A stretch of DNA of 42,005 nucleotides, taken from assembly GCF_030536915.1 (NCBI RefSeq), contig NZ_JAUNPC010000002.1, positions 50,781 to 92,785 of the forward strand, written 5' to 3'. Source of the stretch: Paracoccus sp. (in: a-proteobacteria). Its GTDB lineage: Bacteria > Pseudomonadota > Alphaproteobacteria > Rhodobacterales > Rhodobacteraceae. Under the pieces are notes generated by a model that saw nothing but the letters and a program-made list of their open reading frames with translations, did not search any database and was not told the origin of the DNA. Position 1 is the first letter of the stretch, and every line of letters begins with the position of its first letter. Below, piece after piece: positions 1-42,005 of this stretch. A program made the position numbers and the translations under genes.

Positions 1-1647
<1,647 letters not shown>

Positions 1648-1654
1648 GCGTCAC

Positions 1655-1730
1655 CGCCGCAGGGGGCTGTCTGCCCCCCGCCGCCGTTCCGGCGACTCCC
1701 CCCGAGGATATTTCCGACCGTCCGAAACAG
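1655..1730 (-). repeat. Dispersed intergenic element, copy 1
   Basis: Read on the minus strand, this stretch begins TGTTTCGGACGGT, continues with AAATATCC, then a GGGGAGTCG-like block and a GGGGGC...GCCCCC hairpin, and ends TGCGGCG. The same order of blocks occurs on the plus strand at 8569-8636. Both copies lie between genes. It looks like a small non-coding repeat with a strong GC stem, of the kind scattered in Rhodobacterales genomes. Its function is unknown. Confidence 0.6.
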
Positions 1731-1798
1731 GCCGGGGGGTCTTCGGAGCGTCTCAGATATCCCGGGGCCTGCGAGCGCCCGAAGAGGAGGCGGATCAG

Positions 1799-1821
1799 AA
1801 ACAGCCATCATGGCTGTTTTT
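1799..1821. terminator. Rho-independent terminator between recQ and the efflux operon
   Basis: A perfect 9-bp stem AAACAGCCA / TGGCTGTTT with a three-base loop TCA is followed by a run of T on the plus strand. It lies between two convergent genes, so it probably ends recQ transcription. On the minus strand the efflux transcript would also form the hairpin, with a weaker U-tract. Confidence 0.8.
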
Positions 1822-1848
1822 CTGCCGGACGGGTCCGGTGGACCGTTT

Positions 1849-4800
1849 TCAGCGAGCAGGGGCCGGAGGCTGAGCAGGGTCTGCCCCCCGGCCCGAGGGT
1901 GAGGCCTGACCTTCCGGCTCGCGCACCCCGAACACCACGCAGTAAAGCGCCGGCACGAACAGCAGCGTGATCAGCGTGCCCGCGATGATGCCGCCCATCA
2001 TGGCATAGGCCATCGGCCCCCAGAACACCTGCCGCGAGATCGGGATCAGCGCGAGGCTCGCCGCCGCCGCCGTCAGCAGGATCGGGCGGGCGCGGCTGTC
2101 GGATGCCTCGAACACCGCGTCCCACCGGCTGCGGCCGCGATCCAGCAGCGACTGGATCTCGTGGACGAGGATGATCGAGTTGCGGATCAGGATGCCTCCC
2201 AGCGCGAGGATGCCGAGGATCGCGACGAAGCCCAGGGGCACGCCGAAGGGCACCAGCGTCGCCACCACGCCGATCAGCCCGAGGGGGGCGGCGGCGAAGA
2301 CGATCAGCGACAAGCGGAAGCTCTGCATCTGGATCATCACCAGCAGCGCGATGGCCAGCAGCATCAGCGGCACCACCGCCGCGATGGGTTCCTGGCTTTC
2401 GGCCGAGCTTTCGACCGTCCCGCCCAGCGTGATGGAAACCGATGGCGGCAGCCCGGCCGCGTAATCCGCCACCCGCGGGGCCATGGCGGCCACCAGCGTC
2501 GCCGGCTGGTCCGAGGTCGCCACGTCCGCCTTGACCGTGACCGTCGGCAGGCCGTTGCGCTGCAGGATCAGCGGCTGCTCGGTGTCGAAGCTCAGCCGCG
2601 CCAGTCCGGCCAGCGGGATCGGCGTGCCGGAGGGCGTGGCCAGTTCCAGGTTGTGGAGCGATTCAAGCGACTGGCGGTCGGCCTCGGCCCCGCGCGCCAC
2701 CACGTCGATCAGGAAGATCCCGTCGCGCAACTGGGTGACGGTGAGGCCCGAGAACACCGTCGCCAGCGTGTTCGAGATGTCCTGGCTCGACACCCCCAGC
2801 CGGCGGGCGCGGTCGTGATCGACCTCGACCCGGACCACCCGCGCGGGCTCGTTCCAGTCCAGCGCGATGTCGCGCAGGCGCGGCTCGCCCGCCAGCACGG
2901 CGGCAAGGCCGCGGGCGGCGTCCCGCGCCTCGGCCGGGTCGTTGGCGCTGACGCGGTATTGCACCGGCTTGCCGACCGGAGGGCCGACCTCCAGGTATTT
3001 CACGTAGATGTCGGTGCCGATCATCCGGGTTTCCGCGAAGCTGCCGATCTTTTCCTTCAGCGCGTCGCGGGCAGCGATGTCGGGGGTCTGCACCAGCACC
3101 TGCCCCATGAAGGGCCCCGGCGTCGGGATGTCCAGCGCCAGCACGAAGCGGGGCGTGCCCCGCCCGACATAGCTTGTCCAGAACAGCGCCTCGGGCTGCT
3201 CGGCCAGGAAAGCTTCGAGCTTCGCAATCGAGGCGTCGGTGCGGGCGATCGAGGCGTTGTGGCGTTCGGTGACGTCGATCAGCAGCTCGGGCCGGTCCGA
3301 GGGCGGGAAGAACTGCTGCTCGACGAAGCGCATCCCCCAGACCGAGGCGGCGAACAGCAGAAGGGTCATGCCGATGGTGATCCAGCGGAACCGCATGGAC
3401 CAGCGCAGCATCGCGTGGAAGGCCCGGCGCAGGCGGCTGACGCGGCCAGCCTGATGTTTCAGCGCGCGGGGCAGGAAGGTCACGCCCAGAAGCGGCGCGA
3501 ACAGCACCGCGACGATCCAGCTGACCACCAGCGAGACGGCGATGACCACGAAGAGCGAAAAGGTGAACTCGCCCGCCATGGAGCTGTTCAGCCCGATCGG
3601 GATGAAGCCCGCGACCGTCACCAGCGTCCCCGTCAGCATCGGGAATGCGATCGAGGTCCAGGCGTAGCTGGCCGCCTGTTCCCGGCTTTCGCCAAGCTCC
3701 ATGCGCGAGATCATCGTCTCGATGGCGATCATCGCGTCATCGACCAGCAGCCCCAGCGCGATGATCAGCGCCCCCAGCGATACCCGCTGCAGGGTGATCC
3801 CCCAGACCTGCATGACGACAAAGGTGATCGCCAGCACCAGCGGGATGGTCAGCGTCACGATGAGCCCCGCCCGCAACCCCAGGCTGACGAAGCTGACCAG
3901 CAGGACGATGGCCACCGCCTCGGCCAGCGCCTTGACGAAGGTGCCGACGGCATGGCGGACGACCTCGGGCTGGTCGGCGAACTTGTGCATCTCGATGCCG
4001 ATGGGCAGGTCCAGCGCGATGCGTTCCATCAGCGCGTCCAGATCGGCCCCGAAGCTCTGGATGTTCTCGCCCTCGCGCATTGCGATTTCCAGCCCGATGG
4101 CGTCGCGGCCGTTGTAGCGGAAGATGGTGTCGGGCGGGTCGGCATAGGCCCGGCGCACCGTCGCGACCTCGCCCAGGTTGAAGAAGCGGTCGCCGATCCG
4201 CAGGTTGACGGCGGCGACGGCCTCGGCGGTGTCGAACTGGCCGCCCACGCGCAGCAGCACCTGTTCCGGGCCGGCCTGCACGATCCCCGCCTGGGCAATG
4301 GCGTTCTGCGCGGCCAGCGTCTGCAGCACCTGCGATTCGTTCAGCCCCAGCGCCGCCAGCCGGGCGGGCGAGAACTCGATGTAGATCTGTTCCTCGCGCA
4401 CCCCCAGAAGCGAGGTCTTGCCGGCGGCGGGCAGGGCGCCCACCTGCTTGCGGATCGCCTCGACCCGGTCGCGCAATTCCCGCGGGGTGAAGCCGTCCGC
4501 CGTGAAGGCGTAGATGTTGCCGAACACGTCGCCGAAGCTGTCGTTGAACTGGAAGCCCGCGAATTCCTGCGGGAACTCGGGGCGCAGGTCGTCCATCATG
4601 TTGCGCACGCGCTGCCAGCTTCGCCGGACATCCTGCCCGCGCACGCTATCCAGCAGCTCGACATAGACGACCGCCAGCCCCGGCAGCGTGACCGAGCGGG
4701 TCAGCTTCAACTGGTCCAGCTCCTCCAGCTTGGTCTCGATCCGGTCGGTGACCTGGCCCATGATCTCGTCGGTGGTGGCACCGGGCATGGCGGCGGTGAT

Positions 4801-4953
4801 CACCATGACCTTGACGGTGAAGCTGGGGTCTTCCTCGCGTCCCAAGGCGCGATAGGCCATGGTGCCCGCGATCATCGACAGGATCAGCAGGAACCACACG
4901 AGCGAGCGGTGCCGCAGCGCCCAGTCCGAAAGGTTGAAGCCGCTGCGGCTCAT
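1849..4953 (-). CDS. RND efflux pump inner-membrane permease (HAE1/AcrB type)
   Basis: This 1034-residue protein is a full-length resistance-nodulation-division permease, which uses the proton gradient to drive substrates out of the cell envelope. The first transmembrane helix lies at about residues 15-35 (SLVWFLLILSMIAG). It is followed by a periplasmic loop beginning with FTVKVMVITAAMPGATTDEI, typical of the family. The central membrane block contains GLLVDDAMIAIETM, which carries the two adjacent Asp residues of the TM4 proton relay. A second periplasmic loop and a second membrane block complete the duplicated RND layout. The start ATG overlaps the stop of the upstream adaptor gene (ATGA), so the two are translationally coupled. 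No outer-membrane channel gene is nearby, so the pump must borrow one. The substrate cannot be told from sequence. Confidence 0.93.
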   Translation of the reverse strand: MSRSGFNLSDWALRHRSLVWFLLILSMIAGTMAYRALGREEDPSFTVKVMVITAAMPGATTDEIMGQVTDRIETKLEELDQLKLTRSVTLPGLAVVYVELLDSVRGQDVRRSWQRVRNMMDDLRPEFPQEFAGFQFNDSFGDVFGNIYAFTADGFTPRELRDRVEAIRKQVGALPAAGKTSLLGVREEQIYIEFSPARLAALGLNESQVLQTLAAQNAIAQAGIVQAGPEQVLLRVGGQFDTAEAVAAVNLRIGDRFFNLGEVATVRRAYADPPDTIFRYNGRDAIGLEIAMREGENIQSFGADLDALMERIALDLPIGIEMHKFADQPEVVRHAVGTFVKALAEAVAIVLLVSFVSLGLRAGLIVTLTIPLVLAITFVVMQVWGITLQRVSLGALIIALGLLVDDAMIAIETMISRMELGESREQAASYAWTSIAFPMLTGTLVTVAGFIPIGLNSSMAGEFTFSLFVVIAVSLVVSWIVAVLFAPLLGVTFLPRALKHQAGRVSRLRRAFHAMLRWSMRFRWITIGMTLLLFAASVWGMRFVEQQFFPPSDRPELLIDVTERHNASIARTDASIAKLEAFLAEQPEALFWTSYVGRGTPRFVLALDIPTPGPFMGQVLVQTPDIAARDALKEKIGSFAETRMIGTDIYVKYLEVGPPVGKPVQYRVSANDPAEARDAARGLAAVLAGEPRLRDIALDWNEPARVVRVEVDHDRARRLGVSSQDISNTLATVFSGLTVTQLRDGIFLIDVVARGAEADRQSLESLHNLELATPSGTPIPLAGLARLSFDTEQPLILQRNGLPTVTVKADVATSDQPATLVAAMAPRVADYAAGLPPSVSITLGGTVESSAESQEPIAAVVPLMLLAIALLVMIQMQSFRLSLIVFAAAPLGLIGVVATLVPFGVPLGFVAILGILALGGILIRNSIILVHEIQSLLDRGRSRWDAVFEASDSRARPILLTAAAASLALIPISRQVFWGPMAYAMMGGIIAGTLITLLFVPALYCVVFGVREPEGQASPSGRGADPAQPPAPAR

Positions 4954-6044
4954 GGATCGACCCGGCGGCCGACCGCCTGGCCCTCGGCCAGCGAGTTGAC
5001 CCCGCGGACGACCACCTCGGCCCCCGGCGCAAGCCCCCCCACGACCTCGACGCGGCCGTCCAGCCGTGCGCCCGTCACGATGGGCTGCAGGGTGACGCGG
5101 GCACTTCCGTTTTCGCGGGCGACGATCCAGACGGCATGGCCTCCGGGCCTTTCCACCAGCGCCGCGGCCGGCACCGACAGCCTTGCTGCGCGCGAGGTGA
5201 CGCGGCCCGCGCGGATCAGGCTGCCCAGGCGGAAGCCGGTGCCGGGGGGCAGGGCGATGTGGACGCGGCGGGTGCGGGTCAGGTGGTCGGCCACCGGCGA
5301 GATGCGGCTGACCTCTCCGCGGACGCCCTGCTCGATCTCGTGGTCGCGCCAGACCAGGAACAGGGCGCCGGGCGCCAGTCCGGCAAGCTCGGGCTCGGTC
5401 AGGTCGATGCGGGCTTCGATGCGGTCTTCCGAGGACAGCGTCAGGATCGGGTCGCCCGCCGCGACCACCGCCCCCGGCGTCGCCCGCACGGCGCTGACCA
5501 CGCCCGAGACCGGCGCGCTCATCACCGCAAAGCGTTCCGCGTCGCGGGCGCTTTCCACCCGGGCGCGCGCCTGCTCGACCGCCGAGCGCGCGGCCGACAA
5601 CGCCTGCTCGGCCCGTTCAAGCTGCGCGGTCGAGGCCACGTCGCGGTCCAGCAGGGCCCGCGCCCGCGCGGCGGTGTTGTCGGCGGTGGTCAGGTTCACC
5701 TCGGCCGCCGCCAGCGCCGCTTCGGCGGCAAGGGTGGCGCCGGCCAGATCCTCGGGGTCGAGCCGGGCCAGCACGTCCCCCTGGTTCACCCGGTCGCCGA
5801 TGTCCACGCGCCGCTCGATCATCCGGCCCAGGGTCTGGAACGCCATCTGCACCTCGGTCGCGGCGGTGACCACCCCCGGAATGCTGCGCCCGACGGGACG
5901 GCTGTCGCCGTTGGTGACGATTTCGGTGACGACCGGGCGGGGAGGGGGCGGCGTCCCCGCCCGTGCCGGGCCGAAGGGCAGGGTAAAGGCCCCCGTGGGG
6001 ACCGCCGCCAGCAGGCCGAGCGCCAGAAAAAGGATCAGACGCAT
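4950..6044 (-). CDS. RND efflux periplasmic adaptor subunit (second of two)
   Basis: This is a membrane fusion protein of about 364 residues linking the permease to an outer-membrane channel. It starts with a signal-peptide-like stretch (MRLILFLALGLLAAVPTGA). A barrel-sandwich half motif follows (VDIGDRVNQGDVLARLDPED), then an alpha-hairpin coiled coil (about residues 105-160), then the second half motif (APVSGVVSAVRATPGAVVAAGDP) and beta-barrel sequence. The open frame extends much further upstream, but the ATG at 6044 has a strong Shine-Dalgarno sequence (AAGAGGAGGG) and gives a signal peptide. It begins two bases after the stop of the first adaptor gene. The sequence differs clearly from the first adaptor, so it is not a recent duplicate. 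Confidence 0.9.
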   Translation of the reverse strand: MRLILFLALGLLAAVPTGAFTLPFGPARAGTPPPPRPVVTEIVTNGDSRPVGRSIPGVVTAATEVQMAFQTLGRMIERRVDIGDRVNQGDVLARLDPEDLAGATLAAEAALAAAEVNLTTADNTAARARALLDRDVASTAQLERAEQALSAARSAVEQARARVESARDAERFAVMSAPVSGVVSAVRATPGAVVAAGDPILTLSSEDRIEARIDLTEPELAGLAPGALFLVWRDHEIEQGVRGEVSRISPVADHLTRTRRVHIALPPGTGFRLGSLIRAGRVTSRAARLSVPAAALVERPGGHAVWIVARENGSARVTLQPIVTGARLDGRVEVVGGLAPGAEVVVRGVNSLAEGQAVGRRVDP

Positions 6045-6046
6045 CC

Positions 6047-7111
6047 TCAACCCTCCTCTTCCGCCCGTGTCACCCGGCGTCCCGGATACATGAGCTGCGA
6101 GCCCTCGCCCACGACCAGATCCCCCGGTGCAAGGCCGGATCTCAGCACCACCCGGCCGGTGTCGAACCGGTCGATCCCGACGGGGGCAAGGGCCACGCTG
6201 CCATCCTCGGCCACGCGCCAGACGGCCGGGTCGGCGCCGGTCGAGGTCAGCGCCGTCCAGGGCACCTCGATCCCGGTCCCCGCGGGCAGGTGGACGATGC
6301 CCAGCACCGCTGCGCCCAGCAGCGTGGCGTCGAAGGGACCCTCGATCTCGGCCCGCACCGCCACCGACCCGCTGGCCGGATTGACCAGGGGCGCGATCTC
6401 GGTCACGCGGCCCTGAAGCTCGATCCCCGGCCGGTCGATGAGGCTCAGCGAGACATCGGCGCCTATTGCCATGTCCAGTTGCGGCGCGTCGGGCACCTGG
6501 AAGACGGCTTCCAGGCTGGTCAGCGCCGCCACCGTCAGGACCGGCTGGGCGGCGCCCACGACCTGGCCCGGCTCGGCCATGCGCGCGGTCACGACGGCGG
6601 CCTGGGGCGCGCGGATCATCGCGTCGAAGACCGCGCGGCGGGACTGGTTGACCATGATGCGGGCGCTTTCCAACTGCCCCCGGGCCGCCGACAGCGCCTG
6701 TTCGGCGGCCTCGGCGGCGGCGCGGGTGCCGATGCCCCGGCGCAGCAGTTCGGCCGCGCGGGCCGCGGCGTGGCCCGCCTGCTGCTCGGCGGCCTCGGCG
6801 GCGGCGCGGGCGGCCAGCGCCTGGACCAGCGTCTGCCGCTGCTGCACGCCCTCGGTGCGGGCCAGCACATGGCCGCCCATCACCCGGTCGCCCACCTGCG
6901 CATGGATGTCGGTGATCCGGCCGGCCGCCGGAAAGGACAGGTCGATGCTGTGCTGCGCGGCGATCGAGCCGGTCAGCCGCAGGTCGATCGTCATCGGGCG
7001 TTCGTCGACCCGGACGATCTCGACGGCGATGGGGGCGTCGGGCGACTGTGCGGGTGCCGCGGTCGCCATGGCCATGATCGCGCAGAAGGTCAGAAGCGAA
7101 CGGCCGGTCAA
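6047..7111 (-). CDS. RND efflux periplasmic adaptor subunit (first of two)
   Basis: This membrane fusion protein of 354 residues is the first gene of a three-gene efflux operon. The N-terminus GRSLLTFCAIMAMATAAPAQS reads as a signal peptide. The lipoyl-like motif (IHAQVGDRVMGGHVLARTEG) is followed by an Ala-rich coiled-coil hairpin (about residues 75-140) and the return motif (RAPQAAVVTARMAEPGQVVGAAQP). The proposed start is a TTG at 7111, preceded at good spacing by GTGGAG, with an in-frame stop upstream and no ATG or GTG in between. The alternative is the ATG at 7075, which would shorten the signal peptide. Two adaptors with one permease recall the TriABC pump of Pseudomonas aeruginosa. Confidence 0.88.
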   Translation of the reverse strand: MTGRSLLTFCAIMAMATAAPAQSPDAPIAVEIVRVDERPMTIDLRLTGSIAAQHSIDLSFPAAGRITDIHAQVGDRVMGGHVLARTEGVQQRQTLVQALAARAAAEAAEQQAGHAAARAAELLRRGIGTRAAAEAAEQALSAARGQLESARIMVNQSRRAVFDAMIRAPQAAVVTARMAEPGQVVGAAQPVLTVAALTSLEAVFQVPDAPQLDMAIGADVSLSLIDRPGIELQGRVTEIAPLVNPASGSVAVRAEIEGPFDATLLGAAVLGIVHLPAGTGIEVPWTALTSTGADPAVWRVAEDGSVALAPVGIDRFDTGRVVLRSGLAPGDLVVGEGSQLMYPGRRVTRAEEEG

Positions 7112-7180
7112 GCGGCGACTCCACGGTTCATCGGGGCGTTATGGCGCGGCGCGGTCCACATGCAAGGCCATTGCCCCGGA

Positions 7181-8368
7181 TCAGGTCACCGCGGCCCTGC
7201 GGTGGTGTTCGGGCCTGTCCCAGCGGCCTTCCCGCAGGACAGCCGCCAGCACCTCCACCGCCCGCGCCACGTCGTCGGCGTTGTTGTAAAGCGGCGCAAA
7301 GCCGAAGCGCAGCACGTCGGGCGCGCGGAAGTCGCCGATCACCCCTTCGGCGATCAGCGCCTGCATCACGGCATAGGCCTGCGGGTGGCGGAAGCCTACC
7401 TGGCTGCCACGCTGCGCCGGGTCCCGCGGGGAATGCAGCGCGACATCGGGGCAGGCGGCCTCGACGCCGCGGATGAAGGCCTCGGTCAGCTCGATGGACC
7501 GGGCGCGCAGCGCAGCCATGTCCACGCCGTCCCAGACATCCAGCGCCGCGTCCAGCGCCGCCAGCGCGATGACCGGAGGGGTGCCGACCCGCATCCGCTC
7601 GATGCCTTGCGCGGGGGCATAGTCCGCGTCGAAGGCGAAGGGCGCGGCATGGCCCATCCAGCCCTGCAGGCAGGGACGGGCGGCATCCGCATGGTCCGGG
7701 TGGACCCAGATGAAGGCCGGGGCGCCGGGACCGCCGTTCAGGTACTTGTAGGTGCAGCCCACCGCGAAATCGGCGCCCGTTCCCAGCAGGTCCACGTCCA
7801 CCGCCCCGGCCGAATGGGCAAGGTCCCAGACGGTCAGCGCCCCCGCCTTGTGCGCGGCGGCGGTCAGCGCCGCCATGTCGTGGCGGCGGCCGGTGCGGTA
7901 ATCGACCTCGGTCAGCATCAGCACGGCAATGTCCGGGGCGATATGCGCGGCGACCTCATCGGGCGCGACGACACGCAGTTCCGCGCCCAGGGTTTCGGCC
8001 AGGCCCTGCGCCACATAAAGGTCCGACGGGAAGTTGCCGCTGTCCGACAGGATCACCCGCCGGTCCGGCCGCAGCCGCAGCGCGGCGGAGAGCGCCTGGA
8101 ACACCTTGACCGACAGCGTGTCGCCCATGACGACCTGGCCGTCGCCCGCGCCGATCAGCCGCGCGATCCGGTCGCCGACGTGGCGCGGCTGCACATACCA
8201 GCCCGCCCGGTTCCAGCCGGTGATGAGCATTTCCGACCACTGGTCCCGCATCATCGCCGCCACCCTGTCGGCGGCATGGCGCGGCATCGGCCCCAGCGAG
8301 TTGCCATCGAGATAGGTGATCCCCTCGGGCAGATGGAAGGCGGCGCGCGTTTCGGCGAAGTCGGTCAT
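7181..8368 (-). CDS. kynU: Kynureninase
   Basis: Kynureninase is a pyridoxal-phosphate enzyme that splits L-kynurenine (or 3-hydroxykynurenine) into anthranilate (or 3-hydroxyanthranilate) and alanine in tryptophan breakdown. The protein has 395 residues. It opens with ITYLDGNSLGPMPR, a hallmark of the family, and carries the cofactor region VWDLAHSAGAVDVDL. The PLP lysine is in CTYKYLNGGPGAPAF (Lys208). The C-terminal substrate region includes LRFGFAPLYNNADDV. The open frame extends further upstream, but the ATG at 8368 has AAGGGGAA in front and starts where family members start. Other kynurenine-pathway genes are not in the window. It lies 69 bases upstream of the efflux operon on the same strand, so co-transcription is possible. 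Confidence 0.95.
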   Translation of the reverse strand: MTDFAETRAAFHLPEGITYLDGNSLGPMPRHAADRVAAMMRDQWSEMLITGWNRAGWYVQPRHVGDRIARLIGAGDGQVVMGDTLSVKVFQALSAALRLRPDRRVILSDSGNFPSDLYVAQGLAETLGAELRVVAPDEVAAHIAPDIAVLMLTEVDYRTGRRHDMAALTAAAHKAGALTVWDLAHSAGAVDVDLLGTGADFAVGCTYKYLNGGPGAPAFIWVHPDHADAARPCLQGWMGHAAPFAFDADYAPAQGIERMRVGTPPVIALAALDAALDVWDGVDMAALRARSIELTEAFIRGVEAACPDVALHSPRDPAQRGSQVGFRHPQAYAVMQALIAEGVIGDFRAPDVLRFGFAPLYNNADDVARAVEVLAAVLREGRWDRPEHHRRAAVT

Positions 8369-8568
8369 GTGGTTCCCCTTTGGTATGAGGCTAGCAGCGC
8401 AACCGGCGGCTGCAAGATGGTGCATGCGGTTCATCCTTCCGCCATGCGGCTGTGGCTGTCCTTGCCGATAGGCTCCGGAAACCCGATCCGGCCGGAGAAC
8501 AGCCATGGCGGCGGTCCCCTGATCCGCCTGCCCGAAAGCCGCCGCGATGTTCAAGGCCGCTCAAGGTT

Positions 8569-8636
8569 GTTTCGGACGGTTTCAAATATCCACAGGGGAC
8601 TCGCGGGGGCAGGCAGCCCCCATGCGGCGTCGCACC
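8569..8636 (+). repeat. Dispersed intergenic element, copy 2
   Basis: This copy reads TGTTTCGGACGGT, then AAATATCC, GGGGACTCG, a GGGGG...CCCCC hairpin with loop CAGGCAG, and TGCGGCG. It matches the minus-strand copy at 1655-1730 block by block, with small spacing differences. The two copies are about 6.9 kb apart in inverted orientation and flank the kynU-efflux block. Confidence 0.6.
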
Positions 8637-8902
8637 AAGGGCTTCGCTTGCGGAGGGCACAATGGACCGGCCGTCAGCCTTGCCTGAACTGCCCAGCCCT
8701 TGGCCGCCTACGGACCCCTTCCAGACCGTCACCTGCGCCTGGGACATCCGAGGGCGCGCGGCCGCCGGAACTTTCCGGGACTCCGCCCCAGTCCCGCGCG
8801 GCAGGCTTCGTGACCGCAGGCCGTCCACGGGATCGTCTGCGAGCGGCCTGCCAGCCCTGTGCTGGTGCCTTCGCCGCGGGCTCGGTCCCGTGACCTTCCC
8901 CT

Positions 8903-9170
8903 ATCCGGCCCGGCTTTCCGCGCCTTGGGGCGGAAGGAGCCCACTGGACCGCTTGCGGATATCCTGCAGGACCTTTGCCTGTGCTGCGGGCGTTCGCCGG
9001 GGACAAAGGTCCACTGATCGTTTCCCTGATCCGGCCCGGCCCTCCGCCTGCGCTCCATGGCGGTCGGGTCCGCAAACGGTTCAGCGGACCGCTTGCGGTC
9101 GTTCTGCCGGCTCTTTGCTTGCGCTTCGGGCGTTCGCGGCTGGAAAAGGTCCACTGAATCTTTTCCGGAG
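8903..9170. repeat. Degenerate direct repeat, 140-base period
   Basis: GGACCGCTTGCGG occurs at 8946 and again at 9086. AAAGGTCCACTGA occurs at 9005 and again at 9145. Both pairs are exactly 140 bases apart, and the bases between them also agree over long stretches (for example GGGCGTTCG in both). A further partial unit upstream is suggested by ATCCGGCCCGG at 8903 and 9029, shifted by small indels. The repeat lies just downstream of the glyS stop codon and is not coding as far as I can see. Confidence 0.65.
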
Positions 9171-9175
9171 GCCGC

Positions 9176-11458
9176 TCACCCCTCGATCCGGCCGAAGTCG
9201 GCGATCAGGCGGCCGGCCTCGCGGATGCGGTTGAGCAGATTCAGGCGGTTGCGGCGGAGGATGGGGTTGTCGGTGTTGACCTGCACCGCCTCGAAGAAGG
9301 CGTCGATGGGGGCGCGAAGGGCGGCGATGGCCGACATGGCGGCGGGGAAGTCCTCGGCCTGCATGGCGGCGGCGATCTTCGGCTTGGCGGCGTCCAGCGC
9401 GGCGAAGAGCGCGCGTTCCTCGTCGGTTTCCGCGAATTTCGGGTCCGCGCCGAAGGAGTATTCGACGCCGTCCTTGTCCTCGGCCTGCGCGAGGATGTTG
9501 GCCGCGCGCTTGAGCCCCTGCAGCAGGTTCGGGCCGTCCTCGGTCGCCAGCATCGCGTTCAGTGCGGTGGCGCGGCGGACGACAAGCGTGAGGTCGTCCG
9601 ACCCCGGCATCGCCAGCACCGCGTCGATCACGTCATGGCGGATGCCTTGGTCCCGCAGGTGGACCTTGAGGCGGTCGTGGAGGAAAGCGAGGAGGCTTGC
9701 CGGCGCTTTGCGTCTCGACTCAAGATGAGCATCAAACTGCAGTTCTACATCTTCAATGCCTTTTTTGACTAGAACAAGCTCGTCCGACGTCGTTTTTTCT
9801 GCTCCAGAAATGAAAAGGCCGTTTCGCTCTCGGTCTTTCTGGTTCTCGTATCCTTTAGATTGCGCATCGAGAAAAACGCTCTGACGGAACTCTAACTCTG
9901 AAATAATTTCTTTTAGCAGCGTCAGATAGTGTCGGTGACGATCAACATGCGCTGCGAATATTTCAGTGAGATTGATCCGAAATCCTCCCTCTACTACGAT
10001 TCGAATAAGACCTAACGTTGAACGCCGCAGTGCAAACGGATCTTTAGATCCAGTTGGTAGTTCGTCAACCGCCCATAGCCCGATAAGCAAATCGGTCTTA
10101 TCCGCCAGCGCCACGGCGACCGAGACCGGCGCGCTGGGCACCTCGTCGGACGGTCCCAGCGGCGAATAGTGGTCGCGGGCGGCGTCTGCGACCGCCTCCG
10201 GCAGCCCGGCGGCCTGGGCGTAATAGCGGCCCATCGTGCCCTGCAACTCGGGGAACTCGCCGACCATCGCCGAGCGGAGGTCCAGCTTGGCGACCTTTGC
10301 CGCCTTCTCGGCCTGATCGGGGTCGGCGCCCACGGCGGGGGCGATCTCGCGGGCCAGCGCGGCGATGCGCTCCACCCGGTCGGCCTGCGAGCCGAGCTTG
10401 GCATGGAAGGTTACGGCCTTCAGCCCCTCGGCCCAGGCCTGCATCCCCGCGCGGGCCTCGCGCAGGTCGTTCTCCCAGAAGAAGGCAGCGTCCGACAGCC
10501 GCGCGGCCAGCACGCGCTGGTTGCCGGCAAGGATCGTCGCGCCGTCGTCGGAGGTCTCGATGTTGGCGACGGTGACATAGCCCTCGATCCGGCCCGTCTT
10601 CGGGTTGCGGGCGGACAGGAACTTCTGGTGCTCCTTCATCGAGGTCTGCAGCACCTCGGGCGACAGGTCGAGGAAACGGTCCTCGATCACGCCCATCAGC
10701 GGCACGGGCCATTCGACCAGCCCGGCGAGTTCCGTCATCAGGCCCTCGTCGGGCACGATCTCCCAACCCCGCGCGAAGGAAAGGTTCGCGGCCTCCTGCC
10801 GGATCGCGGCCTCGCGCTCGGCGGGATCGAGCATGACCTTGGCGCGGCGCAGCTTGGCGGCGTAGTCGTCGAAGCCCGTTACCCGGAAGGCGTCGGGGGC
10901 CATGAAGCGGTGGCCGCGCGTTTTGTCCCCCGCTTCGATGCTGTCCACGATCAGCGGCACGACCTGCGCGCCAGCCTCGTCCGAGAGAAGCGCGATGATG
11001 GAATGCAGCGGGCGGACCCAGCGCAGCGAGCCGCTTCCCCAGCGCATCGACTTGGGCCAGGGGAAGTCGCGGATGGTGGCCTCAAGAACCTCGGCCACGA
11101 TCTCGGCAGCCTTGCGGCCGGGTTTTTCCACCACGGCGAAGAAGACCTCGCCCTTCTTCTCGGCCCGGCGTTCCAGCTGGTCCAGCGTCAGGCCGGTCGA
11201 TCGCAGGAAGCCTTCGATAGCCTTCTCGGGCGCGTCCGTGCGCGGCCCCTTGCGCTCCTCGCGCACCGGCTTGGATTCGGCCGTCAGCCCCTCGACCGCC
11301 AGCGTGAGGCGGCGCGGCGTGGAAAAGGCGCCGGCCGAGGCATAGGTCAGCCCGGCCTCGACCAGCCCGTCGGTGATCAGGCGCTTGAGGTCCTCGCCTG
11401 CGCGGGGCTGCATCCGGGCGGGGATTTCCTCGGAGAACAGCTCGATCAGCAGGTCCAT
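9176..11458 (-). CDS. glyS: Glycyl-tRNA synthetase beta subunit
   Basis: This is the beta subunit of the heterotetrameric bacterial glycyl-tRNA synthetase, needed for tRNA-Gly recognition and charging. The protein has 760 residues and begins [17 protein letters not shown], the conserved start of GlyS. Other family landmarks are GPRTDAPEKAIEGFLRSTG, FPWPKSMRWG, the ALADKTDLLIGLW region with PTGSKDPFALRR, and a C-terminal anticodon-binding-like part. It is longer than the roughly 690 residues usual for the family. The extra length lies at about residues 500-560 in a Lys/Glu-rich segment whose DNA is markedly AT-rich. The start overlaps the upstream stop by one base (TGATG). The frame upstream of 11458 belongs to the overlapping neighbour. 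Confidence 0.95.
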   Translation of the reverse strand: MDLLIELFSEEIPARMQPRAGEDLKRLITDGLVEAGLTYASAGAFSTPRRLTLAVEGLTAESKPVREERKGPRTDAPEKAIEGFLRSTGLTLDQLERRAEKKGEVFFAVVEKPGRKAAEIVAEVLEATIRDFPWPKSMRWGSGSLRWVRPLHSIIALLSDEAGAQVVPLIVDSIEAGDKTRGHRFMAPDAFRVTGFDDYAAKLRRAKVMLDPAEREAAIRQEAANLSFARGWEIVPDEGLMTELAGLVEWPVPLMGVIEDRFLDLSPEVLQTSMKEHQKFLSARNPKTGRIEGYVTVANIETSDDGATILAGNQRVLAARLSDAAFFWENDLREARAGMQAWAEGLKAVTFHAKLGSQADRVERIAALAREIAPAVGADPDQAEKAAKVAKLDLRSAMVGEFPELQGTMGRYYAQAAGLPEAVADAARDHYSPLGPSDEVPSAPVSVAVALADKTDLLIGLWAVDELPTGSKDPFALRRSTLGLIRIVVEGGFRINLTEIFAAHVDRHRHYLTLLKEIISELEFRQSVFLDAQSKGYENQKDRERNGLFISGAEKTTSDELVLVKKGIEDVELQFDAHLESRRKAPASLLAFLHDRLKVHLRDQGIRHDVIDAVLAMPGSDDLTLVVRRATALNAMLATEDGPNLLQGLKRAANILAQAEDKDGVEYSFGADPKFAETDEERALFAALDAAKPKIAAAMQAEDFPAAMSAIAALRAPIDAFFEAVQVNTDNPILRRNRLNLLNRIREAGRLIADFGRIEG

Positions 11459-11940
11459 CAGTCCATCACTCCGCGTGCGGGGGTCTTGTCGTTCAACTGG
11501 TGCCAGCCAAAGGCGCGGCCGTCGGGATAGACGGCGATCACGCGGTCCACGTCGGGGTGGACCTCGGACTGGCCGAGGATGGCGCGGGCGGCGCCGGATT
11601 CGAGATCCGCGGTCAGTGCGCGGGCCGAATAGCACTGGAACCAGTTCGGGCCGTTCAGGGGCGTCGCCTGTGGATAGGGGGCCGCGTCGCCCACCTCGGT
11701 CGGGTCGAGCGTGAAACAGCCGCGCCAGCGGATGGGCGAGGAATCGGCGTCGATGGCCCGAAAGGTGTCGATGGCCACGGGACGGGTCGAGCCGTCGGGC
11801 AGCGTCACGACGATCTCGCGCGCACCGGTGATCTCGTCCACCTCCTCGTAGAAGCCGTAGACCTGCAGATACCACACTGCCAGTCCCGCCAGCAGCGCCA
11901 CCAGCACCAGCATCGAGGCCATGATCTTGCCCGAGGTCAT
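11458..11940 (-). CDS. Small membrane-anchored protein between glyQ and glyS
   Basis: This 160-residue protein has one N-terminal transmembrane segment (about residues 7-27, [20 protein letters not shown]). A soluble domain of roughly 130 residues follows, probably periplasmic. Recognisable stretches are [21 protein letters not shown] and [10 protein letters not shown], with two Cys that could pair in the periplasm. I recall proteins of this kind at the same place in Rhodobacterales genomes as an uncharacterised DUF family, possibly DUF6446. Its start overlaps the glyQ stop (ATGA) and its stop overlaps the glyS start, so the three genes form one tightly coupled operon. No function can be assigned, and nothing links it directly to tRNA charging apart from position. 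Confidence 0.85.
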
Positions 11941-12884
11941 GCGGCTTCCCCCGCATTCGCCCCGGTCGCGGCCTCGGTCGTCACGAACAGGTCGGCGCAG
12001 CGTTTCGCCAGCGCCCGGACGCGGCCGATATAGGCCTGCCGTTCCGTGACCGAGATCACGCCGCGGGCGTCCAGCAGGTTGAAGATGTGGCTGGCCTTGA
12101 TCGCCTGGTCATAGGCGGGATGCGCCATCGGGATATGCCGCCCGGTGCTGTCCTGCGCCGGGGCGTCGAGGATACGGGCGCATTCCGCCTCGGCGTCCTT
12201 GAAGTGCTGCAGCAGCATGGCGGTGTCCGCCACCTCGAAGTTCCAGCGGGAATATTCGCGCTCGGTCTGCCGGAAGATGTCGCCATAGGTCAGCGGGATG
12301 GGTGCGTCGGGGGCGTTGAAGGGCATCTCCATGACATGCTCGACCCCCAGCACATACATCGCCAGCCGTTCCAGCCCGTAGGTGAGTTCCCCCGACACCG
12401 GGCGGCAGTCATGCCCGCCGACCTGCTGGAAATAGGTGAACTGGCTGACCTCCATGCCGTCGCACCAGACCTCCCATCCCAAACCCCAGGCGCCGAGGGT
12501 GGGGGATTCCCAGTCGTCCTCGACGAAGCGCACGTCATGGATAAGCGGATCGAGCCCGATCGCCTTCAGCGAGCCGAGATAAAGCTCCTGCAGGTTCGGG
12601 GGCGAGGGTTTGATGATGACCTGATACTGGTAGTAATGCTGCAGCCGGTTGGGGTTCTCGCCATAGCGCCCGTCGGTCGGGCGGCGCGAGGGCTGGACGT
12701 AGGCGGCAGCCCACGACCGGGTGCCGAGCGAGCGCAGCGTGGTCGCGGGATGGAAGGTGCCCGCGCCCACCTCCATGTCATAGGGCTGCAGGATGGCGCA
12801 GCCGGTGGCCGCCCAATAGGCTTGCAGGCGCAGGATCACGTCCTGGAAACAGCGTGGCCGGTCGGCCTGTTCGGGGCTGGTCAT
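11937..12884 (-). CDS. glyQ: Glycyl-tRNA synthetase alpha subunit
   Basis: This is the catalytic subunit of glycyl-tRNA synthetase; it forms glycyl-adenylate and works with the beta subunit encoded two genes downstream. The protein has 315 residues and highly conserved family sequence: [37 protein letters not shown] (in part), [32 protein letters not shown], and [21 protein letters not shown]. The ATG at 12884 has AAAGGA at good spacing. An in-frame ATG at 12902 would add six residues (MRKDAG) but contains that Shine-Dalgarno sequence, so 12884 is preferred. It is the first gene of the operon and diverges from the secreted-protein gene at 12980, leaving a 95-base promoter region. Confidence 0.96.
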
Positions 12885-12979
12885 CCCGGCGTCCTTTCGC
12901 ATAACTGACGCGAATGCAGGCCGCTCATAGGGTGCGGTCCGGGCCGGGTCAATCGGCCCACGGGGCAAGGGGGTTGCCG

Positions 12980-14362
12980 ATGCGGGGCTTGGGCTTTCTG
13001 ATCGTCGCGATGCTGCCGGGCGCGGTCTGGGCCGAGCCGGTGGTCATGCGGGTCGAGGCGCGGCGCGCGGCGGCGGTCGCCCCGGTGGCGCAGGGCTGGG
13101 CCGAAAGATTCCCCGACGTCGTGACCTTTCCGCTGCCCGGCGGCTGGACCGGCATCGGCCTCGGGCCCATGGAGCGGCAAGAGGCAGAGGCCGAACTGTC
13201 GCGCCTGCTGGCGGCGGGCGAGGTTCCCGCGGACAGCTTCATCGTGCCGGTGCCCGACGGGGCCTTGCCGGTGCAGGCCGCGGCTGTCCCCACCGGTCCG
13301 GCAGGGCAGGGGCCTGCGGATGCCCTGACCACCGCGCCGGATGACGCCGCAGGCGCCCCCGGGGCAGGAAGGGCGACCGAGGCCAATGCGCCGGAAACAG
13401 CCGCTGTCGAACCCGCGCCCGCGCCGCCCCCCGGCGACTGGCTGCGCCTGCAGCGCTTCGACACGCGCGAGGCGGCGGATGCGGCGCTTGCCACCTGGCG
13501 CGAGGATTTTCCCGAGGCCGGGCTGTTCCAGCAACCCGACGGGGGCCTTGCCATCGCCCTCGGCCCGATGCCCGCCGAGACGGCCGAGGCCTGGCTGGGC
13601 GCCTTCCGCGCCGCCCAGCGCGTCGGCCGCTTCGCCGCCGTCCTGCCGCCCGCCGACCTCGGCGAGCCGCTGGAGCCGGCGGAAAAGATCGATCTGCCCG
13701 TCCCCGGCCCCGCCGCCGAGATGCCGCCCCTGGAGGACGTGCAGCGCGCCCTGCGCTGGGCGGGCCATTACGACGGCGAGATCGACGGCAAGGACGGCCC
13801 CCGGACCCGCGCCGCCATCGCCGCCGAGGTGCTGGCGCTGCGGGCCTCGCCGGACCCTGCCGCCGCGATGCAGGCGCTGATCGCGCAGCGCGAGGACTGG
13901 CGCGAGGACATGAACCTGACCCGGCTGGACGATCCGCAGTCGGGGCTGTCGCTGATGGCGCCGATGGACCGGCTGCAATTCGACCGCAACGAACAGGGGC
14001 TGTCGATCTATGGTCCCAGGGACGGCTCGGGCGCGGCGCTGATCCTTTACGGCGCGCCGGGCGGCCAGCAGGAGATGCTGGATTTCACCGGCCTTGTCAC
14101 CGCGCTGGGCTGGGTGCCCTCGCCCGAGCGGCAGGTGACGCGGGGCCGCGCCACGCTGATCGGGCGCAACGACACCCATATCGGCCAGGCCGAGGCGCGC
14201 GTCGCGGACGGCCGGGTGCAGGGCATGGTGCTGATCTGGCCGGTGATGGACGCCGCCGACCAGCCCCGCGTCGCCGCCGAGATCCTCGACAGCATCCGGG
14301 TCACGCCGGCGGCAGAACCCGCGCCCGAGGACGCCGCCCTGTCCCCGGACGAGCCCGCCTGA
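12980..14362 (+). CDS. Secreted protein with SPOR-like repeats and a peptidoglycan-binding-like segment
   Basis: This 460-residue protein starts with a signal peptide ([18 protein letters not shown], cleavage probably before EP). Two related segments (about residues 20-85 and 155-220) share the pattern 'GPM...EAEAWLxxxR' seen in SPOR-like domains and are separated by a long Ala/Pro linker. A segment at about 245-275 ([27 protein letters not shown]) matches the PG_binding_1 pattern of a three-helix peptidoglycan-binding unit. The C-terminal part (about 300-450) is an alpha/beta domain I do not recognise. It probably acts in the periplasm at the cell wall. The start ATG at 12980 has AAGGGGG in front. 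Its stop directly abuts the stop of trkH. Confidence 0.8.
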
Positions 14363-15811
14363 TCACTGCCGCCAGAAGCGTGGCATCAGCACCACGAAGA
14401 CGGTGATCAGTTCCAGCCGCCCCAGATACATGCCGCCGATCATCAGCCACTTGGCCGTGCCGGGAAAGCTCGTCACGCCGCCGTTCGCGGTGACCTCGGG
14501 TCCCCAGACGGGTCCGACATTGGCGATGGCGGTCCAGGCGGCGGTCAGGGCCGTACGCGCGTGCAGCCCGCTCAGCGCGAGCGCGACGATCAGCACACCG
14601 AAGCTCAGCACGAACATGGTGAAGAAGGCCATGACCGAGTTCACCACCTCGGCGTCCAGCCTGCGCCCCTGCAGGCGCAGGGGGCGGACGCGGTGGGGCG
14701 AGTGCATCTGGACAAGCTGCCCCCGCAGCGCCTCGAACAGCACCTGGTAGCGGAAGACCTTGATCGAGCAGACGGTCGATCCGGTGCAGCCGCCCACCAG
14801 CCCGACGAGGATCAGCAGCACGAAGGGCAGGTGCCCCCATTGCGTCACGTCCACGGTGAAGAAGCCGGTCCCCGAGATCACGGTGACGACGTTGAAGACG
14901 ACCTCGCGCATGAGGTCGAAGGACAGCGCGACCTCGCGCCAGATCGCCTCGTAGGTCACGATCAGGACGCAGACGGCGGCGATGATGCCCAGGTAGGCGC
15001 GGATCTGGCTGTCGCGCCAGATCGGTTGGGGATCGCCATGCGCCAGTTGCAGCATCCGCACGAAGGGGATCGAGGCAAGGATGGTGAAGAATGACGCCGC
15101 ATACTGGATCGGGCCGACGAAGGGGCCGAAGCTCGCGTCATAGCGGCCGAAGCCGCCGGTGGAACAGGTCGTCAGCGCATGCATCACCGCGTCAAAGCCG
15201 TTCATGCCCAAGGCCGCATAGGTCAGGGCGCAGGCGAGGGTGATGCCAAGGTAAAGATAGGACATCTCGGCCGCGATCTGGCCGGCGCGGGGCATGACCT
15301 TTCCCATGGTGTCGAAGCCTTCCGAGCGGAAGAACTGCATGCCCCCGACCCGCATGACCGGCAGGAAGACCATGGCGACGACGACGATGCCGAGGCCCCC
15401 CGACCATTGCAGGATGCCGCGCCACAGATGCGTGCCCAAGGGCAGGCCGTCGAGGTCCCGGAAGGCCGTGGCGCCGGTCGTGGTCATGCCCGACATTGCT
15501 TCGAACATGGCGTCGGTCCAGCCTGCCCCCGGCGCGCCCAGCATGAAGGGGACCGCCCCCAGAACCGGCAGCACCAGCCACAGCCCCGAGGTCAGCAGAA
15601 ACGCCTGCTCGATCTGGAACCGCCCGCCGTCGCTGCGGGTGGCGAGCATGGCCATGCTGCCCAGCAGGATCGTCCCGCAGCCGGTGGCCAGGAAGGCCAG
15701 CCAGTTGGGATCGCCCGCCATCCAGTCGATCGCCGCCGGCAACAGCATCAGCCCGCCCATGGCAACGGAAAGCTTGGCAATCGCGTGGACCACGGGGCGG
15801 ATGTCGATCAT
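14363..15811 (-). CDS. trkH: TrkH-family potassium uptake protein
   Basis: TrkH is the potassium-translocating membrane subunit of the Trk system, working with the NAD/ATP-binding protein TrkA. The protein has 482 residues and the four-fold M1-P-M2 layout. The four pore-loop filters can be read in order: MTTTGAT, TTCSTGGFG, ISGTGFF and IANVGPV, each holding the conserved Gly. The linker GGCTGSTVCSIKVFRYQVLFEALRGQ is typical of TrkH. It ends with PRFWRQ, also usual for the family. The gene is convergent to the secreted-protein gene: the two stop codons touch as TGATCA, with no space for a separate terminator. No trkA is present here. Confidence 0.95.
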   Translation of the reverse strand: MIDIRPVVHAIAKLSVAMGGLMLLPAAIDWMAGDPNWLAFLATGCGTILLGSMAMLATRSDGGRFQIEQAFLLTSGLWLVLPVLGAVPFMLGAPGAGWTDAMFEAMSGMTTTGATAFRDLDGLPLGTHLWRGILQWSGGLGIVVVAMVFLPVMRVGGMQFFRSEGFDTMGKVMPRAGQIAAEMSYLYLGITLACALTYAALGMNGFDAVMHALTTCSTGGFGRYDASFGPFVGPIQYAASFFTILASIPFVRMLQLAHGDPQPIWRDSQIRAYLGIIAAVCVLIVTYEAIWREVALSFDLMREVVFNVVTVISGTGFFTVDVTQWGHLPFVLLILVGLVGGCTGSTVCSIKVFRYQVLFEALRGQLVQMHSPHRVRPLRLQGRRLDAEVVNSVMAFFTMFVLSFGVLIVALALSGLHARTALTAAWTAIANVGPVWGPEVTANGGVTSFPGTAKWLMIGGMYLGRLELITVFVVLMPRFWRQ

Positions 15812-15896
15812 TGCGCCTGAGTGCCCCCGCGATCCGCGCCGGTCAAGCGCGGCCCGCTTGCACCGCGGCCCGCGCTTGGGTAAAGCTGCACTTCAT

Positions 15897-15970
15897 GCGG
15901 GTGTAGCTCAATGGTAGAGCAGCAGCCTTCCAAGCTGAATACGTGGGTTCGATTCCCATCACCCGCTCCA
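15897..15970 (+). tRNA. tRNA-Gly (anticodon TCC)
   Basis: The acceptor stem GCGGGTG pairs with CACCCGC. The D-arm AGCTCAATGGTAGAGC, anticodon loop CTTCCAA (anticodon TCC) and T-arm GGTTCGATTCC are all present, followed by discriminator T and an encoded CCA. The total is 74 bases. The sequence agrees with other alphaproteobacterial tRNA-Gly(TCC). The first base pair below the anticodon stem (G-A) looks mismatched. The DNA downstream is decayed, consistent with a tRNA used as an integration site, but I did not find a duplicated 3' end. Confidence 0.95.
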
Positions 15971-16200
15971 CCATGCCACGCAAGTGACTGACTGCATTGC
16001 AAGACCATGGTGCGCGTGTTCGCACCCATCGGTAAATCCAGATACTTGGAAGCAATGGGGCCGGGATGCTGGCTCTCCGGTCCTGGCCCCGGCCCTGTTA
16101 GCGCGGCGAATGGGCGGCTGTGAGCTCACATCGGCCGCCCGGCGCGGGGGCCCGGCCGATGATGGGGAAGACCGAGGCGAGAATGAAGCAGAAGAACCTT

Positions 16201-16223
16201 GCCGCCCCAGTCGGGGCGGCTTT
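16201..16223 (+). terminator. GC hairpin with short T tail
   Basis: The 8-bp perfect stem GCCGCCCC / GGGGCGGC with loop AGTC is followed by TTT. This is the shape of an intrinsic terminator on the plus strand. It could end the tRNA-Gly transcript 230 bases upstream, or be left over from a lost gene. Confidence 0.45.
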
Positions 16224-16599
16224 CAGGCCAGCCCCTGCTGCGGCTGAAGCTTCGCTCCCTTGTTCAGCCTGCGACACGACCTTACGCGCTGCGCGGCCCG
16301 GAAGTAGAAGGGCAGATATCGGAAGCGCAAACGTCGCGGTTCCATGCATCAAGGATCCACGGCCAGACGCCCGACGGATCGTCGTTGCAGAATAACCGGA
16401 CACTGCTTCTCCCAGAACAATGACCAGGCTGCCTTGCAGCCTGCGAATCCGTCTTCAGACCATAACGGGGCGATTGCCGGGCTTGAAGCGGCTGGACGCA
16501 ATCCCCCGAAGATGATTCCCTGATCTCCTGCGGGGAATATGCCTTGGTCGGCGCAGGTTCCGAGTGGCAGAGATGCTCGCCGCACCCTGCGCGGATCGG

Positions 16600-16765
16600 C
16601 GGTGGAAGAGCGTCCAGCGCGGTGGCGGTAATCGGCCCGATGCCGGGCATGGTCGTCAGCCGGGCACGGCCTTCTCACGCGCAAGGCTACGGCTCCTCTG
16701 GCCGGTCCGGGTGTCATGCAGGCCAGCCATATCCACCAGCACCCCGATCATGGCTCAGGAAGTTT
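16600..16765 (-). pseudogene. IS110-family transposase remnant
   Basis: Read on the minus strand, this encodes LTTMPGIGPITATAL, which is the helix-hairpin-helix signature near the start of the C-terminal transposase domain of IS110/IS116-type elements. The preceding reading LAREKAV also fits, but it is joined only if one base is restored: a single-base deletion shifts the frame just before the motif. The sequence after the motif soon stops resembling the family. No N-terminal catalytic domain and no element ends were seen, so this is a dead fragment. Confidence 0.55.
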
Positions 16766-17029
16766 CCAGCAGGCTGATCGCCCCCGGCCGCCAGCTTGGC
16801 AGAGAAGCCGATCCTTTGTCCACCGCAAGAGATCATGGCGAACCTGCCCATGCGGGATCACCTGATCCATCGCGGTGCCATCGGATTCGCGATGCTCTCA
16901 CGGGCCGTGGACAGGGGCTGCGGTTTTCCGTGACGGCTGGACGGGGCGTCCAGAAAAGGTAGCCTTCAGGCCGCAGGACGACGGGCGTGAACGAGGAGGA
17001 AGTCTCTGAATCCCAAGGATCAAACGAGC

Positions 17030-18721
17030 ATGCACCGGGAGCGGTATCCACCACCGGCTTCCGGGGCGGAAGAGGCCGACGACACCGAGCTGGCCCAGGC
17101 GATCGTCCGCTTCTGGATCGGAGGCGCCGCGGCAGGCTACATCCTCATCGCCATGATCCTCGATCTGTTGCCGACGGGCGCTGCGGCGGTTGTGGCCGTC
17201 TGGATGGGGATGTTCTTCCTCGTCTCGACATGGCTCTTCGCAGCCATCCGCCGCCATCCCGGCGTCCGGCACGGGCGGCGGGCGCTGGCGATGCTCAACG
17301 ACTACGGCAGCACGGCCTTTGTCCTGTCCATGGGGGACAGGATCCTGCTGCCGATCTTCATGGTGCTGATCTGGATCACGCTCGGATACGGGATGCGCTA
17401 TGGTCCGCGCTACCTGCTGGCGGGCACCGTCAGCGCCCTTCTTGCCATCGCCACCGTCACGATGTTCTCCGACTTCTGGCGCGCCCAGCCTTTCATGGTG
17501 GCGACCTTCATCCTGGCGGCGGTGCTGGTGCCGGCCTACGCCCATGTCCTGCTGACCCGGACGCGCCGCGCCCATGAGGAAGCGCAGGCCGCCAACCGCG
17601 CGATGACCCGCTTTCTGGCCCAGGCAAGCCATGACCTGCGCCAGCCCGTCCATGCGATCGGTCTTTTCACCGACTGCCTGCGCGCGGCGCCGCTGGGGCC
17701 GGAAGAGCGGGTGATGGTGGACCGCATCGACCGCTCGCTGCAGAGCGTGTCGCGCCTGTTCCGTTCATTGCTGGATGTCGCGACGCTTGACAGCGGGCGC
17801 GTCGTGGTCCGCCAAGAGGTGGTCGACCTGGGCGAGCTTCTTCGCGAGATCGCGGCCCAGAACTCCGAGGCCGTCCGCTGGGCGGAAGTGGACCTGCGCG
17901 TCGTGCCCACAAGGCAGCAGGTGCTGACAGACCCCGGGCTGCTTGCGACCGTGGTGCAGAACCTTGTCTCGAATGCGCTGAAATATGCGCCTGCCGGCTC
18001 GGTGCTGGTCGGCTGCCGCCGGCGCAACGGTGGGATTGCCATCGAGGTGCATGACCGTGGCCGCGGCATTGCCCCCGAACACCTGCCCCATGTGTTTGAC
18101 GAATTCTATCGCGGCAGGGACCCGGATGACGAAATCGAGGGGGTGGGCCTGGGGCTTTCCATCGTCAAGCGCATGGCCGCGCTGATGGACCTGAAGGTGA
18201 CGATCTCATCGGTCCCGGGCCGCGGAACGAGTGCAGCCCTGGACGGGCTTCGGCTGGCGCCGCCGCAACAGCAGCGCGCACGGCTGCCCCGGCGCAGGAC
18301 GACGCCGCTGGACGGCCTTCGCATCCTGCTGATCGAGGACGACCGCGAGGTGCGGGACGCAACCGCCATGCTTCTGGCCAGTTGGGGATGCGAAACCCGG
18401 GCGGTCGCCGCCGCGCCCGCAGGGCCGGTCGCCTGCGATCTGATCGTGGCCGATCTCGACTTGGGCGGGCTCAAGGATGGCCGCGCCGCGGTGGAAAGCC
18501 TGCGCGCGGCAAGCGGCCGGCATATCCCTGCCGTTCTCATAACCGGGCATGAGGCGCTGGACCTTCACGACCCGGTCGACCGGGACACCCCGGTGCTGGC
18601 AAAGCCGGTGCGGCCGGCGGAACTGCGTGCAGCCATTGCGGCACAATGGCTCGGCAGGGCAGAGCGGCCCGTCACAGGCCCTCCCCGGCCGCAAGGGCCG
18701 CTGCCCCTGCGCGCGAACTGA
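17030..18721 (+). CDS. Membrane-embedded hybrid sensor histidine kinase
   Basis: This 563-residue kinase begins with five or six hydrophobic segments between about residues 25 and 175, with very short loops and no large extracellular domain. It therefore probably senses a membrane-associated or lipophilic signal. The dimerisation/phosphorylation box is [19 protein letters not shown] with His201. The ATPase domain has the N-box [22 protein letters not shown] and the G-box [17 protein letters not shown]-terminal receiver domain (about 425-545) has the acidic pair IEDDRE, acceptor Asp475 and Lys in VLAKPV. It has no HPt domain. AAGGA lies ten bases before the chosen ATG. Its last 50 bases overlap the 3' end of the response regulator on the other strand. 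It probably signals to that regulator and controls the peptide cassette downstream; this is inferred from position. Confidence 0.9.
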
Positions 18722-19292
18722 CGCCCAGCGCCTGCAACAGCGCCGAGACGTGAAGGCTGACCGTCGCGGGCGAAATGCAAAGATCGCGCGCGATCTCCTT
18801 GTTGGTCAGCCCCTTGGCGACCAGCCGCAGGACCTCGCGCTGGCGCGGCGTCAGCGCGGCGAGCGGGGGTTCGGGACTGCCGGACAGGCCTGCCTCGCGC
18901 TGCAGCATGACAACGGTTTCGCCACCCCAGACCGCCGCGATGGCGGCCCCGATTTCCTGCGCAGGCACGTCCTTTCCGATGAACCCGTCCGCCCCGGCCG
19001 CCATGACCTGATCGACCGTCCGTTCGTCGTCCAGCATCGAGATGATGACCACCGACGCCAGCTTGAACTCGGCCCGCAGCTCGTGGATGGACCGGCGCGG
19101 CGCGAAGCCCGGGAAGACGAGGTCAAGGGCGAACAGCGCCGGCGGCGGACCCGCGCGGGCCTGTTCCAGCAACTCGGCCATGGTGCCGGCTTCGCGCACC
19201 TCGGCATCGGGAAACCGCCTCTGGATGATGCGGCGGATGCCCTCGCGGAAAAGGGGGTGGTCGTCCGCAACGATGATCCTGCGCGCGTGCAT
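18672..19292 (-). CDS. LuxR/NarL-family response regulator
   Basis: This 206-residue protein is a two-component transcription regulator. The receiver domain begins [16 protein letters not shown], with acidic residues Asp9 and Asp10 and acceptor Asp57 in [11 protein letters not shown]. The [10 protein letters not shown] stretch carries the conserved Lys. The output domain is LuxR-type ([44 protein letters not shown]), at about residues 140-185. The ATG at 19292 is chosen because the receiver domain begins directly after it; a GTG at 19319 is possible. The gene diverges from the HlyD gene and shares a 214-base promoter region containing a perfect inverted repeat. Its tail overlaps the kinase gene. 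It is the obvious candidate to bind that repeat. Confidence 0.93.
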
Positions 19293-19373
19293 CTTCCCCC
19301 CCCCGGACCGGAATGGCACCTGTCAGGCAGGGGAAGTCTGGGGGATCGGCGCCGGGCGTCAACCCGCATCGGC

Positions 19374-19391
19374 ATAGTGAGTCTTCACTAT
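19374..19391. promoter_or_regulatory. Palindrome, candidate operator of the peptide cassette
   Basis: ATAGTGA and TCACTAT form perfect 7-base arms around a GTCT spacer, in an otherwise GC-rich region. The site lies in the divergent region between the response regulator and the HlyD gene, about 116 bases before the HlyD start. Dimeric LuxR/NarL-type regulators bind inverted heptamers of this size. Binding by the adjacent regulator is inferred, not shown. Confidence 0.55.
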
Positions 19392-19506
19392 TACCGGGTC
19401 CGGGCACCTGCGGCATCCTGTCCGCCTGAGGGCAGGAGGGGGATGGTGAAGCCGATGCTTTCCTTCACGCGGATCTGCGCGCCGGCCGGGCGGAGGGCGT
19501 AAGCCG

Positions 19507-20793
19507 ATGGCGAAACCGCTGTTCCGGCCCGAGTCGTTCGAGGCGCGCCAGTCGGCCTGGCTTGGCCGGCCGACGGTGCTTCGGTCCTTGCCCGTGGCGG
19601 CTTTCGCGCTGTTCTCTGTCGCATTTGTCGGGGGCCTGCTGGCGCTTCTGGTTTTCGGCGATTACGGGCGGCGGGTGCGCGTCACCGGCGTGGTGATGCC
19701 CGCGGATGGCCTTGCCCGCCTTCAGGCCCCGGCGGCGGGGCGCATCATCGAGCTGCGGGTGCGCGAAGGCGACGAGGTGCGGCGCGACGACGTATTATAC
19801 GTCGTCGGCATCGACAGCAGCACCCAGCTTGGCGACACGCAGGGCAGGGTCGCGGCGCTTCTGCGCGAACGGCGGGATGAGCTTGCCGCGACCCTTGCCC
19901 GCCAGGCGGACGTGGACCGGCGCGACAAGTCGCGGCTGGCCGACGAGCGCGCCGAGGCGCAGCGTGAACAGGCCGCGATCAGCGCCGAGATCGCCGAGGT
20001 GAAGGCCTATGCCACCGATCTTGCCGCGATCGCCGAGCGGCAGGAACAGATGCTCGGCCGCGGGCTGGTCCGCAGCAGCGACGTGGAATCCCGGCTGCAG
20101 TCCCTCAATGCCGAGCGGGCGCGCCTGGCCGGGCTGCGGCGCGAGCGGCTGCAGATCGAGGCGCGCATCGCCGCGCTTGAACACGATCTCGGCGGCTTCG
20201 ACCTTGCCTCGGAAGAACGGCTGGCCGCGATCCGCCGCGAGATGCTCGGGATCGAGCAGGAAGTTTCCGAAAGCGAGGCCCGGCGCGAACTGTTCGTACG
20301 CGCCCCGCGGGACGGCCTTGTCACCGGCATCCTTGCCCAACCCGGCCAGACCGTCGCGGCGGCGGACCCGCTTCTGACCCTGGTTCCCACGGATCAGCCG
20401 CTCGTCGCCCAGCTTCTGGCCCCCAGCGACGCCATCGGCTTCCTGCGGGAAGGCGCGCCGGTGCTGCTGCGCTATGAAGCCTTCCCGTACCAGAAGTTCG
20501 GGCAGCATCCGGGGCGCGTCACGGTGATCTCGCGCGCGGCGCTGCGGCCGGATGATCTGGCGCAGGTTGCGCCAGGCCCGCCAGGCAGCGATGAGCCCGG
20601 CGCAGTCTACCGCATCACGGTCCAGCCCGAGACGCAGGCCGTCCATGCCTATGGCCGGGACGAGCCGCTTCAGGCCGGCATGCAGGTCGAGGCGCATGTG
20701 CTGGTGGACACCCGGCCGATCTACCAGTGGATCTTCGAGCCGGTCTACGGGCTGCGCGGCACCCTTGCCGCCGCGTCGGGGGGCGGGGCATGA
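19507..20793 (+). CDS. HlyD-family adaptor of a peptide exporter
   Basis: This is a 428-residue periplasmic adaptor of an ABC exporter. It has one transmembrane helix at about residues 30-51 (AAFALFSVAFVGGLLALLVFG) and a biotinyl-lipoyl half motif (APAAGRIIELRVREGDEVRRDDVLYVV). A long coiled coil runs from about 115 to 245 (Arg/Glu/Ala-rich), followed by the second half motif (RAPRDGLVTGILAQPGQTVAAADPLLTLVP). The C-terminal barrel ends with GMQVEAHVLVDTRPIYQWIFEPVYGLRG, a finish common in adaptors paired with C39-peptidase ABC transporters of bacteriocin type. GGAGGG lies nine bases before the ATG. Its stop overlaps the start of the transporter (ATGA). It opens the exporter-peptide-maturase gene row. 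Confidence 0.92.
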   Translation: MAKPLFRPESFEARQSAWLGRPTVLRSLPVAAFALFSVAFVGGLLALLVFGDYGRRVRVTGVVMPADGLARLQAPAAGRIIELRVREGDEVRRDDVLYVVGIDSSTQLGDTQGRVAALLRERRDELAATLARQADVDRRDKSRLADERAEAQREQAAISAEIAEVKAYATDLAAIAERQEQMLGRGLVRSSDVESRLQSLNAERARLAGLRRERLQIEARIAALEHDLGGFDLASEERLAAIRREMLGIEQEVSESEARRELFVRAPRDGLVTGILAQPGQTVAAADPLLTLVPTDQPLVAQLLAPSDAIGFLREGAPVLLRYEAFPYQKFGQHPGRVTVISRAALRPDDLAQVAPGPPGSDEPGAVYRITVQPETQAVHAYGRDEPLQAGMQVEAHVLVDTRPIYQWIFEPVYGLRGTLAAASGGGA

Positions 20794-22919
20794 GCGCCGA
20801 TCTGGTCAGGCGCATTTCGGGCGGCTTTCCCTCGCGGACGCCCGCCATCCTGCAGGTGGAGGCGGCGGAATGCGGGGCCGCCTGCCTCGCCATGATCGCC
20901 GGGCATCATCGCCATGTCATCGACCTGGCGGCCTTGCGCCAAAGGCATCCCGCATCGATCAAGGGCGCGACGATGCGCGACCTGGTGGGCTTGGGCGCCA
21001 GGCTCGATCTCGCCACCCGCGCCGTCCGGCTGGAGCTTGAGGACCTTTCGCGCCTGCGGCTGCCGGCCGTGCTGCACTGGGGGCACAACCATTTCGTCGT
21101 GCTGGTGCGGGTCCAGCGGCGCCATGTCATCATCCACGATCCGGCCATCGGGCGCAGGCGCCTGCCCATGGCCGAGGTGTCGCGGCAATTCACCGGGGTC
21201 GCGCTGGAAGCATGGCCCACCGAAAGCTTCCGCCCCCGCGTCGAGCGCGCCCGCATCCGCGTCCTCGACCTGCTGCGCCGCACCTCCGGCCTTGGCGGCG
21301 CGGCGGCGCAGATCCTCGCCATCTCGCTTGCGCTCGAGGTGGCGGTGATCGCCCTGCCGATCGGCTTTGCCCTGATCCTCGACGAGGTGGTGGTCGCGGC
21401 AGATGTCGACCTGCTCACCATCATCGCGCTGGCGCTCGGCCTGCTTCTCGCGCTGCAGGTCGCGGCGGGATTTGCGCGCGCCTGGGCGACCATGCTTCTT
21501 GGCACCAGCCTGACGCTGCAGTGGAAGGTCAGCCTCTTCGACCAGATGATGCGCCTGCCGCTGTCCTTCTTCACCAAGCGCCACATCGGCGACGTCGTCT
21601 CGCGCTTCGGCTCCATCGACGCGATGCAGCGCACGCTGACCACGCGGGCGATCCAGTCGATCATCGACGGCATCATGTCGGTCACGCTGGTGGTGATGAT
21701 GTGGCTTTATGGCGGCTGGCTCATCTGGATCGCGCTTGCCAGCCTTGCCGCCTATATCGCCCTGCGCCTGGCCTCATACCGCGCCTATCGGGCGATGTCC
21801 GAGGAAGCGATCCTGCACGCGGCGCAGGAAACCACCCATTTCATGGAATCCGTGCGCGGCATCGCCAGCGTCAAGGCGATGAACATCGAGGGGCGCCGCC
21901 GGGGCACCTGGATCAACCACCTGATCGACCGGGTGAATGCCGAGCTGCGGGTCCAGAAGCTGGACGCGGCCTTCGCGGCGGCGGGCACGGGCCTCTTCGG
22001 CTTCGACCGCATCCTTGTCATGGCGCTGGGCGCACGGGCGATCCTAGCCGGGGATCTCACGGTGGGCACCCTCGTGGCCTTCCTCGCCTACAAGGACCAG
22101 TTCGCCACGCGGGTGAACGCGCTTGTCGATACGGCGCTGCAGTTCCTGATGATGTCGCTGCACGGCGAACGCATCGCCGACATCGCGCTGGCCGAAACCG
22201 AGGAACCCGATCCGCCGGCAGCATTGCCGCCGCGGGTCGGCTGGAAGGCGGCTTCGCTGGAACTGCGCGATGTCTCTTTCCGCTACGCGCCGGGCGATCC
22301 CGAGGTGCTGTCGGAGTTTTCCCTTCATGTCCGCGCCGGGGAATGCGTGGGCATCGCCGGCCCGTCGGGGGTGGGCAAGTCCACCCTTCTGGCGATCGTC
22401 GCCGGCCTCGCGCGTCCCACCGGGGGGCAGGTGCTGATCGACGGCATCCCGCTTGGGCGGACGGGGCTTGCGGCCTACCGCGACCGGATCGGCTGCGTGC
22501 TGCAGGACGACCGGCTGTTCGCCGGTTCCATCGCCGACAACATCGCCGCCTTCGATCCCGAGGCTGGCCGGGACGCGGTCGTCGCCGCGGCGCGGATGGC
22601 CGCGATCCATGACGAGATCGAGGCCTTCCCCATGGGCTACGAGACGCTGGTGGGCGACATGGGAAGCGCGCTTTCCGGCGGTCAGCGCCAGCGGCTGTTT
22701 CTTGCCAGGGCGCTCTGCCGGCGTCCCGGCATCCTGATCCTCGACGAGGCCACGAGCCACCTCGACGAGGAAAACGAGCGCGCGATCAACGCCGCCGTCC
22801 GTCGGCTCGACATCACCCGCATCGTCGTGGCGCACCGCCCCTCGACCCTCGCCGCCACCGACCGGGTGGTGAGCCTGGGCGAGGTCCGGGGCGAGGCGCT
22901 CGCGACGGCTGCGGAATAA
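20790..22919 (+). CDS. C39-peptidase ABC exporter (leader-cleaving peptide transporter)
   Basis: This 709-residue protein combines the three parts of a peptidase-containing ABC transporter. The N-terminal C39 domain has the oxyanion Gln22, catalytic Cys28 in EAAECGAAC, His101 in HNHFVVL and Asp117 in HDPA, so it should be an active double-glycine protease. The membrane domain (about 165-440) has six predicted helices. The ATPase domain carries Walker A GPSGVGKST, signature LSGGQRQR, Walker B ILILDEAT and the H-loop VAHRPST. Enzymes of this class cut the leader after GG and export the core peptide. The two small genes directly downstream encode peptides with a GG leader, which identifies the likely substrates. 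The ATG at 20790 is coupled to the upstream stop. Confidence 0.95.
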   Translation: MSADLVRRISGGFPSRTPAILQVEAAECGAACLAMIAGHHRHVIDLAALRQRHPASIKGATMRDLVGLGARLDLATRAVRLELEDLSRLRLPAVLHWGHNHFVVLVRVQRRHVIIHDPAIGRRRLPMAEVSRQFTGVALEAWPTESFRPRVERARIRVLDLLRRTSGLGGAAAQILAISLALEVAVIALPIGFALILDEVVVAADVDLLTIIALALGLLLALQVAAGFARAWATMLLGTSLTLQWKVSLFDQMMRLPLSFFTKRHIGDVVSRFGSIDAMQRTLTTRAIQSIIDGIMSVTLVVMMWLYGGWLIWIALASLAAYIALRLASYRAYRAMSEEAILHAAQETTHFMESVRGIASVKAMNIEGRRRGTWINHLIDRVNAELRVQKLDAAFAAAGTGLFGFDRILVMALGARAILAGDLTVGTLVAFLAYKDQFATRVNALVDTALQFLMMSLHGERIADIALAETEEPDPPAALPPRVGWKAASLELRDVSFRYAPGDPEVLSEFSLHVRAGECVGIAGPSGVGKSTLLAIVAGLARPTGGQVLIDGIPLGRTGLAAYRDRIGCVLQDDRLFAGSIADNIAAFDPEAGRDAVVAAARMAAIHDEIEAFPMGYETLVGDMGSALSGGQRQRLFLARALCRRPGILILDEATSHLDEENERAINAAVRRLDITRIVVAHRPSTLAATDRVVSLGEVRGEALATAAE

Positions 22920-22957
22920 CGGCCAGCCTGGCCACCAACCGGAAGGAGAAAACCGTC

Positions 22958-23125
22958 ATGAACTTCATCAAGCGCATCGCCCCGGACAGAAAGCAGGGCG
23001 AACTGACGCCGCTTCTCGAGGCCCATCTCGACAGCGTGTCGGGCGGGGCGAACCCCGGACCGGGCTGCGCCCATATCTCGACGGGCTGCAACGAAACCCA
23101 CGACAGCCGCACCCAGTGCAGGTAA
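22958..23125 (+). CDS. Precursor peptide 1 with double-glycine leader
   Basis: This small gene encodes 55 residues, preceded by a strong AAGGAGAA ribosome site. The leader (residues 1-30) contains LTPLLEAHLDSVSGG, the pattern cut by C39 peptidases after GG. The predicted core (31-55) begins ANPGPG, holds Cys37, Cys44 and Cys54, and includes HISTGCNETHDSRT. It follows the exporter by 38 bases and precedes a second, related peptide. The leader shares LTxLLxxHLxxxxGG with that peptide and the core shares HISTG-X4-HDSRT. No known bacteriocin was recognised. Expected modification by the radical SAM enzyme downstream is inferred from clustering. Confidence 0.85.
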   Translation: MNFIKRIAPDRKQGELTPLLEAHLDSVSGGANPGPGCAHISTGCNETHDSRTQCR

Positions 23126-23147
23126 GCCGCCGGCAGGAGAGACGGAC

Positions 23148-23357
23148 ATGACCACGCGTTCCACCTATGGCCGCCTGATCGGCCGCATCACCGGCTCGGG
23201 CGAGCCGGCCGCTCCGCTTACGCAACTTCTCGACGAGCATCTTTCCGAGATCGCGGGCGGGCGTTGCGGCTGCGGGCACAGTTCAAGCGGCAACCACATC
23301 TCGACCGGCTCGGGGACCAACCACGATTCCCGCACCGACCGCACCGTTCAGCGCTGA
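23148..23357 (+). CDS. Precursor peptide 2 with double-glycine leader
   Basis: This gene encodes 69 residues, with AGGAGAG before the ATG. The leader contains LTQLLDEHLSEIAGG, with predicted cleavage after Gly38. The core (39-69) is RCGCGHSSSGN followed by HISTGSGTNHDSRT and DRTVQR. It has two Cys (40 and 42) against three in peptide 1, and three His-x-Ser triads (HSS, HIS, HDS) against two. The 14-residue block HISTG-X4-HDSRT has the same length in both peptides, so it is probably the functional or modified part. The gene lies 22 bases after peptide 1 and 87 bases before the maturase gene. Confidence 0.87.
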   Translation: MTTRSTYGRLIGRITGSGEPAAPLTQLLDEHLSEIAGGRCGCGHSSSGNHISTGSGTNHDSRTDRTVQR

Positions 23358-23397
23358 GGCGCCGGGGAGGGTGCGGTTCATGCCGCGCCCTTCATCC

Positions 23398-23421
23398 CCT
23401 GCCGTCGCCTGTTGCGGCAGG
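23398..23421 (+). promoter_or_regulatory. Intercistronic hairpin between precursor and maturase genes
   Basis: CCTGCCG pairs with CGGCAGG around a 10-base loop, between the second precursor gene and the radical SAM gene. It has no T tail, so it is not a full terminator. A stem at this place could stabilise the precursor mRNA or lower read-through, so that peptides outnumber the enzyme. Confidence 0.4.
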
Positions 23422-23444
23422 CCTGCTCTCCGAAGGAGGAACCG

Positions 23445-24779
23445 ATGACCCAAGTCCGCCGGCAGCGGTCGATCGACATCGTCGCCAAGATCACCGAACG
23501 CTGCAACCTGGCCTGCACCTACTGCTACTTCTTCTTCGGCGGGGACGAGACATGGCTTCGCCACTCGGCCGTGATGAAGCCCGCGACGATCGAGGCGCTG
23601 GCCGGCTTCCTGGCCCGCGGCGCCCGCGAGCTGGAACTGGACGACATCTACCTTGGCCTGCACGGCGGAGAGCCGCTGCTGATGAAGAAGCCGGCCTTCG
23701 ATGCGATGTGCAGCCGCCTGAAAGCCGCGATGCCCGAGCGGACAAGGCTTTACCTCGGCGTGCAGACGAACGGCATGCTGATCGACGCGGAATGGATCGA
23801 TCTCTTCGAAAAGCACGAGGTCGGCATCGGCATCAGCCTTGACGGACCCGCGGCGGTCAACGACCGCGCCCGGATCGACAAGAAGGGCAGGGGCAGCCAT
23901 GCCCGGGTCCTGCAGGGCCTTCGCATCGCGCAGGAGGCCGCCCGTGCGGGCAGGATTGCGCAACCCGGCTGCCTTTGCGTCATCGACCCCGACCAGGACC
24001 CGGCCGAGGTCTATGACCACCTGATCGGGGAACTCGGCTTTGCCTCGGTCAGCTTTCTGCTGCCGCGCGAAGGGCATGACACGGGGATGCGGATCGACGC
24101 CGGGAAATGGCGCGGCTTCATGCGCCGACTCGTGGCGCATTGGACCGATCCGGCGACCCCCACCGTGCCGATGCGGATCCTGTCCGAGCCGCTGAAGGGG
24201 ATGATCTCGGACGAGGGCGCGGCATGGCGCGACATGCGGATCGCGAACCGCCACAACGTCATCACCGTGACAAGCGACGGCGAACTGGGACCGGACGACA
24301 ACCTGAAGGGCCAGGACCCGCGCTTTCAGGAAACCGGCATGAGCGTCTTCGACACCACCCTGGGCGAGTTCATCGAAAGCCCGCTCTGGCAGGGGATCGT
24401 CACGGGCATCGACCAGCTTCCCCAGCGCTGCCGCGGCTGCGACTGGCGGCGCGTCTGCGGCGGGGGCGACGTCTTCAACCGCTACAGCCGCGCGCATGGC
24501 TTCAGCCGCGAGAGCGTCTTCTGCGACGCGCTGGACGAGATGCACCTGGAACTCGCGCGCTATGCCGCAGGCCACGGAATCCTCGCGGACGAAATCGCGG
24601 AACGCCTTTCCCGGCCGCCCAGCTTCCGCGCGAGCAACCTGGCAGAAGCGCGCCATGACGCCCGAGATGTGTCGAATGAACGGAGGATGGGCCTGAACCG
24701 GACGGACGCCCCCGTCGCAGGTCACGTTGCCGAGGAAGAGAGCGCCTTGCTCTTGCGGCCTGCAGGATCGCCGACCTGA
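23445..24779 (+). CDS. Radical SAM/SPASM peptide maturase
   Basis: This 444-residue enzyme has the radical SAM motif CNLACTYCY (Cys20, Cys24, Cys27) binding the 4Fe-4S cluster that cleaves S-adenosylmethionine. YLGLHGGEPLLM and ISLDGPAAVND follow at the usual places. The C-terminal part has a short SPASM-type cluster site: CRGCDWRRVC (Cys329, 332, 338), GGGDVFNRYSRAHGF and Cys360 in SVFC. From memory, this last box resembles that of FxsB/XyeB/GrrM-type maturases, which join an aromatic ring to the beta-carbon of a residue two positions on. The chosen ATG has a perfect AAGGAGG. The gene closes the cassette. Its substrates are probably the two GG peptides upstream. No RRE/PqqD-like domain or second radical SAM gene was seen. 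Confidence 0.93.
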   Translation: MTQVRRQRSIDIVAKITERCNLACTYCYFFFGGDETWLRHSAVMKPATIEALAGFLARGARELELDDIYLGLHGGEPLLMKKPAFDAMCSRLKAAMPERTRLYLGVQTNGMLIDAEWIDLFEKHEVGIGISLDGPAAVNDRARIDKKGRGSHARVLQGLRIAQEAARAGRIAQPGCLCVIDPDQDPAEVYDHLIGELGFASVSFLLPREGHDTGMRIDAGKWRGFMRRLVAHWTDPATPTVPMRILSEPLKGMISDEGAAWRDMRIANRHNVITVTSDGELGPDDNLKGQDPRFQETGMSVFDTTLGEFIESPLWQGIVTGIDQLPQRCRGCDWRRVCGGGDVFNRYSRAHGFSRESVFCDALDEMHLELARYAAGHGILADEIAERLSRPPSFRASNLAEARHDARDVSNERRMGLNRTDAPVAGHVAEEESALLLRPAGSPT

Positions 24780-24925
24780 ATCCCGTCAGCCATATCGCAG
24801 CCACGTTGCGCAGGCTCTCGCACCCGCCGAAAGCTGCCTCGAAGACCTGATGCCCTGCCAGTTCGGGCAGCCGAACCTTCGAGCAGGAGAATCCGCCTGC
24901 GGTGATCCTGTTCCGCAGTCCCATG

Positions 24926-24944
24926 TTCCGGCACCCTGCCGGAA
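24926..24944. terminator. Hairpin between convergent maturase and FAD dehydrogenase genes
   Basis: TTCCGGCA and TGCCGGAA form a perfect 8-bp stem around CCC in the 200-base gap between two convergent genes. Neither strand has a clear T tract, so termination is plausible but not proven. The rest of the gap shows nothing else. Confidence 0.4.
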
Positions 24945-24979
24945 GGTTCAGATCCCATCGGCAGGCTGCAAGGGCAGGG

Positions 24980-27904
24980 TCACGCCCGGATCAGCGCCCG
25001 GTCCAGCACCTGCGCGACATGGATGGCCTGCCGGTCCGCGCCGTCCTGGATCTGGTGGCGGCAACTGGTGCCGTCGGCCACGATCAGGTCGTCCGGTCCT
25101 GCCTTGCGGACGGTGGGCAGCAGCGACAGCTCGGCCATCTTCATCGAGACCTCGTGGTTCTCGGTCGCATAGCCGAAGGCCCCCGACATCCCGCAGCAGG
25201 AGCTTTCGATCACCTTCAGTTCCAACCCGGGCACGCTGCGAAGGACGGTTTCGACCGGACCCATGACATCAAAGGCCTTCTGGTGGCAATGCCCGTGCAG
25301 ATGCGCGACCCGCCCGCCTTGGTCGGCCAGCGGCAGCGTGACCTTGCCCGCCTTGAGGTCGGCGGCCAGCACCTCCTCGAAGAGCAGCGCCTTGCCGTCG
25401 AGGAAGCCGGTTTCGGATGCCGGCAGCAGCGCCGTCATCTCGTCGCGGAAGGTCAGGATGCAGGACGGCTCCAGCCCCACGACCCGCGCGCCCCGCGTGA
25501 CGAAGGGCCTGAGCGCGTCGGCCGAGCGGCGGACCTCGGCCCGCGCCTCGTCGGTCTGCCCCGAGGCAAGCCATGTCCGCCCACAGCACATGGGCCGGCT
25601 GCCGTCTGCAGGCTGGACCCGGTGCAGGCGATATCCCGCGGCCAGCAGTACCCGCTCGGCGGCCTCAAGGTTCTCGCGCTCGAAATAGCGATTGAAGGTG
25701 TCGCCGAAGAGCACAAGGTCCAGCCCGTCGCCGACCACGTCCTCGGGCCGCGCAATGGGCCGCGCCTCTTTCCACGGGCGGCCCCATTTCGGCAGACTGC
25801 GCTTGGCGGAAAAGCCCAGCATCCGTTCGGAAAGCTTCGCGACAAAGGGGATGCGATCGCGCAGGTTCAGCGCCGGGGCAAGGCGGTTCGCGCGATGGGC
25901 AAGGCGCGGCAGGTTGGCGATCAGCCGTTCGCGCAGGGGCAGCCCATGCTTCTTGTGGTAATGGTGCAGGAACTCGATCTTCATCCGCGCCATGTCCACG
26001 CCCGTGGGGCAGTCGCGCTTGCAGCCCTTGCAGGACACGCAAAGATCCAGCGTGTCCTTCATGGCGGCCGAGGTGAAGGCGTCGGGGCCGAGCTGCCCCG
26101 AGATCGCCAGCCGCAGCGAATTCGCCCGCCCCCGCGTCAGGTGCTGCTCGTCCCGCGTCGCGCGGTAGGACGGGCACATGGTCCCGCCCGCCAGCTTCCG
26201 GCAGGTGCCGTTGTTGTTGCACATCTCGACCGCGCCACCGAAGCCGCCCCAGTCCGACCAGTCAAGCGCGGTCCTTTCCGGCTGCACCGCCGCATAGCCC
26301 GGCTTGAAGCGCATCAGGCTGCGATCGTCCATCTTCAGCGGCCGGACGATCTTGCCCGGATTCAGGCGGTTTTCCGGGTCGAAGCTGTCCTTCACCTGCT
26401 CGAAGGCGTGGGTCAGCTTTGCGCCGAACAGCGGTTCCACGAATTCCGACCGCGAGATGCCGTCGCCATGCTCGCCCGAGAACGATCCCTTGTGGCGGCG
26501 CACCAGATCGGCGGTTTCCTCGGCGATGGCGCGCATCTTCCGCACGCCGTCATCAGACTTCATGTTCAGGATCGGGCGGACATGCAGGCAGCCGACCGAG
26601 GCATGGGCATACCAGGTCCCGACCGTGCCATGCCTGCTGAAGACCTCGGTCACGGCGTCGGTGTAATCGGCCAGGTGTTCCAGCGGAACGGCGCAATCCT
26701 CGATGAAGGACACGGGCTTTCCGTCCCCCTTCATCGACATCATGATGTTCAGGCAGGCCTCGCGCACGTCCCAGACGGGCTTCTGGCGGGCGGGCTCGAC
26801 CACCTCGACCACCGCGTCGGGGAAGCCGTGATCGGCCATGCACTGGTCAAGGCGCTTGAGGTCGCGTTTCAGCGCGTCGAGGTCGTCGCCCGCGAATTCG
26901 ACCAGCAGCAGGCAGTTGGGCCTGCCGCGGGTGATGTCGCTGAGCGTGCGGACGAACAGGGGGATGTCGGCGCCCAGCACCAGCACGTTGTTGTCCACCA
27001 GCTCGACCGCAACCGGGTCCAGCGCGACGATGTGCTGCGTCGTCTCCATCGCGGCGCGGAAGCTGGGGAAATGGCAGACGCCCATGACGCGGTGCCTAGG
27101 CAGCGCCGACAGCTTCAGCGTGATGCCGGTGGTCAGCGCCAGCGTGCCTTCGGACCCGACCAGCAGGTGCGAATAATTCGGGTTGTCCGGCAGCAGCTCG
27201 TCAAGGTTGTAGCCGCCGACGCGGCGCTGGACCTTGGGGAAGACCGTCTCGATCTCGCCGCGATGCTCATGGGCAAGTGCGGTCAGCCGCTCGATGATCG
27301 CGCGCGGGCGCGAGGGCAGGGCGGCGGGCGGCGCCTCGCCGAGAGAGAAACGCTCGCCGTCATGCAGCATCCCGTCGATGGCCAGCACGTTGTCCACCAT
27401 CTTGCCGAAGCGCAGCGAGCGGGCACCCGACGAGTTGTTCCCCGCCATCCCCCCGAGGGTGCAGCGCGAGGCGGTCGAGGGCTCGACCGGGAAGAACAGC
27501 CCGTCCTTGCGCAGCTGGTCGTTCAGCGTGGTCAGGACCGTGCCGGGGCGCACGCGGACCGTGCGGGCCTGCGGATCATAGTCGGTGACGCCGTTGAAGT
27601 GGCGCGACATGTCGAGGATCAGCCCGTCCCCGATCGGCTGGCCGTTCTGCGAGGTGCCGCCGCCGCGCGCGATCACCGGCACGCCATGCTCGCCCGCGAC
27701 CTGCAGGGCGGCGGCGATGTCGGCCTCGTGCCGGGGGAAGGCCACGGCGCGCGGCAGGATCTGGTAGATCGAGGCATCCGTCGCATAGCGCCCGCGGGTG
27801 AAGGCGTCGAAGCGCACCTCGCCTTCCAGCGCCTTGGCCAGCGCCGTCTGAAACGCTTGGCTGCGGGCGGCCGGAGGGGTGTGGGGCTTGGTGGATGCGT
27901 TCAT
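24980..27904 (-). CDS. FAD-linked 2-hydroxyacid dehydrogenase fused to Fe-S/CCG oxidoreductase
   Basis: This 974-residue fusion oxidises a D-2-hydroxyacid. It passes electrons from FAD through iron-sulfur clusters to a carrier. The N-terminal half is a GlcD-type FAD domain (ARGGGTSQNGQPIG; VEPSTASRCTLGGMAGNNSSGARS) with its FAD-oxidase C-terminal part (KSDDGVRKMR ... GSFSGEHGDGISRSEF). The middle has ferredoxin-like Cys sites, with MCNNNGTCRKL ... MCPSYR and, near residue 620, CVSCKGCKRDCPTG. The end holds CCG-type motifs (MCCGRTWL, HGHCHQKAF, SSCCGMSGAFGY). The layout equals E. coli YdiJ-type and glycolate/D-lactate dehydrogenase fusions. A site of the ATTGAATnCAAT type lies 52 bases before the start. 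The substrate is uncertain; the neighbours favour glycolate or a related acid. Confidence 0.93.
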   Translation of the reverse strand: MNASTKPHTPPAARSQAFQTALAKALEGEVRFDAFTRGRYATDASIYQILPRAVAFPRHEADIAAALQVAGEHGVPVIARGGGTSQNGQPIGDGLILDMSRHFNGVTDYDPQARTVRVRPGTVLTTLNDQLRKDGLFFPVEPSTASRCTLGGMAGNNSSGARSLRFGKMVDNVLAIDGMLHDGERFSLGEAPPAALPSRPRAIIERLTALAHEHRGEIETVFPKVQRRVGGYNLDELLPDNPNYSHLLVGSEGTLALTTGITLKLSALPRHRVMGVCHFPSFRAAMETTQHIVALDPVAVELVDNNVLVLGADIPLFVRTLSDITRGRPNCLLLVEFAGDDLDALKRDLKRLDQCMADHGFPDAVVEVVEPARQKPVWDVREACLNIMMSMKGDGKPVSFIEDCAVPLEHLADYTDAVTEVFSRHGTVGTWYAHASVGCLHVRPILNMKSDDGVRKMRAIAEETADLVRRHKGSFSGEHGDGISRSEFVEPLFGAKLTHAFEQVKDSFDPENRLNPGKIVRPLKMDDRSLMRFKPGYAAVQPERTALDWSDWGGFGGAVEMCNNNGTCRKLAGGTMCPSYRATRDEQHLTRGRANSLRLAISGQLGPDAFTSAAMKDTLDLCVSCKGCKRDCPTGVDMARMKIEFLHHYHKKHGLPLRERLIANLPRLAHRANRLAPALNLRDRIPFVAKLSERMLGFSAKRSLPKWGRPWKEARPIARPEDVVGDGLDLVLFGDTFNRYFERENLEAAERVLLAAGYRLHRVQPADGSRPMCCGRTWLASGQTDEARAEVRRSADALRPFVTRGARVVGLEPSCILTFRDEMTALLPASETGFLDGKALLFEEVLAADLKAGKVTLPLADQGGRVAHLHGHCHQKAFDVMGPVETVLRSVPGLELKVIESSCCGMSGAFGYATENHEVSMKMAELSLLPTVRKAGPDDLIVADGTSCRHQIQDGADRQAIHVAQVLDRALIRA

Positions 27905-27955
27905 CTGCCGGTGCCTTCCTGCTGGTGGGTCAACCAGAGGGTAGCGGGCAAAGAA

Positions 27956-27967
27956 ATTGAATACAAT
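27956..27967. promoter_or_regulatory. Candidate GntR operator, dehydrogenase promoter
   Basis: ATTGAATACAAT has arms ATTG/CAAT. It lies 52 bases upstream of the FAD dehydrogenase start. A weaker copy (CTGAATACC on the minus strand, 27989-27997) overlaps the stop of the adjacent gntR gene. The same motif recurs at 28754, 31240 and 32768. Confidence 0.55.
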
Positions 27968-27993
27968 ATTTGGATTCGGCCGCAGGATGGTAT

Positions 27994-28683
27994 TCAGTTT
28001 GTGGACAGGTTCCGCAGGATGGCGTCCTTGGTGCTGCGCAGATGGGCAAACAGCAGGTCCGCCAACTCGCCCCCCGCCCGGCGGCGCAGGGCGTCGAGGA
28101 TCGCTTCGTGTTCCCGCACGGCCTCGCGCCAGCGTTCGCCCTGCTCGTCGAGATTGGCGGCGAAGCGGACGCGGCGCAGACGGCCCAGCAGCGTGCGGGC
28201 CGCAGCCGAAAGGGCACCGTTCCCGGCGGCGGCAAGGATCGCCTCGTGGATGCGCTGGTTGCAGGCGAAATAGCCCTGCCGGTCGCCGCGCAGGTAAAAG
28301 GCATACATCTCACGATGCGCCTCTTCGATGGCGTCGAACCCGGCAGGCGTGATCCGCTCGCAGGCGAGCCGCCCGGCCAGGGCCTCAAGCCCGCCCATGA
28401 GGTCGAACAACTCGCCGATCTCATCAGGAGTCAGCACCTTCACGCGGGCGCCCCGGTTGGGCAGAAGCTCGATCAGCCCTTCCGAGGCCAGCACCTTCAA
28501 CGCCTCGCGCAGCGGCGTGCGCGAGACGCCGAAGCGTTCGCACAACTCGCGTTCCGAGATGCGGGCACCGTCGGGAAGGTCGCCATGGACGACATGATCG
28601 CGCAGGCGGGACAGGATCTCGCCATGCAGGGTGGTGCCGATACGCTCGACCGAAGGCGCGCCGCGTGCCGTCAACTCGTTCAT
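27994..28683 (-). CDS. GntR/FCD-family transcription regulator, paralog 1
   Basis: This regulator of about 229 residues has an N-terminal winged helix (GEILSRLRDHVVHGDLPDGARISERELCERFGVSRTPLREALKVL, in part) and a C-terminal all-helical FCD ligand-binding domain. The latter has His/Glu/Arg residues that bind a metal and a carboxylate in this family. The start is uncertain: the ATG at 28683 begins just before the DNA-binding domain, and in-frame ATGs at 28692 and 28716 are possible. It closely resembles the next gene upstream over its whole length (SRTPLREALKVLASEGL and NRGARV are identical in both). A candidate operator lies 71 bases before the start, suggesting self-regulation. GlcC of the glycolate operon is a family member. 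Confidence 0.9.
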   Translation of the reverse strand: MNELTARGAPSVERIGTTLHGEILSRLRDHVVHGDLPDGARISERELCERFGVSRTPLREALKVLASEGLIELLPNRGARVKVLTPDEIGELFDLMGGLEALAGRLACERITPAGFDAIEEAHREMYAFYLRGDRQGYFACNQRIHEAILAAAGNGALSAAARTLLGRLRRVRFAANLDEQGERWREAVREHEAILDALRRRAGGELADLLFAHLRSTKDAILRNLSTN

Positions 28684-28753
28684 CCGCCCCATCCCTGTAA
28701 TCCGGGCGGCAAGCATAGCGGACCGTCGGCAAACTGCCTAGATCCCGGCGCGG

Positions 28754-28765
28754 ATTGAATCCAAT
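28754..28765. promoter_or_regulatory. Candidate GntR operator upstream of gntR paralog 1
   Basis: ATTGAATCCAAT differs from the site at 27956 by one base. It sits between the stop of gntR paralog 2 (overlapping it by one base) and the start of gntR paralog 1. Confidence 0.5.
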
Positions 28766-29457
28766 CAGGGCTGGATGGCAGCTGTCTGACCGGCAAGGGA
28801 TTGGCTAACGGCGCGCAGCTTGTTTTCCAGATGCTGCCGCAGCGTTGTGGCCAGCTTCGCGCCGTCGCGGGCCGAAAGATGCTCGATGATCCGCTCATGT
28901 TCCGCGACCGCCTGCGCCCAGCGGGCGAGGGTGGTGTTGGCGACATAGCGCGCCCGCTGCACCCGCGCCGACAGCGCCCGGTAATGGGCGGTCAGGGTCG
29001 GGTTGCGGGCGGCATTCAGGATGCCCTCGTGGATCTTCTGGTTCGCGGCGTAATAGCCGCCAAGATCGCCCGCCCGGTAACGGTCCAGCATCGCGGCGTG
29101 ATGGGCGCGGATTTCCTCAAGCTCGGCGGGGGTGATGTTCTGGCAGGCGAGTTCGCCCGCTAAGGCTTCAAGCGCGCCCATGACGGGGAACAGTTCGTCC
29201 AGATCCTCCTGCGTGATCCGGCTGACGCGGGCGCCGCGGTTGGGTTCCAGCACCACCAGCCCTTCCGAGGCCAGCACCTTCAGCGCCTCGCGCAGCGGCG
29301 TGCGGGACACGTCATAGGCCTCGCACAACTCCATCTCTGGCACCTTTGCCCCCGGCGGCAAGTCGCCGTGGATGATGAGGTCGCGCAGCCGCTGCGTCAG
29401 TTCCTCGTGCAGCGTCCGGCGCCGCGGCGGCTTCAGGCTGTCGGGGACGTAGTTCAT
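28765..29457 (-). CDS. GntR/FCD-family transcription regulator, paralog 2
   Basis: This 230-residue regulator has the winged-helix domain (about residues 15-80, with MELCEAYDVSRTPLREALKVLASEGL in part) and an FCD domain (about 90-215; ALEALAGELACQ, NQKIHEGILNAA, EHERIIEHL). The closely matching layout of the neighbour points to a tandem duplication followed by divergence of the ligand pocket. The start ATG at 29457 gives MNYVPDSLKPPRR, a usual length before the DNA-binding domain. It lies between the GlcG-like gene and paralog 1, all on the same strand. A GC-rich palindrome lies just upstream. It may sense the carboxylate taken up or oxidised by the products of this locus. Confidence 0.92.
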   Translation of the reverse strand: MNYVPDSLKPPRRRTLHEELTQRLRDLIIHGDLPPGAKVPEMELCEAYDVSRTPLREALKVLASEGLVVLEPNRGARVSRITQEDLDELFPVMGALEALAGELACQNITPAELEEIRAHHAAMLDRYRAGDLGGYYAANQKIHEGILNAARNPTLTAHYRALSARVQRARYVANTTLARWAQAVAEHERIIEHLSARDGAKLATTLRQHLENKLRAVSQSLAGQTAAIQP

Positions 29458-29490
29458 CGGTCACCCTGTGGATGGTCCCGTGGGGTCTTC

Positions 29491-29514
29491 GGGGGCGATG
29501 GTATCACCGCCCCC
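29491..29514 (-). terminator. GC-rich hairpin after the GlcG-like gene
   Basis: GGGGGCG pairs with CGCCCCC around a 10-base centre that is itself partly palindromic (TGGTATCAC). It lies between the GlcG-like stop and the start of gntR paralog 2. There is no T tract. The centre also resembles a FadR-type half-site pair (TGGTnnnACC), so an operator is an alternative reading. Confidence 0.35.
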
Positions 29515-29532
29515 GCGCCCCGCGCCAGACCT

Positions 29533-29958
29533 TCAGCCCGGATCGGCCTCAAGGCCCAGGGCCTCGATGGCGGCGACGGCGCAGGCCTCGTCATTGTCGG
29601 ACGTGTCGCCGGTGATGCCGACCGCGCCGATGATCGCGCCATCCTTGCGGACCAGAACGCCGCCCGGCACGGGGACGAGGCTGCCGCCCGCGATCGTGTT
29701 CATCGCCTGGATGAAATAGGGCTGTTCCTGCGCGCGGTTGTAGATCGCGCGAGAGCCCATCCCCATGCCGATGGCCCCCCGCGCCTTGCCCTGCGCGATG
29801 TCCGCCCGCAGCAGGCTGGTCCCGTCCTGCCGCAGCAGCACCTTGAGATGCCCGGCGGCGTCCAGCACCGCCACGGTCAGCGGCTTCAGCTTCATCTCTC
29901 CGGCCCGGTCCAGGCAGAGATCGGCCAGCTTGCGGGCCATGTCGAGTGTCAGGGTCAT
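29533..29958 (-). CDS. GlcG/HbpS-family protein
   Basis: This 141-residue protein belongs to the GlcG/HbpS family (also called DUF336). These small proteins bind haem or a cofactor and often stand beside glycolate, diol or hydroxyacid oxidation genes. Recognisable are LTVAVLDAAGHLKVLLRQDG, IAQGKARGAIGMGMGSR, and the C-terminal GGVLVRKDGAIIGAVGITGDTSDNDEACA. The open frame extends upstream, but the ATG at 29958 has a perfect AGGAGG six bases before it. It follows the aminotransferase gene by 59 bases with a hairpin in between, and probably shares its mRNA. The exact role in the locus is unknown. Confidence 0.88.
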   Translation of the reverse strand: MTLTLDMARKLADLCLDRAGEMKLKPLTVAVLDAAGHLKVLLRQDGTSLLRADIAQGKARGAIGMGMGSRAIYNRAQEQPYFIQAMNTIAGGSLVPVPGGVLVRKDGAIIGAVGITGDTSDNDEACAVAAIEALGLEADPG

Positions 29959-29988
29959 GCGGTCCTCCTGTCGGTTCCCCGTGGTGAT

Positions 29989-30010
29989 GCGCCCCGGCGA
30001 TGCGGGGCGC
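29989..30010 (-). promoter_or_regulatory. Intercistronic stem-loop between aminotransferase and GlcG-like genes
   Basis: GCGCCCCG and CGGGGCGC form a perfect 8-bp stem around a six-base loop. No T tract follows on the minus strand, so it is more likely an mRNA-stabilising or attenuating element than a full terminator. Confidence 0.4.
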
Positions 30011-30017
30011 AAGCCGC

Positions 30018-31205
30018 TCAGGCGTCGATGCCGGGGGCGGGGGTGGCTTCCAGATGCGCCATGGCGGCCGCGACGCCTCCCCTGTCATGCGGCACGTCGG
30101 CCTTGGACAGCGCCATTTCCACGCCGCTGAGCGCGCCGACCAGCGTCAGGTCGTTGATGTCGCCCAGATGGCCGATGCGGAACACCTTGTCCGCGACCTT
30201 GGACAGCCCGCTGCCCAGCGAGATGTTGTAATGCCGCAAGGCTGCGGCCCGGAAGGCGTCGGCGCTGTGCCCTTCGGGCATCATCACCGTGGTCAGCACG
30301 CCGCTTTCATGCCCCTGCCGGTTGCACAGCACCTCCAGCCCCCAGGCGCGGACGGCGGCGCGGGCCGCGGCGGCATGGCGCTGGTGGCGGGCGAAGACGG
30401 TGTCCAGCCCCTCCTCGTGCAGCATGTCGATGGCCTCGACGAGGCCGTAGAGCATGTTGGTCGCGGGCGTATAGGGGAAATAGCCCTTGCCGTTGATCTC
30501 GACCATCTCCTGCCAGTCCCAGTAGGACCGGCGCATCCCGTTCTGCTTCGCGGCCTCCAGCGCCTTGCCGCTGACGGCGTTGAAGCTGATCCCCGGCGGC
30601 AGCATCAGGCCCTTTTGCGAGCCGGAAACGGCCACATCCACGCCCCATTCGTCGAAACGGAAGTCGATCGAGGCAAGGCCCGAGATCGTGTCCACCATCA
30701 GAAGCGCCGGATGCCCTGCCGCGTCAATGGCCCGCCGCACATCCGCGATGGGCGAAACCGAGCCGGTCGAGGTCTCGTTGTGGACGACGCAGACGGCCTT
30801 GATCTCGTGGGCGCTGTCGGCCCTCAGGTGCTGCTCGATCCGGTCGGGATCGGCGCCCGCGCGCCAGTCGCCGCCGATGAACTCGGCCCGGACGCCCAGC
30901 TTCTCGGCCATCTTCTTCCACAGGGTGGCGAAATGGCCGGTCTCGTACATCAGGACGCGGTCGCCTTCCTTCAGCACGTTGGCCAGCGCCGCCTCCCATG
31001 CGCCGGTGCCGGAGGACGGGTAGATGATGACATCCGCTTCCGTCTTGAAGATCGTCTTCATCCCGGCCAGCGCCTTGAGACCCAGTTCGCCGAACTCGGG
31101 GCCGCGGTGGTCGATGACCTGCGCCGACATGGCCCGCAGGACGCGATCCGGCACCGGGCTGGGACCGGGGATCTGAAGGAAGTGACGACCGAACACATGG
31201 GTCAT
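30018..31205 (-). CDS. Alanine/serine-glyoxylate-type aminotransferase (class V)
   Basis: This 395-residue PLP enzyme of class V moves an amino group, typically from serine, alanine or aspartate to glyoxylate, giving glycine. The start LQIPGPSPVPDRVLRAM, the YPSSGTGAWEAAL motif, VVHNETSTG, MVDTISGLAS and the PLP lysine in SGSQKGLMLPPG (Lys198) are all present. The C-terminal part includes FRIGHLGDINDL, typical of this subgroup. The longer frame starts at 31250, but the ATG at 31205 has GGGAGA upstream and fits the family start. A candidate operator lies 35 bases further up. Beside a hydroxyacid dehydrogenase and GlcG it probably removes the oxoacid product, for example glyoxylate. Ureidoglycine- and aspartate-using relatives cannot be excluded. 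Confidence 0.9.
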   Translation of the reverse strand: MTHVFGRHFLQIPGPSPVPDRVLRAMSAQVIDHRGPEFGELGLKALAGMKTIFKTEADVIIYPSSGTGAWEAALANVLKEGDRVLMYETGHFATLWKKMAEKLGVRAEFIGGDWRAGADPDRIEQHLRADSAHEIKAVCVVHNETSTGSVSPIADVRRAIDAAGHPALLMVDTISGLASIDFRFDEWGVDVAVSGSQKGLMLPPGISFNAVSGKALEAAKQNGMRRSYWDWQEMVEINGKGYFPYTPATNMLYGLVEAIDMLHEEGLDTVFARHQRHAAAARAAVRAWGLEVLCNRQGHESGVLTTVMMPEGHSADAFRAAALRHYNISLGSGLSKVADKVFRIGHLGDINDLTLVGALSGVEMALSKADVPHDRGGVAAAMAHLEATPAPGIDA

Positions 31206-31239
31206 GGACCTGTCTCCCATAAGGCGCGTGATTTTGAAT

Positions 31240-31251
31240 AATGAATGCAAT
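31240..31251. promoter_or_regulatory. Candidate GntR operator, aminotransferase promoter
   Basis: AATGAATGCAAT shares TGAATnCAAT with the sites at 27956 and 28754 and lies 35 bases before the aminotransferase start. An adjoining TTGAATA (31234-31240) may form part of a second, overlapping site. Confidence 0.5.
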
Positions 31252-31274
31252 TTTTGACAGCGAGGGTCAATGCC

Positions 31275-31307
31275 AAAGCGGATGCGGCGCGGTTGCGCCG
31301 CATCCGC
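31275..31307 (-). terminator. Terminator of the MatC-like carrier gene
   Basis: A perfect 13-bp stem (GCGGATGCGGCGC with GCGCCGCATCCGC, loop of four) lies immediately downstream of the carrier gene. On the minus strand TTT follows. This is a strong intrinsic terminator that separates the carrier from the aminotransferase operon. Confidence 0.75.
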
Positions 31308-31316
31308 GGGCCGGGA

Positions 31317-32699
31317 TCAGCCGGGAATGACCACGAAGATGATCCACAGAAGGAAGGGCGCAACCCCCGTCACCAGCGCGCCATAGCCGAGCAGCTGGCG
31401 ATAGAAGACCTGCCGGTCGATGCCCTGCGAGTTCGCCAGCACCAGCGCCCCGCTGGTCGAGAAGGGGCTGACGTCCACGATGGTCGAGGCGACCGCCATC
31501 CCGGCGATGAAGGCGACCGGGCTGATGCCGGTGCCCGCCTGCAGGAAGGGCACCGCCAGCGGGATCAGCGCCCCCAGCAGCGCTGTGGACGAGGCGAAGG
31601 CCGAAACGATCCCGCCGATGTAGAAGAGCAGCAAGCCTGCCATCAGCGGCGAGGCCATCGAGGCCACGCTGTTGCCGACGAAATCGATGGTGCCCATGTT
31701 TTCCAGCACCGCCACATAGGTGCCGACGCCGGTGATCAGCATGATCTCGGGCCAGGCGACCTGTGACATCGCCCGCTTCTGCAGGTTCGGCTGGCACAGC
31801 GCGATGACAAGGCCGATGGTCAGCGACACGAAGCCGATGTCGAGCTTGAAGGCCAGCACCATCAGTGCCAGCGCCGCCAGCCCCACGACCGTGATGATCT
31901 GGATCGGGCTGCCGTCGGGCAGTTCGGTCTTGGGCGCGTCGGCCGTCAGCCGGTTGGGGTCGCCCCCTGCCTCGGCCCCGATGCGGGGGGTGAGAGCCTG
32001 CGCCTCGCTGTCGCCGAAGATCTGCGGGCCGGTGGCCGGCCGGGCGATCTCGAGATGCGGAACGGTGACGGTATGGCTCAGGTCCACGCGCGCCTTCATC
32101 AGTTCGCGCCCGCCGAGGACGAGGAACAGGATCACCACGCAGACGAGGTTGCAGAAGAAGCTGGCGGCGAAGGTCACGCCGGGGCTGAGCGGCAGGCCCG
32201 AGCGTTCGACCACGCCGTTGGTGATGCTGCCGAAGATCCCGATGGGCGAGAAGGCCCCCGCCGAGGCCCCCATCGCCACCATCATCCCCATCATCAGGGG
32301 CGAGATCTTGTAGCGGAAGGCGAAGCTCAGCGCGATCGGCGCCACGATGGCCACGGCCCCCGGCGTCACGGCGCCGATGGCGGTGAGCACCGCCGAGATC
32401 GAGAACATGATCCAGGGGATCAGCGCGAGCCGCCCCTTGACCGCGCGGACGGCGGACCGGACCAGCCAGTCGATGGTGCCGTTGTTCTGCGCCAGCGCGA
32501 ACAGCCAGGTGATCCCGGCCAGTGTCAGGAACAGCCCGGCAGGGAATTCCCCGATGATGTCCTTGGTGGTGTCGCCCGCAAGCAGCGTTCCGACAAGGAA
32601 CGCGCCCACAAAGGCGAGAACGCCGATATTGATCGGCAATGCGGTTGCAATGACGAACATCGCAACCAGCGCGCAGATGGCAATGAGGTGATGTGTCAC
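31317..32699 (-). CDS. MatC-like dicarboxylate carrier
   Basis: This 460-residue membrane protein moves small (di)carboxylates, probably with sodium or protons. The N-terminal region (INIGVLAFVGAFLVGTLLAGDTTKDIIGEFPAGLFLTLAGITWLFALAQ, in part) matches the MatC N-terminal family named after the Rhizobium malonate carrier. The rest shows about ten to twelve hydrophobic helices and paired loops with ASSTALLGALIPLA and STIVDVSPFSTSGAL, the conserved Ser/Thr-Pro transport motifs of SLC13-like carriers. A long hydrophilic loop lies at about 200-265. The start is set at the GTG at 32699, which has GGGAGG upstream; an ATG at 32738 would contain that ribosome site. A candidate operator lies 69 bases before the start. 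It probably imports the acid used by this locus. Confidence 0.88.
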   Translation of the reverse strand: MTHHLIAICALVAMFVIATALPINIGVLAFVGAFLVGTLLAGDTTKDIIGEFPAGLFLTLAGITWLFALAQNNGTIDWLVRSAVRAVKGRLALIPWIMFSISAVLTAIGAVTPGAVAIVAPIALSFAFRYKISPLMMGMMVAMGASAGAFSPIGIFGSITNGVVERSGLPLSPGVTFAASFFCNLVCVVILFLVLGGRELMKARVDLSHTVTVPHLEIARPATGPQIFGDSEAQALTPRIGAEAGGDPNRLTADAPKTELPDGSPIQIITVVGLAALALMVLAFKLDIGFVSLTIGLVIALCQPNLQKRAMSQVAWPEIMLITGVGTYVAVLENMGTIDFVGNSVASMASPLMAGLLLFYIGGIVSAFASSTALLGALIPLAVPFLQAGTGISPVAFIAGMAVASTIVDVSPFSTSGALVLANSQGIDRQVFYRQLLGYGALVTGVAPFLLWIIFVVIPG

Positions 32700-33121
32700 G
32701 CGCGGCCTCCCTTCCTCGCATGGTATGTCCGGGGCCATGGATGCCGCCGTTGTGAAAAATTATGAATTATGAATGCGATTTCGGCAAGTGATGTCATGCT
32801 CAATTCCGGCCTATGTTGCAGATGGGCGGTCTCCTGCTGTCAGGAGGACCGTGGGTCGCGATCAGGTGTGGGAGCGAGGGCTGTTTCGGGAAGGTTAGAG
32901 GGGCCGATCTTCCGCACCGCTACCCTTGCGGGCTGCTGGCGTGCCGGGCAGGATGACGCGTGGCCATGTGCCGGACCCGACCCGATCACGCTGCGGACGG
33001 CCCGTCGCCACCGGGGTCGGGGCCGAGGGCGCCGGGACGCGGCCCGCGATCATCCGGGATGGATCACCGGCGGCTGAGTGCTTTATGACGCGCGGGCCGG
33101 ACAGGACAGGGAAGCTTCTCG
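32700..33121. other. Divergent intergenic region between carrier and psd
   Basis: I see no gene in these 420 bases. The low-coordinate end holds an AT-rich patch with a candidate GntR operator (32768-32779). A hairpin with stem GGTC-TCCTG / CAGGA-GGACC (one bulged base) lies at 32828-32850. The remaining part up to psd is GC-rich with only weak, implausible open frames. The psd promoter must be here but is not recognisable by eye. Confidence 0.55.
32768..32779. promoter_or_regulatory. Candidate GntR operator, carrier promoter
   Basis: TATGAATGCGAT keeps the TGAATnC.AT core of the sites at 27956, 28754 and 31240. It lies in an AT-rich patch 69 bases before the carrier start, next to a second TATGAAT (32761-32767). 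Confidence 0.45.
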
Positions 33122-33802
33122 ATGCGGATGCGCGACACGATCATCAAGCCGATGCACCCCGAGGGCAGGCGCTTCGTCGCGATCTTCGCCGCCGTCACCC
33201 TGCTGCTGTTCCTGCTATGGGAGCCCCTCGGCTGGATCGGCATCGGGCTGACGGTCTGGTGCTATTACTTCTTCCGCGACCCCGAGCGGGTGACGCCCGC
33301 CCGCCCCGGACTGGTGGTGAGCCCCGCCGACGGGATCGTTTCGCTGATCGAGCCTGCGGTCCCGCCCGCCGAGCTGGGCATGGCCGACACGCCCCTGACC
33401 CGCGTCAGCGTCTTCATGAGCGTCTTCAACGGCCACATCAACCGCAGCCCCGTCGCGGGCGAGGTCGCGGCGATCTCGTACCGTCCCGGCAAGTTCTTCA
33501 ACGCCTCGCTGGACAAGGCGAGCGTCGATAACGAACGCAACAGCCTGCGCATCCGCATGGCGGATGGGCGCGACCTTGCGGTGGTGCAGATCGCCGGGCT
33601 GGTCGCGCGGCGCATCCTGTGCTTTGTCCGGCCCGGCGACCGGCTTGCGACCGGGGAACGCTTCGGCCTGATCCGCTTCGGCTCGCGGCTGGATGTCTAC
33701 CTGCCGCCGGGGGTCGCGCCGTTGGTGGACATCGGCCAGACCATGGTGGCCGGGGAAACCGTCCTTGCCGACCTGAATGCGACCGCCCCGGTGCAGGCAT
33801 GA
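33122..33802 (+). CDS. psd: Phosphatidylserine decarboxylase proenzyme
   Basis: This enzyme converts phosphatidylserine to phosphatidylethanolamine in the inner membrane. It is the short form of the family (226 residues). Hydrophobic anchors lie at about residues 18-50 ([28 protein letters not shown]). Conserved motifs follow: [42 protein letters not shown] and [11 protein letters not shown]. The proenzyme should cut itself between Gly187 and Ser188, making the pyruvoyl cofactor. GGGAAG lies before the ATG; an in-frame ATG at 33128 is the only near alternative. Its stop overlaps the start of pssA (ATGA). It opens a three-gene phospholipid operon. Confidence 0.95.
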
Positions 33803-34536
33803 CCCAGCCCGCCCCCCAGGCCGAGTTCTCGCTGTTCCAGCTTCTGCCGAACGTCCTGACCATTCTTGCGATCTGCGCGGGGCTGACCGCGATCCGCTTC
33901 GGGGTGCAGGGGGATTACGTCGTGTCCGTGCTGCTGATCATCGGCGCGGGCATCATCGACGGGATCGACGGGCGGCTGGCGCGGCTCCTGGGCAGTTCCA
34001 GCAAGATGGGGGCGGAACTGGATTCGCTGGCCGATTTCCTGAACTTCGGCGTGGCCGCGCCCCTGACGCTGTATTTCTGGGCCTTGCAGGACATGCGGGG
34101 CTTGGGCTGGATCTCGGTCCTGGTCTTCGCGGTCTGCTGCGTGATCCGGCTGGCGCGGTTCAACGTCTCGGCCAAAGCGGACGCGCCCGGCGACAGCGCC
34201 TATTTCCAGGGCGTGCCCTCGCCCGCGGGGGCGCTGCTGGTCATGCTGCCGATGTATCTGTCCTTCGCGATCGCCGACCGGGCGGTGCTGCCGGACACAG
34301 TGATCTGCCTTCACATGATCCTGGTGGGGCTGCTGATGATCAGCCGGCTGCCGACATGGTCCTTCAAGACCACCAAGATCTCGCGCGAGAACGTCAAGTT
34401 CTTCCTTGTCGGCGTCGTGGTGTTCGGCGCGGCGCTGTTCAGCTTTGCCTGGGCAACGCTGATCGTGCTTTGCCTGGGCTATGTCGCCATGGTGATCTGG
34501 GCATGGATCGACCCGCGACGCCCCCGCAGCGGATAG
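33799..34536 (+). CDS. pssA: CDP-diacylglycerol-serine O-phosphatidyltransferase
   Basis: This membrane enzyme makes phosphatidylserine from CDP-diacylglycerol and serine, the substrate of the decarboxylase encoded just before it. The protein has 245 residues and several transmembrane helices. The CDP-alcohol phosphotransferase motif is complete: [28 protein letters not shown] (in part), with the DG...AR...G...D...D pattern at about residues 53-80. The C-terminal region includes [12 protein letters not shown]. The reading frame is open further upstream, but the ATG at 33799 overlaps the psd stop and fits the family start. Confidence 0.95.
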
Positions 34537-34544
34537 GAGCTCCC

Positions 34545-35171
34545 ATGGATATCGAAGCGGTCCGATCCTCTTATTCGCGCTGGGCGCCGATCTACGACCG
34601 CACCTTCGGGGCGGTCACCGGCAGCGGCCGGCGCCGCGCCGTGGACTACATGAACAGCCGTCCGGGATCGGTCCTTGAGGTCGGCGTGGGCACCGGCCTG
34701 TCGCTGGACCTTTACGGGCCGGAAATGCAGGTCACCGGCATCGATTTCAGCCGCGAGATGCTGCAGAAGGCCATCGACAAGACCCGGCGGCTGCAACTGG
34801 CCCATGTCCGCGAGTTGCGGCAGATGGATGCGCGGACGCTGGACTTTCCCGACGGGCATTTCGACATGGTCGCGGCGATGCACGTCCTTTCGGTTGTCCC
34901 CGAGCCCGAGCGGGTGATGGCCGAGATCGCGCGGATCTGCAGGCCCGGCGGAAAGGTCGTTATCACCAATCATTTCGCGCGGGAAAAGGGCGGGCTTGCC
35001 GCGCTGGAACGCGCCCTGGCCCCGCTGGCCGACAGGATCGGCTGGCATTCCGACTTCCGCATCGAGACCATCCTGCAGGAAGACTCGCTTGCGCTCGAAC
35101 AGCGCAAGGCCCTGCCGCCGCTGGGCCTGATGACCTTCCTCGTGCTGGGCAAGCGCGACAGCCTGGCCTGA
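34545..35171 (+). CDS. pmtA: Phosphatidylethanolamine N-methyltransferase, PmtA type
   Basis: This 208-residue SAM-dependent methyltransferase probably adds methyl groups stepwise to phosphatidylethanolamine, giving phosphatidylcholine. SAM motif I is VLEVGVGTGLSLDLYG and the acidic motif II is VTGIDFSREML. DGHFDMVAAMHVLSVVPEPERVMAEI follows. The N-terminus SSYSRWAPIYDRTFGAV is typical of the Rhodobacter sphaeroides-type PmtA, which has nearly the same length. The operon position after psd and pssA supports the call over a generic methyltransferase such as UbiE, which it also resembles. GGATAGGAG lies before the ATG, eight bases after the pssA stop. Confidence 0.88.
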   Translation: MDIEAVRSSYSRWAPIYDRTFGAVTGSGRRRAVDYMNSRPGSVLEVGVGTGLSLDLYGPEMQVTGIDFSREMLQKAIDKTRRLQLAHVRELRQMDARTLDFPDGHFDMVAAMHVLSVVPEPERVMAEIARICRPGGKVVITNHFAREKGGLAALERALAPLADRIGWHSDFRIETILQEDSLALEQRKALPPLGLMTFLVLGKRDSLA

Positions 35172-35193
35172 TCCGCCAGCCGCGTAGCGGCGG

Positions 35194-35550
35194 TCAGTCC
35201 GCCAGGGCTTGGGCCGACAACGCGCAGTGAACGGCGGGTGTGGCCTCGGGCGCGGGAACGCAGCCGTCGGTGGCGTCTAGGGGCTCGATCACGGCGCCGC
35301 TTGCGGGCAACGTCACACGCCAGGGGTGAACATGCGGTCCCTGCGCATCGCCATGGGCATAGGCGGTGAAGCTCAGGTCGGTCTCGGCGCAGCGGGTCGC
35401 GATGACTTCGACCCCCGCGCCTTCCAGCACGCCGCGCACGGCCTCGGCGCGGGCCGCACAGGCGGCGGCGTCCTCGGGCGAGGACAGGGCCAGATGCGTG
35501 GTCCCGCCTCCGGGCGCCAGTGTCAGCACGACAAGAACGGGTTTCAGCAT
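35194..35550 (-). CDS. Small protein of unknown function
   Basis: This 118-residue protein begins MLKPVLVVLTLAPGGGTTHLALSS and continues with an Ala-rich helical stretch, followed by RCAETDLSFTAYAHGDAQGPHVHPW. Four Cys are spread along the chain. AAAGGA lies seven bases before the ATG. The start has a hydrophobic stretch that might be a weak membrane or export signal, but it is short. It points away from the glycan-module genes and converges on pmtA with a 22-base gap. Codon use looks normal for the genome, which supports a real gene. I do not recognise a family. Confidence 0.6.
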   Translation of the reverse strand: MLKPVLVVLTLAPGGGTTHLALSSPEDAAACAARAEAVRGVLEGAGVEVIATRCAETDLSFTAYAHGDAQGPHVHPWRVTLPASGAVIEPLDATDGCVPAPEATPAVHCALSAQALAD

Positions 35551-35699
35551 GGCGCGGTCCTTTGCGGCAAGGGGTCGGGTCGGTCCCGGTCTTGCGGCGG
35601 ATCGTAGCGGCCGGCGCCGGGCTTCGCCATCCCCGCGTCAGCCGGGGCACGCGGGCGGCAACCCTTCCCTTTCGCGCGAATCTACCGCACACAGCGGCC

Positions 35700-37142
35700 A
35701 TGTCGCGTGACCCGGGCAACAACCAGACGTTGATCTCCGCCAGCAACGGCCCGGTGGTCGAGGCCGATTCCACCGGGCTGGTGCTGCGGCTGTCCGACCG
35801 GGTGATCCGGGACATCGCCCGCCGCCTTCCGCGCCCCTCCGGCAGCCCTGCAGCGCCTGCCGGGGAACCCGCGGGTGTCGCCCCGGCCGGGCGGCTGGAT
35901 GCGGGGATGCTGGGCGACATCGACGCCTGGGACCTGCAGCGCGAAGGCGACTGGCTGCGCTTCGTCGCCCATCGTCCGGGCGCGGCGGGCGCGCGGCGCT
36001 ACCGCCGGCATGTCGCGGGCGGCGGCGTGATCGCCGAAACGCCCGGCCCGGTCCTGGGGGTGCTGTCGCTGGGCGCGGGACGGCGTCTGACCACCTTTTC
36101 CGGTGCGCCGCGCTTTCCCCATCACGTCATGGCCTGCGTCGCCCCGGACGAGGGCGAGCCGAATTTACCCGTGACCGGCTGGCGCAACCGGGGCGCCGAC
36201 AGCATGCTTGCCGATGCGCTGCTGTCGCTGCGGCACGAGGCGTATCGCGCGCTGCCCCTGATCGTCGCCATGCCCGTGCCCCTGCCGCCCGGACCCTTGC
36301 CCCCGGCCGCCGGTGCCGCGATGGCGGTGGTGGACGACCAGTTGCGGCGGCTGGGGGAACTGGCGGGCTCGCTTGGAAAACCCGCGCGGCTTGCCTGCAT
36401 CGGGCTCGAGATCGGCCACGACCAGGCGCCCGCCACCGCCGCGCGGTTCCATGCCGAGGCGCTGGCCTTCCTTGACCTGATCGCGGCGCGGCTGGCGCCC
36501 GGTCTCGGCACGCCGCGCTTTCTGATGGTCGCGGATGCGGGGCCATGGTGGGCGCATGACGCCGATGCGAACCGGGCGGCGATCGAGGGACAGCATCTGC
36601 TGGCGCTGCGGCCCGGCCGGCATGAACTCACAGTGGTCGCGCCATCCTACATGTTCGCGCAGGACAACCTCGGCCAGCCGACCGAGGCGGCCCTGCTGGA
36701 CCGCGCCCGGATCGAGGCCGAGGCGCTGGAAACCCTGCTGCGGCGGAAGCCATGGACCTGCCCGGTCCTGTGCCTTGCCGAGAGGGGGGATCGCACGATC
36801 CGCGCCGTTTTCAAGGCCAACGGGCCGCTGCTGATCGACGCCGCCGACCCCTTCGGCGCGGGTCCGGGCGCGGGCTTCGCGCTGGCGGGCAGCACCGCGG
36901 GGATCGCCTCGGTCGAGATTGCGCCGGACGATCCGCAGAGCGTCCTCATCCATCTGGACGGCCCGCTGGAACCGCTTGCCGGTGCCCAGCCGCGGCTGGA
37001 TTACGCCGTCGGCGGCCCGGCGCGCGGACGGGGCGTGGCGCATCCCCCGGCCTGCGGGGCGGTGCGGGACGAATGGGCACTGGAGCGCGATGGCGGAACG
37101 CTGCGCCGCTGGGCCTTGCCCGGCAGTCTCGTGATCCGGTGA
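35700..37142 (+). CDS. Unrecognised protein heading the RTX enzyme cluster
   Basis: This 480-residue protein has no signal peptide and no transmembrane segment that I can see. The first 130 residues are variable. A more structured part lies at about residues 150-370, with LGAGRRLTTFSGAPRFPHHVMACVAPDEGEPN, RNRGADSMLADALLSLRHEAYRALPLIVAMPVP and LMVADAGPWW. It ends in a beta-rich region (about 385-480). The middle could be a Rossmann-like or SGNH-hydrolase-like fold, but no catalytic motif is clear. The start ATG at 35700 is tentative, since its ribosome site is weak and the frame stays open upstream to 35520. It overlaps or nearly touches the next gene (possible GTGA coupling) and probably works with the lectin-like, sulfatase and glycosidase genes that follow. 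Confidence 0.65.
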   Translation: MSRDPGNNQTLISASNGPVVEADSTGLVLRLSDRVIRDIARRLPRPSGSPAAPAGEPAGVAPAGRLDAGMLGDIDAWDLQREGDWLRFVAHRPGAAGARRYRRHVAGGGVIAETPGPVLGVLSLGAGRRLTTFSGAPRFPHHVMACVAPDEGEPNLPVTGWRNRGADSMLADALLSLRHEAYRALPLIVAMPVPLPPGPLPPAAGAAMAVVDDQLRRLGELAGSLGKPARLACIGLEIGHDQAPATAARFHAEALAFLDLIAARLAPGLGTPRFLMVADAGPWWAHDADANRAAIEGQHLLALRPGRHELTVVAPSYMFAQDNLGQPTEAALLDRARIEAEALETLLRRKPWTCPVLCLAERGDRTIRAVFKANGPLLIDAADPFGAGPGAGFALAGSTAGIASVEIAPDDPQSVLIHLDGPLEPLAGAQPRLDYAVGGPARGRGVAHPPACGAVRDEWALERDGGTLRRWALPGSLVIR

Positions 37143-37147
37143 CGCCG

Positions 37148-37852
37148 ATGCTGACGCTGCCCTTCGCCGTGCCCGAAGCCGCCCTGACCAACCGCGAGGC
37201 CGCCCGCCTGTCCCGGCTGACGCAGCAGGCCGGGGGGACCTGGCTGCGCGGCGCCGATGGCGGGGCGGACCGATGGCCCGCTGCGGATGGTGGAGCAGCC
37301 GCGACGCCGGTTGCCGATCCCCCGGTCTTTGCGCGGCACGCCGGCCGCATGGCGCTGAACCTGACGGCCGGAGAGAACGGGGGCCTGCGCCTGCCCGATG
37401 CCGTCCCCGACCCGGCGCGCTGGTCGGCGGCGATCCTGTGGACGGGCGACAGCCCCGCGCAGGCGCTGCTGGCCATGCGGTCCGAACGCGGCGGCAACCC
37501 GGTCCATCTGTCCGAAACCGGGGAAGGGCTGGTCTTCCGCGACGACGACGGCACTGCCTCGGCCGGCCTGCCGCCAGGGGGCGGGGGCTGGCGGCTGACG
37601 CTGCTTTCCTGCGCGGACGGCACGCTGCGGCTTTCGCAGGATGGGCAGACCGCCCGCGCAGAGGGGCTGACGGTTCCCGAAGGCCCCGCGCATCTGCTGA
37701 TCGGGTGCCGCAGCGCCCGGCGCGGGATGCGGCGGACGCTGGGCGCGGGCCGCATCGCCGAGGTCTGGCTGTGGCCCGGCCTCGACATCCTGTCCGATGC
37801 CGGCGCCGCCCTGCGCCATGCCTTGGACGACCTTCTGCTGTGGGAGAGTTGA
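37148..37852 (+). CDS. Lectin-like (concanavalin A/LamG-type) protein
   Basis: This protein of 234 residues has no signal peptide. From about residue 85 it reads as a beta-sandwich: FRDDDGTASAGLPPGGGGWRLTLLSCADGTLRLSQDGQ, then GCRSARRGMRRTLGAGRIAEVWLWPGLDILSD. This alternation, ending in an 'RIAEVxLWPG' strand, is typical of LamG/concanavalin A-like domains that bind glycans. A GTG at 37139, overlapping the upstream stop, is an alternative start adding three residues. It ends two bases before the sulfatase gene. A glycan-binding partner of the next two enzymes is a reasonable inference; the fold call itself is tentative. Confidence 0.6.
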   Translation: MLTLPFAVPEAALTNREAARLSRLTQQAGGTWLRGADGGADRWPAADGGAAATPVADPPVFARHAGRMALNLTAGENGGLRLPDAVPDPARWSAAILWTGDSPAQALLAMRSERGGNPVHLSETGEGLVFRDDDGTASAGLPPGGGGWRLTLLSCADGTLRLSQDGQTARAEGLTVPEGPAHLLIGCRSARRGMRRTLGAGRIAEVWLWPGLDILSDAGAALRHALDDLLLWES

Positions 37853-37854
37853 GC

Positions 37855-40158
37855 ATGGCCTTCACCCGCGACAGCATCCGTGACGACAACATCTGCCTGA
37901 TCTGGGTGGATGACATGATCGACATCTTCACCTGGCGCGATGCTTTCGGCGTCACCATCCGCACCCCGAACATCGACCGGCTGCTGAACCCGGGGGTGCG
38001 CTTTGCCAACACCTATGCCTCGGTGCCGCTTTGCGCCCCCTGCCGGGCCGAGGTGGCGACGGGGATCTCGCCCTGGCGCTCGGGGCTGGTGGATCTCAAC
38101 CGCGTCTGGCGCGACGTGATGCCGCCCGAATACGCCTGGGCCTATGACCTGCGCCGCACGGGCTTCTATAATTTCACCACCGGCAAGACCGACGCGCATT
38201 ATCAGCCGATGCCCGAATCCTACCGGCGCATCCTGTTCCACGAGGACCCCGAGGCGGCCGACAAGGGCGGTCGGCGCAACGTCAAGGAATATCTGGGCGG
38301 CAAGGGACCGGGCATCGCCGGCGTCAATCATCCGGACGACGACGGCTCGCAGGACGACCTTTTCTATGACTACTGGGTGGCGCAGAACGCCATCGACCAT
38401 CTGCGGCGGGCCGACCCGGACCGGCGCCACCTGATCCAGCTTGGCTTCAAGCACCCGCATTTCAACCTGCAATGCCCCGACCGCTTCTACCAGATGTATG
38501 ATCCCGCGCAGATCGCCTGGCCCTCGGTCGCCGCGCCCGAGGATTTCCACGGCCCCCAGCCTGGCATGGCGGTCTATGAACTGGCCTATATCGTCAATGG
38601 AAGCTGGACCCCGGAAAAGGCGGGGGACGAGGGCTGGCGGCAGGTCGTGCGCGCCTATTTCGCCGCCTGCAGCCATGTGGACCACGAGATCGGCCGCTTC
38701 CTCGACGCGCTGGCGGCCTCGCCTCTGAGTGACCGGACGACGGTGATTTTTCTGTCCGACAACGGCTTCAACCTGGGCAATCACGACAGCTTCCACAAGA
38801 TGAGCCAGTGGGACAGCGCGGCCCATGTCCCCTTGGGCATCTGGAGCCCGCGGATGGAGGCGGGCCGGGTGGTGGACCTGCCGATCTCGCTGCACAACCT
38901 GCCGATGACGATCATGGACCTGGCGGGCCTGCCGCGCCGGCCCGACTGGCCATCGGGGCAGAGCCTGCTGCCGCTGATCGACGACAGCTTCGGGCAGTTC
39001 GATGAGACGAAATCCCCCGTCACCTCGGTCTTCGGCACGCTGTCGGTGCGCCCCACCGCACCCGACCTGCGCCACCTGCGCTATTTCCGCTATCCGAACG
39101 GCGAGGAGCATGTCTATGACCTGCTCGCCGACCCCGGCGAGACGACGAACCTTGCCGGAACCGCGCCCATGGACCGGCTGCGGGACGAACTGGTGCGGAA
39201 CGCGGCCGATCTTGGCATCGACCTGTCGGGGGCCGAGAACCCGGCCCAAGGCATCAACGCGATGATGGCCGTGGACGGCTCGGTCGTGCTGGCGGGGGGT
39301 GCGCGGGACACGCATTACTGGGCCTATGGCGCCGACACCGCCCGGATCAGCGCCGAGGCGGACGGCGGGCACAACACGCTCTGGTATCTCGGCGGTCCCA
39401 ACGACTTTGTGTTGCAGATGCCGCCCCACCTGCACGAATTGCGGGTCGCCACGGTGGTCGCCCGCACCGAGGGGGGCGAATCGCGCGAAGGCCGGACGCT
39501 GCGGGTCGTCGGCCACCCGGACAGCCCCTTCCGCTTTGAAAGCTCGGAACGGGTCTCGGTGCATGTGGTCGGCTCGAACGGCGACGACGTGATGATCGGG
39601 CAGAAATACGGCGGCGGGACCTTTCACGGGCAGGGGGGCGACGACCTGCTGGTCGCGACCTCCAAGCGGCCCAAGGACCGCAATGTCTTCCATGGCGGGT
39701 CCGGCAACGACACCCTGATCGGCGGGCCGGGGCGCGACAGCCTTTACGGCGGCTCGGGCGATGACGTGATCCACCTGCGCGGCGCCCGTGGGCTGGTCGT
39801 GGCCGGGCCGGGCAATGACGAGATCCGCGCCGAGGAAGGCGAGGCAGAGATCGACGCCGGACCGGGGCGCAACGTGATCGACCTGGCGGCGGGCAGCCAT
39901 CGCGTGACGCTCGGCCCCGGCCCGAACCGCATCACGGCCGGGCCGGGCGCCAAACGGTTCATTCTGGAACACGGCGCCACGGTCGAGCTGACCGGCTGGG
40001 ACCGGGCGCAGCGCTACGTCCTGAAGGACTGGTCCGGGCCGGTTCACCAGCGGGTACTGGATGGCGGCGGGACGATGCTTTACGCGGCGACTTCGTGCCT
40101 TGTCGTGACCGACTGCCCCGAGGGCACAGAGCTTCTTGCCCAAGTCGAGGGCGCCTGA
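37855..40158 (+). CDS. Sulfatase with C-terminal RTX calcium-binding repeats
   Basis: This 767-residue protein joins a type I sulfatase to an RTX tail. The catalytic motif is LCAPCRAEVATG; Cys60 should become formylglycine, with Arg64 next in the active site. Metal-binding acidic residues appear in LIWVDDMID (near residue 20) and FLSDNGFNLGNHD (about 300-312), followed by a conserved His-Lys. At about 575-665 there are Gly/Asp nonapeptide repeats (GGSGNDTLIGGPGRDSLYGG, and GGSGDDVIHL), which bind calcium and mark type I secretion. No N-terminal signal peptide is present, in line with that route. It would remove sulfate esters from an extracellular glycan or other sulfated compound. The ATG follows the upstream stop by two bases. 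Confidence 0.88.
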   Translation: MAFTRDSIRDDNICLIWVDDMIDIFTWRDAFGVTIRTPNIDRLLNPGVRFANTYASVPLCAPCRAEVATGISPWRSGLVDLNRVWRDVMPPEYAWAYDLRRTGFYNFTTGKTDAHYQPMPESYRRILFHEDPEAADKGGRRNVKEYLGGKGPGIAGVNHPDDDGSQDDLFYDYWVAQNAIDHLRRADPDRRHLIQLGFKHPHFNLQCPDRFYQMYDPAQIAWPSVAAPEDFHGPQPGMAVYELAYIVNGSWTPEKAGDEGWRQVVRAYFAACSHVDHEIGRFLDALAASPLSDRTTVIFLSDNGFNLGNHDSFHKMSQWDSAAHVPLGIWSPRMEAGRVVDLPISLHNLPMTIMDLAGLPRRPDWPSGQSLLPLIDDSFGQFDETKSPVTSVFGTLSVRPTAPDLRHLRYFRYPNGEEHVYDLLADPGETTNLAGTAPMDRLRDELVRNAADLGIDLSGAENPAQGINAMMAVDGSVVLAGGARDTHYWAYGADTARISAEADGGHNTLWYLGGPNDFVLQMPPHLHELRVATVVARTEGGESREGRTLRVVGHPDSPFRFESSERVSVHVVGSNGDDVMIGQKYGGGTFHGQGGDDLLVATSKRPKDRNVFHGGSGNDTLIGGPGRDSLYGGSGDDVIHLRGARGLVVAGPGNDEIRAEEGEAEIDAGPGRNVIDLAAGSHRVTLGPGPNRITAGPGAKRFILEHGATVELTGWDRAQRYVLKDWSGPVHQRVLDGGGTMLYAATSCLVVTDCPEGTELLAQVEGA

Positions 40159-40173
40159 TCGACGGAGACCGAC

Positions 40174-42005
40174 ATGGATTGCGACGCGCTTGAGTTCCAT
40201 TCACAGATGGCGGGATGGAACGCGGTTTCGATGGCGACCGAATACAAGGTCGTCGTCAGCGACCCCGCCGCCTTGCAGACGCGCGACGGCACCGGCGTGG
40301 ACGAGGCGCTGCGCGGCTTTCTCGTGTCGAACATGAACGCCCGAGCCGCGGGGCGCCTGTCGCCGCAGGACGGGGTCGAGGCCGCCGAACTGATCGACGG
40401 CGGCAGCTTCGCCCTGCTGCTGGACCCCGTCACCCGGCAGCCCGCGCGCCTGTCCGATGGCCGGCTGCTGACGATCGACCCGCCGGGCAAGGGCAAGGAC
40501 CGCCCGGCCGGACTTGAATCCATGGTCAGCTGGCGGTCCGACGTGGGCGTCCACCTGCAGGTGGGCGGCGGGGCCGAACGCTTCGTCTCGACCCTGCGCG
40601 AAAGCTTTCCCGAGGTGAACGTGGTCCGCCTCGATTTCAACGCCGAAAGCGTGGACAACGCCGGCATGACCGAGGAATGGCGCGGCTTTGCCCTGACCGC
40701 CGCGCGGGCCGGGCTGGGGCTGGTGATCCAGAACTCGGACGGCGATCTCGCCGGCGGGCTCAAGCGCGCCGAGCCGGTGGAACTCGGGCCACCCGATGCG
40801 CTGGCGCAGGTGCCGGGCGAATGGAAGATCAACAACGTCCGCGACGACTGGGAACGGATGCTGGACTGGTTCCAGCGCCCCGAGAACGCCGAGATCCTTG
40901 ATGCCGTCCTTGGCTGGGAATTGATCAACGAGCCGATGGCCTATGGCAACACGCCAGAAGCCGGGGCGCTTTACAGCCGCCACATGGCCGACCTGATCGG
41001 TGCCGTGGATTGGGGCGACAAGCGCCTGTTCGTGGGCGGGTTGCGCGCCTCGGCGCAGTTCCAGCACCTGGACCACAACCTGATCCGCGATGCGGCGGGC
41101 GACAGGCTGGTCTGGTCGGCGCATATGTATCCCGCCTGGGTGGTCGCCAAGACCCCCGACCCGGACGGCGCCATGTTCCGCGACCAGATCTGCACACGCA
41201 TCGGGACGCTGACCGAAGCAGGCGACGACATCGTGGTGACGGAATCGCAGCTTTACACCGAGGCGGGGACGCTCGACCCCGCGACAAGTGGCGCCCGGGC
41301 CGCGCAGAGCTTCAACATGGCCCGCAAGCTGCCGTGGTTCGCCGACAACGGCATCGGCTGGACCTGGTGGCCGCCGGTCGGCCGCGCCTCGCAGATGCTG
41401 AAATGGGGCGGCGGCAAGGCGGGCTACGAGGTCCAGATCGAATCCGCCGCCTTCGCCCATTGGGGCTGGGTGCGCGACGAGACCCAAGGTCCCGCCGGTA
41501 CGACCGAGCATTGGGGCGGGTCCGAAGACGAGGTCCTGTCGGTCGATCCCACCCAAGACGAGACCGCCGACCATGTCGTGGAAGGCGTGTCCAACCCGCA
41601 CGGGCTGATCTATGCGCTGGGCGGCAACGACAGAGTCACGGGCAGCGAGTTGCCGGACCTGCTTTACGGCGGGCAGGGCAACGACGTGCTGCAGGGGGGC
41701 GAGGGCGACGATTGGCTGTTCGGCGGACGCGGCGACGATGTGCTGGACGGCGGCGACGGCGGCGACAGGCTGATCGACCCCGAGGGCGCGAACACCCTGA
41801 CAGGCGGGCTCGGCAACGACCACCTCGAAGGCACGGGCGAGCTTGACGGCGGCGAGGGCGACGATGTGCTGATCGCGTCAGGCGACGGCGCGATCCTGAC
41901 CGGCGGCCCCGGTTCCGACCGCTTCCTGCCTTGGGTCCGCGGCGAGATCACCTTCACCGACTTCACTCCGGGAAAGGACAAGCTGGACCTGTCCCTGCTT
42001 CAGAC
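40174..42005 (+). CDS. GH5-like glycosidase with RTX repeats (3' end outside window)
   Basis: The frame stays open for about 610 residues to the window edge. The catalytic part resembles glycoside hydrolase family 5: GWELINEPMAYG holds the acid/base Glu253, VWSAHMYPAW follows, and VVTESQLY holds the probable nucleophile Glu357. GWTWWPP comes after that, at the position of the usual conserved Trp. From about residue 485 there are RTX repeats (GGNDRVTG, YGGQGNDVLQGGEGDDWLFG, GGRGDDVLDGGDGGD), so the enzyme is probably exported by a type I system with its C-terminal signal beyond the window. It has no N-terminal signal peptide. It lies 15 bases after the sulfatase. The glycan substrate is not clear. 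Confidence 0.85.
   Translation, partial: MDCDALEFHSQMAGWNAVSMATEYKVVVSDPAALQTRDGTGVDEALRGFLVSNMNARAAGRLSPQDGVEAAELIDGGSFALLLDPVTRQPARLSDGRLLTIDPPGKGKDRPAGLESMVSWRSDVGVHLQVGGGAERFVSTLRESFPEVNVVRLDFNAESVDNAGMTEEWRGFALTAARAGLGLVIQNSDGDLAGGLKRAEPVELGPPDALAQVPGEWKINNVRDDWERMLDWFQRPENAEILDAVLGWELINEPMAYGNTPEAGALYSRHMADLIGAVDWGDKRLFVGGLRASAQFQHLDHNLIRDAAGDRLVWSAHMYPAWVVAKTPDPDGAMFRDQICTRIGTLTEAGDDIVVTESQLYTEAGTLDPATSGARAAQSFNMARKLPWFADNGIGWTWWPPVGRASQMLKWGGGKAGYEVQIESAAFAHWGWVRDETQGPAGTTEHWGGSEDEVLSVDPTQDETADHVVEGVSNPHGLIYALGGNDRVTGSELPDLLYGGQGNDVLQGGEGDDWLFGGRGDDVLDGGDGGDRLIDPEGANTLTGGLGNDHLEGTGELDGGEGDDVLIASGDGAILTGGPGSDRFLPWVRGEITFTDFTPGKDKLDLSLLQ

Follow-up and report, generated by a model that had tools for sequence, protein, structure and literature searches.

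Positions 17,030 to 24,779 of a 42,005-nucleotide stretch of a Paracoccus sp. genome (the window) hold an intact hybrid histidine kinase, a LuxR-type regulator, an HlyD adaptor, a C39 exporter, two GG-leader peptides, and a radical SAM/SPASM maturase. We consider it reasonably likely that these genes form a pathway-specific RiPP cluster of the triceptide type, whose peptides would carry His(C2)-Ser(Cβ) cyclophanes, a chemistry that we infer from sequence. As an earlier note on this DNA had claimed, the route of GG-leader peptides, radical SAM enzyme, and C39 exporter is complete, with HlyD and a two-component system, and every gene is an open frame at the coordinates in Table 1. Two details of the genes needed amending: the regulator lies on the minus strand, and the longest listed frames of the exporter and the maturase start too far upstream. 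The most likely starts are ATG 20790 for the exporter, overlapping the hlyD stop, and ATG 23445 for the maturase, behind AAGGAGGAACCG.

Table 1. Features of the cluster (window positions)
Feature	Position	Strand	Basis
Membrane-anchored hybrid histidine kinase	17030..18721	+	N-terminal hydrophobic segments, HisKA, HATPase, receiver
NarL/LuxR-type response regulator	18672..19319	-	REC and GerE domains
Dyad of 16 bp, TAGTGAGTCTTCACTA; candidate operator for the cluster's response regulator	19375..19390	.	Upstream of hlyD
HlyD-type periplasmic adaptor	19507..20793	+	Domain matches
ABC exporter with N-terminal C39 peptidase	20790..22919	+	Domain matches; Gln22, Cys28, His101, Asp117
Precursor peptide 1, 55 aa	22958..23125	+	Leader end SVSGG; core ANPGPGCAHISTGCNETHDSRTQCR, 2 His-x-Ser
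Precursor peptide 2, 69 aa	23148..23357	+	Leader end EIAGG; core RCGCGHSSSGNHISTGSGTNHDSRTDRTVQR, 3 His-x-Ser
Radical SAM/SPASM peptide maturase, XyeB/FxsB/YhhB-related	23445..24779	+	CNLACTYCY; Cys329, 332, 338, 360

The precursor cores carry the main evidence. The same two peptides occur in two relatives in the genus, P. aerius and genome G378, and the leader consensus (LTxLLxxHLxx, then V/I/M, S/A, and GG) is kept. Across the resulting six cores, Ser stands at +2 of all 15 His, with seven kinds of residue at +1 and five at +3, and every His-x-Ser of the window peptides is retained in both relatives. Phe, Tyr, and Trp are absent from all six cores, and the precursors without these residues among the 44 compared (6/44) are exactly these six. 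The cores, which the earlier note had called His-rich and His-x-Ser, are better described as "His-x-Ser, no Phe, Tyr or Trp". Both peptide genes have dN/dS ratios of 0.28-0.55, below 1. The pattern exceeds chance: out of 500,000 shuffles of each window core, 1549 for peptide 1 and 2004 for peptide 2 left no His without a Ser at +2, figures that are descriptive only because the motif was chosen after being noticed. Counting against a His-Ser ring, His-x-Ser was seen in one of the 38 other precursors tabulated, and the usual third motif residues in the tabulated relatives are Q, R, N, K, or D. This table comprises 44 precursors from 40 loci including the window, chosen by eye; it excludes near-duplicates (e.g., L034, L047, L049, L058, and L059) and loci with no convincing candidate (e.g., L015, L016, L019, L020, L030, L039, L043-L045, L053, and L055), and core starts were set by hand for L017 and L023, which have no GG, and also for L050.

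A search with family models matched neither peptide to a named precursor family. The XyeA model (TIGR04495, cut-off 33 bits) gave no match to either peptide up to E 1, and Xenorhabdus XyeA, as a positive control, scored 69.3 bits against the same model library; a sub-threshold match of the peptide 2 leader to TIGR03898 was the sole hit. The earlier note's view that the cluster belongs to no named RiPP class therefore holds for the peptides. It does not hold for the architecture, which resembles that of a named class, the Xye/FxsB/YhhB triceptides (three-residue cyclophane peptides), nor for the maturase, whose nearest models are XyeB (TIGR04496, 277.8 bits, cut-off 450), FxsB (TIGR04269, 232.6 bits, cut-off 370), and YhhB (NF041707, 230.8 bits, cut-off 445). 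Neither the maturase nor the peptides reached any NCBIfam cut-off, and since the maturase falls under every curated one, its reaction cannot be read off from membership in a family. The closest solved chain in a single-sequence search was the cyclophane synthase ChlB (9gm3, E 1.5e-31). A profile search of solved chains returned ChlB at 6.4e-75, an anaerobic sulfatase-maturating enzyme at 2.1e-52, and 5wgg, which we take to be a thioether maturase, at 1.7e-26. At E 1e-20, the sulfatase-maturase, DynA, DarW, AmcB, and GrrM models match all 40 aligned relatives. We place the cluster in the broad triceptide class on two findings: the maturase is homologous to enzymes that form three-residue cyclophanes, with the best models all under cut-off, and the cores have an aromatic-x-X3 motif if His is counted as the aromatic donor, as in HaaB and YhhB.

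Could the maturase do something else? One reading, which we find doubtful, is that it forms thioethers on Cys, as in sactipeptides or ranthipeptides, and that the His-x-Ser spacing serves another end, e.g., metal binding. Peptide 1 has three Cys at fixed places and peptide 2 has two ahead of its first core His, all retained in both relatives, which would allow thioethers or disulfides, and the ranthipeptide model PapB matches 39 of the 40 aligned relatives at E 1e-20. Against this, the window maturase scores 80.0 of 340 bits with PapB versus 277.8 with XyeB (and 49.5 of 425 with the model of the SCIFF maturase, another thioether-forming family), 5wgg scores far under ChlB, and the Ser at +2 is what stays invariant around each His. 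Somewhat less improbable, though still unlikely, is a change to His or Ser that makes no three-residue cyclophane, such as another spacing, an ether to the Ser oxygen, or a dehydro-amino acid. That the maturase lies beneath all cut-offs leaves room for such a reaction, and the consulted sections of PMC11002830 describe a bicyclostreptin pathway with a Ser-O to His-Cβ link and a His-Gly link. The i/i+2 spacing is nevertheless the triceptide spacing in those sections, and the best three models, XyeB, FxsB, and YhhB, are named as cyclophane-forming.

We give hardly any weight to a His-Xaa-Ser (Hxs) system of the Haft type, whose gene set is two radical SAM enzymes plus HxsD. The His-x-Ser peptide motif is common to both and the maturase does match HxsB (TIGR03978), but weakly, at 54.5 bits against a cut-off of 370. 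HxsC (TIGR03977) gave four matches, none above cut-off, in the window's genome, which is 86% complete. On these two features the results uphold the earlier note, which had set the cluster apart from Hxs systems. Our search for HxsD (TIGR03976) found no match, and the control genomes likewise gave none. The window also has a C39 exporter, and we know of no Hxs system with one. A His-Xaa-Ser peptide beside radical SAM enzymes other than HxsB/HxsC does occur in a Mucilaginibacter lappiensis cluster (PMC9062424), which differs from the window in having six precursors, two radical SAM enzymes, a dehydrogenase, and a lantibiotic-dehydratase-like gene; the consulted sections of that paper gave no characterisation of its product.

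Among known systems, the Xye/Xnc triceptides (XyeA, XyeB/XncB) are alike in that a single cluster joins a GG-leader precursor and a SPASM maturase to HlyD and C39 exporter genes, the latter two being present beside xyeA-xyeB in a Xenorhabdus cluster. They differ in their Trp/Phe cores (WVN, FAR, and WDK in X. bovienii, versus His-x-Ser in the window), in a maturase only 36% identical to that of the window, and in precursors whose XyeA model does not match the window peptides. In addition, a 13-kb stretch around X. bovienii xye has an extra hypothetical gene and, unlike the window, no annotated kinase or regulator. The earlier note had held that FxsB/XyeB-type cores are Phe/Tyr/Trp-based; this was too narrow, as the consulted sections of PMC11002830 report His cores in the class, with HaaB joining His C2 to Ala Cβ and YhhB joining His C2 to Arg Cβ. 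The YhhA/YhhB and HaaA/HaaB triceptides thus share a His donor with the predicted window rings but differ in the third residue (Arg or Ala) and in their neighbour genes. Conversely, the related enzymes FxsB/MscB form Phe-Ser rings (PMC11002830, same sections) and share the Ser Cβ acceptor, but their donor is Phe and the window maturase does not reach the FxsB cut-off. Of the solved structures, the multiple-cyclophane synthase ChlB (9gm3, 9gmc) is the closest across the full fold; it is fused to an HExxH hydroxylase domain according to the consulted part of PMC12636437, and a domain search found no such domain in the cluster proteins of the window.

Comparison within the genus bears on whether the cluster is alive. 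Decay or loss of function is very improbable. The homologous locus of G378 is indeed eroded: both peptides persist, but the kinase is reduced to its front, the C39 front is missing, the maturase frame is broken, and no regulator or HlyD match was found. In the window, however, all frames are intact, the P. aerius locus retains both peptides and the five other genes, and the peptide dN/dS is below 1. In both nearest relatives the peptides adjoin the maturase gene, of which one copy is intact and one broken, so that neither outcome named as refuting by the earlier note, a peptide match to a named family or peptides and maturase apart, was observed. Elsewhere in the genus, three clusters share this set of kinase, regulator, HlyD, and C39 but have FGR, FLR, HSK, or HNK cores, the His motif varying in the middle residue and not the third. 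Identity between the two cluster types is 46-66% for kinase, regulator, HlyD, and C39 and only 32-35% for the maturase, which suggested a swap of a maturase/precursor cassette, and a tree placed the maturases of the two types apart. We dropped this claim because a single clade survived an AU test (p 0.737) and had the better likelihood when held together. The first maturase tree had 60 rows, with L005 (a repeat of L041), L095, L053, L057, and L059 (broken) absent, and the tree for the AU test omits eight further rows. At class level, L141 has an FDLS-repeat precursor, and for L142 and L143 we saw neither a convincing precursor nor His-x-Ser.

HisKA and HATPase of the kinase score above the Pfam cut-off, with the receiver slightly below (28.1 of 30.2 bits), and its C-terminus reaches 275 of 400 bits with an NahK/ErcS-family model; homologues of 46-57% identity occur in all four other intact clusters found. 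The Peptidase_C39 domain (E 2e-33) has Cys28, His101, and Asp117 where the earlier note had put them, and Gln22 as well, and both the catalytic Cys, His, and Asp and GG-leader substrates are found. Among 64 loci, the regulator is present only in L008, L041, L042, L056, and L005, the repeat of L041. The pattern TAGYRMNTCYNYRCTA matches once in the 3.16-Mb genome of the window, and the same dyad lies upstream of hlyD in all five intact clusters found (the window and four others); the two-component system is therefore probably pathway-specific. Relaxing the dyad pattern to locate more clusters was rejected: it matched in 14 of 125 genus genomes, nine without an intact cluster, and since a reversed-pattern control also hit many genomes, a loose match by itself carries little weight. 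Of the stretches around these nine, L134 has this set of kinase, regulator, HlyD, and C39 but no maturase match, and the other eight have no such set in the sequence examined. Two further candidates were discarded, namely an attenuator hairpin between peptide 2 and the maturase, which was too weak (z scores of -2.54 for the window and of -1.55 and -0.76 for two relatives), and a genomic island by base composition, as the cluster GC is not outstanding.

For the favoured triceptide-type pathway, we propose that the kinase and regulator would turn the operon on through the dyad ahead of hlyD, with the product itself a plausible signal. The maturase would recognise the conserved leader of both precursors and join each core His, at its imidazole C2, to the β carbon of the Ser at +2 by a C-C bond. 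Peptide 1 would thereby gain two three-residue cyclophanes and change by -4 Da (calculated monoisotopic core mass 2611.107 to 2607.076), and peptide 2 would gain three and change by -6 Da (3269.451 to 3263.404). Cleavage after GG by the C39 domain would follow, and the ABC/HlyD pair would export the products, which are candidate bacteriocins, signals, or metal binders. A bolder version, which we regard as a long shot, is that these are His-only triceptides, with five His(C2)-Ser(Cβ) rings over two peptides, whose imidazole and Cys arrays coordinate a metal ion and serve as the signal for the cluster's own kinase.

His donors and Ser acceptors are each already known separately, and the literature searched, which excluded the main survey paper, held no report of a His-Ser cyclophane pair. 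If the proposal is true, His-Ser would join the reported residue pairs of radical SAM cyclophanes, and a natural substrate without competing Phe, Tyr, or Trp would offer a clean system for studying how the enzyme chooses an imidazole carbon. With two peptides, five sites, and a middle residue that varies while the outer two are fixed, the idea is directly testable, and the dyad gives a handle on the timing of peptide production. We found no description of the chemistry of the His-Xaa-Ser peptides of Hxs systems in the literature searched. The motif is common to them and the window although the enzymes are not, and the same ring, if true here, would be a ready and testable hypothesis for those peptides.

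All seven genes that the earlier note had placed here, five larger ones and two for peptides, are present and intact, and the type of every larger protein was assigned from its Pfam and NCBIfam matches. The named C39 residues Cys28, His101 and Asp117 are borne out, and Gln22 is there too. A tRNA-Gly (TCC) gene at 15897-15970, ~1 kb 5' of the kinase, is a possible insertion site.

Features of the cluster, in window coordinates
Feature	Position	Strand	Assigned from
Hybrid kinase	17030-18721	+	Pfam + NCBIfam
LuxR-type regulator	18672-19319	-	Pfam + NCBIfam
Dyad TAGTGAGTCTTCACTA, between regulator and hlyD	19375-19390		
HlyD	19507-20793	+	Pfam + NCBIfam
C39-ABC	20790-22919	+	Pfam + NCBIfam
Peptide 1	22958-23125	+	
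Peptide 2	23148-23357	+	
Radical SAM/SPASM maturase	23445-24779	+	Pfam + NCBIfam

The top models for the maturase are XyeB (277.8 bits; cut-off 450), FxsB (232.6; 370) and YhhB (230.8; 445), and HxsB, the maturase model of His-Xaa-Ser systems, gave 54.5 bits (cut-off 370). In an alignment of 40 maturase relatives, the XyeB, FxsB and YhhB models match every member at E 1e-20 or better, as do those for sulfatase-maturase, DynA, AmcB, DarW and GrrM; PapB matches 39 at this level, and HxsB matches seven of the 40. HlyD and C39 exporter genes also lie alongside xyeA-xyeB in Xenorhabdus. We take XncB to be XyeB, OscB to be GrrM and MscB to be FxsB, aided by the model names in the NCBIfam matches. 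The closest solved chains are the radical SAM domain of ChlB (9gm3/9gmc), followed by anaerobic sulfatase-maturating enzymes and, after these, 5wgg; a reference title in PMC12636437 describes ChlB as a multiple cyclophane synthase.

Neither peptide matched a family in Pfam or NCBIfam; the sole signal from either was a sub-threshold match of the peptide 2 leader to TIGR03898 (12.4 of 23.5 bits). Xenorhabdus XyeA, the positive control, scored 69.3 bits on its own model (cut-off 33), and of six further wider-family precursors scanned alongside it, five had no match and one had stray matches (E 0.05-0.07). Three core pairs were available for motif comparison: those of the window, of Paracoccus aerius (L008) and of a decayed locus (L095). 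All 15 His residues in these six cores have Ser at +2, with seven kinds of residue at +1 and five at +3, and Phe, Tyr and Trp are absent throughout. Ser followed every His at +2 in 1549 and 2004 of 500,000 core shuffles of window peptides 1 and 2, respectively, and in 12168 and 852 for the L008 peptides, figures that are descriptive because the His-x-Ser motif had been named ahead of the test. For the two peptides, dN/dS is 0.28 and 0.40 against L095, and 0.55 and 0.30 against L008.

Among 44 precursors of the wider family, picked by hand, an aromatic-x-X3 motif comes up repeatedly, X3 being Q, R, N, K or D in most cases; only the six His-x-Ser cores have no W, F or Y, and one of the other 38 (L025) contains His-x-Ser. 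FDLS/FDLT-repeat precursors adjoin XyeB-like maturases at two loci (L018 and L141), their Phe-Asp-Leu being at odds with the usual third residue. In Proteobacteria bacterium SZAS-39 (L017 and L023), His-rich precursor candidates that have no GG leader and are mainly His-x-Asn/Asp adjoin related maturases, a candidate for another mainly His-based case.

Our scan of genome contigs confirmed 124 relatives, of which 80 loci were kept. The closest among these is L008 (79%); the others reach at most 43% (best segment), except L057 (55%), whose frame is broken. Counting the window's own genome each time, the maturase is matched in 8 of 125 genomes of the genus (E 1e-30), 2 of 295 spread across the family and, at E 1e-60, 4 of 385 spread across the class. 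Three of the eight genus genomes carry His-x-Ser peptides (the window's, G297 (P. aerius) and G378), three carry FGR-FLR-HSK/HNK peptides (G320, G370 and G334: P. denitrificans, Paracoccus sp. MKU1 and P. laeviglucosivorans), and two (G337 and G307) have a cluster of a different kind. In G337 (L097, C33, 7004-13142), a distant maturase relative adjoins an MbnB/TglH/ChrH-family multinuclear iron enzyme, a B12-binding radical SAM protein and a methyltransferase (Pfam); judged by eye, G307 (L098, C1) has related frames, and the two represent a distinct, possibly unusual RiPP cluster.

Kinase, regulator, HlyD and C39 occur together in five intact clusters (window, L008, L041, L042 and L056), with best local identities to the window of 46-57%, 50-63%, 47-65% and 61-80%, respectively. 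Among 64 loci compared, the regulator was found only in the latter four and in L005, a repeat of L041. Gene order varies: the P. denitrificans cluster runs HlyD, C39, peptide, maturase, kinase, regulator. At L095 (G378:C1, 6446-10376) the kinase front is fused into mid-C39, the maturase frame is broken, and searches for the regulator, HlyD and the dyad found none, yet both precursor genes are still open. The pattern TAGYRMNTCYNYRCTA has one match in the window's 3.16-Mb genome (reversed control, zero) and also lies 5' of hlyD in L008, where the two arms match more poorly, L041, L042 and L056. L041 and L042 carry a second copy ahead of their peptide gene, and L056 has a one-base variant at that place; in 1,313,101 bases of other loci the pattern does not occur. 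A looser pattern matched in 14 of the 125 genomes of the genus, among them the five that have intact clusters. The nine further genomes comprise G411, which has this set of kinase, regulator, HlyD and C39 too, and eight in which the match looks like chance. In G411 (L134, C5, 4443-11329) this set carries the loosened dyad, a search for a maturase found no match, and a small frame (11141-11329, +) that is GG-leader-like and gave no Pfam match is divergent to the kinase; perhaps the set serves another cargo, or its maturase has been lost.

Triceptides are RiPPs with three-residue cyclophanes. The review PMC11002830 lists bonds for related enzymes: XncB, Trp to Arg/Asn and Phe to Asn; OscB, Trp to Asn/Asp and Phe to Asn; MscB, Phe C4 to Ser Cbeta; YxdB, Tyr to Asp; HaaB, His C2 to Ala Cbeta; and YhhB, Tyr and His to Arg. 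ScaB, outside this group, also joins His C2 to Ala Cbeta. The two roles, of His as the donor and of Ser as the acceptor residue, are each known separately, and Mucilaginibacter provides an already noted case of a His-Xaa-Ser peptide next to radical SAM enzymes that are not of the Hxs type (PMC9062424). A His-Ser ring was not reported in the portions of the literature searched, which left out the main class survey (Sugiyama et al., 2022). The chemistry, cleavage, signal and biological role of the cluster we infer; it is most simply read as a triceptide-type pathway in which His serves as the donor and Ser as the acceptor.
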